The translations under genes were made by a program, and so were the position numbers. A DNA stretch of 64,000 bases from Limibacillus sp. Lineage in GTDB: Bacteria > Pseudomonadota > Alphaproteobacteria > Kiloniellales > CECT-8803. Positions within the stretch are counted from its first letter, which is position 1. Every line of letters starts with the position of its first letter. Positions 1-64,000 of the stretch are shown here, one piece after another. The notes beneath the pieces are model-generated. The model made no database searches, was not told where the DNA came from, and saw only the letters and a program-made list of their open reading frames with translations. Location: NCBI GenBank assembly GCA_037379885.1, contig JARRJC010000008.1, forward strand, positions 1 through 64,000. Direction: 5' to 3'.

Positions 1-1666
1 CTTCGCCGTCGACGGAAAAGCCCTCGCTGCCGAAGGAGAGGGACTGAAGCGCGACGGTGGCGCCGCTGCCGTCCCGCGCGCTCACGGCGTTGGCGGTGGT
101 CATGATATCCAAGGAGACGTTGGTCGCGGTATTGGAAACGGAGAGCCCGATCGCCTCGGACCCGATCTCCAGCGTTCCGATCTCCGCGCCGGTCGCGCCG
201 CCCGCGATGCTGAGCGCCAAACCTTCCACCAGGGCGTCCAGGCCGAGGGAGCCATCGACACCCTGATCGTAGGTGCGCGTTTCCACCTGTCCCAGCGCGA
301 GTGAGAGGGCGTCGATGGAAAGCGACTGGGCGGGCGCGCCTTCGCGCGCCGCCATCTCCAGCTTGGCGTCCGTTAGCGACAGGCGCGGCCGGCCATGAAG
401 GTCCAGTTGGTGCTCCAGGATGTTGCGCCCGATGTCGCGGGCCCAGCCGATCATCAGCTCGATGATGCTGGGGGCGCGGTCCGTGACCTCTTCGCCGCCG
501 GTTTCGGCGGGTTCGATCAAGCGCTGGCGCCGTTGCGCGCTCTTGGTGAAGTCCAGGTCCTGGATGTGGAGGGAGAGTTCGGCCAACGTGGCGCTGTCGC
601 CCAGGGGCGTGTTCGCTGCGATCGAGGAGGCGTCCAGGTTGAGGCTGCCCTTTGCCGTCAGGCTGCCGTCGGGCTGCAAGGACTGCTCCAGGCCCACGTC
701 CATCGCCGCGTGGTCCAGCGTAACCGTCTCCCCCTCTTGCGTGGCGATGTCCACGCCGGAGAGCAGATAGGCGCCGGCCACGCTGCCTTCGATCAGGCCG
801 GAATCATGGATTGCGTAGTCGTAGCTGACCTGGGTCTCCAGCGTTCCTTCCTGACGCGCGAGCCCCGTCTCGCCGACGAACTTGGCGACGCGGTCCAGCG
901 TCACGCCGCTGAAGTGGGTATCGAGCGTCACCCTCAGCGGGTCGGCGAGCGGGAGCAGGGTGCCCTCCATCCGCAAGTCGATCTCGTTGACGCTGCCGGT
1001 CAGGGCGAAGGCCGTGGGCTCCTCCGGCGTCCAGGACAGCAGACGCTCCAGGGTCAGGCGCTCCACCGCCATGGTTAGCGACCCGCCGGACAGGTCCTCG
1101 AAGATCAGTTGGCTGTCGGTGAACTCGAAGCTCTCCACGCCGAAGGCAAAGCCCTCTCCGGACTCTTCCGCCTCGGCCTCTGGCTCTTCTTCCTCAGCGC
1201 CGCCCAGCTCTTGAAGGTTCAGCCCGTTGATCTCTATCGAGCCGTTCTCAAGGCGCGAAACATAGAGGTCCAGGCCCCGCAGGTAGAAGGTCTGAATGAA
1301 GGCGCGTCCCTCGAAGATCGCACCGAAACTATAGTCGAAACCGGTCTCGCCGATCTCCCCGTCCCGCGCGTCGCCGGAATGGAACACCAGAGGCCCCGCA
1401 CGGACCTCGCTGTTCCAAAGGTCGATGTCGATGGTCTCGATACCGTCGTGCTCCAGGCCCAGCTGCTCCAGCTGAGAGGAGATGACGTAACGCGCGAGCG
1501 GCGTGGGCAGGATGAAGACCACGAAGACGAAGACGGTCAGCAATACGGCCGCCGCACCGGACAGACGGATCGCCCATTCACGACGTGACAATCGCTTGAA
1601 CCAACTCGGTTCTTTGCTCTCTTCCGGCGCGTCGGTCAGAGTAGCCTCCCTCATTCCCTGATTCAT
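1..1666 (-). CDS. AsmA/DUF748-like membrane-anchored periplasmic protein (C-terminus outside window)
   Basis: The gene reads leftward off the window edge, so only the first ~555 residues are visible, all in one open frame. A basic cytoplasmic N-terminus is followed by one membrane segment at about residues 35-53 and then a long beta-rich region beginning ARYVISSQLEQLGLEHDG. This N-terminal anchor plus long repetitive periplasmic domain is the AsmA/DUF748 pattern; that wider family includes proteins linked to lipid transport and outer-membrane homeostasis. A Glu-rich linker lies near residues 155-172. Two in-frame ATGs, at 1666 and 1654, are possible starts and neither has a strong ribosome site. 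The family assignment rests on architecture and general similarity, so the exact subfamily is uncertain. It is divergent from the gene starting at 1843, with 176 bases between them. Confidence 0.65.
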   Translation of the reverse strand, partial: MNQGMREATLTDAPEESKEPSWFKRLSRREWAIRLSGAAAVLLTVFVFVVFILPTPLARYVISSQLEQLGLEHDGIETIDIDLWNSEVRAGPLVFHSGDARDGEIGETGFDYSFGAIFEGRAFIQTFYLRGLDLYVSRLENGSIEINGLNLQELGGAEEEEPEAEAEESGEGFAFGVESFEFTDSQLIFEDLSGGSLTMAVERLTLERLLSWTPEEPTAFALTGSVNEIDLRMEGTLLPLADPLRVTLDTHFSGVTLDRVAKFVGETGLARQEGTLETQVSYDYAIHDSGLIEGSVAGAYLLSGVDIATQEGETVTLDHAAMDVGLEQSLQPDGSLTAKGSLNLDASSIAANTPLGDSATLAELSLHIQDLDFTKSAQRRQRLIEPAETGGEEVTDRAPSIIELMIGWARDIGRNILEHQLDLHGRPRLSLTDAKLEMAAREGAPAQSLSIDALSLALGQVETRTYDQGVDGSLGLDALVEGLALSIAGGATGAEIGTLEIGSEAIGLSVSNTATNVSLDIMTTANAVSARDGSGATVALQSLSFGSEGFSVDGE

Positions 1667-1842
1667 GAACCTATAGCAATCTCAGCTTTAGGCGACTCCA
1701 GAGAAACAATTTCTCAAAGGCAACTCAATCGTGGGAAGCGATCCTCGGCGCCGGGCGGACTGCCAAGGCGGCAGCTAAGCCCTGTTCAGGCTCCGGGGGA
1801 ACTGCGATAAGGGGCAGACGGAACTTTTGGGAAGACTGGACG

Positions 1843-2571
1843 ATGGAAGAGAATGGCGAAGCCTTGAGGGTCATCACGTCCGGCGCCTTCGCGGCGGCCC
1901 TCACCAAGCTTCTGCCCGCCTTCGAAGCGCAGTTCGATGGCAGTATCGACCTGCAGTTCGGCTCCTCTCTCGGCGCCGCCAAGGATTCCATACCGACCCG
2001 TCTTTCCGAGGGGGAGCGCTTCGACGTCTTCTTCCTGGCCGCCTCGGCCATAGAGCGCTATTCCGAGCAGGGCTATATCGACAAGGACAGCCGGATCGAC
2101 CTGGTGGAGTCCCACATCGGCGCGACCGTCAGGGTCGCAGACCCGGCCCCGGATATCGAAACCGTCGAGGCCTTCCGCCAAACCCTGCTCGCCGCCAAGT
2201 CGGTCGCGCACGCGGCCAGCGCCAGCGGCATCTATCTCTCGACGGAGGTCTTTCCCGCGCTGGGCATCGCCGAGCAGATGAAGAAGACGGCGCGCACCGT
2301 CTACAGCGAGCGGGTGGGCCGCGTGATCGCCCGCGGCGAGGCCGATCTCGGCTTCCAGCAGATCAGCGAGATCCTGCCGATCGAAGGGGTCAAGGTCATC
2401 GGGCGGCTGCCAGAGGAGTTCCGTCGGCCCTTCATCTTCTGTGCGGGCATCGGCGCTGAAAGCCAGAGGCGCGAGGACGCCAAGGCCCTGCTGCGCTTCG
2501 TATCCTCGCAAGAGGCGGGTCCGGCGATCCGGGAAACCGGCCTGGACCCGCTTTTCCCGAAAGTCACCTGA
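1843..2571 (+). CDS. ModA-like substrate-binding domain protein without signal peptide
   Basis: The 242-residue product resembles the periplasmic molybdate-binding (ModA-type, type II) fold. It opens with LRVITSGAFAAALTKLLPAF, then has a glycine/serine ligand loop (FGSSLGAAKDSI), FDVFFLAAS near residue 65, and a C-terminal segment (ALLRFVSSQEAGPAIRETGL) typical of these proteins. No signal peptide is present: the protein starts directly at the first beta strand, so it is probably cytoplasmic or a ligand-sensing relative rather than an ABC transporter component. No ABC permease or ATPase lies nearby. It is followed after 48 bases by a PaaI-type thioesterase on the same strand, suggesting co-transcription. 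The ligand is unknown. Confidence 0.7.
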   Translation: MEENGEALRVITSGAFAAALTKLLPAFEAQFDGSIDLQFGSSLGAAKDSIPTRLSEGERFDVFFLAASAIERYSEQGYIDKDSRIDLVESHIGATVRVADPAPDIETVEAFRQTLLAAKSVAHAASASGIYLSTEVFPALGIAEQMKKTARTVYSERVGRVIARGEADLGFQQISEILPIEGVKVIGRLPEEFRRPFIFCAGIGAESQRREDAKALLRFVSSQEAGPAIRETGLDPLFPKVT

Positions 2572-2619
2572 GGGCAGCCCTGAACCGACCGAATTTTCCG
2601 AAAAGGATGGATATCGACG

Positions 2620-3093
2620 ATGAGCAAGACTGGAACGAACCGGCGGGTTGACGCCGAAGCGGCGCGCGCGCGTTTCGAAAAGGCGTTGGAAGAGCACGAG
2701 CAGGTCTTCGAGCAGTTCTTTCTGGCCCGGCTCATCGGCCTGGAATACAGCTATTTTCCCGAAGAGGCGGCGGACGCCGACAAGGAGTGCTGCCACATCG
2801 AGTTCGAGGTCTCCGAGATGTTGATGAACCCGCAGGGGACCCTGCACGGCGGGATCATGGCGACCGTGATGGACATCTCCATGGGGCATCTGGTCAACAA
2901 GATCGCGGGGCCCGGCGCCACCATCGAGATGAAGATCCAGTTCATGCGCCCCGTCGCCGCGGGCAGGGCGGTCTGCGAAGGCCGCTTCCTGCGCCGGGGC
3001 CGCACGCTCTCCTTCATGGAGAGCCGCTTTTTCAGCCCGGACGGAAAGCTCTCGGGCCTGGCCACCGCCACCTGGAAGACACCGGAACGCTAA
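2620..3093 (+). CDS. PaaI-family hotdog thioesterase
   Basis: The 157-residue protein is a single hotdog-fold acyl-CoA thioesterase of the PaaI/YbgC type. The family signature NPQGTLHGGIMATVMDISM lies at about residues 70-88, with the HGG loop and the catalytic acidic residue on the central helix. PaaI-like enzymes hydrolyse aryl- or acyl-CoA thioesters in the cytoplasm. The N-terminal ~45 residues form a helical extension. It probably shares a transcript with the upstream ModA-like gene and ends 4 bases inside the convergent dehydrogenase gene. The CoA substrate cannot be deduced, but nearby enoyl-CoA hydratase and dehydrogenase genes make an acid-catabolic setting likely. Confidence 0.85.
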   Translation: MSKTGTNRRVDAEAARARFEKALEEHEQVFEQFFLARLIGLEYSYFPEEAADADKECCHIEFEVSEMLMNPQGTLHGGIMATVMDISMGHLVNKIAGPGATIEMKIQFMRPVAAGRAVCEGRFLRRGRTLSFMESRFFSPDGKLSGLATATWKTPER

Positions 3094-4124
3094 CCGGCCA
3101 GATCCCGCAGCGCCTCGAGCAGGGCGGGGTCCAGTTCAACGCCTTGCGCCTCCGCGCATCTCAGGTTTTCCAGCGCGCGCTGGCCGGGCAGACGAACGGG
3201 CTGCTCGGGATCGACGGCGGGCGTCTCTTCGATCAGACGGCGGAAGAGGGCCAGGCGCTCGGCCAGGGCGGAGCCGGGCTGAAGCCGCGCGGTGTCGATC
3301 AGGATGAAGAACTGGCCTAGGTCCTGGCGCGCGTCCGGCTCCTCGCTGAGGGATTTCACGCCGGTCAGGAAGGTGGAGCCGGATAGGACGCCCGCGAGCA
3401 GGTCCAGGAACAGCGCCAGGCCGGCGCCCTTGTAGCCGCCGATCGGCTGCAAGAGTCCATCGACGGCGACCCTCGCATCGCTGGTCGGGCGGCCCTCCAG
3501 GTCTGTCGCCCAGGTCTCGGGGATGCGCTCCCCCTTTTTCGCGGCGTTCCGGATGCGAGAGCGGGACACCACCGAAAGCGCCATGTCCAGAAGGAAGGGC
3601 TGTCCGCCCGGATCGGGAAAGCCGCAGCCCAGGGGGTTGTTGCCGATCCGCGCTTCGCGGCCGCCGCTGGGTGCGATCATCGGCGTGGCGTTGGAGGCGA
3701 TGAGGGAGGCGAAGCCCTCACGCGACGCCAGCCAGCAGTAAGGCGCCACCGCGCCGATGTGGTTCGAGTCCTGGCAGAAGGCGGCCGCGATCCCGGTATC
3801 CCGCGCGGCCGCCATGGCTTCCTTGAGCGCCCTGGCGGCGACCGCCGGGCCCAGGGCATTGGCGCCCTGTACGCGGCGCAGGCCGGGGGCGGCGGCGCTG
3901 CAATCGATCCGGGCCTTGGCGTCGATGCCGCCGGTCCTCAGCCGCTCCCCGTAGGAGAGCACGCGGGTGACGCCATGCGTTTCGATCCCCATCATCTCCG
4001 CGATCACAAGGATCTCCGCTGCGTCCTCCGCCGCCTCGGCATCGACCCCCAGTTGGCGGAAGGCCGCGCTGCAAAGTGCGGTCAGTTCCGCCCGGGAAAG
4101 CCGGGGGCGAGGCGCGCCGGCCAT
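3090..4124 (-). CDS. Malate/L-lactate dehydrogenase (Ldh) family oxidoreductase
   Basis: The 344-residue product belongs to the NAD(P)-dependent malate/L-lactate/ureidoglycolate dehydrogenase family, which is unrelated to classical LDH. Typical landmarks are GIETHGVTRVLSYGERL near residue 50, the ligand segment DSNHIGAVAPYCW near residue 120, NNPLGCGFP near residue 165 and GGYKGAGLALFLDLLAGVLSG near residue 230. The family oxidises 2-hydroxy acids to 2-oxo acids in the cytoplasm. It is the last gene of the leftward tctC-tctB-tctA operon, only 6 bases after tctA, so the likely role is oxidation of the hydroxy-carboxylate imported by that transporter. The actual substrate is not known. Confidence 0.85.
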   Translation of the reverse strand: MAGAPRPRLSRAELTALCSAAFRQLGVDAEAAEDAAEILVIAEMMGIETHGVTRVLSYGERLRTGGIDAKARIDCSAAAPGLRRVQGANALGPAVAARALKEAMAAARDTGIAAAFCQDSNHIGAVAPYCWLASREGFASLIASNATPMIAPSGGREARIGNNPLGCGFPDPGGQPFLLDMALSVVSRSRIRNAAKKGERIPETWATDLEGRPTSDARVAVDGLLQPIGGYKGAGLALFLDLLAGVLSGSTFLTGVKSLSEEPDARQDLGQFFILIDTARLQPGSALAERLALFRRLIEETPAVDPEQPVRLPGQRALENLRCAEAQGVELDPALLEALRDLAG

Positions 4125-4130
4125 GCCCTT

Positions 4131-5651
4131 CTAGCCTTCTTCCTTGCCGGCGGAAGCGCTGCGGCCCAGGCGCTGGATCAGCGGGATCAACACCAGGATC
4201 GCGACCGTGATCGCCATGATCGACAGCGACCCGCCGCGCTCGAAGAAGATGACCGCCGAGCCGCGGGAGATGGTGAGGGTCTGGCGCAGCGCCTCCTCGG
4301 CCAGCGGTCCCAGAACCAGCGCCAGGACAAGCGCCGCCGGGGAGAAGCCGAACAGCCGCATGAAGAACCCCACGATGCCCGCGGCGAACATCAGCCAGGC
4401 CTCGACGATGGAGCCGCTGACGCTGAAGGTGCCGAGGGTGCAGATCACGATCACCAAGGGCGCCAGGATGCGGTAGGGAATCTTGATCAGCCAGACGAAG
4501 ACCGGGATGGCGAAGATGTTGATCGCGAGCAGCGCCATGTTGCCGAGATACATGGAGGCGATCAGGCCCCAGGCGAACTCGGGGTTCTGCTCCATCAGCA
4601 AGGGGCCGGGGCGCAGACCCCAGAGCAGGAAGGCGGCCAGCAGAACCGCAGTCGAAGCGGAGCCCGGAATGCCGAGCGTCAGCAGCGGGATCATGGCGCC
4701 GGAGGAGGCCGCGTTGTTCGCGGTTTCCGGCGCGACCAGTCCGGCCATGGCTCCTTTCCCGAACTTCTCCGGCGTCTTGGAGACCGAGCGCTCGATGGAA
4801 TAGGACATCAGCGAGGCGATGGTCGCCCCCGCGCCCGGAATGACGCCGACCACGAAGCCCAGGATGGAGCCGCGCACCATGGTCATGCGGGTTTCGACCC
4901 AATCGCGCGCCTCGGGCCAGAAGCGCTGGTCCTTGGTGTACTGGACGATCGAGCCGGAGCCCTTGGCGTGCAGTCCTTGGAAAAAGGCGTAGTAGAGCTC
5001 GCCCAGGCCGAAGAGGCCGATGGCGATGGGGATGAAATGGATGCCGCCGATCAACTCGGCCGAGCCGAAGGTGTAGCGGCCCTGACCGGTCTCCAGGTCC
5101 ACGCCGACCGTGCCGAGCGCAAAGCCGATCAGGGCGGAGATGACGCCGTAGCGCCAGTTCTCTCCGATCATGACGATCAGCGTCAGCATGCCCATGATGG
5201 CGAGCAGGAAGTATTCCGGCGGCCCGAAGTTGCGCGCGACCTGGCTGAACAGCGGCGCCAGCAGGGTGATCAGGATGACGCCGACCGTGCCGCCCACGAA
5301 GGAGGCGGCGGCCTGCATCACCAGTGCGGGACCGGCGCGCCCCTGCTGGGCCAGTGGAAAGCCGTCGAAAGTGCTGGCGACGGTCGCGGACTCGCCGGGC
5401 GTGTTCAAGAGAATGGAGGTGATGGTGCCGCCGTACATGGCGCCGTAGTAAATCGCCGCCAGCATCATGACCGCGCCGATGGGGTCCATCCCGAAGGTGA
5501 CCGGCAGCAGGATCGCCAGACCCGCCGAGGGACCGAAGCCGGGAATCACCCCGACCACCATCCCGACCATCGCGCCGATGAAGAGATAGAGCAGGTTCAT
5601 CGGACTGATGGCGACCGAGAGGCCCAACCAAAGGTCTGAGAAAATTTCCAT
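4131..5651 (-). CDS. tctA: Tripartite tricarboxylate transporter large permease TctA
   Basis: The 506-residue protein is the large, roughly 12-helix membrane subunit of a TTT-family secondary transporter. It shows the conserved N-terminal VIPGFGPSAGLAILLPVTFG and its internal echo VIPGAGATIASLMSYSIE, reflecting the two-fold repeat of the family. The segment LRPGPLLMEQNPEFAWGLIA near residue 350 is intact. TctA works with the small membrane protein TctB and the periplasmic binding protein TctC, both encoded immediately upstream on the same strand. Length is normal for the family. The substrate is probably a carboxylate, given the linked Ldh-family dehydrogenase, but cannot be named. Confidence 0.95.
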   Translation of the reverse strand: MEIFSDLWLGLSVAISPMNLLYLFIGAMVGMVVGVIPGFGPSAGLAILLPVTFGMDPIGAVMMLAAIYYGAMYGGTITSILLNTPGESATVASTFDGFPLAQQGRAGPALVMQAAASFVGGTVGVILITLLAPLFSQVARNFGPPEYFLLAIMGMLTLIVMIGENWRYGVISALIGFALGTVGVDLETGQGRYTFGSAELIGGIHFIPIAIGLFGLGELYYAFFQGLHAKGSGSIVQYTKDQRFWPEARDWVETRMTMVRGSILGFVVGVIPGAGATIASLMSYSIERSVSKTPEKFGKGAMAGLVAPETANNAASSGAMIPLLTLGIPGSASTAVLLAAFLLWGLRPGPLLMEQNPEFAWGLIASMYLGNMALLAINIFAIPVFVWLIKIPYRILAPLVIVICTLGTFSVSGSIVEAWLMFAAGIVGFFMRLFGFSPAALVLALVLGPLAEEALRQTLTISRGSAVIFFERGGSLSIMAITVAILVLIPLIQRLGRSASAGKEEG

Positions 5652-5705
5652 GTCCAGCGGGACTCCAAGCAGCGCCGTGTGACGGCGGCGGTTTGAGAGG
5701 GGGCG

Positions 5706-6152
5706 TCAGAAAGGAAGCGGCAGCAAACCCTCGGGCACCGAGGCGTTCAAGAGCACGTCGAACAGCAGGAAGACGGCCACGGGAAAGGCCAGGGAGACCG
5801 CCACGTTCTGAACGGTATGGCCGCGGTTGAGGACGCTGAGGCAGAGCAGCAGGAAGGCCGCCATGGCGAGCAGACCGCCCAGCAGATTCAAGGTCAGCAC
5901 CAGAAGCCCGGAAGCCACGACGATCAGCAGCACCGTGGGCCAGTGGGGCGATGCCGCCTCGCGCTCGCGCGCCAGCTTCCAGTCGGCGAAAAGGCAGAAG
6001 CAGCTAAAGGCGACCAGTGCCACGCCGATGATGCGCGGGAAGAAGCCCGGCCCCAGCCGGCCGGCGGAGGAAAGAAAGGCCAGTTCGGCAAAGGCGATGT
6101 AGCTATAGAAAAGGCTCGCGGCCAGAACCACGAGCAGGAAAGGGACCCTCAT
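5706..6152 (-). CDS. tctB: Tripartite tricarboxylate transporter small subunit TctB
   Basis: The 148-residue hydrophobic protein has four predicted membrane segments, as expected for the small permease subunit of TTT systems. The N-terminal segment is followed by the characteristic GRLGPGFFPRIIGVALV motif near residues 32-48, where the family keeps a G-P-x-x-F-P-x-x-x-G pattern. It lies between tctC and tctA in the usual CBA order. TctB pairs with TctA in the inner membrane; its exact role in coupling is not well defined. Gaps of 54 and 77 bases separate it from its neighbours, consistent with one transcript. Confidence 0.92.
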   Translation of the reverse strand: MRVPFLLVVLAASLFYSYIAFAELAFLSSAGRLGPGFFPRIIGVALVAFSCFCLFADWKLAREREAASPHWPTVLLIVVASGLLVLTLNLLGGLLAMAAFLLLCLSVLNRGHTVQNVAVSLAFPVAVFLLFDVLLNASVPEGLLPLPF

Positions 6153-6229
6153 GAAGGCCGACTCCCAGGCTGGCGGCCGGCGGCCCCTGACCTTGGGACC
6201 GCCGGCTGCGCGTCAAGCGAAAAGGCTGC

Positions 6230-7216
6230 TTACTTGATGACCCCTTCCTCGCGGAGAATCTCGGCGAAGCCTGCCTGAGTGTTCAGCAGGAAGTCCTCGA
6301 AATCCTTGCCGTACTTGATGTTCTCCGTGAGCTGGTTCTTGGCGATGTAGTCGGCCCACTCGGGCGTCTCGACCACCTTCTTCATGGTGCCGATCCACCA
6401 GTCCTGCGCCTCTTGCGGTGCGTCCGGCGCGAGGATCAGGCCGCGCGGCATGGAGACGCCCACGGGATAGCCGGCCTCGGCCAGGGTCGGGATGTCGCCA
6501 AGCTCAGCCGGTGTCTTCTCGCCGCTGAAGGCCAGGGCCTTCATGTCGCCGGATTCGACCATGCCCAGGATCTCTCCGGGGTTGGCGACCATGGCGTCCA
6601 CGGCGTCGGAGAGCAGCGCGGTCTGCATCTCGCCGAACTTGTTGAAGGACACGTAGTCGAACTCAAAGCCCGCCTTCTTGGAGAAGAGCTTGGGGACGAT
6701 GAAGTCCACGTTGACCGTGCCGGTGCCGCCGATGGTGATGCGGTTCTCCTTGGCGTAAGCCACGAACTCTTCGAGAGTGTTGATCGGCGAGCTGCCGTTC
6801 ACCATCAGCACCAGATCGTCGGTCGCGAGCAGCGCGATGGGGGTGAACTTGTCCGGGCCCCAGGGCGTGTCGGCCTGCAGCGGCGTGGTGATGAAGCTGC
6901 CGCTGGTGGTGGAGATGTCGTAGCCGCTGCCAGCCTTGGAGTAGAGGTAGCCCCAGCCGACCGCGCCGCTTCCGCCCGCGCGGTTCTCCGCGGAGATGTC
7001 CTCGGGATAGAGCTCGTACTTCTCCAGGATGTCGATCAGCGTGCGGGACATGATGTCGTTGCCGCCGCCCGGACCGAAAGCGATGGTCCACTCCAGGGGC
7101 TCGCTGGGATAGGTCTGCGCCTCGGACTCGCTGCTCCAGGCAAAGGCGGTGAGGCAGGCGGCGGCGAAGGCGCCCGCGCGCAGGATGCCGCCGGTGCGTG
7201 ATTTCAATCCGAACAT
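6230..7216 (-). CDS. tctC: Tripartite tricarboxylate transporter periplasmic binding protein TctC
   Basis: The 328-residue protein has a cleavable signal peptide (hydrophobic core at about residues 12-26) and the TctC/Bug fold. Recognisable features are YPSEPLEWTIAFGPGGGNDI just after the signal, where the family has its P-x-G-G ligand loop, then NRAGGSGAVGWGYL and the C-terminal closure. Bug-type proteins bind organic acids in the periplasm and hand them to TctAB. It is the first gene of the tctCBA-ldh operon. The upstream intergenic region contains three related dyads that may be operators for a GntR-like repressor. Confidence 0.93.
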   Translation of the reverse strand: MFGLKSRTGGILRAGAFAAACLTAFAWSSESEAQTYPSEPLEWTIAFGPGGGNDIMSRTLIDILEKYELYPEDISAENRAGGSGAVGWGYLYSKAGSGYDISTTSGSFITTPLQADTPWGPDKFTPIALLATDDLVLMVNGSSPINTLEEFVAYAKENRITIGGTGTVNVDFIVPKLFSKKAGFEFDYVSFNKFGEMQTALLSDAVDAMVANPGEILGMVESGDMKALAFSGEKTPAELGDIPTLAEAGYPVGVSMPRGLILAPDAPQEAQDWWIGTMKKVVETPEWADYIAKNQLTENIKYGKDFEDFLLNTQAGFAEILREEGVIK

Positions 7217-7388
7217 TCTAAGGGTCTCCTCCCAATAAGGTTTTTGATCTCCTCCCGCAGCTCATTCAAGCGGCTGGGGACTGTCAGGAGCGGCTGCCGT
7301 TCTTCATGCGGCGGGCCGTCGAACCGGTCGCCGGATGGCGCATGCCCGGTTCCTTCTCAGGGTCAGAAAATTCCGCTGATAGACCCCT

Positions 7389-7508
7389 ATTGTCAACAAT
7401 TATTATCCGCTGGGAAGCTCAGAGCTTCCTTTAAACCTGTGTGTTTTGGCGGATTAGAAGGCAGTCGAGGTCGTTGTCAAGAATTGCCGTCTGCCATATG
7501 TTGACAAT
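7389..7508. promoter_or_regulatory. Divergent promoter region with three TTGT-CA-ACAA-type dyads
   Basis: The 332-base gap between tctC and the enoyl-CoA hydratase gene holds no coding sequence but is comparatively AT-rich. A perfect dyad ATTGT-CA-ACAAT lies at 7389-7400. A second copy with one mismatch, TTGTCAAGAA, is at 7474-7483. A third copy, ATGTTGACAA, is at 7498-7507, also with one mismatch, and its core TGTTGACAAT is the exact inverse of bases 7389-7398. TTGT-NN-ACAA dyads resemble operators of FCD-type GntR regulators. Two copies sit close to the ribosome site of the rightward gene (AGAGGAGG at 7531-7538) and one further towards tctC. No regulator gene is adjacent, so the trans factor is unknown. 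Confidence 0.5.
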
Positions 7509-7548
7509 CCGAAACTGCTAATCAAAGCCTAGAGGAGGGCCTGGAGAA

Positions 7549-8343
7549 GTGGCAGAGAGCGATCAGGAAGACGAACTGCTGTTCGAGATGAAGGAGGGGA
7601 TCGGCTGGATCACCTTCAATCGCCCGCAGGCCCGCAACGCCATGACCTTCGCCATGTATGACCGCCTCACGGAGATCTGCGGCGAGGTGGAGCAGGATCG
7701 CAGCGTCAAGCTGCTGGTACTGACGGGTGCGGGCGAAAAGGCCTTCGTCGCCGGCACCGATATCTCACAGTTCAGGGCCTTCAAGACGGCGGAGGACGCC
7801 TTCGACTACGAGGCGCGAATTGAACGGGTGCTGGGTGCGCTGGAGTCGCTGCGCGTGCCGACCATCGCGGCCATCTCGGGCGCCTGCACCGGCGGCGGCG
7901 CGGCCATCGCCGCCTGCTGCGACCTGCGCATCGGGGCCGCCAACGCGCGCTTCGGCTTTCCCGTCGCGCGCACGCTGGGCAACTGTCTGGCGATGAACAA
8001 CTATGCGCGCCTGAAGGACCTGATCGGCGCGGCGCGGGCCAAGGAGCTGCTCTTCACCGCGCGCTTGATGGAGGCGCAGGAGGCGGAGCGTCTCGGCCTG
8101 CTGTCCGAAGTTCTGCCGGACCGCGCGGCCCTGATGGAACGCGCCGCCGAGCTGGCGGACCACATCGCGGGCATGGCGCCGCTGACGCTACAGGCGACCA
8201 AGCAGGCGCTGCTGCGGCTTCAGACCCGGCTGTCGAAGGAGGAGGGGCGCGACCTGATCCGTCTCTGCTACACCAGCAACGATTTCCGCGAGGGCATGGA
8301 AGCTTTCCTCGCCAAGCGCAAGCCGGAGTGGACCGGCACCTGA
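7549..8343 (+). CDS. Enoyl-CoA hydratase/isomerase family protein
   Basis: The 264-residue protein is a crotonase-superfamily enzyme. The CoA-binding and oxyanion-hole segments are visible as AGEKAFVAGTDISQFRAF near residue 62 and ISGACTGGGAAIAACCDLRI near residue 108. The GTG start is supported by an AGAGGAGG ribosome site 10 bases upstream. Crotonase enzymes hydrate enoyl-CoA or isomerise and cleave CoA esters. The gene pairs with a downstream SDR and is divergent from a carboxylate transporter operon, so catabolism of an imported acid as a CoA thioester is plausible. The usual second catalytic Glu position is occupied by a non-standard stretch (PVARTLGNCLA), so classical hydratase activity is not certain. 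Confidence 0.85.
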   Translation: MAESDQEDELLFEMKEGIGWITFNRPQARNAMTFAMYDRLTEICGEVEQDRSVKLLVLTGAGEKAFVAGTDISQFRAFKTAEDAFDYEARIERVLGALESLRVPTIAAISGACTGGGAAIAACCDLRIGAANARFGFPVARTLGNCLAMNNYARLKDLIGAARAKELLFTARLMEAQEAERLGLLSEVLPDRAALMERAAELADHIAGMAPLTLQATKQALLRLQTRLSKEEGRDLIRLCYTSNDFREGMEAFLAKRKPEWTGT

Positions 8344-8358
8344 CCGGCACCTGACCGG
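8331..8358. repeat. 11-bp tandem repeat across a stop codon
   Basis: The unit GACCGGCACCT is repeated head to tail beginning at 8331 and 8342, with a partial third copy at 8353. The first copy encodes the last residues and part of the stop of the enoyl-CoA hydratase gene, so the repeat duplicates the gene end. Replication slippage is the simplest origin. Confidence 0.85.
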
Positions 8359-8399
8359 GACCGGCGGGCAACTCGCAGAAGACTGGAGAAAAGATCCCA

Positions 8400-9140
8400 A
8401 TGACCGAGAAAGTTCTGGCGGGAAAGACCGCCATCGTCACCGGCTCCGGCCGCAATATCGGCCGGGCGGTCGCCGTCGAACTGGCGCGGCGGGGCTGCAA
8501 CGTGGTCGTGAACGGCTCCTCCAACCGGGAGAACTGCGAAGCCACCGCGGCTGCCGTGTCCGCGGAGGGCGTGGAGGCGCTCGTCTGCATGGGTGACGTC
8601 AGCAAGTCGGCCACGGTCTCGGCCATAGCAGAAGAGGCCCTGGGCCGCTTCGGCACGGTGGATATCGTCATCAATAATGCTGCGATCCGCCCGCACAAGC
8701 CCTTCGTCGAGATGAGTGACGAGGATTGGCACGGCGTCATGGATGTGGGCCTGACCTCGGCCTTCTACACCTGCCGCGCCTTCATCCCGGGCATGGTCGA
8801 GCGCGGCTGGGGCCGCGTGGTCAACATGACCGGCATGAAGGCGATCCGCGGCTACAACGAGGGCGCGCCGATCTCCGCGGCCAAGAACGGGCTCTGGGGT
8901 CTCACAAAGGCGCTCTCCACGGAGTTCGCCGGGCGAGGTATCACCGTGAACGCGGTCTCCCCAGGCCAGACCAAGGTGGAAGGCCGCGACGGCACGGACC
9001 CCAAGCAGCTGGCGGCCATCCCCGTCGGCTTCATGGCCGAACCGGAGGATATCGCCGCCGTCGTCTGTTTCCTCGCCTCGCCCGAGGGACGTTTCGTTAC
9101 CGGTCAGATGATCGGCGCCAATGGGGGCGCTGCGACCTGA
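8400..9140 (+). CDS. SDR-family oxidoreductase
   Basis: The 246-residue product is a classical short-chain dehydrogenase/reductase. The Rossmann glycine motif reads VTGSGRNIGRAVAVELARRG (residues 14-33). NNAAIRP lies near residue 90. The catalytic Ser-Tyr-Lys set is shifted or altered: the region VVNMTGMKAIRGYNEGAPISAAKNG has Tyr followed later by SAAK rather than the usual YxxxK, so the canonical Tyr-x3-Lys is not seen and the chemistry is uncertain. It follows the enoyl-CoA hydratase gene by 56 bases and is likely co-transcribed with it. FabG-like annotation would be common, but the active site does not support a firm ketoreductase call. Confidence 0.85.
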   Translation: MTEKVLAGKTAIVTGSGRNIGRAVAVELARRGCNVVVNGSSNRENCEATAAAVSAEGVEALVCMGDVSKSATVSAIAEEALGRFGTVDIVINNAAIRPHKPFVEMSDEDWHGVMDVGLTSAFYTCRAFIPGMVERGWGRVVNMTGMKAIRGYNEGAPISAAKNGLWGLTKALSTEFAGRGITVNAVSPGQTKVEGRDGTDPKQLAAIPVGFMAEPEDIAAVVCFLASPEGRFVTGQMIGANGGAAT

Positions 9141-9155
9141 GTGCTTTTTGCGGCC

Positions 9156-9446
9156 TCAGTCCTGGGCGTCCTTCTCACAGGCGGTGACGGCCAAGGCGTC
9201 GGAGCGTGTGAGACCGAGGTCCCTCAGCAGATGCCCATCGATGGAGCGGAACTGTTCGCGCGCCTTGCGCTGCTCGATTCTGGTCCGGCGCCTGTCGGCG
9301 GCCTTGGCCAGCAGGCCCGCCGCAGCGCGCCACAACAAGACCAGCAGACGGCCCGCCTGGCGCACCTGCTCTCTGCTGGCGGATCCTCCCCGGCTAGGCA
9401 CGGTGAGCGCGCCGAGCGCTTGGGAACAGGATGTGTTCTGGTCCAT
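9156..9446 (-). CDS. DUF1127-domain small basic protein
   Basis: The 96-residue arginine-rich protein ends in a DUF1127 motif, REQFRSIDGHLLRDLGLTRS, at about residues 66-85. The start is set at the ATG at 9446, behind a GAGAGGGCAAGG ribosome-binding stretch; an upstream in-frame extension is unlikely because it would run through a regulatory palindrome. DUF1127 proteins are small, often stress-induced in alphaproteobacteria, and some have been linked to RNA turnover. A perfect TGTGA-N6-TCACA site lies 105 bases upstream at 9551-9566, with a TATTCA hexamer at the exact distance expected of a class II CRP promoter. It is divergent from the cyclase gene. Confidence 0.8.
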   Translation of the reverse strand: MDQNTSCSQALGALTVPSRGGSASREQVRQAGRLLVLLWRAAAGLLAKAADRRRTRIEQRKAREQFRSIDGHLLRDLGLTRSDALAVTACEKDAQD

Positions 9447-9550
9447 TGCCTTGCCCTCTCGTCTTGCGGTTCGCCCGCGACAGCCGGTTCGCGAAGAAGC
9501 GAAGCTGCCCGGTGTGGGCGCAGTGAATAGAGGCAAGTGGGTTGTTGCGC

Positions 9551-9566
9551 TGTGAAGCAGATCACA
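9551..9566. promoter_or_regulatory. CRP-type palindrome TGTGA-N6-TCACA (site 1)
   Basis: The sequence TGTGAAGCAGATCACA matches the E. coli CRP half-sites perfectly on both arms. It lies between the divergent DUF1127 gene and the cyclase gene. Reading leftward, TATTCA falls 22-27 bases past the site, which is the -10 position if the site is centred at -41.5. Reading rightward it is centred about 85 bases before the presumed start point of the cyclase promoter. Confidence 0.75.
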
Positions 9567-9631
9567 GAATCCGGGTGAAGATGAATTGCTCTCCACAGAG
9601 CTCGACTGTACTTATTTATTAGATTTCATCT

Positions 9632-9637
9632 TATAAT
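9632..9637 (+). promoter_or_regulatory. Perfect -10 hexamer for the cyclase gene
   Basis: TATAAT lies in an AT-rich patch (9611-9640), in contrast to the high-GC surroundings, and 80 bases before the chosen ATG of the cyclase gene. No strong -35 is visible at the 16-18 base spacing, which is compatible with an activator-dependent promoter. The position argues against the upstream ATG at 9649 as the translation start. Confidence 0.55.
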
Positions 9638-9717
9638 GATCTCGCGGTATGAAACGCGCGGCCTCTTTTTGGATGCCGCATTCTCCGTTGCGAGTGTTTG
9701 GTGGAGCGGGTTTTGCC

Positions 9718-12700
9718 ATGTCGGTCGAAGAGTGGCTCGCCGGGCTGGGCTTGCAGCAGTACGCCGACAGCTTTCGCGAAAACCATGTCGACGAGAGCCT
9801 GCTGAAAAGTCTGACTCTGGAGGACCTGCGCGACATCGGGGTGACCCGGGTCGGCGACCGCAGGCGCTTGCTCAACGCCATCGCCCTTTTGAATCAAAAG
9901 CGGCCCGAAGAGCCTTCCGAAGAAACCCGTGAACCCTCCGGCCCTGAGCCTGACATCGACCAGGATGCCCTGGACGACGCCGGCCGCGCGGTCGCACCCG
10001 ACGACAGCGATCTCGGCGAGCGCCGCACAGTTACGGTGCTGTTCTCCGATCTGGTCGACTCGACCGAACTCTCCACCCGGCACGACCCGGAGGAGCTCGG
10101 TGAGATCATGAAGCGCTACCGCGACGTCTGTGCTGAAACCATCGAGCGCTTCGGCGGTTATGTCGCGCGCTTCATGGGCGACGGCGTGCTGGCCTATTTC
10201 GGCTATCCGGCCGCGACCGAGAATGCCCCTGAGAGCGCCCTGCGCGCGGGGCTTGCGATCAACGAAGCGGTTCCCGCGCTCGAGATTTCAGACCTCGATC
10301 CGGAGATGACCCTGCGCACCCGCGTGGGGGTGGCGACCGGACTGGTGGTGGTCGGCGACCGAGTCGGCAAGGGGGCCGCCTCTGAGAGCGGCATCTCGGG
10401 CGAGACGCCCAATCTGGCGGCCCGCTTCCAGCAGATCGCAGCGCCCGGCCAGTTGATCTGCGGGCAGGTCACGCTGCGTCTGGCCGAAGGTCTCTTCGAG
10501 TCCGAAGAGTTGCCGCCGCAGAAGATCAAGGGCTTTGAGGACCTGATCAAGACCTACCGCATCCTTGGTGAGCGTCAGGTGGAAAGCCGCTTTGTCGCAA
10601 GGAACCACGGCGGCGCAAGGCTGATCGGACGCACCCAGGAGAAGGCCCTGCTGCACGACCGCTGGGCGACGGCCTGCGAGAACGAGGGGCAGGTGGTTCT
10701 GATCACCGGGGACCCAGGCATCGGCAAGTCGCGACTCCTGCAGGAGTTCTTGGGTGACATCGCCTCCGAGCGGCACTTCCGCATCGCCTTCCAATGTTCG
10801 CCCGCCTTCCGGGACAGCGCGCTCTATCCCGCACGCCGCCAGTTGGAGATGGCGGCGGGCTTCAGTGCGGGTGACGACGCGCAGACCAAGCGCGAGAAGC
10901 TGGGCGCAGCTCTCAGGTCGATACCGGAGACGCTACGATTCCAAGCGGACTTGGAGCTCTTTCTCGATATCCAGGAGCCGGGCGCCCAGGATCAGCCCCC
11001 GCCGGAGCAGGCCCGCGCCGCGGCGCTCTTCGCGCTCTGCGAGCGGATCATGCTGGCCTCCGAACTGCGCCCGGTGCTCTGCATTCTTGAGGACGCGCAC
11101 TGGATCGACCCCTCGACCCTCGACCTTTTCACCATGTTGCTGGAGCGGGTTCAGACGGCGGCGGTCCTGGTGGTGGTCACCTTCCGGCCGGAGTTTACCA
11201 GCCCCTGGACGCAACTGCCTTATGCGACGCTGCTGAAGCTTTCGCGTCTCAGCCGCACGCAGAGTCAGCACCTGATCGAAGCCCTGTTGGAGGGCCGCAC
11301 ACTGCCCGGCGACTCTCTCGCCAAGGTGATCGAGAAGACCGACGGCATCCCCTTCTTCATTGAAGAGGTGCTGCGTTCGCTGATCGAGAGCGGCGATCTG
11401 GAGGAGGCGGGCGGCGCGGCGCGCGCGGCGGGGTCGATCCCCGACAGCCTCAACGACACGTTGCTCTCCCGCCTGGACCGCGATCCCGACGCCAAGCGGG
11501 TCGCCCAGGTCGCCTCGGTCATTGGCCGGGAGTTTTCCGCCGGGCTGCTTTCCGACCTGACGGGCATGCCGCCCGATCTGTTGGAAAGCGCCCTGGCGAG
11601 CTTGGTCTCCTCCTCGATCATCCTGCGCAGCCACAGTCCCTCGGGTCCGAGCTACAGCTTCAAGCACGGGCTGCTGCAGGAGGCAGCTTACGCGACCCTG
11701 CTGCTGCGCAACCGGCGGCGGCTGCATCAGCGCACCGCGGAGCTTTTGCTTTCCAACAACGGAGACCTTGCGCGCTATCAACCCGAAATCATCGCGCGTC
11801 ACTACGATGAAGCCGGTATGCCGGAGCAAGCCGCCGAGGCCTGGCTTGCCGCCGGGCGCTACGCGGTCGGCCGGGGCGCCTACCGTGAAGCCCTTCAGCA
11901 TCTGAAGGACGGCCTGACGGCCGTGTCCTGCCTTCAGGACACGCCGCAGCGCCATCGTCTCGAACTGCCCCTGCAAATGTGCGTTGCGGAGACGCTGCGT
12001 TCGGCGCGCTTTACTGGCGGCGACGATGCGAAGAAGGCCTGCAAGCGGGCCCGCAGGCTCTGCGAGCTGCTGGGCGACACCGCGAACCTCATGAAGGTCT
12101 TGAGGCTGGAGTTCAGCTTGAACTTCAACCGGCCGGACATCCAGGGGGTGAAGCAGGTGACCCGCGAGTTCACGGTGCTGGCCGAGCGCACGAACGACCC
12201 CATCGCCTACCTGCTGGGCCATCAGAGCCGGGGGTGCCTGAACGTCTTCATGGGCGACTTCGAGGCGGGCGACCATGAGCTGAGATGCGCTCTCGAAGTC
12301 GCGCAGTCGATCAAGGAGGAGGGGGTGCTGCGCTCACTGCACTTCCCGACCACGGCGCTCAATTACCTGACCTTCGCCAACCTATTGATGGGCCGGGTGG
12401 AGACGGCGTCGGGCTTCTGGGAGGAGGCGTTGGAGGTCGCCGCCAAGGACGGCAAGTTCGCGCGTATCCTGGGACTCAGCAACAGCCTCATCTTCCAGCT
12501 GCTGCAACGCAACGATAAGGGCTACCGCGACCATATCAGCGAGATCAGCGCCTCTTCCGCCATTCTCGGCAGCAACTACTGGCAGCAGCTTTTGCGCCTG
12601 CATCAAGGCCTGATCCTCGCAGCCGAGGGAGACATGGATTACGCGCAGGGCCTGGTGTCGAACGCCGTGAAGGTCTTCAAGGAGAACGCCATCGAGATCG

Positions 12701-13110
12701 AGGTGCCCTTCTATCTCGGCATTCTGGCCGAACGGCTCTTGAACCGGGGCAAGGCGGACATGGCGCGGGAGATTCTGGGCGACGCCGTGATGCGCGCGGA
12801 GAAGACCGGGGAGCGCTGGTTCCTGGCGGAACTTTACCGGCTGCGCGGCCTGGCGATGCTTGAGGAGGAACCGGGCTCCGCTCTCTTCAACCTCCGCCAG
12901 GCGCTGAGCACGGCGGAGAAGCAACACGCGGCGCTGTTCCGCCTGCGGGCGGCGGCGAGCCTCTTGGAAATCAGCGAAGGTTCGACGGCCCAGCGCCAAG
13001 CCAGGCAGGCCTTGGAAGAGGCGCTGGAGTTCTTCGAAGGCGAGACGGCGCGCGCGCTTCCCGATGTCCGCATGGCCGAAGCACTGCTCTCGAAGTCGAG
13101 TGCGGCCTGA
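9718..13110 (+). CDS. SAM domain - class III nucleotidyl cyclase - AAA ATPase - TPR protein
   Basis: The 1130-residue protein has four parts. Residues 1-60 are a SAM domain (EEWLAGLGLQQYADSFREN). Residues ~100-280 are a class III cyclase domain with metal-binding Asp residues in VLFSDLVDST and FMGDGVLAYFG and the transition-state pair in GETPNLAAR. Residues ~300-600 are an AAA/NACHT-like ATPase with Walker A GDPGIGKS near residue 331 and Walker B CILEDAH near 454. The rest is TPR-like helices. The family makes cAMP (or cGMP) under control of its C-terminal sensor. Where cAMP-makers usually carry Lys two residues before the second metal motif, this protein has Arg (ARFMGDG). The start at 9718 is chosen for GGAG 12 bases upstream and domain boundary; an ATG at 9649 would lie beside the -10. 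A Crp-type regulator follows 18 bases downstream. Confidence 0.9.
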   Translation: MSVEEWLAGLGLQQYADSFRENHVDESLLKSLTLEDLRDIGVTRVGDRRRLLNAIALLNQKRPEEPSEETREPSGPEPDIDQDALDDAGRAVAPDDSDLGERRTVTVLFSDLVDSTELSTRHDPEELGEIMKRYRDVCAETIERFGGYVARFMGDGVLAYFGYPAATENAPESALRAGLAINEAVPALEISDLDPEMTLRTRVGVATGLVVVGDRVGKGAASESGISGETPNLAARFQQIAAPGQLICGQVTLRLAEGLFESEELPPQKIKGFEDLIKTYRILGERQVESRFVARNHGGARLIGRTQEKALLHDRWATACENEGQVVLITGDPGIGKSRLLQEFLGDIASERHFRIAFQCSPAFRDSALYPARRQLEMAAGFSAGDDAQTKREKLGAALRSIPETLRFQADLELFLDIQEPGAQDQPPPEQARAAALFALCERIMLASELRPVLCILEDAHWIDPSTLDLFTMLLERVQTAAVLVVVTFRPEFTSPWTQLPYATLLKLSRLSRTQSQHLIEALLEGRTLPGDSLAKVIEKTDGIPFFIEEVLRSLIESGDLEEAGGAARAAGSIPDSLNDTLLSRLDRDPDAKRVAQVASVIGREFSAGLLSDLTGMPPDLLESALASLVSSSIILRSHSPSGPSYSFKHGLLQEAAYATLLLRNRRRLHQRTAELLLSNNGDLARYQPEIIARHYDEAGMPEQAAEAWLAAGRYAVGRGAYREALQHLKDGLTAVSCLQDTPQRHRLELPLQMCVAETLRSARFTGGDDAKKACKRARRLCELLGDTANLMKVLRLEFSLNFNRPDIQGVKQVTREFTVLAERTNDPIAYLLGHQSRGCLNVFMGDFEAGDHELRCALEVAQSIKEEGVLRSLHFPTTALNYLTFANLLMGRVETASGFWEEALEVAAKDGKFARILGLSNSLIFQLLQRNDKGYRDHISEISASSAILGSNYWQQLLRLHQGLILAAEGDMDYAQGLVSNAVKVFKENAIEIEVPFYLGILAERLLNRGKADMAREILGDAVMRAEKTGERWFLAELYRLRGLAMLEEEPGSALFNLRQALSTAEKQHAALFRLRAAASLLEISEGSTAQRQARQALEEALEFFEGETARALPDVRMAEALLSKSSAA

Positions 13111-13128
13111 CATGACCCGGACTCTGCT

Positions 13129-13851
13129 ATGACCCGGACCCCGCACAGCGGCAGTGAGCGCCGGCGGCGCATGCTTGCCTCCTCCTTCGTTTTCGCCGGC
13201 ATGCCCGGGGAGCTTCTGGACGAGGTGGCGGCGGCCTGCCGCACCCGCTCCGTCGAGGCCGGGGCCTTCGTCTTTCACCTGGGCGATCCCGGCGACGCGC
13301 TCTTCGGGGTCATCTCCGGCAGCGTCAGGATCTGGATTCCCGGCACCCGGGGGCGCGAGCTGACCGTGACGCACATGGAGGAGGGCGACATTTTCGGCGA
13401 GATCGCGCTGCTCGACGGCTTGGACAGGACCGCCAACGCCAATGCCCTCACCGCGACGCAGCTCCTGGTGCTGGAGCGGCCGCTTTTCCTTGAGATCATG
13501 CGGCGCGAGCCGGACTTGAGCCTTCACGTGATCGAGTTGCTCTGCGAGAAGCTGCGAGGTGAGATCATTCGTTCCACCGAGGATATCTTCCTTGAGTTGA
13601 AGGTGCGGCTTGCCAAGCGGCTGCTCGCCCTGATGATGGGCTACGGCAAGCCGGAAGCGGGCAGCGGTGATCTGGTGCTGCGCATATCGCAGGAGGAGCT
13701 GGGCAACATGCTGGGGGTCTCGCGCGAGGCGGTGAACAAGCAGCTCAACCTCTGGGCGCGCCAGGACATCCTCTCGATCCGGCACGGCAAGATCACCCTG
13801 CACGACCAGGCCGCGCTGGAAAGCGCCGCCTCGCCGGAGGGCGACGACTAA
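13129..13851 (+). CDS. Crp/Fnr-family cyclic-nucleotide-responsive regulator (1)
   Basis: The 240-residue protein has an N-terminal cyclic-nucleotide-binding domain and a C-terminal winged helix. The phosphate-binding cassette reads GEIALLDGLDRTANANA (about residues 89-105), keeping the Glu and Arg that hold cAMP in CRP. The recognition helix region is QEELGNMLGVSREAVNKQL, so CRP's R180 and E181 are kept and R185 is replaced by Lys. No FNR-type Cys cluster is present. The gene starts 18 bases after the cyclase stop, so producer and receptor of the second messenger are probably one transcript. The start region is a 17-bp imperfect duplication (13112 and 13129), giving two nearby ATGs in different frames. 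Confidence 0.9.
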   Translation: MTRTPHSGSERRRRMLASSFVFAGMPGELLDEVAAACRTRSVEAGAFVFHLGDPGDALFGVISGSVRIWIPGTRGRELTVTHMEEGDIFGEIALLDGLDRTANANALTATQLLVLERPLFLEIMRREPDLSLHVIELLCEKLRGEIIRSTEDIFLELKVRLAKRLLALMMGYGKPEAGSGDLVLRISQEELGNMLGVSREAVNKQLNLWARQDILSIRHGKITLHDQAALESAASPEGDD

Positions 13852-14843
13852 AGGATCGCCGCGGCGCTGCGTTCCCTTGTCTGCGGCTCCATCCTTCTCC
13901 TGTCCTCTCCGGCGCAGCAGCGTCCGATGGCGTCCAGATGCCGGTGGTCGGTGCCACAGCAGCCGCCCAGGACCGTGATCTGCGGCTGAAGGGCTCGGAC
14001 CGCGCGGTAGGAGGCGCCGAGCGCCAGCGCATCCCCATCGTCGAGGGTCTTGGCATCGTCCAGCTCCGCGTGGCTGAGCGCCGAGGCATTGGCGCGCAGA
14101 CCCCTGATCCGGCGCACCCAATCCTCCTGGCATTCAATGGTGTTCCAGAAGTGCGTGGGATGGGCGCAGTTGATCATGAAGAAGGCCGGATACCCGTCCG
14201 TCCGGCGGTCAACGAAGGTGATTGCCTCCTTCAAGGTCTCGCCGGAGGGCAGGCGGCCGTCGGTCTCGACGGTGAAGGAAACCGCGACGGGAAGGCCGAG
14301 GTCCCGGGCGGCGAGGGCGATGCCGGCTGCTTCGGCGGCGTTCGTCATGGTGATGGCCGAGAGCATCTCGACGCCGGCTTCTGCGAGATGCCCGGCGAGG
14401 AAGGCGTGATAGTCGCGGGCCGCTTCGGGGGTGGTGCGTTCAGTGACCTGGTAGCCGTCGCCGCGCGGGCCCATCGCGCCGTTCAGGATCATCGGTTTCG
14501 ATGCTTGGTAGAGGGTCCGAACCTCTTCGATTAGGCGGACCGAGGCCCGGATGGCGTCGGCGAGATCGGCCTCGCCGTAGCCGAGCTTCAGGCCCCAGTC
14601 CGGACTGGCGCGCCAGGTCGCGCTGTCCAGGATAAAGCCGAGGCCGCGCTCGTTCGCGATCTTCGCGTAGCGGGCGAAATAGTCGTGAAGCGCCTGCCGG
14701 CCGCGCGCGCTGCGCAGCAGGTCGAAGGCGCAGAGCTGCGGCAGATCCAAGCCCTCGTGAAAAATCATGCTGGTCTCCAGACCGCCGTCGGTGAGGTAAA
14801 TCTCTTCATTGGAGGGGTCTTGCCAGAGGTCGTCTGCAGTCAT
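13848..14843 (-). CDS. Homocysteine S-methyltransferase family protein
   Basis: The 331-residue protein is a zinc-dependent TIM-barrel methyltransferase of the MmuM/BhmT type. It begins with the family motif LTDGGLETSMIF near residue 15. The zinc thiols are in FMINCAHP and the C-terminal GGCCGTDHRHL. Such enzymes transfer a methyl group to homocysteine from S-methylmethionine, betaine or related donors. The ATG at 14843 has GGAG 8 bases upstream; a longer frame starting with GTG at 14966 would begin inside a CRP-type palindrome and is rejected. The palindrome at 14952-14967 lies 109 bases upstream, like the other members of the local regulon. The gene ends 4 bases inside the convergent Crp gene. 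The methyl donor is unknown. Confidence 0.85.
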   Translation of the reverse strand: MTADDLWQDPSNEEIYLTDGGLETSMIFHEGLDLPQLCAFDLLRSARGRQALHDYFARYAKIANERGLGFILDSATWRASPDWGLKLGYGEADLADAIRASVRLIEEVRTLYQASKPMILNGAMGPRGDGYQVTERTTPEAARDYHAFLAGHLAEAGVEMLSAITMTNAAEAAGIALAARDLGLPVAVSFTVETDGRLPSGETLKEAITFVDRRTDGYPAFFMINCAHPTHFWNTIECQEDWVRRIRGLRANASALSHAELDDAKTLDDGDALALGASYRAVRALQPQITVLGGCCGTDHRHLDAIGRCCAGEDRRRMEPQTRERSAAAIL

Positions 14844-14951
14844 CGGGTGTCTCCATGGTGTTTCGGCGACCGGCCATGTTTGTTCGCCGGCCGAGCGGGT
14901 CTCGAATTTCTGTCGGTCCGGCAAAGCTATGCGACCGGGGAAAGGCCGGTC

Positions 14952-14967
14952 TGTGAGCCGCTTCACA
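14952..14967. promoter_or_regulatory. CRP-type palindrome TGTGA-N6-TCACA (site 2)
   Basis: The sequence TGTGAGCCGCTTCACA lies upstream of the homocysteine S-methyltransferase gene, with both half-sites perfect. A TAGCTT hexamer is at 23-28 bases past the site, within one base of the class II -10 position. It lies between two leftward genes, so it can only act on the methyltransferase. Confidence 0.7.
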
Positions 14968-15020
14968 GAGATCGCCGATGGCGGCCCCTCCCGCCTGAGG
15001 AGGAGGGGCCGCCTGGGCCG

Positions 15021-15698
15021 TCAAAGTCCGGAAGCCGCGGGGCCGCCCGGCATCTTGACCTTGCGCAGGTAGGGCAGAACGGCGTCGTAGGAACCGAAGC
15101 GCGCACGGGCATCCTCGTCGGATACGCCGGTCACGACGATCACGTCTTCGCCCGAGGTCCACTGGGCGGGGGTGGCCACTTGGTGCTCCGCCGTCAACTG
15201 GATGGAATCGATGGCGCGCAGGATCTCGTCGAAGTTACGTCCGGTGGTCATGGGATAGGTGAGGATCAGTTTGATCTTCTTGTCCGGCCCGATGACGAAG
15301 ACCGAGCGCACGGTCGCGTTGTCCGCCGCCGTGCGGCCCTCCGCGCTGTCCCCGGCGTCTGCGGGCAGCATGCCGTAGAGCTTCGCCACCGCCAGCGTCG
15401 GGTCCCCGATCAACGGGTAGTTGACGCTGTTGCCGGTCACCGCCCGGATGTCATCCTTCCACTTGTCGTGGTTCTCGACGGGGTCGACCGAAATACCGAT
15501 GATCTTGCAGTTGCGGTCGGCGAACGCGCCGGCGAGCCCCGCCATGTAACCGAGTTCAGTGGTGCAGACGGGGGTGAAGTCCTTGGGGTGGCTGAAAAGC
15601 ACGGCGTAGCCGCGCCCGATCCAGTCATGGAAACGGATGGTTCCCGCCGTGGTCTCGGCGGTGAAATCCGGCGCCGTGTCGTTTATGCGAAGTGTCAT
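15021..15698 (-). CDS. 1-Cys (Prx6-type) peroxiredoxin
   Basis: The 225-residue protein is a peroxiredoxin of the Prx6 class. The peroxidatic Cys is C45 in PKDFTPVCTTELGYMAG, with the conserved Pro and Thr of the active site. The length and the long C-terminal domain (YDAVLPYLRKVKMPGG) match Prx6 rather than AhpC. It reduces hydrogen peroxide and organic hydroperoxides in the cytoplasm, using an external thiol reductant. The gene starts 109 bases from a CRP-type palindrome (15807-15822) and is divergent from fetAB-like iron-export genes, which suggests a shared oxidative-stress response. Confidence 0.95.
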   Translation of the reverse strand: MTLRINDTAPDFTAETTAGTIRFHDWIGRGYAVLFSHPKDFTPVCTTELGYMAGLAGAFADRNCKIIGISVDPVENHDKWKDDIRAVTGNSVNYPLIGDPTLAVAKLYGMLPADAGDSAEGRTAADNATVRSVFVIGPDKKIKLILTYPMTTGRNFDEILRAIDSIQLTAEHQVATPAQWTSGEDVIVVTGVSDEDARARFGSYDAVLPYLRKVKMPGGPAASGL

Positions 15699-15806
15699 GG
15701 TGTCGCTTCCTTCTCAAGGTCGGGTCTCCCGGCCGGGCTGCTCGGCCCGGCCGCCCTCTCGCGTTTCGAGAGGCCGCAGAGAGAGCACAAGCGGCTCAGC
15801 CTTGTG

Positions 15807-15822
15807 TGTGAAGCAGTTCACA
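15807..15822. promoter_or_regulatory. CRP-type palindrome TGTGA-N6-TCACA (site 3)
   Basis: The sequence TGTGAAGCAGTTCACA lies in the divergent promoter of the peroxiredoxin gene and the FetA-type ATPase gene. It differs from site 1 at one base of the spacer only (AGCAGT against AGCAGA). Neither direction shows a clear -10 at the class II distance, so which gene it controls is open. Confidence 0.7.
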
Positions 15823-15919
15823 GAGGGGCGGGCCGCGGCATCACGAGTTCGTGAGGGCTGCGGGGAGGTCTCCCAAGTTCTCTCTTGCCATTGCCGGGGC
15901 TTGGGCGCACCAAGGATAC

Positions 15920-16510
15920 ATGCTGTCCCTGCAAGGTCTGACCACAAGAAACCTGAAGCCCGTCAGCCTCGAGGTGGCGGATGGCGAGTGCGTCTCCGTC
16001 CAGGGGCCCTCGGGAAGCGGCAAGAGCCTTCTGCTGAGGGCCATCGCCGACCTCGACCTCAATGAAGGGCAGGCCTTCCTCGATGGCCGGGAGCGCGCCT
16101 CCATGCCCGCGCCGGAATGGCGGCGACAGGTGGTCTATCTGGCGACGGACGCCGGCTGGTGGGCTTCCGGCGTGGAGGAGCACTTCAGCGACTGGGCCGC
16201 GATAGAAGACGGCGTGGCGGCGCTCGGCCTCGATCCGGAATGCCGCCGCTGGCCGGTCAGCCGCCTTTCGACCGGGGAGCGCCAGCGTCTGGCCCTGCTG
16301 CGCGCCCTGGCCCTCTCACCGCGGGTCCTGCTGCTGGACGAGCCGACCTCCGCCCTGGACGAGAAGGCGACGGCGGCGGTCGAAGCCCTGGTCGCCCGCT
16401 ATCGCGACTCGGGCCTTTCCACGATCTGGGTATCGCACAGCCGCGAGCAGGCGCGGCGTGTCTCTCAGCGCTCCTATGAGCTCAGCCAGGGCGGTGTGGT
16501 GGCGCTATGA
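15920..16510 (+). CDS. fetA: FetA-type ABC transporter ATP-binding protein
   Basis: The 196-residue ATPase is short for an ABC protein, as usual for FetA/YbbL. Walker A is GPSGSGKS near residue 34, the signature is LSTGERQRLALLRAL near 118 and Walker B is VLLLDEPTSALDE near 138. The ATG at 15920 is preferred because AAGGA lies 6 bases upstream; an earlier start at 15851 gives an unrelated extension. In E. coli FetAB exports iron and raises peroxide resistance. The stop overlaps the start of the permease gene by 4 bases (ATGA). A CRP-type palindrome lies 98 bases upstream. Confidence 0.85.
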   Translation: MLSLQGLTTRNLKPVSLEVADGECVSVQGPSGSGKSLLLRAIADLDLNEGQAFLDGRERASMPAPEWRRQVVYLATDAGWWASGVEEHFSDWAAIEDGVAALGLDPECRRWPVSRLSTGERQRLALLRALALSPRVLLLDEPTSALDEKATAAVEALVARYRDSGLSTIWVSHSREQARRVSQRSYELSQGGVVAL

Positions 16511-17304
16511 CCGGCTATATCGAACTCCATATCCTCGATCTGGTGCTCGCGAGCCTGCTGATTCTGATCAACGGCGGCCTGTCCCTGTGGCTGCGTTTGA
16601 AGCTGGAGCGCTCCTTGGCGCTGGCAACTTTGCGGATGATCGTGCAGCTGACGGCCATCGGCTTCGTGCTGAAGGCGCTGTTCCTCACGGTTTCCCCCTG
16701 GCTGACCGGCGGGGCCGCGCTGGCCATGATCCTCTTTGCGGGCCGCGAGATCGCCGCGCGCCAGGAACGCAAGATGGTGGGCTGGTGGTCCTATGGCCTG
16801 GGCGTCAGTTGCATGGCCATGGCGGCCTTCGTGGTCACGATCTTCGCCCTCACCACGCAGCTTCAGGCCGACCCCTGGTACCATCCGCGCTTCGCGCTGC
16901 CGATCCTGGGCATGGTGCTTGGCAACACCATGACCTCCATTTCGCTGGGACTGGACCGCCTGACCTCCTCGGCGGGGCGCGAGCGCGCGGCCATCGAGGC
17001 GCAACTGGCCCTGGGCGCGACGCGGCAGGAGGCCATGCGCCCCTTCACGCGCGCGGCGCTCCGCTCCGCGTTGATGCCCACCATCAACGCCATGGCCGCG
17101 ACGGGGCTTGTCTCCCTGCCGGGCATGATGACGGGCCAGATCCTCTCCGGCGTCGATCCGGTGGAGGCGACCAAGTATCAGATCCTGATCATGTTCCTGA
17201 TTGCGGGCGGCACCGGGCTGGGCGCGGTGACGGCGGTCATGGCCGGGATGATGCGCCTGACCGACGAGCGGCACCGGCTGCGCCTGGACCGCCTGGAGGA
17301 TTAG
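16507..17304 (+). CDS. fetB: FetB-type ABC transporter permease
   Basis: The 265-residue membrane protein has about seven predicted helices and belongs to the FetB/YbbM (UPF0014) family. The conserved segment ERAAIEAQLALGATRQEAMR near residue 158 is followed by MPTINAMAATGLVSLPGMMT, the family hallmark. With FetA it forms an iron (or other metal) exporter in the inner membrane. It starts inside the fetA stop codon, showing translational coupling. A strong hairpin at 17326-17351 ends the transcript. Confidence 0.9.
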   Translation: MTGYIELHILDLVLASLLILINGGLSLWLRLKLERSLALATLRMIVQLTAIGFVLKALFLTVSPWLTGGAALAMILFAGREIAARQERKMVGWWSYGLGVSCMAMAAFVVTIFALTTQLQADPWYHPRFALPILGMVLGNTMTSISLGLDRLTSSAGRERAAIEAQLALGATRQEAMRPFTRAALRSALMPTINAMAATGLVSLPGMMTGQILSGVDPVEATKYQILIMFLIAGGTGLGAVTAVMAGMMRLTDERHRLRLDRLED

Positions 17305-17325
17305 GTTCCTCTCAAAGAAGAAAAA

Positions 17326-17351
17326 AGGGGGCGCCTGGAAGGGCGCCCCCT
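17326..17351. terminator. Rho-independent terminator, probably bidirectional
   Basis: A 10-bp GC-rich stem (AGGGGGCGCC paired with GGCGCCCCCT, loop TGGAAG) is flanked by an A-rich stretch on the left and CTTTGTTTG on the right. It separates fetB from the convergent DUF1127 gene and can serve both. Confidence 0.85.
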
Positions 17352-17379
17352 CTTTGTTTGCGACTTGGCTCCGGTTGGC

Positions 17380-17628
17380 TTAGGGGAGGTCCAAGCAACC
17401 CAGGCCGATGTCGCGCCTCGTGTGGCTGCTGATCCGGGGCAGATGGTCCCGGGCCAGTTGTTTTCTGCGTCTTTCCCGTTCTGCGTCGAGGAGACCGTTG
17501 AAGCCGTCCCTCACGGTGAAGATCGCTGACTTCAGGCGCTCAACGCTGTCCAGACCCGAGAGGGAGCCTCCGAAGAAGTCGGGGGTCCAGCCTTGTGCGC
17601 TTGCTTGGCTGTTGGGGGCTCTATTCAC
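17380..17628 (-). CDS. DUF1127-like small protein
   Basis: The 82-residue protein ends in a DUF1127-like segment, RDHLPRISSHTRRDIGLGCL, with the conserved R-x2-x-I-S-x-H-x-R-R-D-I-G-L core. The upstream half is not conserved. A GTG at 17628 behind GGAGAG is the likely start. It lies downstream of a 26-residue basic peptide gene on the same strand, and both appear to be read from a promoter with a perfect CRP-type palindrome at 17843-17858. It is the second DUF1127 gene in this island linked to such a site. Confidence 0.75.
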   Translation of the reverse strand: MNRAPNSQASAQGWTPDFFGGSLSGLDSVERLKSAIFTVRDGFNGLLDAERERRRKQLARDHLPRISSHTRRDIGLGCLDLP

Positions 17629-17682
17629 TTGATCTCTCCGTTCCTTGAGGTTGATCGCCTGATGCTTCAGGCCGGGTTCCGG

Positions 17683-17763
17683 TTAGCGTTTGAACAGTCG
17701 CGCGATGAAACTTGCTAGACCGCGTTTCTGCCGGGGGGAGGCAAAACCAATCTGCGTAACCAT
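17683..17763 (-). CDS. Small basic peptide, 26 residues
   Basis: A short reading frame starts with ATG at 17763, preceded by AGGAG at an ideal 6-base distance. It ends with TAA at 17683. The peptide begins MVTQIGFASPRQ and ends in a basic amphipathic stretch KRGLASFIARLFKR. No family is recognised. It sits between the CRP-type palindrome (80 bases upstream, with TATCTT at the class II -10 position) and the DUF1127 gene, so it is probably the first gene of that transcript. A second in-frame ATG at 17769 lies too close to the ribosome site. It may be a functional peptide or a leader that affects the downstream gene. Confidence 0.55.
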   Translation of the reverse strand: MVTQIGFASPRQKRGLASFIARLFKR

Positions 17764-17842
17764 CTTCATCTCCTGTCTTGGCTTGGGGGTTCCGGCCCCG
17801 TTTCCTGATGATTTGAAGATAGGCATTGCCGGTAAAGACTTC

Positions 17843-17858
17843 TGTGACGGCAATCACA
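17843..17858. promoter_or_regulatory. CRP-type palindrome TGTGA-N6-TCACA (site 4)
   Basis: The sequence TGTGACGGCAATCACA lies between the second Crp-type gene (start 17916) and the leftward peptide/DUF1127 unit. Leftward, TATCTT occupies bases 22-27 past the site, exactly the class II -10 position. Rightward, TATTTT lies 17-22 bases past the site. The layout suggests autoregulation of the Crp-type gene together with control of the peptide unit. Confidence 0.75.
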
Positions 17859-17915
17859 CAAGGATGATCTATTGTATTTTGTCGCAAGAGAGCGCTGCTG
17901 CGATGGGAGAGGGCA

Positions 17916-18617
17916 ATGGTGCTGGGAACCGAGGAGATCTTCGACAATCTGCCGAAGGCCTCGCTGCTGAAGAGCCTGCCGCGTGAAGAGGCCGAGGCCC
18001 TGCTGGCGCTTGGCGTGAAGCGCCGTTACGAGCCCCAGGAGCTGGTCGTCTATCAGGGCGATTCGGGCAGCAGCATGATGGTGGTGCTGAGGGGCCGCCT
18101 GCGCGCGAGCCTTTTCGCGGACAGCGGCAAGGAGATTCTCCTCGCCTATATCCAAGCGGGCGACGTGGTGGGGGAGATGGCCGTTCTCGACGGCGGCCCG
18201 CGCTCCGCCTCGGTCACGGCGGAGGAGCCAAGCGACCTTCTGGTGATCGAACGCTCGAAGCTGACCCCCTTTCTCGCCCAGCATGGCGAGGTCGGGCTCT
18301 CGCTGATCGTCAATCTTTGCCGGCGCATGCGCAATGCGACGGAGATGCTGTCGGAGCACAGCAACCTCGGGGTGCCCCAGCGTCTGGCCCGCTCCATCCT
18401 GCGGCTCGCCGTGGAGATGAGCCCGCAGGGCAGTGAGATGCGGCTGCGCGAACTGAAGATCCGCCAGGCGGATCTGGGCAGCTACACCGGTCTGGCGCGT
18501 GAGAACGTCAATCGCCAGCTTCGCGAATGGGTCGAAGCCGGGCTGATCGAACTGGGCCGAGGGCGTCTGGTGATCAAGGACAGCAAGGCGTTGCAGCAGA
18601 TAGCCGACAGCCTCTGA
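17916..18617 (+). CDS. Crp/Fnr-family cyclic-nucleotide-responsive regulator (2)
   Basis: The 233-residue protein has a cyclic-nucleotide-binding domain with cassette GEMAVLDGGPRSASVTA (about residues 87-103), keeping the Glu, Arg and Ser that contact cAMP in CRP. The helix-turn-helix reads LGSYTGLARENVNRQL, aligning with CRP's SRETVGR so that the DNA-contact residues R180, E181 and R185 are all conserved. This fits recognition of TGTGA half-sites. No FNR Cys cluster is present. A good ribosome site (GGGAGAGGGC) precedes the ATG, and a perfect TGTGA-N6-TCACA site lies 58 bases upstream. Of the two Crp-type proteins, this one is the better candidate to bind the four sites. Confidence 0.92.
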   Translation: MVLGTEEIFDNLPKASLLKSLPREEAEALLALGVKRRYEPQELVVYQGDSGSSMMVVLRGRLRASLFADSGKEILLAYIQAGDVVGEMAVLDGGPRSASVTAEEPSDLLVIERSKLTPFLAQHGEVGLSLIVNLCRRMRNATEMLSEHSNLGVPQRLARSILRLAVEMSPQGSEMRLRELKIRQADLGSYTGLARENVNRQLREWVEAGLIELGRGRLVIKDSKALQQIADSL

Positions 18618-18768
18618 CGGAACGCTGCCGGTTTCGCCTTGGACAGGAGCGCGCCTCTCCGGCGCCGGGAGCTGATTCGCGCTTTGCTCGTGATCCTTGG
18701 GGCTTTCAACCTTAAGGCCGCAGGCTTTACAATGGAACGCAACGGGGCTGTGAGGAGAGGGGAATCCG

Positions 18769-20991
18769 TTGATCCGCATCAGGAACTGCTTGGGCCTGTG
18801 GTTGCTCGCGTTTGCGCTCGCATTGGCCGTTTCGCTCTCCGCCGCCGCCCAGGAAGCAGGGTCCGATGAAACCGCGCTTACGGCGCAGAGTGTCGAGGGG
18901 CTGAGCGCCGAGGAGCGCTCGCAGCTCCTCTCCCGTCTCTCCGATGAAGAGGCGCGCGCCCTTCTGCTCGACTATCTGGAATCCCAATCGGCGGCGGCAG
19001 CCCAAGGACCCGGCGTCGTCGAGGAGCTGGAGAACCGGGCGGAGTTGTTCCGCGAGCGCTTCGCCGAATCGCTGAAGAGCGCAGCGCAACTGCTCGAGGT
19101 GCCGGGCTTCATGCTCCAGCGGCTAAGCGAAGGGCGGACGCCGTGGCACCCCCTGATCCTGCTGCTGCTCTTCGCTGTCATCTCGGCGGGCGGCTATCTG
19201 GCCGAGCGCCTCTTCCTGCGCTTCTTCGCCGGTTTGCGCCAAAGGCTGAGCGAGGCCGCCGCGGGCGGCGACGACCTATCGCTCTTCGGCTGCGCGCTGC
19301 TGCTGTTCTTCATTGAGCTTGCGGGCCTCCTGATCTTTGCCGGCACGGCGGTTGCGATCTTTCTGGTTTTCTATCAGGGCCATGAGGCGTCACGCCTGTT
19401 CTTGGCGGAGCTCCTGAAGGCGCTTTTGATGCTGAGAGTGGCCATGATCGCCTCGCGCGTGATCTTTGCGCCGAAGAACGGCCTGCCGTCCCTGCTGGGG
19501 TTGCCGGAAGCCGCAGGCCGCCCGCTTCACCGGCATTTCTCCACCGCCATGGGCTTGGGTGCGTTTGGATTCGCGCTCTGTGGCTTTGTCTATCAGGTAG
19601 GGTTTTCCGAGCCGCCCCACCGGCTTCTGGTCTTCCTGGTCGGGATTGTCATGGTCTCCGTCTTTCTGCGGGGCGTCTGGGTGGCGCGACGCCCGGTCGC
19701 AGAGTCCCTCGGAGCCCTGCCGGGGGCGGCGCAATCGGAACGCAGCCTCGCCTCGATCCTTGCCGGACTCTGGCATCTGCCCGTTTTCGCCTACATGCTC
19801 GCGATCTACGTGATATCCGTGGTCAACGGCTTCACCGGAGAGGTCTCCACGACAGCGCCGGGGATCAAATCGCTCTTCCTGCTGATCGGCCTGGTTCTGG
19901 CGGACCGGCTGTTGATCGCCACGATGGAACGGCTGCTTCCCACAGCCTCCGATCAGGGCGGGGCAAACGATGTCTTCAAGACCGCCAGCCACATCCTGGT
20001 CGCCGTCCTGGGCGTGGCGGGCCTGGCGCTGATCTGGGATGCGCCGCTCTTCACCCTGGAGAGCGGAGGGATCGGAGCCAGGTTGGCGCGCGCCTCTCTC
20101 GACGTGGTGTTGACCGTCTTCGTCGGCTTCCTGGTCTGGGGCCTGGTGAAGGCCGCCGTCGCCAGGCACCTGCCGGCGGCGGGCGAAGAGGCGGCCGCCG
20201 GGGGCGACGAGGGCGGTGCTTCCGGCGCCACGCGGTTGGACACCGTCCTGCCGCTGATGATGAAGCTGGCCCAGGTGACCATCGCCGCCATGGTCGTGAT
20301 GGTGGCGCTCTCCGCGCTCGGCGTGAACATCGGGCCGCTTCTGGCGGGCGCCGGGGTGGTCGGGCTGGCGATCGGCTTTGGCGCGCAGACGCTGGTGCGC
20401 GATCTGGTCTCGGGCTTCTTCTTCCTGCTGGACGACGCCTTCCGCAAGGGCGAGTACGTCGATGTCGGCAGCGCCAAGGGGACGGTCGAGCGGATCAACA
20501 TGCGCTCGCTGGTGCTGCGCCACCACATGGGGCCGCTCCATACCGTGCCCTTCGGGGAGATCCAGACGCTCTCAAACTACAGCCGCGACTGGGTGATCAT
20601 GAAGCTGGAGTTCCGCGTCAGCTACGGCACCGACCCCAACAAGGTGAAGAAGATCTTCAAGCAGATCGGCGCCGAGCTTGCCGACGATCCGGAGTTGGGG
20701 CCCGACTTCCTGGAACCCTTCAAGAGCCAGGGCGTCAAGTCCATGGAGGACTCCGCCATGATCGTGCGCGGCAAGTTCATGGCCAAGCCGGGCAAGCAGT
20801 TCACCATCCGCAAGGAGATCTACAACCGCGTGCGCAAAGCCTTCGAGGAGAACGGGATCGAGTTCGCCCACCGCCGCGTCACGGTCGATCTGCCCGAAGA
20901 CGTGAAGCTCTCGCCCGAACAGCAGGAGAGGGTCGCCGAGGCCGCCGGCGCCGCCGTGGCCGCGGAAGAGGAGCAGAAGCGAGAGAAGTAG
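18769..20991 (+). CDS. MscS-family mechanosensitive channel with long N-terminal domain
   Basis: The 740-residue protein has a signal peptide (RNCLGLWLLAFALALAVSLS), a helical periplasmic region to about residue 120, many membrane helices, and a C-terminal MscS core. The pore helix and following signature read GPLLAGAGVVGLAIGFGAQT near residue 525, then VRDLVSGFFFLLDDAFRKGE and the beta domain. MscS channels open on membrane tension and release solutes during osmotic downshock; this fits a salt-adapted cell that accumulates ectoine. A TTG start with a GAGAGGGGAA ribosome site is assigned because no ATG fits the signal peptide. The C-terminus ends in a Glu/Ala-rich tail. Confidence 0.9.
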   Translation: MIRIRNCLGLWLLAFALALAVSLSAAAQEAGSDETALTAQSVEGLSAEERSQLLSRLSDEEARALLLDYLESQSAAAAQGPGVVEELENRAELFRERFAESLKSAAQLLEVPGFMLQRLSEGRTPWHPLILLLLFAVISAGGYLAERLFLRFFAGLRQRLSEAAAGGDDLSLFGCALLLFFIELAGLLIFAGTAVAIFLVFYQGHEASRLFLAELLKALLMLRVAMIASRVIFAPKNGLPSLLGLPEAAGRPLHRHFSTAMGLGAFGFALCGFVYQVGFSEPPHRLLVFLVGIVMVSVFLRGVWVARRPVAESLGALPGAAQSERSLASILAGLWHLPVFAYMLAIYVISVVNGFTGEVSTTAPGIKSLFLLIGLVLADRLLIATMERLLPTASDQGGANDVFKTASHILVAVLGVAGLALIWDAPLFTLESGGIGARLARASLDVVLTVFVGFLVWGLVKAAVARHLPAAGEEAAAGGDEGGASGATRLDTVLPLMMKLAQVTIAAMVVMVALSALGVNIGPLLAGAGVVGLAIGFGAQTLVRDLVSGFFFLLDDAFRKGEYVDVGSAKGTVERINMRSLVLRHHMGPLHTVPFGEIQTLSNYSRDWVIMKLEFRVSYGTDPNKVKKIFKQIGAELADDPELGPDFLEPFKSQGVKSMEDSAMIVRGKFMAKPGKQFTIRKEIYNRVRKAFEENGIEFAHRRVTVDLPEDVKLSPEQQERVAEAAGAAVAAEEEQKREK

Positions 20992-21024
20992 GAGCGCGGC
21001 TCCTGCTTCTCCCTCGCTGTTCCC

Positions 21025-22529
21025 TTAGTCCTGCGTCGATCCGGCTTCGTCGCGGGCCATGTGCATGCGGCGCCTCACGACACCGCCGATCAGGATCGGC
21101 AGCACGAAGCCGATGATTGCGACGGACCAGAGCGCGATCGACAGCGGCGATTCGATCAGAACGCCGGAGTCGCCGTTGGCGATGGAGACCGCGCGGCGGA
21201 AGTTCACCTCCATCTCGTTGCCCAGCAGCGTTCCCAGGATCACCGGCACCAAGGGCACGTCCAGCTTGCGCAGGATCCAGCCGCCGACGCCGAAGGCCAC
21301 CATGACCAGCAGGTCGAAGCTGGAACCGGAGATGCCGTAGATGCCGACGAAGGAGATCATCGCCACGATCGGCATCAGGATGCGCGGCGGCACCATCAGG
21401 ACCCGCGTGAAGAGCCCGACCATGGGTATGTTCATGGCCAGTAGCATGAAGTTGCCGATGAAGAGGGCGGCGATCAGGCCCCAGACGAAATCGTGAGCGC
21501 CAGCAGAACCGCCAGCAGCACGGCCGTGGTGCCCGACCCCGGCACGCCCAGCGCCAGCATCGGCACGAGAGCGCCGCCGGCGGCTGCGTTGTTGCCGGCC
21601 TCGGGCGCGGCCACGCCGCGCGGGTCGCCCTTGCCGAAGGTGCCCTTGCGGTCGACCAGCCGCTTTTCCATGGAATAGGAGATGAAGGAACCGAGCGAGG
21701 CGCCCGCCCCCGGCAGAACACCCGCCAGGAATCCAAGGATGGTGGTGCGCCCCATGGTCGGAATGCAGGAGCGTATGAGGCTCCAGCTCGGCACGATGCG
21801 GCCGATCTCGACCTTCGGGCGGTTGGCGGCGTCGGCGTCGGTGCCCCGGTGCTCCAGGAAGACGAAAACTTCCGAGAGCGCGAAGAGTCCGACGATGGCG
21901 ACCAGGAAGTCGATGCCATCATAGAGGTGCACCTCTCCGAAGGTGAAGCGGGGCACGCCGGTTTGGGTGTCGACGCCGACCATGGCGAGGCCTAGGCCAA
22001 GCGCGGCGGCAAAGGCGGATTTCGCCTGATTGGCGGCGGCGACGCCGCCCAGGGTCGCAAAGGCCAGGGTGAAGAGCGCGAAGTACTCGGCCGGGCCGAA
22101 CAGCAGCGCCACCTTGACCAGCTGCGGGGCCAGGAGGACCAGGCCCCAGGTGGCGAAGAAGGCGCCGACGAAGGAGGCGACGCCGGAAAGCGCCAGGGCT
22201 TCGCCCGCGCGTCCCTGCTGCGCCATGGGATAGCCGTCCAGACAGGTCATCATGGCCGGTTCGTCGCCGGGAATGTTGAGCAGGATCGAGGAGATGCGCC
22301 CGCCATACATGGCGCCGTAGTAGACCGATGTCAGAAGAATGAGCGAGGGCGTCGCGCCGAGGCCCAGGGTGAAGGCCAGCGGGATCAGGATCGCCACGCC
22401 GTTCGATGGGCCAAGGCCCGGCAGCGCCCCCATGATCGTGCCGAGGAAGCAGCCGAGGAGCGCGAGCAGCAGGTTTTGCCAAGTCAGGGCGACGACAAAG
22501 CCGTCAGCCAGATTTCCGAGGAGTTCCAT
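21025..22529 (-). pseudogene. tctA: Frameshifted TctA-type permease
   Basis: The first 344 or so residues read as a normal TctA (LPGLGPSNGVAILIPLAFTL and VLPGAGASLGSFISYSMEKR are present), ending in TTAVLLAVLLALT. The frame then runs into a stop at 21474. A second frame resumes directly with DFVWGLIAALFIGN and continues to a normal TctA C-terminus at 21025. Aligned with the intact TctA at 4131-5651 (LRPGPLLMEQNPEFAWGL), about 37 bases covering the RPGPLL segment are missing at roughly 21488-21497. A deletion of non-triplet size therefore breaks the gene. Either this is a real recent inactivation, or an assembly error. The linked tctB and tctC appear intact. Confidence 0.85.
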
Positions 22530-22541
22530 GGCGCGCGCCCC

Positions 22542-22973
22542 CTAAAAGCCGAAAGGTCCACGGGCGAGACTGAGCCCGAGGATCAAGCGGAAAACCACGT
22601 AGATGCCGAGCGAGGTGCCGACGCCGATGACGACGCTCCACAGCGGCTTTGACCCCAGGCGCCAGGTGAGATAGGCCGAAGCGACAGCCGTTGCGATGAT
22701 GAAGCCCGCCTGTGGCAGCGCCATCGCATAGGCGATCATGACAAGGGCCGCCAGCGCGATCTCGGCCAGCCGGCCGGCGCTGGGCCAATGCGGCTGCGGA
22801 TCGGGCTTCAGCAGGAAGTAGAGCGACGCGACGCCCATCAGGGTGGCGATGATGTAGGGAAACATCTTGGGGCCAACGGCGTCGGTCAGGAAGCTCTCTT
22901 CGATGACCGTGGCCTGCCAGGCGTAGAAAACCGCCAGGGTAAGCCCAATGACCCCAAAAATCCTGTCGCTCAT
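22542..22973 (-). CDS. tctB: Tripartite tricarboxylate transporter small subunit TctB
   Basis: The 143-residue protein has four hydrophobic segments and the family motif DAVGPKMFPYIIATLMG near residues 31-47. The ATG at 22973 is chosen because GAGAAGGG lies just upstream and earlier codons give an unrelated extension. It lies between tctC and the broken tctA, 12 bases from the latter. The operon is separate from, and clearly diverged from, the tct operon at 4-7 kb. Confidence 0.9.
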   Translation of the reverse strand: MSDRIFGVIGLTLAVFYAWQATVIEESFLTDAVGPKMFPYIIATLMGVASLYFLLKPDPQPHWPSAGRLAEIALAALVMIAYAMALPQAGFIIATAVASAYLTWRLGSKPLWSVVIGVGTSLGIYVVFRLILGLSLARGPFGF

Positions 22974-23058
22974 GACCCTTCTCCCGGCCGTGGAGGCGCA
23001 GCGGTGGCGGGCCCCGACGGAAGAAGCCGGGGCCCGCCCAACCACAACGGATCCTGTG

Positions 23059-24048
23059 TTACTTCAGGATGCCGATTTCGCGCGACAGCGTCTGGATGCT
23101 GTCGACCGAGTTCGCCACGAACTCCTGGAACTCCGGACCATGCAGGTCGAGCGGCGCCAGGCCGTTCGACTTCATGACCGCCTTCCACTCGGGCGTGTCA
23201 TAGAGCGTGTCGATCCGCTCCACCCAGTAGGCATAGGCCTCGTCGCTCATGTTGCCGGGAGCGTAGAAGCCGCGCCAGTTGGCGCCGATCGCGTCGATGC
23301 CCTGCTCGCGCGCGGTCGGGAAGCCGGAGAATTCACCCTCGAGCCGCTCGGGAGCGAGAAGGGCAATCACCTTGATGTCGCCGGACTCGACGAAGCCCTG
23401 GGCCTCGGAGAGGTCGCCGGTGAAGGCCTGGAGCGAGCCCGCAAGAAGCTGGGTCACCGCTTCGCCGCCGCCGGCAAAGGCGATGTACTTCACCTGACGG
23501 ACGTCGTCGATGCCGGATTCCTTGGCGGCGATCAGCACCTTGAGGTGGTCCCAGCCGCCGACGGCCGAACCGCCGCCGATGGCGATGGAGGTGGGATCGG
23601 CCTTAATCCGGTCCATCAGCTGGGGCAGGGTGTCGATCTCGCTGTTGGCGGCCACCGCGATGACGCCGTAGTCGGCGCCGATGGAGCCGAGCCAGCGGAC
23701 CTGATCCATGGTGTTGCCCGGATAGGCGTTCTGCGCCAGACGGGTCGCCGTGGCCGAAGAGGCCGCGACGATCAGGTCGTTGTCGTCGGCCCGCTTGTTC
23801 ACCACCTCGGCGAAGGCGACACCGCCGCCGCCGCCCGACAGGTTGACCACCTGCATGGTGGAGGGGATGAGACCGAGATCCTGGAGCGACTTGCCCACCT
23901 GACGGCAGGTGAAGTCCCATCCGCCGCCCGGGTTCGCCGGGGCGATGCACTCAGGATTCTCTGGTTCGAAGCTAAGAGCGCTGTTGCCGAACGGCACAGC
24001 CATCAGGACGGCGACGGCAAGGCCGCGTCCGATCAGATCGTATCGCAT
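23059..24048 (-). CDS. tctC: Tripartite tricarboxylate transporter periplasmic binding protein TctC
   Basis: The 329-residue protein has an N-terminal signal peptide and the TctC/Bug fold. CIAPANPGGGWDFTCRQVGK near residue 34 is the ligand loop; two Cys there suggest a disulfide. It heads the second tct operon. Because the cognate tctA is frameshifted, this binding protein may be stranded or may serve another TctAB. The substrate is unknown. Confidence 0.92.
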   Translation of the reverse strand: MRYDLIGRGLAVAVLMAVPFGNSALSFEPENPECIAPANPGGGWDFTCRQVGKSLQDLGLIPSTMQVVNLSGGGGGVAFAEVVNKRADDNDLIVAASSATATRLAQNAYPGNTMDQVRWLGSIGADYGVIAVAANSEIDTLPQLMDRIKADPTSIAIGGGSAVGGWDHLKVLIAAKESGIDDVRQVKYIAFAGGGEAVTQLLAGSLQAFTGDLSEAQGFVESGDIKVIALLAPERLEGEFSGFPTAREQGIDAIGANWRGFYAPGNMSDEAYAYWVERIDTLYDTPEWKAVMKSNGLAPLDLHGPEFQEFVANSVDSIQTLSREIGILK

Positions 24049-24192
24049 TGAGGTTCCTCCCTATGTTCTGCGGCCAGCGGTTTTTCCCGCTAGGCTCGTT
24101 TGCGATCCTAGGGATGTTTTTTCGATGCTTAAAGGGTTTGTGTTGAGGAGCCCGCTGGGGCGACCGCGCCTGAGCGGACAGCCCGCGGCGGG

Positions 24193-25539
24193 TCAGCCGA
24201 CCCTGGTCAGGCCAGCGCCGGGCTCCAGGTTCCTACTGGCCTGCCAATCCGTCAGCCAATCCCTGAAGGCCGGCACGGCCAGGGGCTTGGCGAAAAGGTA
24301 ACCCTGGGCTTCGTCGCAGCCCTGCTGATGCAGGAACTGTAGGGTCTCGACCGTTTCCACGCCTTCGGCGACCACGCGGTAGCCCAGCCCCTTACCGATG
24401 GAGACGATGCGGTCGATCAAAAAGCGGTTGCCCTCGTCGTCGAGGCCGCGCACGAAGCTCTGGTCGATCTTGAGCACACCGGCGTTCAGCTTGGTCAGGT
24501 AGCTGAGGTTGCTGTAGCCGCTGCCGAAGTCGTCGATCGCCACGTCGATGCCCGCCGCGCGCACCTTGGCGATCTCGGCCTGCACCAGTTGCCCATGTTC
24601 CAGGAAGGCGCTCTCCGTCATTTCGATCTCCAGGCGCCGAGGCGGCACCCCCGCACGATCCAACAGGGCGAAGAGACGCTGGGCGAAGCCGGGGTCTGCA
24701 AGATTGCGCGTCGAGACGTTGACTGAAACCTTCAGGTCCAAGCCCGCTTCAGACCAGAGGCGGAGCTGCTCGATGGCGGAGGCCAGCACCCAGTTGGTCA
24801 GGGGCTCGATCAAGGCGGTGGTCTCGGCGAGCGGGATGAACTCGCCGGGAGATATCCAACCCAGTTCCGGATGGGTCCAGCGCAGCAGCGCCTCGGCGGA
24901 GCTGCAGCGCATGGTCTTGAGGTCGATGCGCGGCTGGTAGTGGAGTTCCAGGCCCTCTCCTTCGATGGCCGGGGCCAGATCGGTCAGCAGGCGAAAGGCG
25001 CGCTGGTGGGCGGCGTCGCTCTTGTGATCGTACCAGGCCCAACCCGCCAGCCTGCCGCGGCTGTCCTGCGCCGCCGTCAGCGCGCCGCGCAGCGATTCCG
25101 CGGGGTCGCGCTCCGGGTCGTCGAGGGCGATCAGGCCGATCCCCACTTGCGCTTTAAGCGGGATGTCGTCCACCAGGATGGGCTCTGCGAAGGCCCGCTT
25201 CAGGGCTGTCACCACCTTGGGCTCGGCGGCGCTCTCAGCTTCTTCCTCAAGCCGGAGCAGAAAAGCAAAGGAGAGCACGCTGACGTGAAAGACCGGGCCC
25301 GTTATCAGGGGAACCTGCGAGAAACGCTCGGCGCCAGCCCGGATGAAATCTTCGGCAAATCCCTGCCCAAGCGCCCGCAGCAGCCGGTTGAAGTGGGTTG
25401 CCTCCGCCAGCGTCACCAGGATCAGGCAACGAGGAGACTCACCGCTCTTCAAGGATTCTCCGCTCACATGGCGAATGCATTCGACCCGGGCGGGCAAGCC
25501 GGTCACGTGATCGTGTCGTCTGCGGTCTTCTTTGGCCAT
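24193..25539 (-). CDS. c-di-GMP phosphodiesterase with degenerate GGDEF and active-type EAL domain
   Basis: The 448-residue protein has a divergent GGDEF-like region (residues ~10-165) in which the GGDEF signature is not found, followed by a complete EAL domain (~185-435). Catalytic markers are all visible: SSAEALLRW (E-A-L), SVNVSTRNL (Asn), EIEMTES, AIDDFGSGYSNL, VLKIDQSFV (Lys) and VAEGVET. It should hydrolyse c-di-GMP to pGpG in the cytoplasm. No membrane segment or sensor domain is present. The gene is divergent from an exported protein of unknown function, beyond which a diguanylate cyclase gene lies. Confidence 0.92.
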   Translation of the reverse strand: MAKEDRRRHDHVTGLPARVECIRHVSGESLKSGESPRCLILVTLAEATHFNRLLRALGQGFAEDFIRAGAERFSQVPLITGPVFHVSVLSFAFLLRLEEEAESAAEPKVVTALKRAFAEPILVDDIPLKAQVGIGLIALDDPERDPAESLRGALTAAQDSRGRLAGWAWYDHKSDAAHQRAFRLLTDLAPAIEGEGLELHYQPRIDLKTMRCSSAEALLRWTHPELGWISPGEFIPLAETTALIEPLTNWVLASAIEQLRLWSEAGLDLKVSVNVSTRNLADPGFAQRLFALLDRAGVPPRRLEIEMTESAFLEHGQLVQAEIAKVRAAGIDVAIDDFGSGYSNLSYLTKLNAGVLKIDQSFVRGLDDEGNRFLIDRIVSIGKGLGYRVVAEGVETVETLQFLHQQGCDEAQGYLFAKPLAVPAFRDWLTDWQASRNLEPGAGLTRVG

Positions 25540-25644
25540 GGAGGGTCTTGGGCTCCCTGTAGTAGCGTCGGTTTCTAGGACCTATTTTAGGGCGAAAACT
25601 CTCTCAAACTTTCCTTAATTGCCCCTTAATCGGAAAGGCGGGAC

Positions 25645-26757
25645 ATGGGCAAGCGGGTCGTGATCGGTTTCATGCTGGCGCTCGCCCTCCTGCTTGGGGC
25701 CTCCGCCTATGCCATCGGGCTGGTCGGGTTCGACCGGCAGCGGGGTTATTTCTCGCCGGTTTGGGATGCGCAAGGCGAAGCGATCTACCTGCTGGAACGC
25801 CAGACCCGGGGGTTCGTCTGGGGCCTGGGATGGGAGTTCTTTTCCCCGCCCGCCCACGTGCGGATCGTCTCCGACCAGATTGCGCTTCTGCGCCATGATC
25901 CCGAAAGCGGAGACACGGAACGGCTTGCGGTCTGGGAGGAAACGCCGCTGATCGGCAAAAGCCTGCGTTTCTACCGGGGCCGGATCTTCAGCTACCTCTT
26001 GTCGGCTGCGCGCCCGAGCGAAGAGGGGGTGGAGTTCGCCGCGCGCTTGAGCATCCCCCGCGTACCCTCCTCGGAGATCTGGTCGCTTTCGGCCAGCTGG
26101 CCCTTCGGCCCGGAGGGTAAGCCGGACTGGCGTCAGGGCAACCGCGGCCTCAGGGGCACGCCGGAGGAGGTCCTCATGGGCGGGCGCGAGGTCATCACCC
26201 TGCCGGGTCCAGAGGGTTACGGCGCGGCCGTCCTGCTTCTGGAGGCTGACGGTGCGCGGCGCGTCCTGCTGCGGACGGAGGCCTTCGATGCCTGGTACGG
26301 CGAGGGCATCCCGGACGCCCTGGTGGCTGAACGGTCCGACCGCGAGCGCATCGAGCGGCAGCGGATGCTGCGGGCGGAGCGCGCCGCCCTTATCGAGCGC
26401 TTTCTGGCGGAGGGACTGTCAGAAGGGGCCGCAAAGCTGCGCGCCACCGATGAGATGCAGGCTCAGGGCCTGCTGCCGAAAGGCCGGCGCATCGTCGCAG
26501 AGGAGATCGAGGCGGCCCCGGAGGACATGCCGGTCTTCGAGATACCGCCGCGCTATCTGGAGGTGGGACTCTTCACCGATCTGGCGGAAGCCGTCGCGGA
26601 ACCCGGCAAGGAGGTCGACTCCAGCACCGGCAGCTACCTGCGCTACGCGGACGACGACCTAGGGCCGCGCTTGAAGGCGCATCGGGAGGCCGGCAACCGG
26701 CGCTTCGTGATCTCCATCGAGGGGAAGCTCTATCGGATCGAGACCCTGGGGCCCTAG
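25645..26757 (+). CDS. Exported or membrane-anchored protein of unknown function
   Basis: The 370-residue protein has an N-terminal hydrophobic segment (VIGFMLALALLLGASAYAIG, residues 6-25) and then a soluble, probably periplasmic, beta-rich part with RGYFSPVWDAQGEAIYLLER and repeated WSLSASWPFG-like strands. A charged helical stretch (SDRERIERQRMLRAERAALI, about residues 231-250) lies in the C-terminal third. No known domain is recognised. GGAAAGGCGGG precedes the ATG. The gene lies between an EAL and a GGDEF gene, both reading leftward, and overlaps the latter's end by 4 bases. Position suggests a c-di-GMP-linked surface or envelope role, but this is only inference. Confidence 0.7.
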   Translation: MGKRVVIGFMLALALLLGASAYAIGLVGFDRQRGYFSPVWDAQGEAIYLLERQTRGFVWGLGWEFFSPPAHVRIVSDQIALLRHDPESGDTERLAVWEETPLIGKSLRFYRGRIFSYLLSAARPSEEGVEFAARLSIPRVPSSEIWSLSASWPFGPEGKPDWRQGNRGLRGTPEEVLMGGREVITLPGPEGYGAAVLLLEADGARRVLLRTEAFDAWYGEGIPDALVAERSDRERIERQRMLRAERAALIERFLAEGLSEGAAKLRATDEMQAQGLLPKGRRIVAEEIEAAPEDMPVFEIPPRYLEVGLFTDLAEAVAEPGKEVDSSTGSYLRYADDDLGPRLKAHREAGNRRFVISIEGKLYRIETLGP

Positions 26758-27860
26758 TCGCTTGCGCTTTCGCGCCACCGGTTGCGGCCTTCCTTCTTGG
26801 CTCTGTAGAGGCCTTCGTCGGCCCTGCTCAGCAAGCCTTCCAGGTCCTGGGCCGTGTCAGGGAACTCGGCGATCCCGATGCTGGCGCTGACGGGTAGACG
26901 GACCTCTCCGATGAGGAAGGGTTCGCTCAGCACCTCGATCAGGGTCTGGGCCACCAGACCGGCCCGACTCTTGCCTGTCGAGGGCAGGAGGACCACGAAC
27001 TCATCTCCGCCGAAGCGCGCGATCAGGTCTGATGCCCTGAGGCGCGCCCGCATTCTCCCGGCGACCGCCGCCAGCAGCGCGTCCCCGGTCGAATGACCGT
27101 GGCCGTCGTTGATCGCCTTGAAACGGTCGATGTCGATGTAGAGCAGGGAACAAGGCGCGCCGTTGCGCTGAGCCGTTGCCAGGACGTGGCCCCCCTGTTC
27201 GGCGAAGAGGCGGCGGTTGGCAAGGCCCGTTAACTCGTCGTGCAAGGCCATGTGGCGCATCTGCTGTTCCAGCGCCTTGATCTCCGTCACGTCGATCTGG
27301 ACGCTGGCGAAGCCGCCGTCGGAGGTGCGCCGGTCGGTGGTGCGTATCCAACGCCCGTCCTTGAGCTCCACCACGAAGGAGCCCTCCAGCCGCTCCCGGT
27401 ACTGCGCCTTGTGCTGCAGGTAGTCGTCCTTATCCTCGAACTGCTTGCCGATGGAGACGTTGCCGCGCTCCACGTCGATCCGGCCCAGTTCGGAGAAGTG
27501 CACGCCGGGCCGGGCCTCCTGCTCGGAATAGCCGTAGAGCTGCCGGAAGTTTTCGTTGCAGGCGATCAGCCTGCCGTCGCTGTCGTAGATGACAATGGCC
27601 TCGGCCAAGGTGTCGAGCGCTTGCAGGAGCGGTTCCTGGGCATGAAGCCGCGCAAGCTGCTGGCGCAGCCTCTCGTTCTCGGCCTCGCTCGCCTTCAAAG
27701 CGTCGCGCAGGTCCTGACCCGGCGCCGAGTCCCGGGCGCCGTCAGATGCCGAAAGCCCGCCCGAGCGCGCCGCCGTCGCCTCCAGGCCACCGCCATCAGA
27801 AATCTTACGATGATCCGACAATCCCCTCTCCCGGACAAAGCCGCCGCCCTGATTGGGCAA
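26754..27860 (-). CDS. PAS-GGDEF diguanylate cyclase
   Basis: The 368-residue protein has a short coiled coil (ALKASEAENERLRQQLARLH, about residues 54-73), a PAS domain (LDTLAEAIVIYDSDGRLIAC onward, ~82-200) and a GGDEF domain (~210-362). The active-site motif is intact (RFGGDEF), and an inhibitory I-site RASD lies five residues before it. The enzyme should make c-di-GMP with product feedback. The PAS input signal is unknown. There is no membrane segment, so it acts in the cytoplasm. Confidence 0.93.
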   Translation of the reverse strand: MPNQGGGFVRERGLSDHRKISDGGGLEATAARSGGLSASDGARDSAPGQDLRDALKASEAENERLRQQLARLHAQEPLLQALDTLAEAIVIYDSDGRLIACNENFRQLYGYSEQEARPGVHFSELGRIDVERGNVSIGKQFEDKDDYLQHKAQYRERLEGSFVVELKDGRWIRTTDRRTSDGGFASVQIDVTEIKALEQQMRHMALHDELTGLANRRLFAEQGGHVLATAQRNGAPCSLLYIDIDRFKAINDGHGHSTGDALLAAVAGRMRARLRASDLIARFGGDEFVVLLPSTGKSRAGLVAQTLIEVLSEPFLIGEVRLPVSASIGIAEFPDTAQDLEGLLSRADEGLYRAKKEGRNRWRESASD

Positions 27861-27941
27861 GAGGAGCTTAAATCAAACCGGGTATATATGAAATAACGCA
27901 ACGATAGAGAGAGTGCTCGCTGCCGGCGGCGGAAAGGGGGG

Positions 27942-28910
27942 TCAGGCGTTTTCCCGCTGCAGCGCGCCGTAGGCGGCCTTGGGCCAGCGGCGGTGCAGCC
28001 AGAACCAGTTGCCGGGGTTCTCGCGCACGAAACCGCTTAGCTTGTCGTTGATCTGGCGCGTGATCTGCTGGATCTGTTCGGCGCGCGGCGCCTCGCGGTC
28101 GGGCAAGATCGGATCGGTCACGGTTATCTTGAAGCGGGCGTCCTCAAGGCGTTCCAGGTTCAGAACGAAGACCGGGCAATCGAGCCGCAAGGCGAGCTGC
28201 GCCGGGGCCTGGGTGGTTTCGGCGGCATGTCCCATGAAGTCGATCATCAGACCGCCGGTCAGCTTCTGATCGACCAGGATGCCCACGCAGCCGCCCCGGC
28301 GGATCACCTTCGTGATCTCGGGCAGCAGCCGCCTGTCCTTCTTGGCGATGCGCACGCCGCCGGAGCCGCCCCGCATCCGCTCGAGGCTGTCGGAGACATG
28401 CTTGTTGTTGGGTGTCCGGATCACCCCGAGGAAGGGGTCGAAGAGGCGCGAGCCCGCGACGTTCAAGATCTCGAAGTTCGCGAAATGGCCCGAGACGAGC
28501 AGCGCGCCTTTGCCGCCCGCCGTGGCCTCAGTAATTTTCTCCACGCCCTCGAAGAGGATGCGCCTGTTCTCGGGCTTCGATATGGCCGTCAGGTGCGGAT
28601 ACTCCGCCGCCGTGCGGCCCAGTTCTTCCCAGACCTGGAGCAGAATCCGGCCGCGCCCGGCGGCGTCCAGATCGGGCAAGGCCAGTTTCAGGTTACGCTC
28701 GACGCGCTTGGAAGCACCCATGTGAGGGCCGATCCGCCGCGCCAAGGACCCGCCGATGCGCGAGGCCCGGTCTACCGGCAGCAGACGCATCAAGCCCATC
28801 CACAAACCGAAGGCCAAGGCCTCGGCGGGATACTTGAAATAGCGCGCGAAGGGCCGCTTGCGGCGCAACCTGGAGTCCGACGCTGCGGCAGGGGGCGTGG
28901 TTTCAGACAT
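27942..28910 (-). CDS. LpxL/HtrB-like lysophospholipid/lipid A acyltransferase
   Basis: The 322-residue protein belongs to the LpxL/LpxM/HtrB acyltransferase family. The catalytic H-x4-E motif is in LLVSGHFANFEILNVAG near residue 142. An R-x-P-N-N-K segment (GVIRTPNNKH) and GILVDQK follow as in the family. A hydrophobic segment near residue 40 anchors it in the inner membrane. It is likely to add a secondary acyl chain to lipid A or a related lipid. The gene stands alone between the diguanylate cyclase and a divergent small membrane protein gene. Confidence 0.88.
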   Translation of the reverse strand: MSETTPPAAASDSRLRRKRPFARYFKYPAEALAFGLWMGLMRLLPVDRASRIGGSLARRIGPHMGASKRVERNLKLALPDLDAAGRGRILLQVWEELGRTAAEYPHLTAISKPENRRILFEGVEKITEATAGGKGALLVSGHFANFEILNVAGSRLFDPFLGVIRTPNNKHVSDSLERMRGGSGGVRIAKKDRRLLPEITKVIRRGGCVGILVDQKLTGGLMIDFMGHAAETTQAPAQLALRLDCPVFVLNLERLEDARFKITVTDPILPDREAPRAEQIQQITRQINDKLSGFVRENPGNWFWLHRRWPKAAYGALQRENA

Positions 28911-29172
28911 GGGCGCGCAAAATCGGCGTTTTCTGAGCGATAAGCAAATGAAAACTTGGGCAGGTCAGAGCGCTCAGGTCCGCGAACGCGAAGAGTTTCT
29001 CCCTGGTGGGCTTGAAGTCCCTGAGGGCGACCACCGCAGGCCGGTGCCTTATATCTTCCCAGCCAGCCATGTTAATTTCCGTCCATCGATACATATTAAC
29101 TACTTGGGAGCGCCGTCGCCGCGGCCAAGCAAGAGTTGCGCGCCGGCTGTCTGGGAGAAAGGATCGTATGTC

Positions 29173-29418
29173 ATGAGCAATGCAGAAGCGCCAAGCGGAT
29201 CCAGCGGCAGAACCCCCAAAGCCAAGGCCGCTGAACCCGAGACTCTTGAGATGCAGACGAGCGAGCCGCCGCCGGCCCACCTGCCCGCGCAGCTCGCGGA
29301 GCGACCGGCGAAGTCAGGCGCCGGCCGTCAAAGCCTCGCCTGGTTCACCTTCAGCCTGGAGCGCAACATCGAGAGGATGCTTTGGTTCATCCTGCTCCTG
29401 CTGGCCGCGGCGGTGTGA
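29173..29418 (+). CDS. Small tail-anchored protein of unknown function
   Basis: The 81-residue product starts MSNAEAPSGSSG, is rich in Pro, Ala and Glu for about 60 residues, and ends in one hydrophobic segment (MLWFILLLLAAAV) with no residues after it. That is the layout of a C-terminally anchored membrane protein. The ATG at 29173 follows GAGAAAGGA by 11 bases; a longer frame to the left is considered unlikely. No family is recognised. It is convergent with the dodecin gene, 14 bases away. Confidence 0.55.
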   Translation: MSNAEAPSGSSGRTPKAKAAEPETLEMQTSEPPPAHLPAQLAERPAKSGAGRQSLAWFTFSLERNIERMLWFILLLLAAAV

Positions 29419-29431
29419 ACCCGCGCCCGGG

Positions 29432-29644
29432 TCAGCTGTCTTCGTAGCGGAAGCCTATCTTCACGACCACCTGGTAGTGCGCCACCTTCTGATCGTCGAG
29501 GTGGCCGCGTATCTCCTTCACCTCGAACCAGTCGAGATTCTTCAGCTTGCGCGCGGCTGTCGTGACGGCGCCGTTGATGGCGTCTTCGATGGAGGTCTTG
29601 GAGGTGCCGACCACTTCGGACACGGAATAGACGTTGTCTGCCAT
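29432..29644 (-). CDS. Dodecin family flavin-binding protein
   Basis: The 70-residue protein matches dodecin along its whole length: VYSVSEVVGTSKTSIEDAIN at the start, the helix AARKLKNLDWFEVKEIRGHL and the final strand VAHYQVVVKIGFRYE. The Trp in LDWFEV is the flavin-stacking residue of the family. Dodecins form hollow dodecamers that store or buffer FMN/riboflavin. It is a single gene closed on the right by a region containing a terminator at 29769-29805. Confidence 0.93.
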   Translation of the reverse strand: MADNVYSVSEVVGTSKTSIEDAINGAVTTAARKLKNLDWFEVKEIRGHLDDQKVAHYQVVVKIGFRYEDS

Positions 29645-29768
29645 GATGCTTTCTCCCTTTTCCGTCCAGTTCGTCGTCAGGATGGGCGGGAAGCTTAAAG
29701 CCTATAGCTGCTTGAGTCATATCTCGCTTGAGCGCCGCGCCGCGGTAGCCCGTGCCTTGGCCAAATGA

Positions 29769-29805
29769 AAAGCGCCCCGCCGGAGGCCGTCCGGCGGGGC
29801 GCTTT
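29769..29805. terminator. Strong rho-independent terminator
   Basis: A 16-bp perfect stem (29769-29784 paired with 29790-29805) with a 5-base loop is flanked by A-runs and T-runs. It lies just downstream of the leftward ABC binding-protein gene (ending 29836) and would stop that transcript. Confidence 0.9.
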
Positions 29806-29835
29806 CAGTTGCTTGACGGCTTGACCGTCAGGCCT

Positions 29836-31419
29836 TTAGGCGAAGGACCAACGCTCCATCCAGCGCTCGCCGTCGACGTCCTGGTTAGAGGCGAGATCAC
29901 CTGTGTTCACCTCGTCCAAAGTGGCGAAGACGTAGTTGGCGAACATGGGAATGACGGCGCCGCCGTCCTGGTTCACGATCTCTTGCATCTCGAAGTACAT
30001 CTCCCGGCGCCGCTCCTCAACGAGCTCGGCGCGGGCCATCACGAGCAACTCATCGAAGCGCTCGTTCGACCAGAAGGTGTCGTTCCAGGCCACGCCGGAC
30101 TGATAGGCGGTGCTGAACATCTGATCCTCGACGGGACGGCCGCTCCAGTAAACCGCGGAGAAAGGCTTCACCATCCAGACGTCGGACCAGTAGCCGTCGT
30201 TGGGCTCGCGCACCACCTCGATGTCGATCCCGGCCTTCATGGCGGAGTTCTGATAGAGCACCGCTGCGTCGACCGCGCCGCCGAAGGCGGCATCGGAGGC
30301 CGAGAGCTTCACCTTGAGAGAATCCATGCCGGCTTCCTTCAGGTAGAACTTGGCCTTGTCCGGATCGTAGGAGGTCTGCGCCATCTGGTCGTTGTAGAAG
30401 CGCTGGCCCGGGCCGATCGGGTGGTCGTTGCCGACCGAGCCGTAACCGAACAGGATCTTCTCGACCATCTCCTCGCGGTTGATGGCGTACTTCAGCGCGC
30501 GGCGCACGTTCACGTCGGTGTAGGGGTCCTGGTTGCAGGACATGGCGAAGGTGAAGTGCTGCGTGCCCGCGACCGAGTTGATGTTGATGCCCGGGCGGCG
30601 GCCCAAGAGGCCGACGGTCTTCAGGTCCAGGCGGTCGATGGCGTGCACCTCGCCGGAAACCAGCGCCGTGGTGCGCGCGTTCAGGTCGACCAGCGAGAGC
30701 ATGGTGACGTCATCGAAGAAGCCACGGTCCGGATCCCAGTGGTTCTCGTTGCGCGTGAAGGCCGCGCTGATGCCGGGCTTGAACTCATCCAGCTTGTAGA
30801 CGCCTGTGCCGTTGCCCGCCTTCCAGTCGAGCTTGCCGTCCTTGGCCGGGCCGATCGGCAGGTGGTAGTCGGTCAGGATGTAGGGGAAGTCGGCGTTTCC
30901 GGCTTCCAGCTCGAAGACGACCTTGGTCGGACCGTCCGAGCGGATGTTCTGGATCGGCTTCACGATCGGGCCCGCCGCGGAGGTGGAATCCGCGCCGCGG
31001 TGGTGGTTGATCGAAACGATCACGTCTTCGACGGTCAGCGGGCGGCCATCGTGGAACGTGACGCCCTGGCGAATGTTGAAGGTCCAGACCGAGGCATCGT
31101 CCGAAGCTTCCCAGCTTTCCGCAAGATCGGGCTGCACGGAGCCGTCAACGCCGACCATGGTCAGGTAGCTGTAGATGCCATGGAGCAACGGCGTGGTGAA
31201 GCCGTTCTCTGAGGTGCCGGGGTCGAGCGTGTCGGTGGTCTGGCCGTGTGCCTTGCCGATCCGGAAGGAGCCACCCTTCTTCGGCATCTGGGCCATGGCG
31301 TTACCGGCGGTGAAGGTGGAGGCGGCGCCAAGCGCGCCAACGGCGGCGGCGCCCGCCAGGAAACTGCGGCGGTCGATCTTCCGCGCCATGTAGAGTTGCT
31401 TGATTTCATTGTAGGTCAT
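29836..31419 (-). CDS. ABC transporter substrate-binding protein, family 5 (peptide/opine type), Tat-exported
   Basis: The 527-residue protein is a family 5 extracellular solute-binding protein (DppA/OppA type). A Tat signal is present: KIDRRSFLAGAAAVGALGAA at about residues 14-33. The mature part starts with KKGGSFRIGKAHGQTTDTLD and has the cluster-C landmark ESWEASDDASVWTFNIRQGV near residue 104. It binds peptides or other small organic molecules in the periplasm. No permease or ATPase genes are nearby, so it is an orphan here. The leftward neighbours upstream are an SDR and a choline-sulfatase, hinting at sulfate-ester or quaternary-amine metabolism. Confidence 0.92.
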   Translation of the reverse strand: MTYNEIKQLYMARKIDRRSFLAGAAAVGALGAASTFTAGNAMAQMPKKGGSFRIGKAHGQTTDTLDPGTSENGFTTPLLHGIYSYLTMVGVDGSVQPDLAESWEASDDASVWTFNIRQGVTFHDGRPLTVEDVIVSINHHRGADSTSAAGPIVKPIQNIRSDGPTKVVFELEAGNADFPYILTDYHLPIGPAKDGKLDWKAGNGTGVYKLDEFKPGISAAFTRNENHWDPDRGFFDDVTMLSLVDLNARTTALVSGEVHAIDRLDLKTVGLLGRRPGININSVAGTQHFTFAMSCNQDPYTDVNVRRALKYAINREEMVEKILFGYGSVGNDHPIGPGQRFYNDQMAQTSYDPDKAKFYLKEAGMDSLKVKLSASDAAFGGAVDAAVLYQNSAMKAGIDIEVVREPNDGYWSDVWMVKPFSAVYWSGRPVEDQMFSTAYQSGVAWNDTFWSNERFDELLVMARAELVEERRREMYFEMQEIVNQDGGAVIPMFANYVFATLDEVNTGDLASNQDVDGERWMERWSFA

Positions 31420-31537
31420 TTCTTGACGCTCCCTGTTTTCTTTAATGGCGCATCTTTGCGCCGGTTTGGTCTGCGGTCAAACTATTGAAGGGGTTTCCCG
31501 GTATTTTCATGCAACCGGTCCCTCTACCCGTCCGGAA

Positions 31538-32299
31538 TCAGAAGGTCTCGGTATTGCCATCGACGCTGATCGCCTGACCGGAGATCAGCTTGGCGCGGTC
31601 CGAGCAGAGGAAGAGCACGCTGTCGGCGACATCATCGGCGCTGACCCAGCGTTTCAGGCTTGATCCGGCGGTATAGGCGGCCCGGATCTCCGCTTCTCTC
31701 ACGCCTTTCTCTGCCGCCTCGGCGGCCACCACCCGGTCCATGCGCTCCCCCTCGACGGCGCCCGGACAGATGGCATTCACGCGAACCCCGTCGGGGCCCG
31801 CTTCCTGCGCGGCGGTCTTGGTCAGGCCGATCACCGCCCACTTGGCCGCGCAGTAGGGCGAGCGGTAGGGGTATCCGAACAGCCCGGCGGTAGAGGAGAA
31901 GTTGACCACCGCGCCCCCGCCCGACGCGCGCAGCAAGGGCAGAGCCCGCCGCAGGCAGAGGTAGCTGCCGGTCAGGTTGATCTCGATGCAGTGACGCCAG
32001 CGCGCCGGGTCGCTCTCTTCGATGCTGGCGGTCTGGCCTGCGATGCCCGCCCCGTTGATCAGGATGTCGAGGCCGCCGAGGTCCCGCGCCACGCCGTCGA
32101 AAAGGACATCCACCTCGCTTTCGTTCGAAACATCGCAGCGATAGCCCAGAACGGCCTCCGGCAAGGCGGCCAGGTCCGCCTCCGCGACATCCGCAACGGC
32201 GAGCCTGGCGCCCTCCGCCAGAAAGCGCTGCACCAGGTGGAGGCCGATCCCAGCGGCTCCCGCCGTGATCAAGACGCGCTTGCCCTCGAACTCCTTCAT
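31538..32299 (-). CDS. SDR-family oxidoreductase
   Basis: The 253-residue enzyme is a classical SDR. The cofactor motif is ITAGAAGIGLHLVQRFLAEG (residues 11-30). NGAGIAG is near residue 86. The catalytic set is intact: Ser in NFSSTAGLFGYP and Tyr-x3-Lys in YCAAKWAVIG (about residues 153-162). Asp at the end of the second strand (AVADV) favours NAD(H). The gene starts 11 bases after the choline-sulfatase gene on the same strand, so they are probably co-transcribed. Substrate unknown. Confidence 0.93.
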   Translation of the reverse strand: MKEFEGKRVLITAGAAGIGLHLVQRFLAEGARLAVADVAEADLAALPEAVLGYRCDVSNESEVDVLFDGVARDLGGLDILINGAGIAGQTASIEESDPARWRHCIEINLTGSYLCLRRALPLLRASGGGAVVNFSSTAGLFGYPYRSPYCAAKWAVIGLTKTAAQEAGPDGVRVNAICPGAVEGERMDRVVAAEAAEKGVREAEIRAAYTAGSSLKRWVSADDVADSVLFLCSDRAKLISGQAISVDGNTETF

Positions 32300-32309
32300 C
32301 GGCCGCCCC

Positions 32310-33818
32310 CTATTCGCCGCGTGGGAAGCGCTGGTTCTCTTCCACCACGTTGAGGTCCATGTGGTTGCGCATGAAGCGCTCGCTCGCGTCTTCGATCGGC
32401 TGATGGTCCCAGGCGTTGTAGGCGCCCTGGGTCAGGGCTTCGTAGACCACCCAGCGGCGCGCCTGGCTGGCGCGGACCTCGGCGTCGAAGCGCGTCAGGT
32501 CCCAGCGGGCGTCGGCCTCGGCGCGCAGGTCGGCGAGGGCCTGCGCCGCCGCCGGGTCCTCTGCCCGGTTGGTCAGCTCGCGCGGGTCGTCCTCCAGATT
32601 GAAGAGCTGGTCGGGGTCGAGGCTGCAGCGGTTGTACTTCCAGGGGCCCTTGCGCAGCGAGACCAGCGGAGCGTAGGAGGCCTCGGCCGCATACTCCATG
32701 GCCAGCGTCGTCCGGCGCGCAGCGCCCCTGGCCAGCGGCAGCAGGCTTTCGCCTTCGACCCAGGGATCCACCTCCTCCGCCGCGATCCCCGCCAGATCGC
32801 AGAGCGTGGGCGCGACGTCGATCAGGGACGCGGGCGTCTCCACCAGGCCCGGCTCAAGTCCGGGGGCGGAGATCATCATGGGCACGCGCGCCGAGCCCTC
32901 GTAGAAGCACATCTTGAACCAGAGCCCGCGCTCTCCCAGCATGTCGCCGTGGTCGGCGGTGAACAGGATCGCGGCCTCCTGCCGGGTGCGCTCCAGCGTG
33001 TCCAGCAGGTCCCCCACCATCTCGTCCAGGTAGCTGAGGTTGGCGAAGTAGGCGCGGCGGGAGCGGCGCACGTCCTCTTCCCTGATGTCGAAGTTGCGCC
33101 AGTCGTTGGCGTCGAAGATGCGCTGCGCGTGCGGGTCTTGCTGGTCATAGGGAATGGGCGGGGTCTCGGGCTCCAGGTGATCGCAGTCTTCATAGAGATC
33201 CCAGAAGCGCCGCCGCGCGACATAGGGATCGTGCGGGTGGGTGAAGCTGACCGTCAGGCACCAGGGACGCTCGTCCTTGCCCCGCGCCAGATCGTAGAGC
33301 TTGCGCTTGGCCTGATAGGCGACCTCGTCGTCGAACTCCATCTGGTTGGAGATCTCGGCGATGCCCGAGCCGGTGACCGACCCCATGTTGTGGTACCACC
33401 AGTCGATGCGCTCGCCGGGCTTGCGATAATCGGGCGTCCAGCCGAAGTCGGCGGGGTAGATGTCCGTGGTGAGCCGTTCTTCGAAGCCGTGGAGCTGATC
33501 CGGGCCGACGAAGTGCATCTTGCCCGACAGGGCGGTTTGATACCCGGCCCGACGCAGATGATGCGCGAAGGTCGGCATGTCGGCGGGAAAGTTGGCGGCG
33601 TTGTCGTAGATGCCCGTGCGCGACGGCAGGCAGCCGGTCATGAAGGAGCCGCGCGCCGGCGTGCAGAGCGGGGAGGCGGTGTAGGCGTTCTTGAAGCGCA
33701 GGGAGTTCCCCGCCAGGCGGCGCAGGTTCGGCAGGTGCAGCCAGTCGGCCGGCCCGTCGGGAAAGAGCGTGCCGGTGGCCTGATCGAACATGATGACGAG
33801 GATGTTGGGTTGCGCCAT
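32310..33818 (-). CDS. betC: Choline-sulfatase-type sulfatase
   Basis: The 502-residue protein is a type I sulfatase closely resembling BetC. It begins AQPNILVIMFDQATGTLFPD and keeps the GPADWLHLPNLRRLA stretch typical of choline-sulfatases. The Cys converted to formylglycine is in SPLCTPARGSF near residue 53 (C-x-P-x-R). DHGDMLGE and GKMHFVGPDQLHGFE supply metal and substrate contacts. It should hydrolyse choline-O-sulfate to choline and sulfate in the cytoplasm. Start 33818 is chosen over an upstream frame extension. No betAB or betI lie here, so the fate of choline must be handled elsewhere. A role in osmoprotectant supply would fit the ectoine genes. Confidence 0.88.
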   Translation of the reverse strand: MAQPNILVIMFDQATGTLFPDGPADWLHLPNLRRLAGNSLRFKNAYTASPLCTPARGSFMTGCLPSRTGIYDNAANFPADMPTFAHHLRRAGYQTALSGKMHFVGPDQLHGFEERLTTDIYPADFGWTPDYRKPGERIDWWYHNMGSVTGSGIAEISNQMEFDDEVAYQAKRKLYDLARGKDERPWCLTVSFTHPHDPYVARRRFWDLYEDCDHLEPETPPIPYDQQDPHAQRIFDANDWRNFDIREEDVRRSRRAYFANLSYLDEMVGDLLDTLERTRQEAAILFTADHGDMLGERGLWFKMCFYEGSARVPMMISAPGLEPGLVETPASLIDVAPTLCDLAGIAAEEVDPWVEGESLLPLARGAARRTTLAMEYAAEASYAPLVSLRKGPWKYNRCSLDPDQLFNLEDDPRELTNRAEDPAAAQALADLRAEADARWDLTRFDAEVRASQARRWVVYEALTQGAYNAWDHQPIEDASERFMRNHMDLNVVEENQRFPRGE

Positions 33819-33926
33819 GAAAAGGGGTCTCCCGCGCGTCGGTGAGGGTCTCGGTTGAAGGTTTTCGAGTGAAGAGGCGTAAAGCACCGCCGCAGAGACG
33901 TCGCGCCCAGGCGCGCCAAAAATCCG

Positions 33927-35798
33927 CTAATGCCCGCCGCTGTTTTGCCGGCGCCGCACGATCACCAGGGCGACAAGGGCGACCAGGATCGCAGCGGCGG
34001 TGACCATCGCGGCCTCCAGCGGTTGAAGCATGCTGGAGGCTTTCGGCTCGGCGCTGGCATTCGTGACGTCACGTCCGGCGACCGCCGCCTTGGTCTTCTC
34101 AACGACGCTGAGCTTCTTGGCCGCTTCCGGCGCGGGTTTGGGCGAAGCCTCTGGCTCGGGCATGGGTTCAGGCTCAGTGGCGGCTGTTTCGCTCAGCGCC
34201 TCGGTTTCCTGCGCCGGGGCGCCGTCCTGGTCGGCGAGGATCGGCGCGTCGCTGTCCTTCAGGTCCATCAAGGTCAGGGACACATAGTACTTGTAGATGT
34301 TCCGCACGTAGATGACCGGCTCGCGGCTGATCACGCGGGCGGCGGCGACCTCGACGTTGGAGAACCAGACGTTGGGGTCCAGGCCCATGCTCTGCGCGGT
34401 GTCCCGGGCGCGAGCAATGTTGGCGCGGCCGGCGTTGTAGGCGGCGAGGGAGAAGAGCACCTCGTCCAGCGCCGCTATCTCCGGCCTGTCGAAGTAGCGC
34501 TCGCGCAGGAAGCGCAGGTACTTCACACCGGCGTGGACGTTGCTTTCCAAATCTCCGACGTTTTCGATCGCGACGTTCTGGTCGGCGGCGGTGGAGGGCA
34601 GAATCTGCATGACGCCGACCGCGCCCGCCGGGCTCTTCTTCGAATGATCGAGCTTCGATTCCTGATAGGCCTGAGCGAAGATCATGCGCCAGTCGAACTG
34701 ATAGAGATCGGCGTACTTCTCGATGACCGGTTTGATCTTGTTGAAGTTCTCGTGATCCTTCTCAGCGCGGATGTCCTCGATCCAGTTCGCCGACCCCAGA
34801 TAGCGGTTCAGCAGGATGTTGCCGACCAGCGAGCCCTCCTTGATTCCCTTCAAGAAGCGGTTCACCTCGGCCATCAGCTTGGGGGTGTCCTTGCGCAGCG
34901 CCCAGGCGATCTCGCCGCCCCGGTTCACGGCCAGGTCCTCATGGACGGTGATCTTGTCGAAGACCTGCGTCCAGAGCTCCAGCTTGTGATGATCGACCAC
35001 GATGGCCTTGATGGTGCCGGCATGCAGGAGGTCGAGCAGGTCGTAGTCCTCCAGCCGTTCATCCGCCTCGGTGATGGGGATCGGCTTTCGCCCGTCGGCC
35101 TGGCGGCGTTCGTTCAGGGCCTGCATGTGGCCGTAGTAGGAACTGGAAGGGCGCAGGAAGACTCCCACGCGAGCGAGATCGTCGAAGCTCTCAACCTTTC
35201 CGGCGGCTGGTCCCGTGACCACGAGCTCGGCGACATCCCGGAGTATGGCGTCGGAAAAGGCGACGCGCTCTGCGCGCTCGGGCGTGATGGTGAGATTGGC
35301 CGCGACGATATCGACCGAGCCTTCGATGAGCGCTTCCAGAAGCTGATCGCGCGGCAGAGGGACCAGGATCACATCGATGCGCTTGCCAAGGGAGGCGGCG
35401 AGAAACTTCTCGAACTGATGGGCCCGCTCGACCGCGAAGCCGATCATCTTCTCCCCATCGTAGGAGAAGTAGATGGGATTGTAGGGGATCGCCATGCGCA
35501 GCATGCCGCGCTCCACGATCTCAGCCAGGCTGACGTCCTGCGGCTCCAGCGCGGCGGCGATAACCTCTTCCTGGTCCGAGACGGGCTGGTCCTGTTCAGC
35601 CGCGTCCTGCGCCCAGGCGGAAGGTGGTCGGGATGGCAGAGCAGAGGGCAGCGTCAGGCAGACGGCGCAAAACAGAATGAGGAGGAAGAGCGGCCCGGGC
35701 CGCAGCTTTCGCCTGTGGAGGGGAGGATGGTCTCTTCCGGGTCCCTTGCTTGCGCCCAGCCCCCAACGCGCAATGGAACCTCTCTTTGACAATTCCAT
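33927..35798 (-). CDS. MltF-like lytic transglycosylase with SBP3 domain and C-terminal anchor
   Basis: The 623-residue protein starts with a basic N-terminus and a hydrophobic signal/anchor (PLFLLILFCAVCLTLPSALP). A type 3 periplasmic-binding domain follows (IVERGMLRMAIPYNPIYFSY onward), then an SLT transglycosylase domain with catalytic Glu in AQAYQESKLDH and PAGAVGVMQILPST. A Pro/Glu-rich linker leads to a C-terminal membrane segment (VTAAAILVALVALVIVRRR). It cleaves peptidoglycan glycan strands in the periplasm; the binding domain is thought to regulate MltF-type enzymes. The ATG at 35798 is preferred over a start at 35837. The extra C-terminal anchor is unusual for MltF. Confidence 0.88.
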   Translation of the reverse strand: MELSKRGSIARWGLGASKGPGRDHPPLHRRKLRPGPLFLLILFCAVCLTLPSALPSRPPSAWAQDAAEQDQPVSDQEEVIAAALEPQDVSLAEIVERGMLRMAIPYNPIYFSYDGEKMIGFAVERAHQFEKFLAASLGKRIDVILVPLPRDQLLEALIEGSVDIVAANLTITPERAERVAFSDAILRDVAELVVTGPAAGKVESFDDLARVGVFLRPSSSYYGHMQALNERRQADGRKPIPITEADERLEDYDLLDLLHAGTIKAIVVDHHKLELWTQVFDKITVHEDLAVNRGGEIAWALRKDTPKLMAEVNRFLKGIKEGSLVGNILLNRYLGSANWIEDIRAEKDHENFNKIKPVIEKYADLYQFDWRMIFAQAYQESKLDHSKKSPAGAVGVMQILPSTAADQNVAIENVGDLESNVHAGVKYLRFLRERYFDRPEIAALDEVLFSLAAYNAGRANIARARDTAQSMGLDPNVWFSNVEVAAARVISREPVIYVRNIYKYYVSLTLMDLKDSDAPILADQDGAPAQETEALSETAATEPEPMPEPEASPKPAPEAAKKLSVVEKTKAAVAGRDVTNASAEPKASSMLQPLEAAMVTAAAILVALVALVIVRRRQNSGGH

Positions 35799-35869
35799 AT
35801 CACTAAGATGACACAGAGAGGCGTTAACACAAAGCAAACGGCCAAGACGCAGCCGGAAAGGAGGACAGC

Positions 35870-36430
35870 ATGGCCCTGACCGAAAGCAGGATGATCGAGC
35901 TTGGCACGAAAGCGCCCGACTTCACGCTGCCGGACCCCTCCGGCGATCTTTGGCGGCTCTCCGACTTCGAGGGGGGAGAGGCGCTGCTTGTCGTCTTCAT
36001 GTGCAATCACTGTCCCTTCGTGAAGCACTTGAAGCCGGCCCTGGCCGCCTTGACGCGTGAGATGAAGCCCAGGGGACTGGAGAGCGTGGCGATCAGCGCC
36101 AACGACATAGAAAGCCACCCCGCCGACGCCCCGGAGAAGATGGCCGAGGAAGCCGAGCAGTTCGGCTACGTCTTCCCCTACCTCTACGATGAAAGTCAGG
36201 AAACCGCGCGGGCCTACGGCGCGCTCTGTACGCCGGACTTCTTCCTCTTCGACCGGGAGCGCCGGCTGGCCTACCGCGGCCAGTTCGACGACAGCCGGCC
36301 GGGTGACGGCAAGCCGGTGACGGGCGCGGACCTGCGCGCGGCCATCGAGGCTCTTCTCTCCGGCCAGCGCCCCTCTGAGGACCAGAAGCCGTCGATCGGC
36401 TGCAACATCAAGTGGAAGGCGGCGGGATAA
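35870..36430 (+). CDS. Thioredoxin-family (PRX-like) redox protein
   Basis: The 186-residue protein is a thioredoxin-fold redoxin. It starts with GTKAPDFTLPDPSGDLWRLS and has a C-x2-C active site in VVFMCNHCPFVKHLKPAL near residue 49. The cis-Pro loop is CTPDFFLFDRERRLAYRGQF. No signal peptide is present, so it acts in the cytoplasm. It is divergent from the transglycosylase gene and points towards the sox cluster, but is not in that operon. It may reduce thiols or peroxides; the partner is unknown. Confidence 0.85.
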   Translation: MALTESRMIELGTKAPDFTLPDPSGDLWRLSDFEGGEALLVVFMCNHCPFVKHLKPALAALTREMKPRGLESVAISANDIESHPADAPEKMAEEAEQFGYVFPYLYDESQETARAYGALCTPDFFLFDRERRLAYRGQFDDSRPGDGKPVTGADLRAAIEALLSGQRPSEDQKPSIGCNIKWKAAG

Positions 36431-36436
36431 AAGAAA

Positions 36437-36466
36437 GAGGGCTGGGGGATCGTTTCCCCAGCCCTC
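36437..36466. terminator. Terminator of the sox operon
   Basis: An 11-bp stem (GAGGGCTGGGG paired with CCCCAGCCCTC) lies between the convergent thioredoxin-like gene and soxD. Read leftward it is followed by TTTCTTTTAT, so it ends the sox transcript; the right side lacks a T-run. Confidence 0.85.
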
Positions 36467-36510
36467 GGAGCTCTCGCCGTGCGGCTCTATCCTGTGAGCG
36501 GCTTCCCGCT

Positions 36511-37185
36511 TTAATCCACTTGACCCGAGCCTTCGCCTTCTTCCGGCGTGACGTCCAGGATGCGTGCGCGGTTCAGGATCTCCACGCTCCCCTTGCAGTC
36601 GGTCATGCAGGGTTCGCCCTGGGCCAGCGTCGGCACGTCGGGTCGCGGGTCCATGAAGAAGTTCTCTTCGTTGGGCATGGTGATGTCGGTGAAGTTCTCG
36701 CGGCTCAATTCGCCGTCCTCTTCCATCAGATAGTTGAGGTAGAGGATGTAGGCGGTGATCGCGTAGACCTGATCGGGCTCCAGCGACTGCGCGTTGCCGA
36801 AGGGCATGGCGCGGTAGATGTAGTCGTAGACCGTAGAGAGATAGGGCCAGTAGGAGCCGATCGTCTTCACCGGGTTCGTGCCGTTGAGCGAGTCGAAACC
36901 GCCCGCCAGCACGGGCCAACGGTCGATGCCCTCGCCGAAATCTCCGTGGCAAAAGGCGCAGTTGTCGGCGAAGAGCTGCTCGCCTTCCGCCACCGTCCCG
37001 CTGCCCTCGGGCAGGCCCTTTCCGTCGGGCCGGATATCGATGTCCCAGGCCTCGACTTCTTCCGGCAGGGCCTCGCGGCCCAATCCATAGCCCTCGGCCG
37101 CCCGGGCGCCTGACAGCGAGAGGGAGAAGGTGAGGGCCAGCGCTGCGGCGGACAGGAGAGCGGTTGCCTTAAGAGACTTCGACAT
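36511..37185 (-). CDS. soxD: SoxD, monoheme c-type cytochrome subunit of sulfane dehydrogenase
   Basis: The 224-residue protein has a signal peptide (residues 1-29) and one heme c site, CAFCH, in DNCAFCHGDFGEG near residue 75. The distal Met is probably in YRAMPFGN. The C-terminus has a Cys pair (CMTDCKG) but no second heme motif. SoxD receives electrons from the molybdenum subunit SoxC in the periplasm; SoxCD oxidises the protein-bound sulfane sulfur. At 224 residues it is much shorter than the diheme SoxD of Paracoccus (about 384), so this is the monoheme form. It overlaps soxC by 17 bases and is the last gene of the operon. Confidence 0.88.
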   Translation of the reverse strand: MSKSLKATALLSAAALALTFSLSLSGARAAEGYGLGREALPEEVEAWDIDIRPDGKGLPEGSGTVAEGEQLFADNCAFCHGDFGEGIDRWPVLAGGFDSLNGTNPVKTIGSYWPYLSTVYDYIYRAMPFGNAQSLEPDQVYAITAYILYLNYLMEEDGELSRENFTDITMPNEENFFMDPRPDVPTLAQGEPCMTDCKGSVEILNRARILDVTPEEGEGSGQVD

Positions 37186-38482
37186 TTTCGACCTCCCCGT
37201 CTTTACGGACGTGCCAAGTCTGGATTCCGTTGTTGTGGTAGATCGAGTTGGTGCCGCGCACGGCGCGCAACTCGTCCTTGGTGGGTTGAATGTAGCCGGT
37301 GTCGTCGATCGCTCTGGACTGGATCAGCAGCGGGTCGCCGTTCCATTCGAAGGGCAGGTAGAAACGGGTCAGACAGCGCGGCAGGATGGGGCCCTGCAAA
37401 TCCGCCGTGACCCAGTTCTTGCCGCCGTCCAGGGTCACGTCGACGCGCTTGATCGCGCCGCGCCCGGACCAGGCGAGGCCGGAAAGGATGTTCTGGCCCT
37501 TGTTCTGGAGCGGGGCCTGCGGGCTGGGGTTGGTGACCACCGACTTGGCGTCCATCACCCAGGTGAAGCGCCGCGCGCGGCCATCGTCCATCAGGTCGGT
37601 GTACTTGGAGGTCTCCTCGCGGGCGTGCCAGGGCATGTCGCCGACTTCGATCCGGCGCAGCCACTTGACCCACATGTTGCCCTCCCAACCGGGGACCACA
37701 AGCCGCAAGGGGTAGCCCTGCTCGGGCCGCAGCGCCTCGCCGTTCATCTTGAAGGCGACCAGACAGTCTTCCAGGCCTTTCTCCAGCGGGATCGAACGGT
37801 TCATGCCCGCGGCGTCCGCGCCCTCGGCCATCAGCCACTTGGCGCTGGTCTTGAGACCGGCTTCTTCCAGGATGGTCTTCAAAGGCACGCCGGTGTACTG
37901 CACGCAATGCACCATGCCATGGGTGTACTGGCAGCCGTTGAGCTGAGCGCCGCGCCACTCCATGCCGGAATTGGCCGCGCACTCCAGGAAGTAGAAATGG
38001 TTGACCCTGGGAAAGCGCTTCAGGTCGTCCATGGTGAAGACCAGGGGCTTTTCCACCAGTCCATGGATCATCAGGCGGTGCTGCGCGGGATCGACCTCCG
38101 CGATGCCGCCGTGGTGCCGCTCGAAGCAGAGCCCGTTGGGCGTGACGAAACCGTCCAACTCGTGCAGGGGCGTGAAGTTGACGGAGGACTCGCGGGAGGC
38201 CGTCAGCCACTCCACGTCGCGGCGCACCACGTGGGCCTCATAGGGCGAGGGCGAGCCGTAGGGATGGGCCTCCACGCCCGGTCCCAAGTAGCGGTTCCAG
38301 TCCTGCTTGTTGACAATGGCCGGATCCGGTTCCGCGGCCGCCGCGCCTCGCAGCAGGCCCGAGCCGCCCAAAGCCACGCCGCCCAGGGCCGCGCCCCCGG
38401 CGAGGCCACCCTTAAGGAAGCCTCGCCGGGTCGCCACTTTCGCCACAGGGAGGCGGGAGGAAGTTTTTGAAATCTCGCTCAT
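37169..38482 (-). CDS. soxC: SoxC, molybdenum-binding sulfane dehydrogenase subunit
   Basis: The 437-residue protein is a sulfite-oxidase-family molybdoenzyme with a Tat signal (ATRRGFLKGGLAGGAALGG). The molybdenum-ligating Cys lies in FYFLECAANSGMEWRG. The C-terminal dimerisation domain is complete. With SoxD it removes six electrons from the sulfane sulfur held on SoxY. The ATG at 38482 has GAGGA five bases upstream and is preferred to one three codons earlier. Presence of soxCD predicts full oxidation of thiosulfate to sulfate without sulfur globules. Confidence 0.95.
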   Translation of the reverse strand: MSEISKTSSRLPVAKVATRRGFLKGGLAGGAALGGVALGGSGLLRGAAAAEPDPAIVNKQDWNRYLGPGVEAHPYGSPSPYEAHVVRRDVEWLTASRESSVNFTPLHELDGFVTPNGLCFERHHGGIAEVDPAQHRLMIHGLVEKPLVFTMDDLKRFPRVNHFYFLECAANSGMEWRGAQLNGCQYTHGMVHCVQYTGVPLKTILEEAGLKTSAKWLMAEGADAAGMNRSIPLEKGLEDCLVAFKMNGEALRPEQGYPLRLVVPGWEGNMWVKWLRRIEVGDMPWHAREETSKYTDLMDDGRARRFTWVMDAKSVVTNPSPQAPLQNKGQNILSGLAWSGRGAIKRVDVTLDGGKNWVTADLQGPILPRCLTRFYLPFEWNGDPLLIQSRAIDDTGYIQPTKDELRAVRGTNSIYHNNGIQTWHVRKDGEVENVEVS

Positions 38483-38531
38483 GGTCCTCAAGTCCTTATC
38501 TCAAGCTCTTCGGCCGGTTCGGGTCGGGCTG

Positions 38532-40220
38532 TCACGCGCCGACGATCTTCACCGATTGGTTGGGGGGCACTGAAACGCTGCCCTGCTTCTCGATGTATTG
38601 CGTCACGACGTCGTAGACCGGCGGGCCTTCCGTGCCTTCGTTCACGCTGGCCCAGCCGGCGACGGTGTAGTCGCGCGCCGGGTCGATCGGCTCGCCCGTC
38701 TTCAAAAGCGTCATGTCGGAAATGCGGCTGCCGATCGGCTTGTTGATGTCGATGCGGTAGCCCATGCCGCCGACGCGCACCATGTCCCCGCCCTGCTGGT
38801 AGTAGGGGTCGGGGTTGAAGAGGTTGTCGGCGACGTCCTCCAGGATGGTCTTCAGGAACTCGCCCTTCATCTGCTGGCGGTAGGCGTTTGGGTAGGTGAT
38901 GGAGGTCTGGGTGAAGACATCGTCCACCGTGATCGCCTGCCCCGGGAGGAGCGTCGCGCCCCAGCGGAAGCCGGGCGACAGCGCGATCTCGGCGTCGCGC
39001 TCCTGCAAGAGCGCCTGACAGATCAGGTCGTCGAAGGTGCCGTTGAAGTTGCCGCGGCGGTAGAGCAGGGAATCGGTCGTGCCCAGCTCGCGCTCGATCT
39101 CCGATTTGAAGGGCGCACGCACCTCCTCGACGAGAGCGGCCATCTCGGCGTCCGGCTGGATCACGTCCGAGAAGACCGGGATCAGGCGGTAGTTGAAGTC
39201 CTTCACCCCCTCGGGCCCGACATCCAGGTCGAGGCGGGAAAGGAACTTGCCGTGGCTGCCCGAAGCGACCAGCAGGGTCTTGCCGACCATCTCCACCGCG
39301 GGCAGGGCGTCGTGGGTGTGGCCGGTCAGGACCACGTCCAGCCCCTGCACCCGCGACGTGAGCTTGCGGTCCACGTCGAAGCCGTTGTGGGACAGCAGCA
39401 CGACGAGCTGGGCGCCCTCGGCGCGGGCCTCGTCGATGTGCGCCTGCACGTCCTCCTCGCGGATCCCGAAGGACCAGTCGGGGATCAGGTAGCGCGGATT
39501 GGCGATCGGGGTGTAGGGGAAGGCCTGGCCGATCACCGCGACCTTCACGCCGCCCCGGTCGTAATAGGAAATGGCGTCGAAGACCTTCTCGTCCCAGAGG
39601 GTGTCGCGCACGTTGCCGCAGAGGAAGTCGAACTCCACCTGCTCGAGCAGCTCCATGACCCGGTCCTGACCGTAGGTGAACTCCCAGTGGGCGGTCATGG
39701 CCTCAGGACCCAGCAGGTTCATCACCCGGACCATGTCCTCGCCGCCGGTCTGAAGCGAGCTGTAGGAGCCTTGCCAGGTGTCGCCGCCGTCCATGAAGAG
39801 CGTCTTGCCCTCGCGCTCGCTGCGGATCGCCTTGATCAGGGTCGCCAGCCGGTCGACGCCGCCGACCCGGCCGTAGCTGCGCGCCAGCTCGGTAAAGTCG
39901 GTGGAGGAGAGGGCATAGGCCTTGGGCGACTTTTCCTTGATGTTGTAGCGCTCCAGGAAGTCCATGCCGGTCAGGTGCGGCGGGACGCCGGCAAGCTCGC
40001 CCACACCCAGATTGATGGAAGGCTCGCGGAAATAGAGCGGCACCAATTGGGCGTGAATGTCGGTGATGTGCAGCAGCGTGACGTTGCCCAGCGCTTCGAA
40101 CTCCAGAAGGCTATCCTGGGTGATCGCCTGCGCGGCGGCTTGACGGCCCAAGGGCTGAAGCCCGCTCATGAGCGTGGCGGCGGCTGCGGAAACCTGAAGA
40201 AAATCGCGTCTGGACAGCAT
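38532..40220 (-). CDS. soxB: SoxB thiosulfohydrolase
   Basis: The 562-residue protein is the dimanganese sulfate thiol esterase SoxB. It has a Tat signal (LSRRDFLQVSAAAATLMSG) and the metallophosphatase-type metal motifs TLLHITDIHAQ, MDGGDTWQGS, LSHNGFDVD and LTGHTHDA. It hydrolyses the sulfone group from SoxY-bound intermediates, releasing sulfate in the periplasm. The ATG at 40220 is chosen because it starts the twin-arginine signal properly; a GTG at 40253 is possible. A hairpin terminator (40315-40346) lies between soxA and this gene, so soxBCD may be expressed at a different level from soxXYZA. Confidence 0.96.
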   Translation of the reverse strand: MLSRRDFLQVSAAAATLMSGLQPLGRQAAAQAITQDSLLEFEALGNVTLLHITDIHAQLVPLYFREPSINLGVGELAGVPPHLTGMDFLERYNIKEKSPKAYALSSTDFTELARSYGRVGGVDRLATLIKAIRSEREGKTLFMDGGDTWQGSYSSLQTGGEDMVRVMNLLGPEAMTAHWEFTYGQDRVMELLEQVEFDFLCGNVRDTLWDEKVFDAISYYDRGGVKVAVIGQAFPYTPIANPRYLIPDWSFGIREEDVQAHIDEARAEGAQLVVLLSHNGFDVDRKLTSRVQGLDVVLTGHTHDALPAVEMVGKTLLVASGSHGKFLSRLDLDVGPEGVKDFNYRLIPVFSDVIQPDAEMAALVEEVRAPFKSEIERELGTTDSLLYRRGNFNGTFDDLICQALLQERDAEIALSPGFRWGATLLPGQAITVDDVFTQTSITYPNAYRQQMKGEFLKTILEDVADNLFNPDPYYQQGGDMVRVGGMGYRIDINKPIGSRISDMTLLKTGEPIDPARDYTVAGWASVNEGTEGPPVYDVVTQYIEKQGSVSVPPNQSVKIVGA

Positions 40221-40314
40221 TCTGGAGACTCCGGGAACGGGGAAACGTTTCACCCATTGGCGGTGGCTTTATGCCGCGCCCTCATAAACCTAATTCCGTT
40301 GATCAAAAGGGTGA

Positions 40315-40346
40315 GGCACCCCGCCGCTCCCTCGCGGCGGGGCGCC
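40315..40346 (-). terminator. Intra-operon hairpin between soxA and soxB
   Basis: A near-perfect GC-rich stem of 13 bp with one G-U-type or mismatched position (40315-40327 with 40334-40346, loop of 6) lies just after the soxA stop. Read leftward it is followed by TCACCCTTTTGATC. It looks like a partial terminator or attenuator; it could also be a processing or stabilising hairpin for the upstream message. Confidence 0.7.
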
Positions 40347-40352
40347 ATCACA

Positions 40353-41225
40353 TCAGTTGCGGACTGACGGGGATTCCAGCGGCAGTCCTTCGCCGCGCCA
40401 GGAGAGGTAGACCTCCAGCGCCACGTATTCGTCCGACCCGCGCTTATAAGGCTCGGCCCGGATGTTGCGCATGCAGCCGACGAAGCGGCGATGCAGAGAG
40501 CCCACGCCCTGCCACTTGAAGCGGTAGGTCGGGAAGCCGTTGATCTGACCCTGGGACAGCATGTCGGCGCGGATGAAGTTGCCGTAGTTGTCCTCGTGGC
40601 AGTTGGAGCAGGCCATGTCGAGCTGGCCGACGCGGGTGTAGTAGAGCTCTTCACCCTTCTTGCGCCAGGTCTCCATGTCGCCCTGGCTGAAGTCCAGCTT
40701 CATGGGCTGACCCAGAGACTGGTTCTTCACGAAGGAGACCATGGACAGCATGTCGCCCGACTCCCAGTCCCAGGCTTCGGCGCCCATGTTGTTCTCGCGG
40801 CAGCTGTTGATGCGCTGCTGGAGAGCCAGAGGCTGACCCGCCTTCTCGTCCCACTTGGGATAGGACGCTCCGACTCCGGACATGGAATCGGCGGCGTCGC
40901 CGTGGCAGTCGGCACAAGCTTTAGTCTCCGTGCCGTCGGCCATCTCCCAAAGCCGCGCGCCCTCCTCGACGAGGAGGTAGCCCGGGTTCTGGAACTCATC
41001 GGCGTTCTGCTCGCGAGTCTCCGCGGTGCGGAACTCGTTGCCAGAGATCACCTCGCTGAGCGGGTTCTCAGGATGCGCCGGCTTGATGGAGACATAGTTG
41101 CCTTCGCGGTAGGGGATGGTGACATCCGAGCGCACCAACTCCTGGGCCGCTGCCGTCCCGGCGATCAGGCCGAGCGCGAGCAGCGATGCCGCGAAGCTCA
41201 GTTTGCTACTGACGTTGTTGATCAT
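40353..41225 (-). CDS. soxA: SoxA diheme cytochrome c, L-cysteine S-thiosulfotransferase
   Basis: The 290-residue protein has a signal peptide (residues 1-27) and two heme sites, CADCH near residue 107 and CSNCH near residue 211. The active-site Cys, which is modified to persulfide and ligates heme, is in FVGCMRNIRAEPYKRG near residue 254. With SoxX it couples thiosulfate to the swinging Cys of SoxY. Gene order soxX-Y-Z-A is the usual one. Confidence 0.96.
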   Translation of the reverse strand: MINNVSSKLSFAASLLALGLIAGTAAAQELVRSDVTIPYREGNYVSIKPAHPENPLSEVISGNEFRTAETREQNADEFQNPGYLLVEEGARLWEMADGTETKACADCHGDAADSMSGVGASYPKWDEKAGQPLALQQRINSCRENNMGAEAWDWESGDMLSMVSFVKNQSLGQPMKLDFSQGDMETWRKKGEELYYTRVGQLDMACSNCHEDNYGNFIRADMLSQGQINGFPTYRFKWQGVGSLHRRFVGCMRNIRAEPYKRGSDEYVALEVYLSWRGEGLPLESPSVRN

Positions 41226-41284
41226 TGTGACGTTTCCTCCCTTTGCCCCGCGCTCACGGAGGAGGCGGGGCTTTCCCGTCTCGG

Positions 41285-41611
41285 TTAGCCGACCGTGATG
41301 TCGGAGGTCGTGGTGTAAACCTCGCCGCCATCCTCATCCCAGCGGAACTCGAAGGTGCCGCTTTCCTCGACCTTGGCCGAGAACTGCATGTAGGGGTTGG
41401 CGGCAATGGCCGGCAGCATGTCGCAAGAGAAGACCGGCTTGCCGTTGAAGCTGCAGCTGAACTTGTTGATGATCATGCGCGGGATAACGTTGCCTTCCTT
41501 ATCCTTGCGCTGACCCGATTCCATGGTGTGGGAGATCAGGGTCTTGATCTCGACGATCTCTCCGGGCGCGGCCTTGCTCGGCACTTTCACGCGGGGCCTA
41601 GGGGTAGCCAT
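41285..41611 (-). CDS. soxZ: SoxZ, sulfur-carrier complex subunit
   Basis: The 108-residue protein matches SoxZ throughout, with RPRVKVPSKAAPGEIVEIKT at the start and FSCDMLPAIAANPYMQF in the middle. It has no signal peptide of its own and is normally exported with SoxY. It forms the SoxYZ carrier that holds sulfur intermediates. It lies 26 bases after soxY. Confidence 0.96.
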   Translation of the reverse strand: MATPRPRVKVPSKAAPGEIVEIKTLISHTMESGQRKDKEGNVIPRMIINKFSCSFNGKPVFSCDMLPAIAANPYMQFSAKVEESGTFEFRWDEDGGEVYTTTSDITVG

Positions 41612-41637
41612 ATCTCATACCCTCCTGAATATCTCGT

Positions 41638-42093
41638 TCAACCGCCGCAGCCGCCGATGGTCACTTTCACCACCGTCTCGGTCATGCGGAAGGAGCCGTC
41701 GTTCATCTTGGCGACGGCGATGACGTCCTGGGTGCCGGCCAGACGCATGCGCGTGGTGGCCTCGGCGACACCGCTCAACTCCGTGAAGTTGAAGGTGGCC
41801 ACGCCCGGGTTCGGGTTGCCCGCGGCCAGGATCATGACTGACTGCGCGTGTTCGTCCGCGGTCTGCGGCGTGTCGACCGAGACGCTGAGCGGCACTGTGT
41901 TGCCGTTCTCTGCGATCTCCGGCATGTCGAGCGTGACGCCACCCTCGCTGGGTGTCGCGCCGCCCGTGAACTCCATGACCTGGGCCATGGCCTCCTCGCG
42001 ACCGGCGAGCAGGCCCTTCGGCAGGCCAAGGGCGGTGACCGCGGCCGCGCCGACGGCCAGCACCATCACTTGGCGTCGATTGAGATTTTCCAT
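41638..42093 (-). CDS. soxY: SoxY, sulfur-carrier protein
   Basis: The 151-residue protein ends in the diagnostic carrier arm VTIGGCGG, whose Cys carries the sulfur intermediates. A Tat-type signal (LNRRQVMVLAVGAAAVTALG) lies at the N-terminus, fitting export of the folded SoxYZ pair. The ATG at 42093 with GAGGAA upstream is preferred to one five codons earlier. Confidence 0.97.
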   Translation of the reverse strand: MENLNRRQVMVLAVGAAAVTALGLPKGLLAGREEAMAQVMEFTGGATPSEGGVTLDMPEIAENGNTVPLSVSVDTPQTADEHAQSVMILAAGNPNPGVATFNFTELSGVAEATTRMRLAGTQDVIAVAKMNDGSFRMTETVVKVTIGGCGG

Positions 42094-42104
42094 GAACTGG
42101 TTCC

Positions 42105-42560
42105 TCACTTAAGGGTCTTGAGGTAAGCGACCACGTCCTCGACCTGCTGAGCGGTCAGGATGGACTTACCCTCGAACTTGTCCTGGTTACGGTAGAAACC
42201 TTCCGTCTTCAGGAAGGCGGGCATGATCGTGCCCTCGAATACGGCCTTGGAGTTCGCCACGATCAGGCGAAGCTGGCCTTCATCCCAGCGCTCGGCGACT
42301 CCGTCCAGCGGCGGGCCCACCTCTCCGTGGAACTGCTCTTCTGGAATATCGCTGACCTGATGGCAGGCGAGGCAGTTGCCCAGCTTGCGCCCGATCGCCA
42401 CCTCGCGCCCGCGCTGCGGGTCGCCGGCTTCATCGGTGAGCGGCTTGGGGATCGACATCTCGACCACCTGATAGGAAACGCCTTCCGCGCTGCCCTGCTG
42501 CCCCGTGAACAGCAGAGCGGCCAGCGCCCCCGCGGTGATTGTAAGGGTCTTGCGGACCAT
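42105..42560 (-). CDS. soxX: SoxX monoheme cytochrome c
   Basis: The 151-residue protein has a signal peptide (residues 1-25) and one heme site, CLACH, in GNCLACHQVSDIP near residue 64. The distal Met is likely in IMPAFLKTEGFYR. It partners SoxA and passes electrons to a small cytochrome c. It is the first gene of soxXYZABCD. A palindrome of the TTC-N8-GAA type lies about 205 bases upstream at 42766-42781. Confidence 0.95.
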   Translation of the reverse strand: MVRKTLTITAGALAALLFTGQQGSAEGVSYQVVEMSIPKPLTDEAGDPQRGREVAIGRKLGNCLACHQVSDIPEEQFHGEVGPPLDGVAERWDEGQLRLIVANSKAVFEGTIMPAFLKTEGFYRNQDKFEGKSILTAQQVEDVVAYLKTLK

Positions 42561-42765
42561 TCTCGGACTTCCTCCCTCCGGTTCGGTCTCTTTCGCGACC
42601 GTTGCGCCTGCCGCCCCTCTCCTGTCTTGTCTGCGGGGTCTGTTGAAGCCGCCGGAGTTGCTCGGCAGCAGGCCTCGAAAGCGGACTGGGACGGCGAGAA
42701 GGAGGTATCCCCCAAGCTCTACCCAGCCTCTCGGGAGAGCCTATCGGTGAGACACAGATAAATCA

Positions 42766-42781
42766 ATTCATTTATATGAGT
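42766..42781. promoter_or_regulatory. Candidate persulfide-regulator operator upstream of soxX
   Basis: The 316-base gap between soxX and soxW contains no gene. An AT-rich patch at 42755-42795 holds ATTC-ATTTATAT-GAGT, one mismatch from ATTC-N8-GAAT, the pattern I recall for SqrR. The wider AATTCAT-TTAT-ATGAGTT is a near-perfect palindrome. A matching element occurs at two other sox promoters. Confidence 0.5.
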
Positions 42782-42836
42782 TTTTCTATGTGTACGCATG
42801 CTGCACTGCGAAAGCAATAAAATTACTCTCGTGTCG

Positions 42837-42857
42837 CGACGGCCTGAAAGGCCGTCG
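42837..42857 (-). terminator. Hairpin after soxW
   Basis: An 8-bp stem (CGACGGCC with GGCCGTCG, loop TGAAA) lies 20 bases downstream of the soxW stop. A T-run occurs only about 15 bases later, so it may be a weak terminator separating soxW from the soxX promoter. Confidence 0.5.
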
Positions 42858-42876
42858 AGTGCTGGTTTCCCTCGAC

Positions 42877-43464
42877 CTAGACCTGCTGGCGCAGGTACTC
42901 GCGGAAGCTCATGTCGTCGTAGGCGCCCGCTTCCACGTACTTGAACATGGCGAGGAAGTGCTCGGGCTTCATGTAGCCCTGCAGGCGCGCGACCTCCCGC
43001 TCTCGGGGAGCCAGATCGGCCAGGCCCTCGGCGCTCTCCGGGAAGAACTGGAAGGAGGGGGTGAAGCGCACGCCGTACTTCTGGGCGAGGTCCTTCTCCG
43101 CCAGCTCTTCGCCATCGAAGTCGAGCACCCGGCGCGAGCCGATGATATTGAGCTGCAGGATGTCGAAGTTGCTGCGCACGTAGTCGTTGATCGCGGGATC
43201 CGCGAAGTTCACGAAGTGCGTCTCCTTGCAATAGGGGCAGCCCTTGAGCTCCCACATCACGGCAAAGCGCTTGCCCGAGGAGGCGCTGGTCTCAAGGTCG
43301 TCGGCCAGTTCCAGAAAGCTCTCCAGGAACCAGGGCTGACGATAAAGGCCATCCTCGGTGAGGATCGGCTCCTCCGCCCAGGCGCGCTGCGCCAAGCCGC
43401 CGGCGGCCCCGAGGGCCAGGGCGGAAACCCCGATATCTTTCAAAAGCGCGCGGCGCGTGATCAT
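42877..43464 (-). CDS. soxW: SoxW-like periplasmic thioredoxin
   Basis: The 195-residue protein has an N-terminal signal (TRRALLKDIGVSALALGAAG, possibly Tat) and a thioredoxin fold with active site CPYC in WELKGCPYCKETHFVNFA near residue 74. A cis-Pro loop follows in GVRFTPSFQFFPE. SoxW-type thioredoxins keep the Sox carrier Cys reduced in the periplasm. The ATG at 43464 is chosen because GGGAGGTAA lies 9 bases upstream. A palindromic candidate operator (43490-43524) fills the short divergent gap to the next gene. Confidence 0.85.
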   Translation of the reverse strand: MITRRALLKDIGVSALALGAAGGLAQRAWAEEPILTEDGLYRQPWFLESFLELADDLETSASSGKRFAVMWELKGCPYCKETHFVNFADPAINDYVRSNFDILQLNIIGSRRVLDFDGEELAEKDLAQKYGVRFTPSFQFFPESAEGLADLAPREREVARLQGYMKPEHFLAMFKYVEAGAYDDMSFREYLRQQV

Positions 43465-43489
43465 GGCGTTTACCTCCCGAGCGTTTGGA

Positions 43490-43524
43490 CGTATTGTATT
43501 CAATATTGCGAATAGCACAATACG
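43490..43524. promoter_or_regulatory. Candidate SqrR/BigR-type operator between soxW and the divergent gene
   Basis: Nested palindromes fill the 83-base divergent gap. ATTC-AATATTGC-GAAT at 43498-43513 fits ATTC-N8-GAAT exactly. Outer arms CGTATTGT (43490-43497) and ACAATACG (43517-43524) are perfect inverse copies. The region is AT-rich against a high-GC background. Confidence 0.6.
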
Positions 43525-43547
43525 AATGCCGGAGGAGGCCCTCGGAA

Positions 43548-44291
43548 ATGACCTTGCCCCGCGTCGCCGTCGGTTTGTTCGCCGCTCTCTCGCTGGTCGC
43601 CGCCTTCAGCGGACCGGCTCGCGCTCAAACTTCGGAACTGCAATCCTTCCACGAAGCAACTGCCGAAGCCTTCGGCCCCTACCGCACCGCACGCTCTTAT
43701 CTGCGCACGGAAAATCTCGACGCAGCGGCTTTTGAGCTGGAGGGGATGGTGGAGGCCTGGGCGGCGCTGGAGGCGCGCTTCGGGTCCAATCCGCCCGACG
43801 CCTTTGCGGAGGACCCCTCCTACCCGACGGTGCTGGAGCGGATCGGCGAGGACGCGGCCGCCGCGCTCGCCGCTATCGACTCCGGCGATCCGGAGACGGC
43901 GCGCGAACTGCTGAAGCCGCTGCACGCCGCGATGAGCGACCTGCGGCGGCGCAACGGGATCTATCTGCTGGCGGATTGTCTGCGCGAGTTCTCCGCGGCG
44001 ATGGACGTTCTCTGGGTCTACCGCCACGCCATGCCCGACTTGGGCCAGATAGACTCGCAGGTGGAAATCGTCTCCAGGGCCGCGATCGTGGAGTACGAGG
44101 CCAGCCGCTGCGAAGCCATGGCCTCGCCAGAGCTGCGCCAGGACCCGGAGTTCCGCCGTCTGTTCGATATCTTCTATGAAGGCATGCCGCCGCTGCGGCG
44201 GGGCGTCCTGGAACAGAGCCCGGCGCGCATCATCAACGTGCTGCGCGAACTGCGTTCGGCCCAGTACCTGATCTTCTTCCGTTTCGGCTGA
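43548..44291 (+). CDS. Exported helical protein of unknown function in the sox locus
   Basis: The 247-residue protein has a clear signal peptide (VGLFAALSLVAAFSGPARA, cleavage near residue 25). The mature part is almost entirely helical, with two Cys (LADCLREFS and EASRCEAMAS) but no heme or metal motif. Its layout loosely resembles four-helix periplasmic proteins. GGAGGAGG precedes the ATG at 43548. It is divergent from soxW through a shared candidate operator, so it probably belongs to the reduced-sulfur response. The function is unknown. Confidence 0.7.
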   Translation: MTLPRVAVGLFAALSLVAAFSGPARAQTSELQSFHEATAEAFGPYRTARSYLRTENLDAAAFELEGMVEAWAALEARFGSNPPDAFAEDPSYPTVLERIGEDAAAALAAIDSGDPETARELLKPLHAAMSDLRRRNGIYLLADCLREFSAAMDVLWVYRHAMPDLGQIDSQVEIVSRAAIVEYEASRCEAMASPELRQDPEFRRLFDIFYEGMPPLRRGVLEQSPARIINVLRELRSAQYLIFFRFG

Positions 44292-45029
44292 TCAGCCGAT
44301 CCGCCCCAACGAGGGAAAGGCCTCAAGGATCCAGTAGGCGATGGTCGCCATGCCGTTGGTCATGAACAGAATGCCCGTCAGGATCAGCAGCACGCCCAGC
44401 ACCCGCTCCACCATCGGCAGATGCCGCCGGAACTTCTGCGCGAAGCCCATGAAGCGTCCGGCGAAGTAGGCGGCGGCCAGGAAGGGCACGCCGATGCCAA
44501 GCCCATAGGCCAGCAGCAGGCCCGTGCCCTCGGCGATGGACTGTTCGGTGCCCGCCAGCATCAGGATGCCCGCCAGCACCGGCCCGACACAGGGAGTCCA
44601 GCCGAACGCGAAGGCGAGCCCCACGAAGAAGGAGCCGATCAGGCCGGCCTTCTTGCTCTCCGGATGGAAGCGGAGTTCGCGGTAGAGCCACTGGATCTTC
44701 AGGAGCCCGACATAGTGCAGGCCGAGCAGGATCAGCACCGCGCCAGCGATGTAGGCAAGAATATCGAAGTGCTCCGCCATGGCCTGGCCCAGGGCCGAAG
44801 CGGTGGCGCCCAGGATCGTAAAGACGGTGATGAATCCGGCCACGAAGGCCGCGGCGGAGGCCATGACCTGCGCCGTGCGCTTTGACGGCCGGTCGCCTTC
44901 CGCCACCAGCTCATCGAGGCTGACCCCGGCCACGAAACAGAGGTAGGGCGGCACCAGCGGCAGCACGCAGGGCGAGAGGAACGAAAGGATGCCCGCCAGG
45001 AATGCGCCGGGGTAGGTAACGTCAATCAA
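44292..45029 (-). CDS. soxV: CcdA/SoxV-type thiol-reducing membrane protein
   Basis: The 245-residue protein has six predicted membrane helices. The two redox Cys are in SFLSPCVLPLVPPYLCF near residue 21 and GWTPCVGPVLAG near residue 145, as in CcdA. It moves reducing power from cytoplasmic thioredoxin across the membrane. In sox loci the homologue SoxV feeds SoxW. It ends one base after the convergent gene. Upstream lies an AT-rich divergent promoter with a TTC-N8-GAA palindrome. Confidence 0.9.
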   Translation of the reverse strand: MIDVTYPGAFLAGILSFLSPCVLPLVPPYLCFVAGVSLDELVAEGDRPSKRTAQVMASAAAFVAGFITVFTILGATASALGQAMAEHFDILAYIAGAVLILLGLHYVGLLKIQWLYRELRFHPESKKAGLIGSFFVGLAFAFGWTPCVGPVLAGILMLAGTEQSIAEGTGLLLAYGLGIGVPFLAAAYFAGRFMGFAQKFRRHLPMVERVLGVLLILTGILFMTNGMATIAYWILEAFPSLGRIG

Positions 45030-45084
45030 GGCTGCCTCCTGAGGCCGAACTTCGGGGGTGGCGTGAGATAGACATATTATAATT

Positions 45085-45100
45085 TTTCTATATAATGAAG
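45085..45100. promoter_or_regulatory. Candidate SqrR/BigR-type operator between ccdA/soxV and soxS
   Basis: TTTC-TATATAAT-GAAG keeps the TTC-N8-GAA core of the other two sites. The surroundings (45073-45096) are very AT-rich, including ATTATA and TATAAT in inverse orientation, which may be promoter elements for the divergent genes. Confidence 0.45.
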
Positions 45101-45144
45101 CCCGAAATTGAAGGAATCTCGATCGGGCGCTTACGCTTGATGGA

Positions 45145-45576
45145 GTGAATCGAAGGACGGGCTTTCAAGTGACGGGATCCATCACCAGAAGGACGGCGGC
45201 TTTCTTTGCGTCTTTCGCGCTTGCCATTCTTGTGCTGTACGGCGCCCGGCCGGCGGCGGCGACCACCGAACTGGTGATGTTCGAGGAGGCCGGCTGTAGC
45301 TGGTGCCTCGCCTGGCATGAAGAGATCGGCCCGATCTATCCGAAAACCGAGGAAGCCAAGGTCGCGCCGCTGCGCCGTGTCGATATCCATGACCAGCGTC
45401 CTGAAGACCTGAAGGGCTTGAAGCCGGTGCACTACACCCCGACCTTCGTGTTGATGCATGACGGTAAGGAGGTTGCGCGGCTTCTGGGCTATCCGGGCGA
45501 GGATTTCTTCTGGGGCATTCTGGCCGGAATGCTCCAGAAACTGCCGGGCGGAGCAACCGCGCCGGCGACCAACTGA
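45145..45576 (+). CDS. soxS: SoxS-like periplasmic thioredoxin
   Basis: The 143-residue protein has a hydrophobic signal (AAFFASFALAILVLYGARPA) and a thioredoxin active site CSWC in FEEAGCSWCLAWHEEI near residue 51. HYTPTFVLMHDGKEVARLLG supplies the cis-Pro loop. In Paracoccus SoxS reduces and activates the Sox carrier. The start is uncertain: GTG at 45145, or GTG at 45169 with a better-spaced AAGGA. It heads a rightward group with the heme-binding gene and the ArsR regulator. Confidence 0.8.
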   Translation: MNRRTGFQVTGSITRRTAAFFASFALAILVLYGARPAAATTELVMFEEAGCSWCLAWHEEIGPIYPKTEEAKVAPLRRVDIHDQRPEDLKGLKPVHYTPTFVLMHDGKEVARLLGYPGEDFFWGILAGMLQKLPGGATAPATN

Positions 45577-45591
45577 CAGGGAGGATCCAAG

Positions 45592-46101
45592 ATGAAACGC
45601 ATGCTTGCCGCCGCCTTCGCGCTGATGGCGCTCTCTCTGCCCGCCGCGAGCGAGGCTCAAGACGACAACGAGGCGCTGGTCAACCTCCAGGTGATGAAGG
45701 TCGAGGTCGCCTTGGAGTTGGCGCAGGCCGCGCTTGAGAGCTGCCGCGAGCAGGGCTTCCAGGTGGCCGTCGCCGTGGTCGACCGTTTCGGTGTCACGCA
45801 AGTGGTGCTGCGCGACCGCTTCGCCGGACCTCACACCACCTCCACCTCCCAGCGCAAGGCCTGGACCTCCGTGTCCTTCCGCGCGCCGACGACCGAACTT
45901 TCCGAGGCGACGGCGCCGGGGCAGGAGGCCTTTGGCGCGCGCGACGTCACCAATGCCCTGATGCTGGGCGGTGGCCTGCCGGTGGACGCCGCGGGCACAA
46001 TGGTGGGCGCCGTCGGCGTGTCCGGTGCGCCCAGCGGCCTGGACGACGAAAACTGCGCGCAAGCAGGCATCGACGCCGTGGCCGATCAATTGGCCTTCTA
46101 G
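45592..46101 (+). CDS. GlcG/HbpS-family heme-binding protein (DUF336)
   Basis: The 169-residue protein has a signal peptide (residues 1-22) and a GlcG/HbpS domain. VAVAVVDRFGVTQVVLRDRF and the C-terminal GGLPVDAAGTMVGAVGVSG are typical of the family. HbpS relatives bind heme outside the cytoplasm, and some act in redox sensing. It lies 15 bases after soxS and 54 before the arsR gene. A role in the sox response is inferred only from position. Confidence 0.88.
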   Translation: MKRMLAAAFALMALSLPAASEAQDDNEALVNLQVMKVEVALELAQAALESCREQGFQVAVAVVDRFGVTQVVLRDRFAGPHTTSTSQRKAWTSVSFRAPTTELSEATAPGQEAFGARDVTNALMLGGGLPVDAAGTMVGAVGVSGAPSGLDDENCAQAGIDAVADQLAF

Positions 46102-46155
46102 GGGGTTGCGGGTAGAGTTGCTCTACTGCGCTGTATAAGAAGGGGAAAAGAAGCC

Positions 46156-46488
46156 GTGGATGCCTCAGAACTTCTGGACTTCAACAGGGATATGCTGAGC
46201 AACGCCCGACGCGCAGCCGATGTGCTGAAGGCGCTGGGGCATGAAAGCCGTCTCCTGATCCTCTGCCTTCTGGCCGAACGCGAGCGCAGCGTGGCCGAAC
46301 TCGAAGAACTTTTGACCATGCGTCAGCCCGCCGTCTCGCAGCAGCTTGCGCGCTTGCGGGCCGACCGCCTGGTGGTGGCGCGCCGCGACGGCAAGGCGAT
46401 CTACTATTCCATCGCCACGCCCGAGATCTACAAGATCATCTCGACTCTGTACGATCTCTATTGCGCGAAGGACGGCAAGGGCTGTTAA
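46156..46488 (+). CDS. ArsR-family regulator resembling SqrR/BigR
   Basis: The 110-residue protein is a winged-helix ArsR regulator. LKALGHESRLLILCLLAERE begins the fold, and TMRQPAVSQQLARLRADRLV is the recognition region. Cys37 and Cys103 are 66 residues apart, the same separation as C41 and C107 of the persulfide sensor SqrR. No metal-binding C-V-C motif is seen. It should repress sulfur-oxidation genes until persulfide links the two Cys. The GTG start follows GGGGAAAAGAAG. It is embedded in the sox accessory genes, next to three candidate operators. Confidence 0.88.
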   Translation: MDASELLDFNRDMLSNARRAADVLKALGHESRLLILCLLAERERSVAELEELLTMRQPAVSQQLARLRADRLVVARRDGKAIYYSIATPEIYKIISTLYDLYCAKDGKGC

Positions 46489-46594
46489 TCTCTCTATTGA
46501 GAAGGCAAGGCGCCGGGGCGTTCCCTTGAAGGGGCGCCCGACCTAAAAAGAGCGCATGGAGCCTTGGTGAGGAACGACCGGAAGGTCTTGCTGA

Positions 46595-47677
46595 ATGCTC
46601 TCGGTCACGACGATCGTGGCTTTACTCGGCGGTCTGGGCGGCGTGCTGTTGGGGTTCGTCGCGCGGCGGCTGAGGTTTTGCACCCTAAGCGCCATTGAAA
46701 GTGCCGCCTTCGGGGCGGACTTCACCCAGGCGCGCATGTGGGCGCTCGCCATCGCGGTCTCGATCCTGGGGACCCAGGGGCTCCATCTGACCGGCGTCAT
46801 CGACCTTACCGACAGTTTCCATATCAGCAACGAGATCAACTGGCTGGGCGCGATCGCCGGCGGCCTCATATTCGGCTTGGGCATGGCGGCCATCGGCACC
46901 TGCAGTTTCGGCAGCCTCCTGCGGTTGGGCGGCGGCGACCTTCGCGCCTTTTTCGACATGCTGGTGATCGGCGTGGTCGGCTATATGACCATGCGCGGCT
47001 TGACCGGCATTTTCCGCGAAGAGGTGATCGAGGCGACGGCCTACGTCCTGCCGGCGGGTACGCTGCAAGACCTGCCGGGTCTGCTCTCGGCCGTGAGCGG
47101 TCTTTCGGAGCTGGGGCTGCGCACCGCCTTAAGCGTGGCGATCTCCGGCGGCATTCTCTTCTGGTGTTTTCGCGATCCTCTGTTCCGGGCACGTCCCCTG
47201 GCGGCTCTCGGGGGGCTGCTGGTCGGGCTCGTCATCGTCGCCGGCTGGCTGATCACAGGCGTGGCGGGCAACGATCCCTTCGAGCCACAGCCTCTCGGCT
47301 CCTACACCTATATACGCCCGGTGGGTGACGGGCTGGTCTATCTCATGACCTTCTCCGGTTCCACCATCACCTTCGGGATCGGAACGGTCTTCGGCACGCT
47401 CGCGGGCGCCAGTCTCGCCGCCGTGACCAGCGGGGAGGCGAACTGGGAGGGTTTCGACGATCTGCGGGAGATGCGCCGCCACCTCTTCGGCGCGGCGGCC
47501 ATCGGCTTCGGCGGGGTGGTCGCCATGGGCTGCACCATCGGGCAGGGCGTCACCGGGGTTGGAACCCTGGCCTTGACCTCCTTCCTGGCGCTGGCCTCGA
47601 TCTGGATCGGCGGCATCGTGGGCGTGCGGATCCTGGTCTACGGCGGCTTCACGCCGCTCTTCGTCGACCGCTCTTGA
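46595..47677 (+). CDS. YeeE/YedE-family sulfur-compound transporter
   Basis: The 360-residue membrane protein has about nine or ten helices and belongs to the YeeE/YedE (TsuA/SoxT) family. The conserved Cys residues are in RRLRFCTLSAIES (C29), AAIGTCSFGSLLR and AMGCTIGQGVTG, which in TsuA relay thiosulfate through the membrane. It probably moves thiosulfate or a related sulfur species. It lies 106 bases after the regulator gene. The stop codon lies within a 26-bp tandem repeat. Confidence 0.88.
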   Translation: MLSVTTIVALLGGLGGVLLGFVARRLRFCTLSAIESAAFGADFTQARMWALAIAVSILGTQGLHLTGVIDLTDSFHISNEINWLGAIAGGLIFGLGMAAIGTCSFGSLLRLGGGDLRAFFDMLVIGVVGYMTMRGLTGIFREEVIEATAYVLPAGTLQDLPGLLSAVSGLSELGLRTALSVAISGGILFWCFRDPLFRARPLAALGGLLVGLVIVAGWLITGVAGNDPFEPQPLGSYTYIRPVGDGLVYLMTFSGSTITFGIGTVFGTLAGASLAAVTSGEANWEGFDDLREMRRHLFGAAAIGFGGVVAMGCTIGQGVTGVGTLALTSFLALASIWIGGIVGVRILVYGGFTPLFVDRS

Positions 47678-47738
47678 GGCGTCCCGCCGGGGACCGCGCT
47701 TGAGGCGTCCCGCCGACGGCTGCTCTTGAGGCGTCCCG
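47673..47738. repeat. 26-bp-period tandem repeat over a gene end
   Basis: The core CTTGAGGCGTCCCG occurs three times, starting at 47673, 47699 and 47725, exactly 26 bases apart. The 12 bases between cores are less conserved. The first copy includes the stop codon of the YeeE gene. The last copy forms a small hairpin (AGGCGTC with GACGCCT). Confidence 0.9.
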
Positions 47739-47742
47739 ACGC

Positions 47743-48198
47743 CTAGGGCTTCACGATGGTGTAGCCCATCTGGTCCAGCTCCATCAGGCGCGCCACGCCC
47801 GCCACCACATAGCCGGAGAACTCGAAGATCGGCGGTTCCGCTCCCTCGATCCGCGTGATGGTGTCGATGGTGTTGCCGCAGGCGACGAAGCTGACGTTTG
47901 GCATGGAGGCGACGAAGTTTTCCAGCCGGTCGGCGATTGGCGAGGTGTCCTTGCGCAGCATGTGGAGCCCGGCGTTGAAGGCGATGATCTCGACCTCCAG
48001 CACCTCGCCGCGTTCGCTGTAGAACTGCGAGACGTTGGTCGCGATGGAGAGCGCCGAGTTCATCTTGTCGACGTCGTTGTCGGTGACGTAGAGCGCCAGA
48101 TAGTGGTCGGCGAAGCCCTGCTGCGCCTTGGCCGCCAGCGGCGGCGCGAGCAGGGCCAGACCTAGAAGAGCGGCGCAGACAATGCGGGTGAAGGACAT
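47743..48198 (-). CDS. Exported DsrE-like protein
   Basis: The 151-residue protein has a signal peptide (IVCAALLGLALLAPPLAAKA) and a DsrE/DsrF-like fold. VLEVEIIAFNAGLHMLRKD and a single Cys in NVSFVACGNTID near residue 105 match the position of the sulfur-carrying Cys in DsrE proteins. Such proteins carry or transfer sulfur; this one would act in the periplasm. GGAGG lies 9 bases before the ATG at 48198. It is convergent with the YeeE-type transporter. Confidence 0.8.
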   Translation of the reverse strand: MSFTRIVCAALLGLALLAPPLAAKAQQGFADHYLALYVTDNDVDKMNSALSIATNVSQFYSERGEVLEVEIIAFNAGLHMLRKDTSPIADRLENFVASMPNVSFVACGNTIDTITRIEGAEPPIFEFSGYVVAGVARLMELDQMGYTIVKP

Positions 48199-48318
48199 CT
48201 GAGGTGCCTCCTGCTTCAATAATTCCTGGCTCTCAAAGAGCTTACCCCAGGAGCGGCCCGCCGACATAGCGTCCGGCGCGATTGAATGTCAGCGGCTTAA
48301 CGCGGTAGAAGGTCAGTC

Positions 48319-48912
48319 ATGCTCACCTATGCCGCCGCCGTCTTCTTCCTGATCATCACCCCGGGCCCGGGCGTTCTCTCCACCGCCGGGGTCGGCTCAA
48401 GCTTTGGCGTGCGCGCCGGGACCTACTACGTGACGGGGCTCTGGCTGGGCAACAACCTGGTCGCGCTGGCGGTGGTGAGCGGCCTGGCCGCGGCGGTCCT
48501 GGCCGTGCCCTGGATCCGGACGGTGCTGCTCTATGCGTCTGTTGCCTATCTCTTCTATCTGGCGACGCGCATCGCGCTGGCGGGCTCCAAGATCGCCTTC
48601 ATCGAAAAGGCCAAGGCGCCGGGCTTCATCGGGGGCGTGATGCTCCAGGCGATCAATCCGAAGTGCTATGCGGTCAACACCACCTTCTTCTCGGGCTTCG
48701 CCTTCCTGTCCGAAGCGCCGCTCTGGGAGGTGATCATCAAGTTCGCGATCATGAACGCGATCTGGATCCCGATCCATTTCCTGTGGCTGGCCGCCGGCGT
48801 GACGCTCCACCGGCTCGACCTGCCGCAGCGCACGCAGTTCATCATCAATATCCTGATGGCGCTTTCCATGCTGGCGGTCGTCGCCCTGGCGGCCTTCGCG
48901 CCAACTCAGTAG
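48319..48912 (+). CDS. LysE-family exporter
   Basis: The 197-residue membrane protein has about six helices and the LysE/RhtB signature FFLIITPGPGVLSTAGVGSS at residues 9-28. NPKCYAVNTTFFSGF near residue 115 is also typical. LysE proteins export amino acids or related small molecules. It stands alone between the sulfur genes and the ectoine operon; the substrate is unknown. Confidence 0.9.
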   Translation: MLTYAAAVFFLIITPGPGVLSTAGVGSSFGVRAGTYYVTGLWLGNNLVALAVVSGLAAAVLAVPWIRTVLLYASVAYLFYLATRIALAGSKIAFIEKAKAPGFIGGVMLQAINPKCYAVNTTFFSGFAFLSEAPLWEVIIKFAIMNAIWIPIHFLWLAAGVTLHRLDLPQRTQFIINILMALSMLAVVALAAFAPTQ

Positions 48913-48956
48913 AGCGGCCAAGAAGCAGAGCGGCTGAAACAGCGGTCATGAAAAAA

Positions 48957-48986
48957 GGGCCGGGCGGGACTTGCCCGCACCGGCCC
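48957..48986. terminator. Terminator of the ectoine operon
   Basis: A 12-bp GC-rich stem with one bulged A (GGGCCGGGCGGG with CCCGC-A-CCGGCCC) lies downstream of ask. Read leftward it is followed by TTTTTT. It lies 44 bases after lysE and may also stop that convergent transcript. Confidence 0.85.
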
Positions 48987-49026
48987 ACTCCAGGTCCGTC
49001 ATGCCTGCTGGCGGCTTGATTTTTTA

Positions 49027-50568
49027 TTATGCCGCCAGCGTAGCGGAGGCGCCTACGGTCTCTTTTTCGGGGACCTTGGCGCCACGGGTGCTTCGCTCAC
49101 CCGCATCCTCAGAAAGGATGACGTCGTGCAGAAGGCTGATGGCCTTCTCGTAGTCCGACTCGCTGAGCACGAACTGCAGGTCGACCCAACGGCTCGGGCA
49201 GATGCTGGCGAGCGGCTCGATGCCGCCCTTGTCCAGCGCCGAGAGGGCCTTGCTGAAGAGCGGCGCGCTCTTCAGCTTCGCCCCGATGATCGACACGATG
49301 GCGACCTTGCGCGTGCGCAACTCGGCCTCCGGGCGTTCCTCCTGGATCGCCGTCATGGCCCTGCGCACCTGCTTCAAGGGCGCCTGCACGTAGTGGGTCA
49401 CGGAGTTGGCGTTGATCGACTTCGTGACGGTGGGAATGTTGAAGCGTGACAGCGCGCGGATAACCGGCTCCTCGCTGCCGGGTTCGCCGACGTGGTCCTG
49501 GTCGAAGACCTCCAGTTCCACGGCCGAGGCGAGACCCGTGACGATCTCCGGACCCGCTTGCTCGGGCTCCCAGCCATCGAGGATGGCGGTGCCGGGGTGC
49601 TCGGGCTCGAAGGTGTTGACCACGCGCAGCGGGATGCCCTTCTGGCGCAGCGCCTTGGCCGCGCGCGGGTGGATCGCCTCCATGCCCATGTTGGAAAGCT
49701 GGTCGGCCACGTCGTAGTTGGTCTTGCCGATGGGGCGCACCTTGTCTTCGCCCACGATTTTCGGGTCGCCGGAGGAGAGGTGGTACTCCTTGTGGATCAC
49801 GGCCTCGCGCGCATCGGTCAGGTAGGCGATGCGCGAGAAGGTGATCTCGGAATAACCTCGACCGTAGCGGCGCACCATGCCGTCCGGCGCCTGACTGTAG
49901 CCGGTGGCGACCGGCAGTTCGCGGCTCAGGTCCTTGCCCTCGAACGCGGCTTCGATGCGCTCGTCGAGCGAGCGGGACTGTTTGTCGCGCCAGCCGGAAA
50001 GGTCGATCAGCGTGGCCTTGACGCCCTTCTTGCGCAGCAGCAGCACGGTGTTGTGCGCCGAGTGGATTTCACCCAGAGAGCTCAACATCTCGCGCACGGT
50101 GTTGAGGTGCTCCTGGAGCTTGAAGTGGCCGTAGTTGCACAGACGGTGCAGGTCCACCAGACAGGAGCGGGTGCCCTCGATACGCTCGCGGATGAAGCTG
50201 TCGGCGGCGTTGAGGTCGGCGTCTTCATCGAAGATCTCGCGGTTGCGCGCGTACATCTTCTCGGCGACCTCGTTGAGCGCGTCGCCCCAGGCCCAATCCG
50301 ATTCCGACCCTGCGTAGAGCTGGTAGACGCCCGGTTCGTGGGTCTTCTTGTTCTCGAGCAGCAGGTCGGTGAATCCGCTGTAGGCGGAGACCACGAATAT
50401 GCGGTTGTAGAGTTCCTCATCGGGCGCGCCGACGCGGAAGATGTTGTTCAAGACGGCATCGGTGTCGGCCATGGAGGTTCCGCCGATCTTATGGACGGAG
50501 TGTTCCGCGGCCTCGCGGGGGGAGCGCTGTTGCGAAGAACGCTCCTGTTGATTGCTTTCTTCAGACAT
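49027..50568 (-). CDS. ask: Aspartate kinase of the ectoine cluster
   Basis: The 513-residue protein is an aspartate kinase. The start of the kinase domain is HSVHKIGGTSMADTDAVLNN, with ADSFIRERIEGTR and EITFSRIAYLTDAREAVIHK further on, and ACT-type regulatory repeats in the last third (VAIVSIIGAKLKSAPLFSKA). It makes aspartyl phosphate, the first step toward aspartate semialdehyde. Being fused to ectABC as the last gene marks it as the Ask_Ect type, thought to escape normal feedback and supply precursor during salt stress. Confidence 0.93.
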   Translation of the reverse strand: MSEESNQQERSSQQRSPREAAEHSVHKIGGTSMADTDAVLNNIFRVGAPDEELYNRIFVVSAYSGFTDLLLENKKTHEPGVYQLYAGSESDWAWGDALNEVAEKMYARNREIFDEDADLNAADSFIRERIEGTRSCLVDLHRLCNYGHFKLQEHLNTVREMLSSLGEIHSAHNTVLLLRKKGVKATLIDLSGWRDKQSRSLDERIEAAFEGKDLSRELPVATGYSQAPDGMVRRYGRGYSEITFSRIAYLTDAREAVIHKEYHLSSGDPKIVGEDKVRPIGKTNYDVADQLSNMGMEAIHPRAAKALRQKGIPLRVVNTFEPEHPGTAILDGWEPEQAGPEIVTGLASAVELEVFDQDHVGEPGSEEPVIRALSRFNIPTVTKSINANSVTHYVQAPLKQVRRAMTAIQEERPEAELRTRKVAIVSIIGAKLKSAPLFSKALSALDKGGIEPLASICPSRWVDLQFVLSESDYEKAISLLHDVILSEDAGERSTRGAKVPEKETVGASATLAA

Positions 50569-50667
50569 GACGGTTCTTGTTCCTCGTGTTTCTTGATCTG
50601 GACCAGCCGGTCGGAGGAGTCGCCGGGACCGGGGAAGCCCGGCCGGCGGTCTCCGGTCGGTTGGGGC

Positions 50668-51069
50668 TTAGCCCTCGACCAGAGCGTCCTCGTTCAGCTT
50701 GTAGGCGCCATCCTCGTCGTGCACCTCGCGGCCGTTAAGCGGCGGGTTGAAGACGCAGGCGAGCTTCAAGTCCTTGGAGGCACGCAGCAGGTGCTGGTCG
50801 TGCTTGTCCAGGATGTAGACCGTGCCCGGGGTGATCGGATAGACCTTCCCGTCGGAGGTGGTCTCGATCTCTCCCTCGCCTTCCATGCAATAGACGGTCT
50901 CCAGATGGTTCTTGTACCAAATGGGCGTCTCGGTTCCGGCGTAGATGGTGGTGATGTGGAAGGAGAACCCCATCTTGTCGTCGGCCAGCGAGAGCCTCGT
51001 CGACTCCCAAGTCTTGGTGACGACGCGGCGGTTGGTTTTTTCACAGTCCTGCAAAGTGCGGACAATCAT
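50668..51069 (-). CDS. ectC: EctC, L-ectoine synthase
   Basis: The 133-residue protein is a cupin that closes the ring of N-acetyl-diaminobutyrate to ectoine. [20 protein letters not shown] and [20 protein letters not shown] are the two cupin motifs, with the iron-binding Glu, Tyr and His. It follows ectB by 69 bases and precedes ask. No ectD hydroxylase gene follows, so hydroxyectoine synthesis is not shown here. Confidence 0.97.
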
Positions 51070-51138
51070 TTTAATCGGCTCCTTTCGGGTCCGGTGTGAA
51101 TTCAGGTTTTCTGGCGTTTATTGGGTCTCGGCGCCGTT

Positions 51139-52434
51139 TCACTCGGCGGCCACGACCGTGGGGGCCGCGCCCAGCACGTCGGCGAAGGCGGCCTCCAGAA
51201 TATCGAAGCCCTGTTGCAGGTCCTCTTCCGGGGTGGTGAGGGCCGCAAGGCACTTCACGACCTCGTCCTCGGGACCGCTGGTCTCGATGATCAGGCCACG
51301 CTCGAAGGCGGCGGCGCAGATCTTCCCGGCCGTCTCGCCGGAGGTGAGCGCGATGCCCTGCATCATGCCGCGGCCGCGCAGTTCCCGCGTGACCCGCGGA
51401 TAGGCTTCGGCCAGCGCTTCGAAACGGCGGCGGATCAGCTCGCCCTTGTGGCGCACGCGCCAGGCGAGGCTGTCGTCCGCCCAGAACTTCTCCAGCGCGA
51501 CCTTGGCGGTCACGAAGGCATGGTTGTTGCCGCGGAAGGTCCCGTTGTGCTCACCCGGGCTCCAGACGTCCAGGTCACGGCGGATCAGGGTCACCGCCAT
51601 GGGCAGACCCATGCCGGAGAGCGACTTGGAGAGCGTCACGATGTCCGGCTGAATGGCGGCCGGCTCAAAGGAGAAGAAGGTGCCGGTGCGCCCGCAGCCC
51701 GCCTGAATGTCATCGACGATCAGCAGCATGTCGTGCTTGCGGCAGGTCTCCTCCAGGCGTTTCAGCCACTCGAAGCTGGCGGCGTTGAGGCCGCCCTCGC
51801 CCTGCACGCACTCGACGATCACGGCGGCCGGCAGGGTGACGCCCGAAGAGGCGTCGCTCAAGACGCGGTCCAAGTAGGCGACCGTGTCCACGCCCTCGCC
51901 CATGTAGCCGTCGAAGGGCAGGGTGGGGGAATGCTCGAGCGGCACGCCGGCGGCGCCGCGGTGATGTTCGTTGCCGGTCACGGCGAGCGCGCCCAGCGTC
52001 ACGCCGTGGAAGCCGTTGGTGAAGGAGATGACGCCTTCGCGGCCCTTGATGCGGCGGGCCAGCTTCAGCGCGGCCTCGACGCAGTTGGCGCCGGTCGGGC
52101 CGGTGAACTGCACCACGTGGTCCATGCCGCGCGGCTCCAGGATCAAGCGCTCGAAGCTTTCCAGGAACTCGGCCTTGGCCTTGGTGTGCATGTCCAGACC
52201 CTGGGTGATTCCGCCGGACTGGATGTAGCTCGCCAGCGCGGCGGCCATGTCAGGGTCGTTATGGCCGTAGTTGAGGCTGCCCGCGCCGCAGAGGAAGTCG
52301 AGATAGCGCTCGCCCTCGGCGTTGGTCAGCCAGGCGCCTTCAGCCGTCTCGAAGGTCGTGGGGAAGGAGCGCGCGTAGCTCATGACCTTGGACTCGCGGC
52401 GTTCGAAAACGGTGGGAGTGTTATCGTTAGACAT
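51139..52434 (-). CDS. ectB: EctB, diaminobutyrate-2-oxoglutarate transaminase
   Basis: The 431-residue protein is a class III PLP aminotransferase. It starts TVFERRESKVMSYARSFPTT as in EctB. The PLP Lys is in VTLSKSLSGMGLPMAVTL near residue 268, after the conserved Asp in LLIVDDIQAGCGRTG. It converts aspartate semialdehyde to diaminobutyrate in the cytoplasm. It lies between ectA and ectC in the standard order. Confidence 0.97.
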   Translation of the reverse strand: MSNDNTPTVFERRESKVMSYARSFPTTFETAEGAWLTNAEGERYLDFLCGAGSLNYGHNDPDMAAALASYIQSGGITQGLDMHTKAKAEFLESFERLILEPRGMDHVVQFTGPTGANCVEAALKLARRIKGREGVISFTNGFHGVTLGALAVTGNEHHRGAAGVPLEHSPTLPFDGYMGEGVDTVAYLDRVLSDASSGVTLPAAVIVECVQGEGGLNAASFEWLKRLEETCRKHDMLLIVDDIQAGCGRTGTFFSFEPAAIQPDIVTLSKSLSGMGLPMAVTLIRRDLDVWSPGEHNGTFRGNNHAFVTAKVALEKFWADDSLAWRVRHKGELIRRRFEALAEAYPRVTRELRGRGMMQGIALTSGETAGKICAAAFERGLIIETSGPEDEVVKCLAALTTPEEDLQQGFDILEAAFADVLGAAPTVVAAE

Positions 52435-52562
52435 GACGGTAGTCTCCTTGGTGTCTCAATGCGAAGGTGTGTAGGAGGCGGCCCGCCCCGCTCACTGCCG
52501 GGCAGGCGCCAACTCTCGTTCGTTTCTTGGTGATTATCGGTAGCGGCTGATCTCGGTTCGGA

Positions 52563-53162
52563 TCAGGCAGCCGTCCTTAACGGCTCGATACCCTCGGCGG
52601 GCGGGAAGTCCGCCACGGCCTGCGGGTCGAAGGGGCCGATCTGCCAGAGCACTTCGCTCGGCGCGTCCCCATCGAAATGCTTCTCCTCGTCGAACAGGAC
52701 CCGATTCTTGACGTCGGCTTCCAGCCTGTCGGCGAGCGCGGAGAACAATCCCTGGGAGGGCTTGTTCGAACGCGTGATGGTGGTGTGCAGCGAGGTGACC
52801 TCGTTGCAGACCGGGCGGCGCAGCAGATCCAGGATCATATGCTGGGCCAGACTGCGGCCGCGCGCCTTCTTGTCGACGGCGACCTGCCAGATGAACAGCG
52901 TGTCGTCCTGCTTGGGCAGGAGATAGCCGGAGACGAATCCGACGATCTCGCCATCCATCTCGGCCACCACGCAGGTGTCGTTGAAGTGAGAGCATTGCAA
53001 AAGGTTGCAGTAGACGGAGTTCTCGTCCAGCGGCTTGCAGCGCTCGATAAGCTCATTGACGGCGGTGCCGTCGTCCGCGCGCGGGGCGCGGAGAATGATG
53101 GGCTCTTCCTCGTTGGCGAAGTCGGAAGAACGCCCGGTGACGATGTCGGCCTGGAGTTTCAT
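52563..53162 (-). CDS. ectA: EctA, diaminobutyrate acetyltransferase
   Basis: The 199-residue protein is a GNAT acetyltransferase. LRAPRADDGTAVNELIERCK begins the fold, DENSVYCNLLQCSHF is the EctA signature, and WQVAVDKKARGRSLAQHMI is the acetyl-CoA loop. It acetylates diaminobutyrate. It is the first gene of ectABC-ask. A good sigma-70-like promoter lies upstream at 53209-53237. No ectR (MarR-type) regulator is beside it. Confidence 0.96.
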   Translation of the reverse strand: MKLQADIVTGRSSDFANEEEPIILRAPRADDGTAVNELIERCKPLDENSVYCNLLQCSHFNDTCVVAEMDGEIVGFVSGYLLPKQDDTLFIWQVAVDKKARGRSLAQHMILDLLRRPVCNEVTSLHTTITRSNKPSQGLFSALADRLEADVKNRVLFDEEKHFDGDAPSEVLWQIGPFDPQAVADFPPAEGIEPLRTAA

Positions 53163-53208
53163 GCTTTCCCGATTTGGTTAATTACGTTCCGGTCGGCTCG
53201 CAGGAGGG

Positions 53209-53237
53209 AATGTAGTGGAAGCGACCTCAAATATCAA
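53209..53237 (-). promoter_or_regulatory. Predicted sigma-70-type promoter of ectABC-ask
   Basis: On the reverse strand, TTGATA (53237-53232) and TACATT (53214-53209) are separated by exactly 17 bases, giving 5/6 and 4/6 consensus matches. It lies 47 bases before the ectA start. The 361-base gap 53163-53523 otherwise holds only a palindrome near 53300 and no coding sequence. Confidence 0.6.
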
Positions 53238-53297
53238 GGATGCGTCATAAAAAGCGCTGTAAGTCCCGGAAAACTGCGGTTCTCAGAGCGACATTTT

Positions 53298-53313
53298 TGT
53301 CGAATCGACGACA
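53298..53313. promoter_or_regulatory. 16-bp palindrome TGTCG-N6-CGACA upstream of crtD
   Basis: The sequence TGTCGAATCGACGACA has perfect 5-base arms and the same 6-base spacing as CRP-type sites, but different half-sites. It lies in the gap between ectA and crtD, about 210 bases before crtD and 136 before ectA. It is not the TGT-N12-ACA type seen elsewhere in this region. Confidence 0.4.
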
Positions 53314-53523
53314 GCCTTGAGGGGCGCGTTCATAACAATTCCTCTGAGGAAACATTTATTAATCAACGCTTTAGCGTTCGTCTCCTCCTTGAGCCCCTGG
53401 GTTCGAGCCTCCTCTACGTGGGCCTTCGCGCCGCGATGTCAAACGAAGTCTCCTCAGAAAAGCCGTTCAGGCGCTCCAAAGGAGGCTGACCCGCCCGGTG
53501 AAAGCTGTGCTAGCGTTCGGCCC

Positions 53524-55017
53524 ATGGCGGAGGAGCGCGATTCGGTCATCGTCGTCGGGGCGGGTATGGGCGGTCTGAGCGCCGCCGCCGATCTTGCGCG
53601 GCGGGGCGCGAAGGTGACGCTGCTCGAACGCATGGCCTATCCGGGCGGCAAGCTGCGTCAGGTCGAGGCCCGAGGCCTGGGCGTCGACGCCGGTCCCACC
53701 GTCTTCACCATGCGCTGGATCTTCGAGGGACTCTTCGAGGACTGCGGCCAGCGCCTCTCCGACGCCTTATCCCTGGAGCCCATGAGCCTGCTCGCCCGCC
53801 ATGCCTGGCGGGCAGGCGGACGCCTCGACCTCTTCGCCGAGGAGGACCGCTCCGCCGAGGCCATCGCCGCCTTTGCGGGCGCGAAGGAGGCGGCGGGCTA
53901 CCGGGCCTTCTGCGCCAGGGCGCGGGAGGTCTATCTGACGCTGCGAGACAGCTATATCGCCGCACAGCGCCCCTCTCCCTTGGACCTGACGCTGCGGGTG
54001 GGCGCCCATCGCCTGGGCGCACTCTGGCGTCTGCGGCCATTCGACAGGCTGATGCCCGCGCTGGGCGCGTATTTCGAGGACCCGCGTCTGCGCCAGCTCT
54101 TCGGGCGCTACGCCACCTATTGCGGCTCTTCGCCCTATCTGGCACCGGCCACGCTGATGCTGGTGGCGCACGTCGAGCAGGATGGGGTCTGGCGGGTCGA
54201 AGGCGGCATCCGCAAGGTCGCCGAGGCGCTCGCGGCCTTGGCCGTGAGTCAGGGCGCGGAACTCCGGTACGGGGCGTCGGTCGAACGCCTTCTGGTCGAA
54301 GGCGGTCGGGTGACGGGCGTTGAGCTGGCGGGCGGGGAGCGTCTGATAGCGGGCTCCGTGGTCTTCAACGGGGATGTCTCAGCGCTGGGCCAGGGCTTGC
54401 TGGGGGAGGAGCTGCGGCGGGCCGCGCCGGTGACGCCGCCGCCCGCGCGCTCCCTCTCCGCCGTGACTTGGTGCCTCAACACCAAGACCCGCGGCTTTCC
54501 GCTGGCCCATCACAACGTCTTCTTCGCCGAGGACTACGAGCGGGAGTTCGCGGAAATCTTCCAGCGCCGGGGCATTACCGACGCGCCGACGGTCTACCTC
54601 TGCGCCCAGGACCGCGGGGAGGGGCTGGCCGATCCCGGGGACGCGCCCGAACGCCTGCTTCTTCTGATCAACGCGCCCGCCGACGGTGACAGCGCGCCAA
54701 TGGACGAGGCTCTGATGGCGGAGCTATGGGGGCGCACGGAACGCTTGCTTTCCCGCTGCGGCCTGGAGCTTGAGGGAGGCCCTGAGAGCGGCGTGGCCAC
54801 GGGACCGGCGGGCTTCGATGCGCTTTTCCCCGGCACCGGCGGCGCGCTCTACGGGCGCGCCAATCACGGAGCCTTCGGATCCTTCCAGCGCCTGGGCGCG
54901 GCCTCTCGCCTGCCGGGTCTTTACCTGGCGGGCGGATCGGTTCATCCGGGTCCCGGCATCCCCATGGCGGCGATGTCCGGGCGCCTCGCCGCCGCGCGCA
55001 TTTTCGAGGGGGCCTAG
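53524..55017 (+). CDS. crtD: CrtD-like carotenoid 3,4-desaturase
   Basis: The 497-residue protein is an FAD-dependent carotenoid desaturase. The dinucleotide motif is IVVGAGMGGLSAAADLARRG (about residues 9-28), followed by YPGGKLRQVEARGLGVDAGP. The C-terminal FAD segment is GLYLAGGSVHPGPGIPMAAM. Sequence character is closer to CrtD (methoxyneurosporene or hydroxycarotenoid desaturase) than to CrtI: FDAGP-type motif VDAGPTVFTM and TWCLNTKTRGFPLAHHNVFF. It is followed 84 bases later by a CrtI-like gene. CrtD acts in spirilloxanthin/spheroidene synthesis, in keeping with a purple bacterium. Confidence 0.85.
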   Translation: MAEERDSVIVVGAGMGGLSAAADLARRGAKVTLLERMAYPGGKLRQVEARGLGVDAGPTVFTMRWIFEGLFEDCGQRLSDALSLEPMSLLARHAWRAGGRLDLFAEEDRSAEAIAAFAGAKEAAGYRAFCARAREVYLTLRDSYIAAQRPSPLDLTLRVGAHRLGALWRLRPFDRLMPALGAYFEDPRLRQLFGRYATYCGSSPYLAPATLMLVAHVEQDGVWRVEGGIRKVAEALAALAVSQGAELRYGASVERLLVEGGRVTGVELAGGERLIAGSVVFNGDVSALGQGLLGEELRRAAPVTPPPARSLSAVTWCLNTKTRGFPLAHHNVFFAEDYEREFAEIFQRRGITDAPTVYLCAQDRGEGLADPGDAPERLLLLINAPADGDSAPMDEALMAELWGRTERLLSRCGLELEGGPESGVATGPAGFDALFPGTGGALYGRANHGAFGSFQRLGAASRLPGLYLAGGSVHPGPGIPMAAMSGRLAAARIFEGA

Positions 55018-55101
55018 AGCGCTGATTTTTGGACGCGGGCCCTGGTGAATGCTGCTAGGCTTGCGGGCAACAGGCAGGTGGCCGGAGGAAACAAGCAAGG
55101 A

Positions 55102-56652
55102 ATGCCCGACAGCCAGACCGAAGAGACCCCCAAGGCGGAGACCGGCGGGGGAGGAGCCCGCGCCATCGTGATCGGCGCAGGCTTCGGCGGTTTGGCCGCC
55201 GCCGTGCGCCTGGGCGCGCGGGGCTACCGCGTGACGCTGCTGGAGAAGCTGGATGCGCCGGGCGGGCGGGCCTACACCTTTCGCCAGGATGGCTTCACCT
55301 TTGACGCCGGGCCTACCATCATCACGGCCCCCTACCTCTTCGAGGACCTCTGGGCGCTCTGCGGCAAGAAGCTCGCCGACCATGTCGAGCTGCGCGCCAT
55401 CGACCCCTTCTACAAGATCCGCTTCGACGACGGCATGGTGTTCAACTACAGCGGCAGCCAGGAGGCCATGCGGGCCGAGGTCGCCCGCTTCGCGCCCGAG
55501 GACGTCGCCGGGTTCGACCGCTTCATGGAGGTCAGCCGGGACATCTACGAGGTCGCCTTCGAGGAACTGGCCGACGTTCCCTTCCACAGCCTGGGCTTCA
55601 CGCTGAAGTCCACGCCCGACCTGATCCGCCTGGGTGGGCACCGTTCGGTCTATTCCACGGTCTGCAAGTACTTCACCAATCCGCACTTGAGAGTGGTCTT
55701 TTCCTTCCATCCGCTCTTGATCGGCGGCAACCCGCTTTCGGCGACGGCCTACTACTGCCTGATCGCCCATCTGGAGCGAAAGCACGGCGTGCATTTCGCA
55801 CTGGGCGGCACCGGCGCGCTGGTCAGGGGCCTCTGCGATCTGATCGAGGGGCAGGGCGGGCGGCTGCGATACGACTGCGAGGTGGAGCAGATCCTGTCCG
55901 AGGGCGGTCGCGCAACCGGTGTCCGGCTCAAGGGCGGAGAGACCCTGTCGGCCGATATCGTGGTGTCCAACGCCGACAGCGCCTGGACCTATCAGAAGCT
56001 CCTTTCCGAGCGGCCGCGCAAGCGCTGGAGCGACCGCAAGCTGGAGAGGCGGGATTTCTCCATGAGCCTCTTCGTCTGGTACTTCGGGACCAAGCGCCGC
56101 TACGAGGATGTCTATCACCACACCATGGTGCTGGGGCCGCGCTACGAGGAACTGCTGCGCGACATCTTCCAGCGCAAACGGCTGGCCGAGGACTTCTCGC
56201 TTTATCTGCACCGCCCAAGCGCCAGCGACCCCTCTTTGGCGCCCGAGGGCTGCGACGCCTTCTATGTATTGGCGCCCGTTCCCCATCTCGGCGCCGGGGT
56301 GGATTGGCGCGAGCGGGCGGAACCCTATCGCCAGGCGATCGAGAAGCGCCTGGAGGAGACGCTGCTGCCGGGGCTCTCCAAGGAGATCGTGACCTCGCGG
56401 CTGCTGACCCCGCTCGACTTTCAGGACCGGCTGCTCTCGGTCAAGGGTGCGGCCTTCGCGATTGAGCCCAAGCTCTTTCAGTCGGCCTGGTTCCGGCCGC
56501 ACAACCGTTCGGAGGAGCTGGAGAACCTGTTCCTGGTCGGCGCCGGGACCCATCCGGGCGCGGGCGTTCCGGGGGTGCTGTCCTCTGCGCGCATCCTCGA
56601 TGAGGTGGCGCCCGACCCGGCAGTTTTCTTGGCGCCTGGAGCCCATCGGTAA
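55102..56652 (+). CDS. crtI: CrtI, phytoene desaturase
   Basis: The 516-residue protein is a CrtI-type FAD desaturase. IVIGAGFGGLAAAVRLGARG binds FAD, then LDAPGGRAYTFRQDGFTFDA. FVWYFGTKRRYEDVYHHTMV and the C-terminal LFLVGAGTHPGAGVPGVLSS are standard for bacterial CrtI. It converts phytoene to neurosporene or lycopene at the membrane. The start at 55102 is taken because GGAGG lies upstream and preceding codons are not conserved. crtB is not within the window next to it. Confidence 0.95.
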   Translation: MPDSQTEETPKAETGGGGARAIVIGAGFGGLAAAVRLGARGYRVTLLEKLDAPGGRAYTFRQDGFTFDAGPTIITAPYLFEDLWALCGKKLADHVELRAIDPFYKIRFDDGMVFNYSGSQEAMRAEVARFAPEDVAGFDRFMEVSRDIYEVAFEELADVPFHSLGFTLKSTPDLIRLGGHRSVYSTVCKYFTNPHLRVVFSFHPLLIGGNPLSATAYYCLIAHLERKHGVHFALGGTGALVRGLCDLIEGQGGRLRYDCEVEQILSEGGRATGVRLKGGETLSADIVVSNADSAWTYQKLLSERPRKRWSDRKLERRDFSMSLFVWYFGTKRRYEDVYHHTMVLGPRYEELLRDIFQRKRLAEDFSLYLHRPSASDPSLAPEGCDAFYVLAPVPHLGAGVDWRERAEPYRQAIEKRLEETLLPGLSKEIVTSRLLTPLDFQDRLLSVKGAAFAIEPKLFQSAWFRPHNRSEELENLFLVGAGTHPGAGVPGVLSSARILDEVAPDPAVFLAPGAHR

Positions 56653-56735
56653 AGCTTTTTAACATTGAGAAATCCGAAGACCGGGATACCGTTCTGTCCG
56701 ATAATGGACGGATCGACGAGTAGGGAGAGACGAAA

Positions 56736-57011
56736 ATGCGGATGTTTGTAATCGAGAGGGACCTCCCGGCGGTCGGCAGCATGGAGCATCATGAGCTTCG
56801 CGAGGCCGCGCAGAAGTCCAATGAAGCGCTGAAGCAACTGGCCCCGAGGGTGCAGTGGCAGCACTCCTATGTCGCGGGCGACAAGACCTTCTGCGTCTAT
56901 CTGGCCGAGGATGAAGGCGCGATCCAAGAGCACGCCGAACTCTCGGGCTTTCCGGCCACAAAGGTGACCGAGATCAAGCGCATGATAGACCCCACCACGG
57001 CCAAGAGCTGA
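56736..57011 (+). CDS. DUF4242-family protein
   Basis: The 91-residue protein matches DUF4242: MFVIERDLPAVGSMEHHELR at the start and YVAGDKTFCVYLAEDEGAIQ in the middle, ending with a helix. A Streptomyces relative (SCO4226) binds nickel. The function here is unknown. It lies 83 bases after crtI and has its own GGGAGAGACG ribosome site. Confidence 0.85.
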   Translation: MRMFVIERDLPAVGSMEHHELREAAQKSNEALKQLAPRVQWQHSYVAGDKTFCVYLAEDEGAIQEHAELSGFPATKVTEIKRMIDPTTAKS

Positions 57012-57035
57012 GGCGGATTCTTTCAGTCGTCGAGG

Positions 57036-57803
57036 TCAGGAGGCGGGCGACGCCGGGCCGGCGGAGCCGGCGGCGCGCGCCCTGCGCGGGCGGGCGACCT
57101 GTCGGCGGTGATAGATGATCAGGGTCAGGCCGACGATCAGCGGCACCGACCAGAGCGCGGGCGTGAGCGCCGCTTCCGGCAGGAAGCGCACGGCCCCGAA
57201 GGCGAAGAAGGCGGTGTAGACCGAAATGCCCGCGCCGACCAGCGCCTTGATGTGTTCCAGAAGCCAGTCCTTCGCCCCCGGCTTCTGCTTCAGCAGGAAC
57301 CAGAGGTTGGTTCCCACCGTCGCGAAGCCGACCAGCGAAATGGCCATCATCAGCGGTTGCCCGATCAGGTAACCCTGATAGAGGCAGTTGACCGAGGCCA
57401 GGGTCAGGACTCCCTGCAGGGCCATGTTCTTCCATTCGCGGTTGGCGGCGTGGTTCAGCTTGTTGCGGATCGCCAGCCAGCCGTACCAGGCGAGGTTGAT
57501 GGTGAGGATCGCCAGATAGAGCATCATCCAGCCGAAGATGCCGCGGATGGTCACGGCGTCGCCGAAATCCGGATGGGCCATCAGATGCGGATGGGTTTCC
57601 ACCGGGGCCAGGATGGTCGTGATCGAGATCAGGATCGCGAGGCTTCCCGTGGCCAGCATGGAATAGGTGAAGACCTTGCCGCCCAGGCGGTGCGCCTGTG
57701 CGCCCTTCTTGCCCAGCACCGGAACCCAGAAAGCCAAGAGGCCGACCGACCCGGTGATGATGTGGCCGGTGACGAAGAGATGGAATGCCGCCTCGAAAGT
57801 CAT
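57036..57803 (-). CDS. DUF2306-like integral membrane protein
   Basis: The 255-residue protein has about seven predicted membrane helices. FHLFVTGHIITGSVGLLAFW and GKKGAQAHRLGGKVFTYSML near the N-terminus contain paired His residues in a H-x8 to H-x2-G layout seen in DUF2306-type proteins, which could bind heme or metal. The ATG at 57803 is preferred to a TTG at 57821. It is divergent from the P450 gene through a promoter with a TGT-N12-ACA palindrome, so it may be under photosynthesis-type control. Function unknown. Confidence 0.6.
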   Translation of the reverse strand: MTFEAAFHLFVTGHIITGSVGLLAFWVPVLGKKGAQAHRLGGKVFTYSMLATGSLAILISITTILAPVETHPHLMAHPDFGDAVTIRGIFGWMMLYLAILTINLAWYGWLAIRNKLNHAANREWKNMALQGVLTLASVNCLYQGYLIGQPLMMAISLVGFATVGTNLWFLLKQKPGAKDWLLEHIKALVGAGISVYTAFFAFGAVRFLPEAALTPALWSVPLIVGLTLIIYHRRQVARPRRARAAGSAGPASPAS

Positions 57804-57824
57804 GGCCTTACTATCAGGCAAAAG

Positions 57825-57842
57825 TGTAAAGATGTATAGACA
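57825..57842. promoter_or_regulatory. PpsR/CrtJ-type palindrome TGT-N12-ACA (P450 promoter)
   Basis: The site reads TGT-AAAGATGTATAG-ACA and extends to GTGT/ACAC. It lies in the 79-base gap between the P450 gene and the divergent membrane-protein gene. It matches the operator pattern of the PpsR/CrtJ repressor of photosynthesis genes. Confidence 0.65.
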
Positions 57843-57882
57843 CCTGCCGCCGTCATCTTCGCCAATGGACCGCCCTTAAGCC

Positions 57883-59280
57883 ATGCACAGCCCGCCCCTG
57901 CAACGCCCGCTCCTGTACTGCCCGCCGCGACCCAAACCGCTTTCGCCGCTCGGCGGGTTGATCCGCACGGCGCTCTCAGGCGAGGGCAACCTCCTGAGCC
58001 TGCTGCCGGCGGCGGCTTACAAGATGCCGGTCGGCTACCTCGGTTATTCGCGCCGCTCGATCCTGATCATCAACGACCCGGCGGCGGCGCGTTCCATCAT
58101 GACCGACCCCAGCGGCATCTATCCGAAGAACGACCTGATGGTCGGTGCGCTGGAGCCGCTGGTCGGCGATTCCATCTTCGTCTCCAGCGGGGAGACCTGG
58201 CAGCGCCAGCGCCGCATGATCGACCCGGCCTTCACCCTGATCCGCATCAACCGGGCCTTCGAGGCCATGCGCGCCGCCGTCGACGACTATGAAGACCACC
58301 TGGACGGCCTGGCCGAGAGTGGCGAGACCTTCTCGCTCGACCTGGCCATGAGCCACCTCACCGCCGACATCATCTGCCGCACGGTCTTCACCACGCCCTT
58401 GAAGTCGGAGACCGCCAAGGCCGTCTACGAGGACTTCGCGCTCTTCGAGCGCAGCGTCTCCCACGTCGAGCTGAAGCGGCTCATCTTCGACAAGCCCTGG
58501 TCCAAGGTGCCGCAGCATGAGGAGGTGCTGGCCGCCTGCCAGCGCATCCGCCAACACCTGGGCGAGCTGCTGGACAGCCATCTGGAAGAGGGCGGGCGAG
58601 ACTACAACGACATCGCCTCGGCCATCATCACGGCGCGCGATCCCGAAAGCGGCGAGGCCTTCACCCGCGAGGAACTGATCGACCAGCTTGGCGTCTTCTT
58701 CCTGGCGGGGCACGAGACCACGGCCAGCGTGCTGACCTGGGTCTTCTTCATCGCCGCCACCCAGCCGGAGGTGCTGGCGCGTCTCCGCGCCGAGGTGGAG
58801 GAGGTGGTGGGCGCGGGCGAGGTGACCTTCGAGCACACCAAGAAGCTGGTCTATACCCGCAATGTCTTCCGGGAGACGCTTCGGCTCTATCCGCCCATCA
58901 CCTTCATCCCGCGCGTTGCCGCCGAGGCCACGCAGATCGGGCGCTTCAAGGTGAAGAAGGGGGCCATGATCATGATCTCCCCCTGGACCATGCACCGCCA
59001 CGAAGCCTATTGGGACAACCCCCACGCCTTCGACCCCGACCGCTTCAGCCCGGACCGGGAGAGTCGCATCACGCAAGCCGCCTACATCCCCTTCGGACAG
59101 GGGCCGCGGGTCTGCATCGGGGCGGCCTTCGCGACGGTGGAGAGCGCGTTGATCCTGGCGCGCCTGCTGCGGCGCTTCGATTTCGAGGTGCTGGAGCCTG
59201 AGAAGGTCCGCCCCGTCGCGCGCCTGACCACGCGCCCGGCCGAGCAGATACGCCTCAAGGTGCGCCGGGCTGCGGGGTAG
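57883..59280 (+). CDS. Cytochrome P450
   Basis: The 465-residue protein has all P450 landmarks: the oxygen-binding I-helix FFLAGHETTASVLTW near residue 275, E-x-x-R in FRETLRLYPP near residue 330, and the heme loop FGQGPRVCIGAAF with its ligand Cys near residue 410. It has no N-terminal membrane anchor, so it is probably soluble or peripherally bound. Its position beside crtD and crtI, with a PpsR-type palindrome in its promoter, makes a carotenoid or other pigment-linked hydroxylation likely; bacterial carotenoid P450s such as CYP175A1 are precedents. The substrate is unproven. Its last 26 bases overlap the convergent ATP-grasp gene. Confidence 0.93.
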   Translation: MHSPPLQRPLLYCPPRPKPLSPLGGLIRTALSGEGNLLSLLPAAAYKMPVGYLGYSRRSILIINDPAAARSIMTDPSGIYPKNDLMVGALEPLVGDSIFVSSGETWQRQRRMIDPAFTLIRINRAFEAMRAAVDDYEDHLDGLAESGETFSLDLAMSHLTADIICRTVFTTPLKSETAKAVYEDFALFERSVSHVELKRLIFDKPWSKVPQHEEVLAACQRIRQHLGELLDSHLEEGGRDYNDIASAIITARDPESGEAFTREELIDQLGVFFLAGHETTASVLTWVFFIAATQPEVLARLRAEVEEVVGAGEVTFEHTKKLVYTRNVFRETLRLYPPITFIPRVAAEATQIGRFKVKKGAMIMISPWTMHRHEAYWDNPHAFDPDRFSPDRESRITQAAYIPFGQGPRVCIGAAFATVESALILARLLRRFDFEVLEPEKVRPVARLTTRPAEQIRLKVRRAAG

Positions 59281-60433
59281 GCACCGCGCCGCCGTCCGGC
59301 GGCTCCGTCCAGAGGATGTCGCGGGTCGCCGCTTCCCCGAAGGTCAGGCCCTGGAAGATCGAGGGCAGCAGGATCTCATAGGAGGTGAAGGTCATCAGCA
59401 GAAGCGGCAGGGGATCGTGCCAGGCCCAGGTGACGTCCCTGGACCCCAAGAGCTGGCGCAGCTTTGCGCGAAAATCCTTGCCGGTGAATAGCGCCGCCTG
59501 CGTCTCCGTCAGGCAGGGCAGGACCTGTTGCAGCCGGGTCTCCTTCCGGAAGGGCACAGGGGTCCGCGCGCCCGGATCGATCACCGCCTGGGCCAGCGCG
59601 CGCGGCTCCAGGAAATGGATGCCGCTGGTGACCCTGGGGTTGCACTCGATCGCCTGACAGGGGCCGCCCTCGGGCTCGATGAAGTCAAAGGAGATGAAGC
59701 CGGAATAGCCGCTCTTCTCCAAGAAGCGGTCGATCCAGGAAAGCGCGGTCTCGGGTTCTTCGGCCCGCCGGAAGGCGACCGCGACGCTGCCGGAAAAGAC
59801 CGTTCCCTCATAGACCACCGTCGCCCGCGCCTTGCCGTTCTCGGCCAGGGTGAAGCTGGAGAGGTGGCGTCCCTCCAGCTTTGCCTGAACCACCGTGGGC
59901 GGGAGGCTGCCGGGCGTAGGCAGGGCCTCTCCCCGTTGCAGGAACTTCAAGCCGCTTCCCGAACAGCTATGGACCTGTTTCAGGACCGTGGCGCTCCGCC
60001 CCGCCAGGTCCGCGGCCTCGGGCCTGCCCAGCAGATGGGTCTCCGGCGCCGGCAGCCCATAGTCCCCCGCCAGCCGGATGAAGCGCAGCTTGTCGTGCAG
60101 TGCCAGAAGCCGCTCCAGGGGTTCTGAGAAGAGCCGCACGCCCGGCGGCAACTGAGGAGCCGCAGCCACGACATGCAGCGCCTCCTCGGAGACCGGCACC
60201 ACGAGGCTGACGCCCTCGCTCCGGATCGCTTCGAGGAGCGCGCGGCGATAGCCCGCCGGGTCTTGAACGGGCGAGGGCAGCCGGATGCACTTATCGACGC
60301 TGCGCGAGACACGGGCGAGGTGCCACCTGAAGGGCTCCGCGATCACCACGCGCCATCCGGCTTCCGCGAAGCCGCGCGCGAGGTCGAGCGCCTTGGGTAG
60401 GCGCCCCAGGGTCAGAAGGACGGTCGGGGCCAT
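59255..60433 (-). CDS. ATP-grasp family ligase of unknown substrate
   Basis: The 392-residue protein has an ATP-grasp layout. A Rossmann-like N-terminus (VLLTLGRLPKALDLARGFAE) is followed by the ATP domain, with DKLRFIRLAGDYGLPAPETH near residue 118 and the metal-binding segment YSGFISFDFIEPEGGPCQAIECNPR near residues 245-270, where Glu and Asn bind magnesium. ATP-grasp enzymes join a carboxylate to an amine or thiol through an acyl phosphate. The acceptor cannot be told. It lies between P450 and bchI genes and may be linked to pigment or envelope changes in phototrophic growth. Confidence 0.85.
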   Translation of the reverse strand: MAPTVLLTLGRLPKALDLARGFAEAGWRVVIAEPFRWHLARVSRSVDKCIRLPSPVQDPAGYRRALLEAIRSEGVSLVVPVSEEALHVVAAAPQLPPGVRLFSEPLERLLALHDKLRFIRLAGDYGLPAPETHLLGRPEAADLAGRSATVLKQVHSCSGSGLKFLQRGEALPTPGSLPPTVVQAKLEGRHLSSFTLAENGKARATVVYEGTVFSGSVAVAFRRAEEPETALSWIDRFLEKSGYSGFISFDFIEPEGGPCQAIECNPRVTSGIHFLEPRALAQAVIDPGARTPVPFRKETRLQQVLPCLTETQAALFTGKDFRAKLRQLLGSRDVTWAWHDPLPLLLMTFTSYEILLPSIFQGLTFGEAATRDILWTEPPDGGAVPTPQPGAP

Positions 60434-60477
60434 GGGGGCCGCTCCTGTCTAGTCCGGGGCGCGGGCCGCCCCGGCGA

Positions 60478-61020
60478 TCAGAGCTCGCTCTTGGAATGCA
60501 GCTGGCGCGAGGAGAAGCCGGGACGCGCGGCGGGGCGGGCCCGGATCTCCCGGTTGATCGCGCCGCGCCGTTTTTCCTGCGGCGCGGGCTCGCGGCAGCC
60601 GCCCGGACAGCTTACCTGACGGCGTTGCTCGCCGGGCTGGAAAAGATCGCCGCAGGTCTGGCAGGCGCGCAGCGGCAGCTTGTTCTGTAGGGCGTCGAGC
60701 AGGGCCAGCCAATGGGCGACTTCCGGATCGTCGCTGGTCGCGACGAAGTAGGGCATGAAGGACCAGGCGTCCAGAAGGCTCACCACGCGGCGGTCGTGCT
60801 CCAGAAGATTGATGCGCCGGCACAGCAGCATCCACATCTCAACGTACTCCGCGCCTTCGGCGTCGGCCATCCCGCCCTCGCGCAGGTCCAGGGGTCCCGC
60901 GTAGTGGTGGAGGCCTTCGGCGTCGGACTCGCTCTCCCAAAAAGTGGCGACGATGGCCTTGCGTTCCGCATGGCCCTCTCCTTCGCCTTTTCGCTCCAAG
61001 ATGCTGCTGTTCTGTTCCAT
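60478..61020 (-). CDS. Unknown protein with C-x2-C / C-x3-C zinc-finger-like motif
   Basis: The 180-residue protein has a helical middle part (EMWMLLCRRINLLEHDRRVV) followed by LRACQTCGDLFQPGEQRRQV and SCPGGCREPA, a C-x2-C plus C-x3-C pair that looks like a zinc ribbon. The tail is basic and low in structure. No family is recognised. The ATG lies 28 bases from a perfect TGT-N12-ACA palindrome, and the gene is divergent from bchI. Control by the PpsR/CrtJ-type repressor is therefore likely. It could be a regulator or an assembly factor for the photosynthetic apparatus; this is inference from position. Confidence 0.65.
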   Translation of the reverse strand: MEQNSSILERKGEGEGHAERKAIVATFWESESDAEGLHHYAGPLDLREGGMADAEGAEYVEMWMLLCRRINLLEHDRRVVSLLDAWSFMPYFVATSDDPEVAHWLALLDALQNKLPLRACQTCGDLFQPGEQRRQVSCPGGCREPAPQEKRRGAINREIRARPAARPGFSSRQLHSKSEL

Positions 61021-61047
61021 GGTTCCACCGCAGTCGCTAGAGACAAC

Positions 61048-61065
61048 TGTCCTTTTTAGTGGACA
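61048..61065. promoter_or_regulatory. PpsR/CrtJ-type palindrome TGT-N12-ACA (left bchI region)
   Basis: TGTCC-TTTTTAGT-GGACA is a perfect palindrome with the TGT-N12-ACA spacing. It lies 28 bases before the start of the leftward unknown gene. The 324-base gap up to bchI contains no other gene. Confidence 0.7.
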
Positions 61066-61237
61066 CTACAAAGTTGACACATAGCCTATCCCGCCGCTTG
61101 ACCTCTCTGCAAGCGAGATAGAGGATTTCCAGGCAGGTGGAGCTTTAATTATCTGAAATATCACATAATATAGCGCCGTGAGAGGACATCTTCGTGATCT
61201 CTTAAGATGCAGGTCGGGCTGAATTCGGTGGGAAAAG

Positions 61238-61255
61238 TGTCTCAAAAAATAGACA
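61238..61255. promoter_or_regulatory. PpsR/CrtJ-type palindrome TGT-N12-ACA (bchI promoter)
   Basis: GTGTCT-CAAAAAAT-AGACAC is a perfect palindrome of the same type, ending 89 bases before the bchI start. Together with the site at 61048 it brackets the divergent promoter; PpsR tetramers are known to bind pairs of such sites. Confidence 0.7.
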
Positions 61256-61344
61256 CTCTCTCACGAAGCAGGATTTGCATCCGTCAAGGAAAGAGCACAG
61301 ACTCTGGCGCGCGACAGGCAAGATCAAGACACAGGAACACCCGC

Positions 61345-62364
61345 ATGAAGCAGCCCTTTCCCTTCACCGCGATCGTCGGCCAGGACGACCTGAAACTCTC
61401 GCTTCTGGTGGCGGCGGTGGACCCGTCGGTGGGCGGGGTGCTCGCCTTTGGGGATCGCGGCACCGGCAAGTCGACGACGGTGCGCGCGCTGGCGGCCCTG
61501 CTGCCCTCCATGAAGGTGGTCAAGGGCTGCCGCTTCAACTGCGACCCGGAGGCCGGCAAGGCGCTCTGCGAGGACTGCCGTGCCAAGGAGAAGGCCGGAA
61601 CCCTGAAGACCCAGAGCGTTCCCGTCCCGGTCGTCGATCTGCCGCTGGGCACCACGGAGGACCGCATCGTCGGCGCGCTCGACATCGAACGCGCGCTGCT
61701 GCATGGCGAGAAGCACTTCGAGCCGGGGCTTCTGGCGCGCGCCCACCGCGGCTTTCTCTACATCGACGAAGCCAACTTGCTTGAAGACCATCTGGTCGAC
61801 CTGCTGCTGGACGTCGCCGCCTCGGGCGAGAACGTGGTGGAGCGGGAAGGGCTCAGCCTGCGCCATGCCGCGCGGCTGGTCCTGATCGGCAGCGGCAATC
61901 CGGAGGAGGGAGAGCTGCGCCCGCAGCTGCTCGATCGCTTCGGACTCTCGGTCGAGGTGCGCACGCCCGACGACCTGAAGACCCGCATCGAGATCGTGCG
62001 CCGCCGGGACGCCTATGAGCGCGACCCCGACGCCTTCCTGGCCAAGTGGAAGCGCAAGCAGGGCCAGCAGCGCAGCGCCCTGGTCAAGGCGCGTGAGCGC
62101 CTGGGCTCGATCACGGTCTCCGACAAGGTGATGGAGGCCTGCGCACGGCTCTGCATCGCGGTGGGCAGCGACGGCCTGCGCGGCGAGCTGACCCTGATCC
62201 GCGCGGGACGCGCTCTCGCCGCGCTGGAAGGCGCCAAGAGCGTGACCAAGGAGCATCTGAAACGCCTCGCGCCCTTGGCGCTGAGCCACCGGCTGCGGCG
62301 CGATCCCCTGGACGACAGCGGCTCCTCCGTCCGGATCGAGCGCGCCGTGGCGGAGACCCTTTAG
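61345..62364 (+). CDS. bchI: BchI, magnesium chelatase ATPase subunit I
   Basis: The 339-residue protein is the AAA+ motor of magnesium chelatase. Walker A is GDRGTGKSTTVRAL near residue 36, and Walker B with following motif is GFLYIDEANLLEDHLVDLLL near residue 136. IGSGNPEEGELRPQLLDRFG is the sensor/arginine-finger stretch. It works with BchD and BchH to insert magnesium into protoporphyrin IX, the first committed step to bacteriochlorophyll. The ATG at 61345 with AGGAA 9 bases upstream is chosen over extensions into the operator. bchD follows after 21 bases. Confidence 0.96.
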   Translation: MKQPFPFTAIVGQDDLKLSLLVAAVDPSVGGVLAFGDRGTGKSTTVRALAALLPSMKVVKGCRFNCDPEAGKALCEDCRAKEKAGTLKTQSVPVPVVDLPLGTTEDRIVGALDIERALLHGEKHFEPGLLARAHRGFLYIDEANLLEDHLVDLLLDVAASGENVVEREGLSLRHAARLVLIGSGNPEEGELRPQLLDRFGLSVEVRTPDDLKTRIEIVRRRDAYERDPDAFLAKWKRKQGQQRSALVKARERLGSITVSDKVMEACARLCIAVGSDGLRGELTLIRAGRALAALEGAKSVTKEHLKRLAPLALSHRLRRDPLDDSGSSVRIERAVAETL

Positions 62365-62385
62365 AGTCATGCAGAGTAGGGCAAG

Positions 62386-64000
62386 ATGACGGCCGCAACG
62401 GCCCCTGTGGCCGAGCCCCCTCAACAACAGGACCGCGGCCCCGCCTGGGCGGACGCCCAGCTCGCCGCCGCGTTGCTGGCGGTCGATCCCCTGGGGCTTG
62501 GCGGGGCGGTGCTGCGCGCGGGTCCAGGCCCGATGCGCGACGCCTGGCTTGACCACATGAAAGCGCTTTTGCCGGCGGGCGCGCCCCTGCGGCGTGTCCC
62601 GGCGGGGATTGAGGACGAACGGCTGTTCGGCGGGCTCGACCTCGCGGCGACGCTGAAGGCCGGAAGGCCGCTCGCCAGCCGGGGCGTGCTGGCCGAGAGC
62701 GACGGCGGCCTCGTGATCCTCGCCATGGCCGAGCGCCTGGGGGCGGAGACGGCGGGGCGCATCGCCCAGGTTCTGGACCGGGGCGCGGTCGAAATGGAGC
62801 GCGAGGGCTTCCGGCTGGAAGCGCCGGCCCGCTTCGCCGTGGTCGCGCTCGACGAAGGCGCTGCGAAGGAGGAGGCGGCGCCCGAAGGCCTGAAGGACCG
62901 CCTCGCCTTCCACCTCGACCTCAACGGCTTTTCGCTGCGCGATCTTCAAGACAATGGCATGACCTCCGGGGCCGTGGCCGAGGCGCGCGCGCATCTTGCC
63001 GCCTGCCCGCCCGAAGGCTTCGAAGGGGAGGCCGAGGCGCTGGAGGCGCTCTGCGGCGGGGCGCTCGCAATCGGGATCGACTCGCTGCGTGCGCCGCTCC
63101 TGGCCTTGCGCACCGCGCGGGCCGCCGCCGCACTGGCGGGTGAGCGCCGGATCGGACAGGAGGATCTGGCCTTGGCCGCGCGGCTGGTGCTCGCGCCGCG
63201 CGCCCGCTTCCTGCCGGCGCCGCCCGATCAGCAGGAAGAGGAGCCGCAGCCCGAGGAACCCGAGGATAAGGAGCCTCAAGAGCCCGAGAACGAGCAGGAT
63301 CAGGGCGACATGAAACTGGAGGACCTGGTGGTCGAGGCGGCGATCGCCTCCCTGCCCAGCCAGTTGCTGCGCGAACTGGCGGCCCTCGGCGAGCGCCGCC
63401 GCTCCGCGCCCGCCGGGCGCAGCGGGGCAAAGCGGCGCAGCACCCAGCGGGGCCGCCCGCTGGGACCCAGACCGGGTGAACCGAAGGGCGGCCAGAGGCT
63501 CGATCTTCTGGCGACCCTGCGCAGCGCCGCGCCCTGGCAGTCCGCGCGCCGCCGCGAACGCGAGCGGGCAGGCGGAGAGGCCGCCCAGGTGATCCAGGTG
63601 CGGCGCGAAGACTTTCGTATCAAGCGGCGTCAGGCGACGAGCCGCACCACGACGCTGCTGGTCGTGGACGCTTCCGGCTCATCGGCCCTGCAACGGCTGG
63701 CCGAGGTGAAGGGCGCGGCTGAGATCCTGCTTCAGGAGAGCTACGTGCGGCGCGATCAGGTGGCGCTGATCGCTTTCCGGGGGGAGGCCGCCGAACTGCT
63801 CTTGCCGCCGACCCGCTCCCTTGCCCGCGCGCGCCGCGAGCTTTCAAGCCTGCCGGGCGGCGGGCCGACCCCGCTGGCCTCGGCCATCCTTTCCGGGGCA
63901 CAGCTTGGGGAGAGTTTGCTGGCGCGTGGAGAGACGCCCTTCCTGGTGCTGCTGACCGATGGGCGGGGCAACATCGCGCTCGACGGCACGGCGGATCGCG
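62386..64000 (+). CDS. bchD: BchD, magnesium chelatase subunit D (C-terminus outside window)
   Basis: The frame starts with ATG at 62386 and is open to the window edge, giving 538 residues. The N-terminal AAA-like part lacks an intact Walker A, as is normal for BchD. An acidic Pro/Glu linker (QQEEEPQPEEPEDKEP, about residues 282-297) joins it to the integrin-I domain, whose metal site begins with VVDASGSSALQRLAE near residue 425. BchD forms the platform of the BchI-BchD ring. It lies 21 bases after bchI, surely in the same operon; bchO commonly follows. Confidence 0.95.
   Translation, partial: MTAATAPVAEPPQQQDRGPAWADAQLAAALLAVDPLGLGGAVLRAGPGPMRDAWLDHMKALLPAGAPLRRVPAGIEDERLFGGLDLAATLKAGRPLASRGVLAESDGGLVILAMAERLGAETAGRIAQVLDRGAVEMEREGFRLEAPARFAVVALDEGAAKEEAAPEGLKDRLAFHLDLNGFSLRDLQDNGMTSGAVAEARAHLAACPPEGFEGEAEALEALCGGALAIGIDSLRAPLLALRTARAAAALAGERRIGQEDLALAARLVLAPRARFLPAPPDQQEEEPQPEEPEDKEPQEPENEQDQGDMKLEDLVVEAAIASLPSQLLRELAALGERRRSAPAGRSGAKRRSTQRGRPLGPRPGEPKGGQRLDLLATLRSAAPWQSARRRERERAGGEAAQVIQVRREDFRIKRRQATSRTTTLLVVDASGSSALQRLAEVKGAAEILLQESYVRRDQVALIAFRGEAAELLLPPTRSLARARRELSSLPGGGPTPLASAILSGAQLGESLLARGETPFLVLLTDGRGNIALDGTADR

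Follow-up and report, generated by a model that had tools for sequence, protein, structure and literature searches.

The stretch of DNA analyzed here, referred to below as the window, comprises 64,000 nucleotides of a contig from Limibacillus sp. and carries an island in which genes for a nucleotide cyclase, two Crp-type regulators and their neighbors are interspersed with four putative Crp operators. The genes and elements of the island are as follows (positions in the window).

9156..9446, minus strand: dufA, 96-aa small protein, DUF1127-like but below threshold
9524..9529, minus strand: putative -10 TATTCA toward dufA, 22 nt past operator 1
9551..9566, no strand: putative Crp operator 1, TGTGAAGCAGATCACA, between the divergent dufA and cyclase genes
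9718..13110, plus strand: class III nucleotide cyclase (Pfam SAM, Guanylate_cyc and AAA_16, then a long C-terminal region)
13129..13851, plus strand: crp1, recognition helix SREAVNK (Pfam cNMP_binding and HTH_Crp_2)
13848..14843, minus strand: HMT, homocysteine S-methyltransferase family (Pfam)
14924..14929, minus strand: putative -10 TAGCTT toward HMT, 23 nt past operator 2
14952..14967, no strand: putative Crp operator 2, TGTGAGCCGCTTCACA, upstream of HMT
15021..15698, minus strand: peroxiredoxin (Prx), 1-Cys-type (Pfam AhpC-TSA and 1-cysPrx_C)
15807..15822, no strand: putative Crp operator 3, TGTGAAGCAGTTCACA, between Prx and fetA
15920..16510, plus strand: fetA-like ABC transporter ATPase (Pfam)
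16507..17304, plus strand: fetB-like permease, UPF0014 (Pfam)
17380..17628, minus strand: dufB, 82-aa small protein, DUF1127-like but below threshold
17683..17769, minus strand: 28-codon ORF, MKMVTQIGFASPRQKRGLASFIARLFKR, between operator 4 and dufB
17816..17821, minus strand: putative -10 TATCTT toward the peptide ORF and dufB, 22 nt past operator 4
17843..17858, no strand: putative Crp operator 4, TGTGACGGCAATCACA, 65.5 bp (center to start) upstream of crp2
17916..18617, plus strand: crp2, recognition helix ARENVNR (Pfam cNMP_binding and HTH_Crp_2)

The cyclase has a further in-frame ATG at 9649 and, as given in a preliminary description of this DNA, is followed after 18 bases by a Crp-type gene, crp1, in the same direction (13110 to 13129). 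The fetA-like ATPase adjoins the UPF0014 permease, as in FetAB pairs, with iron export as the predicted role. The two small proteins had been introduced as DUF1127 genes; at 13.8 to 13.9 bits against PF06568, under the Pfam cutoff of 23.3, they are DUF1127-like at most. A link among cyclase, Crp and DUF1127 in Alphaproteobacteria was not found reported in the literature.

A scan of the window for TGTGA-N6-TCACA recovered exact palindromes at 9551, 14952, 15807 and 17843 and no further match at zero or one mismatch, while shuffles gave 0.86 matches at up to one mismatch. This agrees with the preliminary description, which had all four sites in intergenic regions and none elsewhere in the window and had proposed a genome-wide scan to see whether such sites concentrate here. 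They do: the 3.107-Mb genome holds six perfect sites, the four of the island plus C6:44177 and C117:1067, against zero perfect matches to the reversed control pattern in the whole genome, and the chance of four out of six falling within 8.3 kb is about 1e-6. The refuting condition given in that description, an equal frequency of sites in other intergenic regions, therefore does not apply. All six are intergenic; operator 2 would overlap the HMT frame only if GTG at 14966 were used as start instead of ATG at 14843. Allowing up to one mismatch gave 17 sites genome-wide versus 7 for the reversed control, and about half of the single-mismatch sites examined (n = 9) were intragenic. Since their frequency was near that of the control and they often lay within genes, these extra sites are mostly due to chance and were dropped as targets.

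Distances from the site center to the start codon were 112.5 bp for dufA, 116.5 bp for both HMT and Prx and 105.5 bp for fetA, with comparable arrangements outside the island at C6 (108.5 bp) and C117 (about 106 bp); they were 81.5 bp for the 28-codon peptide ORF and 65.5 bp for crp2. The center of operator 1 is 90.5 or 159.5 bp from the cyclase start, depending on the start used, and the position of this operator between dufA and the cyclase means that it may serve either gene.

In class II CRP promoters of Escherichia coli, the site lies at -41.5 and the -10 element about 30 bp from the site center. The flanks of 43 perfect sites showed a TA step strongly concentrated 22 to 23 bases past the palindrome, in 23 of 56 flanks once near-duplicates were dropped (3.6 expected); for flanks from the genome itself, the count was 4 of 12 (0.36 expected). 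A TA at this place puts the beginning of the -10 hexamer 29.5 to 30.5 bp from the site center, which is the class II arrangement. Within the island, this spacing occurs toward dufA, HMT and the peptide ORF with dufB, while a class II -10 is absent from the flanks toward Prx, fetA, the cyclase and crp2; operator 3 (Prx/FetAB) is the only island site that lacks it on both sides. A generic sigma-70 scan detected no promoter at the sites. Judged by sequence, HMT would be the best-placed metabolic target. On the cyclase-side flank, a TATAAT (9632-9637) is found 73.5 bp from the center of operator 1, so this operator, if it acts on the cyclase, would work in another way than class II; repression or class I activation may apply at the cyclase flank, and autorepression may apply to crp2.

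The two perfect sites outside the island differ in context. C117:1067 lies upstream of a small ORF, and C6:44177 (L001) is combined with a class II -10 (TATAAG) before a gene for an alpha/beta hydrolase, which is, as far as sequence can indicate, the strongest target candidate beyond the island. The regulon had been called self-contained, which holds for four of the six perfect sites but not for these two, one of them at a class II distance from a promoter element. The peroxide and iron circuit proposed at the same time had been drawn from proximity; operator 3 is without a class II -10, and the fetched Prx homologue loci of the order (about 99 kb in total) contained no perfect site. On the latter result, a site-bearing promoter conserved at Prx was rejected, and the putative peroxide, iron and methionine role is less well founded than originally described.

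The cyclase contains a Guanylate_cyc domain with both metal-binding Asp and the catalytic Asn and Arg residues expected of class III. Base selection in this class relies on Lys with Asp/Thr in adenylate cyclases and Glu with Cys/Ser in guanylate cyclases. The island enzyme has R/G, which is neither of the known pairs, so that its sequence cannot tell a cAMP from a cGMP product. A second cyclase, 35% identical, is present elsewhere in the genome (C14). Of the 27 closest homologues of the cyclase in the order, 1 has a Crp gene next to it, which means that the pairing is not a general unit, and the idea that cyclase and Crp are conserved as a pair was dropped. At L236:752-4842, in a different family of this order, a cyclase of 33% identity is immediately followed by the gene for a distant Crp, past which lies a perfect operator.

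Both crp1 and crp2 score well over the cutoffs for cNMP_binding and HTH_Crp_2. Aligned with E. coli CRP, the phosphate-binding pocket (G71, E72, R82, S/T83) reads G, E, R, T in crp1 and G, E, R, S in crp2, and R180 and E181 are kept in both, with K at position 185 in crp1 and R in crp2, confirming the R180, E181 and R185 previously noted for the latter. The positions of T127 and S128 are E/I in crp1 and A/T in crp2. Use of cAMP or cGMP by the two proteins is predicted, with the E/I of crp1 counting against it. No other full-length Crp/Fnr paralogue found in the genome keeps R180 and E181; the two that were detected besides crp1 and crp2, C90 and C46, are missing these residues and were rejected as readers of the sites. 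The closest solved structure to both is PDB 7pza, a cAMP-binding catabolite activator protein that we take to be Clr of Sinorhizobium meliloti. A scan of named genomes with crp2 returned distant Crps alone, none of them exceeding 36% identity across most of the protein.

The analysis also covered 70 neighborhoods of crp1/crp2 homologues (1.23 Mb) picked independently of the sites. They contained 31 perfect sites against 1.07 expected from a background rate of 382 perfect sites in 438.6 Mb from 118 genomes, with a Poisson p of about 1e-34 that is overstated, as related loci are not independent. The operator-bearing neighborhoods come from many families, and in several other families a cyclase-domain gene lies within 10 kb of an operator-bearing Crp homologue. 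The TGTGA-N6-TCACA motif is linked to the crp1/crp2 type of regulator across Alphaproteobacteria, and the original side-by-side view of the island is supported, for producer, receptors and operators, by the recurrence of this linkage beside their relatives. Another local multi-operator cluster was seen at L135. Two identical perfect operators, TGTGACGCCGTTCACA, at 5726 and 6444 (a distance of 718 bp) precede small proteins there, and the Crp gene is preceded by a one-mismatch site.

In kind, the design has a precedent: CgrA of Rhodospirillum centenum, a cGMP-dependent Crp footprinted on TGTGA-N6-TCACA, which activates both genes that diverge from one operator and has a genome-wide ChIP regulon of 295 peaks (PMC4681086). 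We took the CgrA sequence from L187, which we take to be R. centenum from the gene order around the published operator. In the tree, crp1, crp2 and CgrA fall in one 65-row clade (support 97/97), with E. coli CRP and FNR outside. Operator 3 is letter-identical to the footprinted CgrA site, and both loci have the same motif, an operator separating a small divergent gene from the operon that holds the Crp gene, and a class III cyclase domain nearby. The R. centenum operator has a TA at +23 on both flanks, that is, class II -10 spacing in both directions; as CgrA activates both divergent genes, the spacing rule agrees with experiment at this one locus. The recognition helix of CgrA, SREIVNK, carries K at 185 like crp1 and unlike crp2, and since CgrA binds the motif, K is compatible with the operator. 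R185 thus gives crp2 no advantage over crp1 as the reader.

The differences are also considerable. CgrA groups with L189, L120, L125 and others (95/92), apart from both island proteins, and neither of these is its orthologue; the YcaO/TfuA genes (gcyB, gcyC) of L187 are absent among the island genes searched; the island has two Crps instead of one; and its perfect sites are mostly local, in contrast to the genome-wide CgrA regulon. As neither Crp is orthologous to CgrA, YcaO/TfuA are missing and the cyclase stands in another setting, the island is not the CgrA system by descent. Clr of S. meliloti, a cluster G Crp, binds HGTYHCNNNNGRWACA and is without E181 (PMC10127613). Like crp1 and crp2, to which it would be the nearest solved structure, Clr is an alphaproteobacterial cyclic-nucleotide Crp, but the island proteins keep E181 and adjoin TGTGA-N6-TCACA. 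With E. coli CRP, the island shares the identical 16-bp consensus, R180 and E181, and a -10 some 30 bp away from the center of the site, although the tree places that protein apart from the alphaproteobacterial clade and it commands a global regulon in place of local clustering.

Some features of the CgrA-type loci deserve mention in their own right. In the cyclases near CgrA-type Crps of L108, L120, L125, L167, L168, L187 and L189, the catalytic Asn is replaced by H and, in some of them, the catalytic Arg by K, two residues that the island cyclase keeps. The published guanylyl cyclase subunits gcyB and gcyC (L187:9376-11678) match Pfam YcaO (E 2.8e-89) and TfuA (E 7.1e-47), and a 54-aa ORF, RC1_3785, lies upstream of them; by their sequences, the three look like a cluster for a ribosomally made, modified peptide rather than cyclase subunits. 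At L112, L120, L125, L162, L167, L168, L169, L170 and L189, several loci have a Crp operator that faces a small protein of repetitive sequence (LVRGADGxLYxID..., repeats of the type DYDAGRMAIEA), a YcaO-like gene close to the Crp gene, or both, which suggests that CgrA-type Crps may control peptide biosynthesis clusters.

Taken together, we consider that the island is probably a local, CgrA-type regulon driven by a cyclic nucleotide, with different target genes. The cyclase would produce cAMP or cGMP for crp1, which is predicted to be cotranscribed with it, and for crp2; once loaded with nucleotide, both Crps would occupy the operators near their own genes. The dimer bound at three of these operators would be centered at about -41.5 and drive class II activation of the leftward genes dufA, HMT and peptide/dufB. 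Feedback within the circuit is also probable, as operator 1 precedes the cyclase-crp1 operon and operator 4 precedes crp2. In this scheme, operator binding, the identity of the ligand, the direction of the feedback and control of Prx/FetAB are presumed.

A different division of labor is possible though not likely, in which just one of the Crps reads the operators, the other having come to use a different ligand or target, and only one is supplied by the neighboring cyclase. The two proteins are 29% identical and sit in separate subclades (98/88 for crp1, 89/81 for crp2), their recognition helices and C-helix ligand positions differ as described, and operator 4 upstream of crp2 or operator 1 upstream of cyclase-crp1 could each be simple autoregulation; against this, homologues with K185 (L126, L129 and L136) and with R185 (L110) alike have a perfect or one-mismatch operator directly upstream of their own gene. 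We regard as unlikely that both Crps read the operators with nucleotide from another cyclase, or work without nucleotide, which would suit the noncanonical base-selecting residues of the neighboring enzyme, the presence of the C14 cyclase and the fact that most homologues of the island cyclase stand alone. The 18-bp gap in one direction between cyclase and crp1, the intact metal and Asn/Arg catalytic residues and the recurrence of cyclase-domain genes near operator-bearing Crps in other families speak for the local source. That the palindromes are chance occurrences or remnants without current function is highly improbable: the Prx/FetAB operator is off the class II spacing and not conserved at the other Prx genes of the order, but the clustering, the empty reversed control, the uniform start-codon distances, the -10 spacing and the class-wide linkage all argue against it.

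Crp acting at TGTGA-N6-TCACA is known from textbooks as the global regulator. In this genome, perfect operators are largely restricted to the neighborhood of the regulator, and the recurrence of this local linkage across Alphaproteobacteria suggests that the textbook circuit also occurs as a compact local switch. Tentatively, and with some doubt, Alphaproteobacteria might hold many private cyclic-nucleotide regulons, in which paralogous Crps of the same clade each retain operators close to the E. coli consensus, chiefly at class II promoters next to the respective crp gene. The present island would then house two Crps that act through a common set of operators and might sense different nucleotides, or different concentrations, at the promoters they share. 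An operator with a TA at +22/23 beside a Crp of this CgrA-containing clade provides a sequence rule for target prediction in many unstudied genomes.

Follow-up and report, generated by a model that had tools for sequence, protein, structure and literature searches.

Which gene stands divergent from bchI in this Limibacillus genome, does it belong to the photosynthesis regulon, and what might its product do? The gene, here called orf180, lies in the window analysed, a stretch of 64,000 nucleotides. Our answer, held tentatively and with somewhat less than even confidence as a whole, is that orf180 is a lineage-specific gene in a PpsR-controlled slot divergent from bchI; we infer for it repression, co-transcription in a joint unit with an ATP-grasp gene, zinc binding and an accessory role of the zinc-finger kind. 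The regulon part of this answer is strong and the biochemical role is weak, which makes the finding sound but modest. The features needed first are the two divergent genes and the putative PpsR sites:

60478 to 61020, minus strand: orf180, an open reading frame of 180 aa with an ATG start, divergent from bchI
61345 to 62364, plus strand: bchI (TIGR02030, 506.8 bits against a cut-off of 466.95)
61048 to 61065, no strand assigned: putative PpsR site of orf180, TGTCCTTTTTAGTGGACA, model score 17.8, third in the window
61238 to 61255, no strand assigned: putative PpsR site on the bchI side, TGTCTCAAAAAATAGACA, model score 20.0, top of the window
57825 to 57842, no strand assigned: putative PpsR site between the divergent starts of p261 and a P450 gene, TGTAAAGATGTATAGACA, model score 18.2, second in the window

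The original prediction of a gene divergent from bchI was borne out, and the frame at 60478-61020 on the minus strand has a coding signature. GC content by codon position is 0.71/0.47/0.83, a gene-like pattern, and the codon score reaches 0.45 bits/codon, as against 0.44-0.81 in ten annotated genes of the window and at most 0.005 in each of the remaining five frames. Over its first two thirds, the frame scores as high as known genes do. Along the last third, which contains the finger and the tail described below, it drops to 0.24 and then to 0.13. An Rfam search of 60400-61400 gave no match. In our reading, orf180 is a real gene, and it looks particular to one lineage. Because it was found in one genome only, conservation cannot demonstrate selection on the protein as such, on the cysteines or on the start.

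The CrtJ/PpsR recognition sequence is given as TGT-N12-ACA in a passage of PMC5362033. Two such sites, 172 bp apart, occupy the 324-bp intergenic region between orf180 and bchI. For the one at 61048, the distance is 27 bp to the orf180 ATG and 279 bp to the bchI start, so that orf180 has the TGT-N12-ACA near its start that is expected of a PpsR/CrtJ regulon gene. The palindrome before the ATG had been called perfect: the site is present, 27 bases away, and it is exact in its arms only (TGTCC ... GGACA), its central 8 bases not being palindromic. The bare motif is not rare in the window (6 observed, 3.04 +/- 1.66 expected, and 8 of 100 shuffles reached 6), and therefore a single site proves little. 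One site within 100 bp before the ATG was obtained in 132 of 5000 shuffles. Of 5000 dinucleotide shuffles, 9 had at least two sites in the intergenic region and none had two of high model score.

For training, the site model used six sites that precede crtC/crtE, bchC and a bchE-like gene; the orf180/bchI region contributed no site. When the window was scanned with it, 61238, 57825 and 61048 ranked first to third and the next place scored 13.2, a ranking to be read with the small number of training sites in mind and with the fact that these six had been selected for the TGT-N12-ACA core, which all three top places share. A second strong site within 7-9 bp, usual and not required in the PpsR/CrtJ regulon, was not found by the model at 61048. 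The site gaps at other promoters of the host genome are 7-8 bp, whereas the gap between orf180 and bchI is 172 bp. Distant pairing has a precedent in passages of PMC4452267, where the spacing of paired CrtJ/PpsR sites is 8-9 bp or as much as 240 bp, with 240 bp at puc and 76 bp at crtI of R. capsulatus.

A regulon of this kind also calls for ppsR in the genome, and ppsR was found on the contig of orf180 (472.7 bits against a cut-off of 275.4). Around it lies a large, full photosynthesis cluster, in which site pairs precede crtC/crtE, bchC and the bchE-like gene; apart from ppsR and the profile-tested families, the cluster genes were named by sequence inspection. Close pairs, 8 bp apart, occur at 68039/68065 and 70189/70215 of contig C8. 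Genome-wide, TGTC-N10-GACA was counted 23 times as against 15 for the reversed control, a modest excess. Outside the main-cluster contig, a pair 7 bp apart precedes a bchE-like gene on contig C40 (L146:4539-4581).

The slot itself offers a further comparison. At E 1e-60, bchI was detected in 16 of the 61 genomes of the order, host included. In three order relatives (G002, G050 and G005; loci L101-L103), crtA, identified by inspection, stands divergent from bchI; a nearly identical site (TGTCAATTAAACYCGACA) lies 184 to 200 bp before bchI at these loci, and a P450 relative follows. The crtA proteins of L102 and L101 are 76% identical. The remaining 13 bchI loci of the order carry varied divergent genes or none above the filter, L105 and L111 being incomplete. 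Like crtA (spheroidene monooxygenase) in L101-L103, orf180 combines this position and direction relative to bchI with a PpsR-like site; by contrast, the two have no sequence similarity, and orf180 has no sign of an oxygenase. crtA was not detected in the host genome, while nearly the same query locally finds L101, L103 and L081. A passage of PMC3176799 also gives crtA as absent from the NOR5 clade. In our proposal, orf180 would have come to occupy the PpsR-controlled slot that crtA holds in the three relatives. A simple reading in which it replaces crtA is weakened, because these relatives have crtA together with the P450.

In summary, orf180 has in common with the PpsR/CrtJ regulon genes crtA, bchI, bchC and puc the near-upstream TGT-N12-ACA, the ppsR gene in the cluster and the slot divergent from bchI; unlike them, it is no known member of the regulon. 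The prediction that it belongs to the photosynthesis regulon is well supported by the presence of ppsR, by a site model built from independent promoters and by the use of the slot for a pigment gene in three relatives. We consider it very probable that orf180 is a member.

How widely is the gene distributed? The genome sets searched overlap. Among 58 genomes of relatives, the own genome was the single match. The 61 order genomes gave two (the own genome and L086, at E 0.001) and the 385 class genomes gave two (the own genome and L002); the second match is chance in both cases, with two stops in L086 and a stop within the matched stretch in L002. No relative was found in 81 loci, 80 of them bchI loci (L002 aside, E was no better than 0.019 in tblastn and 0.41 in phmmer), nor, at E 0.001, in the 16 bchI loci of 15 order relatives or in 39 phototroph genomes, which account for 39 of the 80 bchI loci. 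At E 1, weak rows appeared in 24 of these 39 genomes (best 0.00197), and at E 0.05 the core piece matched 13 of 398 phylum genomes, namely the own genome and 12 weak rows. We realigned 16 loci from the phototroph and phylum sets and rejected these rows as chance: in the 13 alignments listed, stops were crossed or the C-x2-C/C-x3-C was missing. The finger piece alone, searched at E 10, gave rows at E 1 or worse. Plasmids and phages at E 1 held no match, and neither did viral contigs and genome contigs in scans that require exact 8-residue stretches. The second member of the host family (G001) lacks orf180 and, at E 1e-60, bchI. All these searches used a single sequence and can therefore miss distant relatives. 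Within the sets searched, orf180 appears to be an orphan, and we found no description of it or of the P450/ATP-grasp module in literature searches on photosynthesis gene clusters and their unknown proteins, on carotenoids and P450, and on crtA/bchI/PpsR.

These results bear on one claim of the original prediction. Homologues common in non-phototrophs, which would have counted against it, were not what the searches returned; they gave no homologue at all. Since the other phototrophs searched, across the bchI loci and the phototroph genomes, have no relative of orf180, we reject a general role in regulation or assembly of the photosynthetic apparatus, and in that capacity the gene is unimportant.

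The same absence of any relative is what one would expect under the main rival explanation, in which the PpsR sites 61048 and 61238 act cooperatively on bchI, and orf180, a young or decaying ORF, just happens to lie beside the former and has no selected function. The coding signal that fades in the last third fits this explanation as well, and distant site pairs within one promoter region are known from passages of PMC4452267. However, the first two thirds of orf180 score like known genes, its ATG is followed by an ATP-grasp gene at operon-like spacing, and 61048 is 27 bp from that ATG as against 279 bp from the start of bchI. We therefore regard a functionless ORF as unlikely, and continue with orf180 as a functional, lineage-specific gene.

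The protein has cysteines at 67, 120, 123, 138 and 142. The C-x2-C/C-x3-C region seen in the original prediction is present as follows:

residues 120 to 142 of orf180: C120-x2-C123 ... C138-x3-C142, a zinc-finger-like motif

Shuffling the protein 200,000 times gave a comparable pair of Cys pairs 536 times. An acidic N-terminal part and an acidic middle of neutral hydropathy precede the C-x2-C ... C-x3-C-R knuckle, which is followed by a basic tail; the C-terminal third has a pI of 10.6 and ends in SKSEL. The best reading is a small soluble protein with a zinc-finger-like knuckle. The lack of a recognised family held up in all searches: none was found in Pfam and NCBIfam at E 1 or in PADLOC and PDB at E 10, and the sole Pfam match at E 10 was PhnG (E 0.27), from a fragment of orf180. 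A single-sequence AlphaFold2 model was too poor for use (mean pLDDT 42.3). In PHROGs there was a weak match to phrog_1333, at E = 0.0044 for a 44-aa piece and 0.011 for the whole protein, with the alignment confined to residues 114-155, the finger. This phage family with a Cys finger aligns with orf180 in the finger region, whereas elsewhere there is no similarity. Its profile did not match the own genome at E 0.01, and as a lead it was given up: of 142 class genomes searched at E 0.01, four matched, three of these across internal stops, and no family was gained. A CxxCGxxF...CxxxCR stretch resembling the finger of orf180 is found in L160. Of the zinc site suggested for this region, the motif stands and a weak finger match has been added, which leaves zinc binding plausible.

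The knuckle and the basic tail of pI 10.6, together with the PpsR-type control predicted by the site model, are also what a DNA-binding transcription regulator of pigment genes, from a new family, might be expected to have. Against such a regulator, no zinc-finger family (CGNR included) or DNA-binding family was recognised in Pfam up to E 10, and orf180 is absent from all other phototrophs searched, so that we consider this explanation doubtful, more so than a functionless ORF. For orf180 as an accessory protein, the finger-like knuckle and the tail suggest binding of a nucleic acid or of a partner protein.

The operon context of orf180 suggests service to a pigment module. Its neighbours are:

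59255 to 60433, minus strand: ATP-grasp protein, PRK06849-like and below the model cut-off, 44 bp downstream of orf180
57883 to 59280, plus strand: cytochrome P450 (Pfam PF00067)
57036 to 57821, minus strand: p261, a probable membrane protein with no family above the cut-off

In the gap between orf180 and the ATP-grasp gene, we found a CAGGAG Shine-Dalgarno-like run and a GC-rich hairpin (60434-60480) that has no T run and is no more stable than shuffles (z 0.18); no terminator-like site was found between the two genes. From this arrangement, the two are likely to be co-transcribed. Relatives of the ATP-grasp protein lie near bchI, at 43-48% identity, in L025 and L026 (Methyloversatilis MAGs) and in L066 (HTCC2080), three of 80 bchI loci, many of which are truncated. 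All three loci also have P450 relatives (60-66% identity), and L026 and L066 have p261 relatives (60-62%). None of the three has orf180, so any dependence of the ATP-grasp protein on it is not general. More distant ATP-grasp relatives, at 27-33% identity, occur on plasmids of varied bacteria (10 of 12 matches listed). LysW and LysX are a small zinc protein and an ATP-grasp ligase, LysW being an acidic protein of about 54 aa with an EDWGE-type C-terminus; that orf180 is a carrier or partner acted on in this manner, as the adjoining ATP-grasp gene and the putative zinc site might hint, is highly improbable, given its 180 aa, basic tail and SKSEL end and the ATP-grasp relatives that do without it.

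Our preferred reading, a lineage-specific accessory gene under PpsR control, would work as follows. Under aerobic, repressing conditions, PpsR on the 61048 and 61238 sites would shut off both bchI and the orf180/ATP-grasp unit; once repression is lifted, both would be expressed. This scheme derives from the known mechanism of PpsR. As a local zinc-finger accessory protein, orf180 might then bind nucleic acid or a partner protein and tune the ATP-grasp/P450/p261 pigment module. Such a role may be local to this module and not concern the photosynthetic apparatus in general.

If this is true, the PpsR regulon gains one further gene, restricted to one lineage, and an orphan gene has been wired into an old regulatory slot. 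Of wider interest is the P450/ATP-grasp neighbourhood, which recurs in beta- and gammaproteobacterial photosynthesis clusters. Together with p261, it possibly serves pigment tailoring. A bolder version, which we think rather unlikely, sees p261, the P450 and the ATP-grasp protein as a hitherto unrecognised module for pigment tailoring, to which orf180 has been added locally. Controlled by PpsR and standing in for crtA in the host genome, this module would make a new carotenoid or bacteriochlorophyll derivative and would be common to phototrophs of three proteobacterial classes. Between crtI and p261 lies a gene for a small SCO4226-like protein (PF14026) at 56736-57011.
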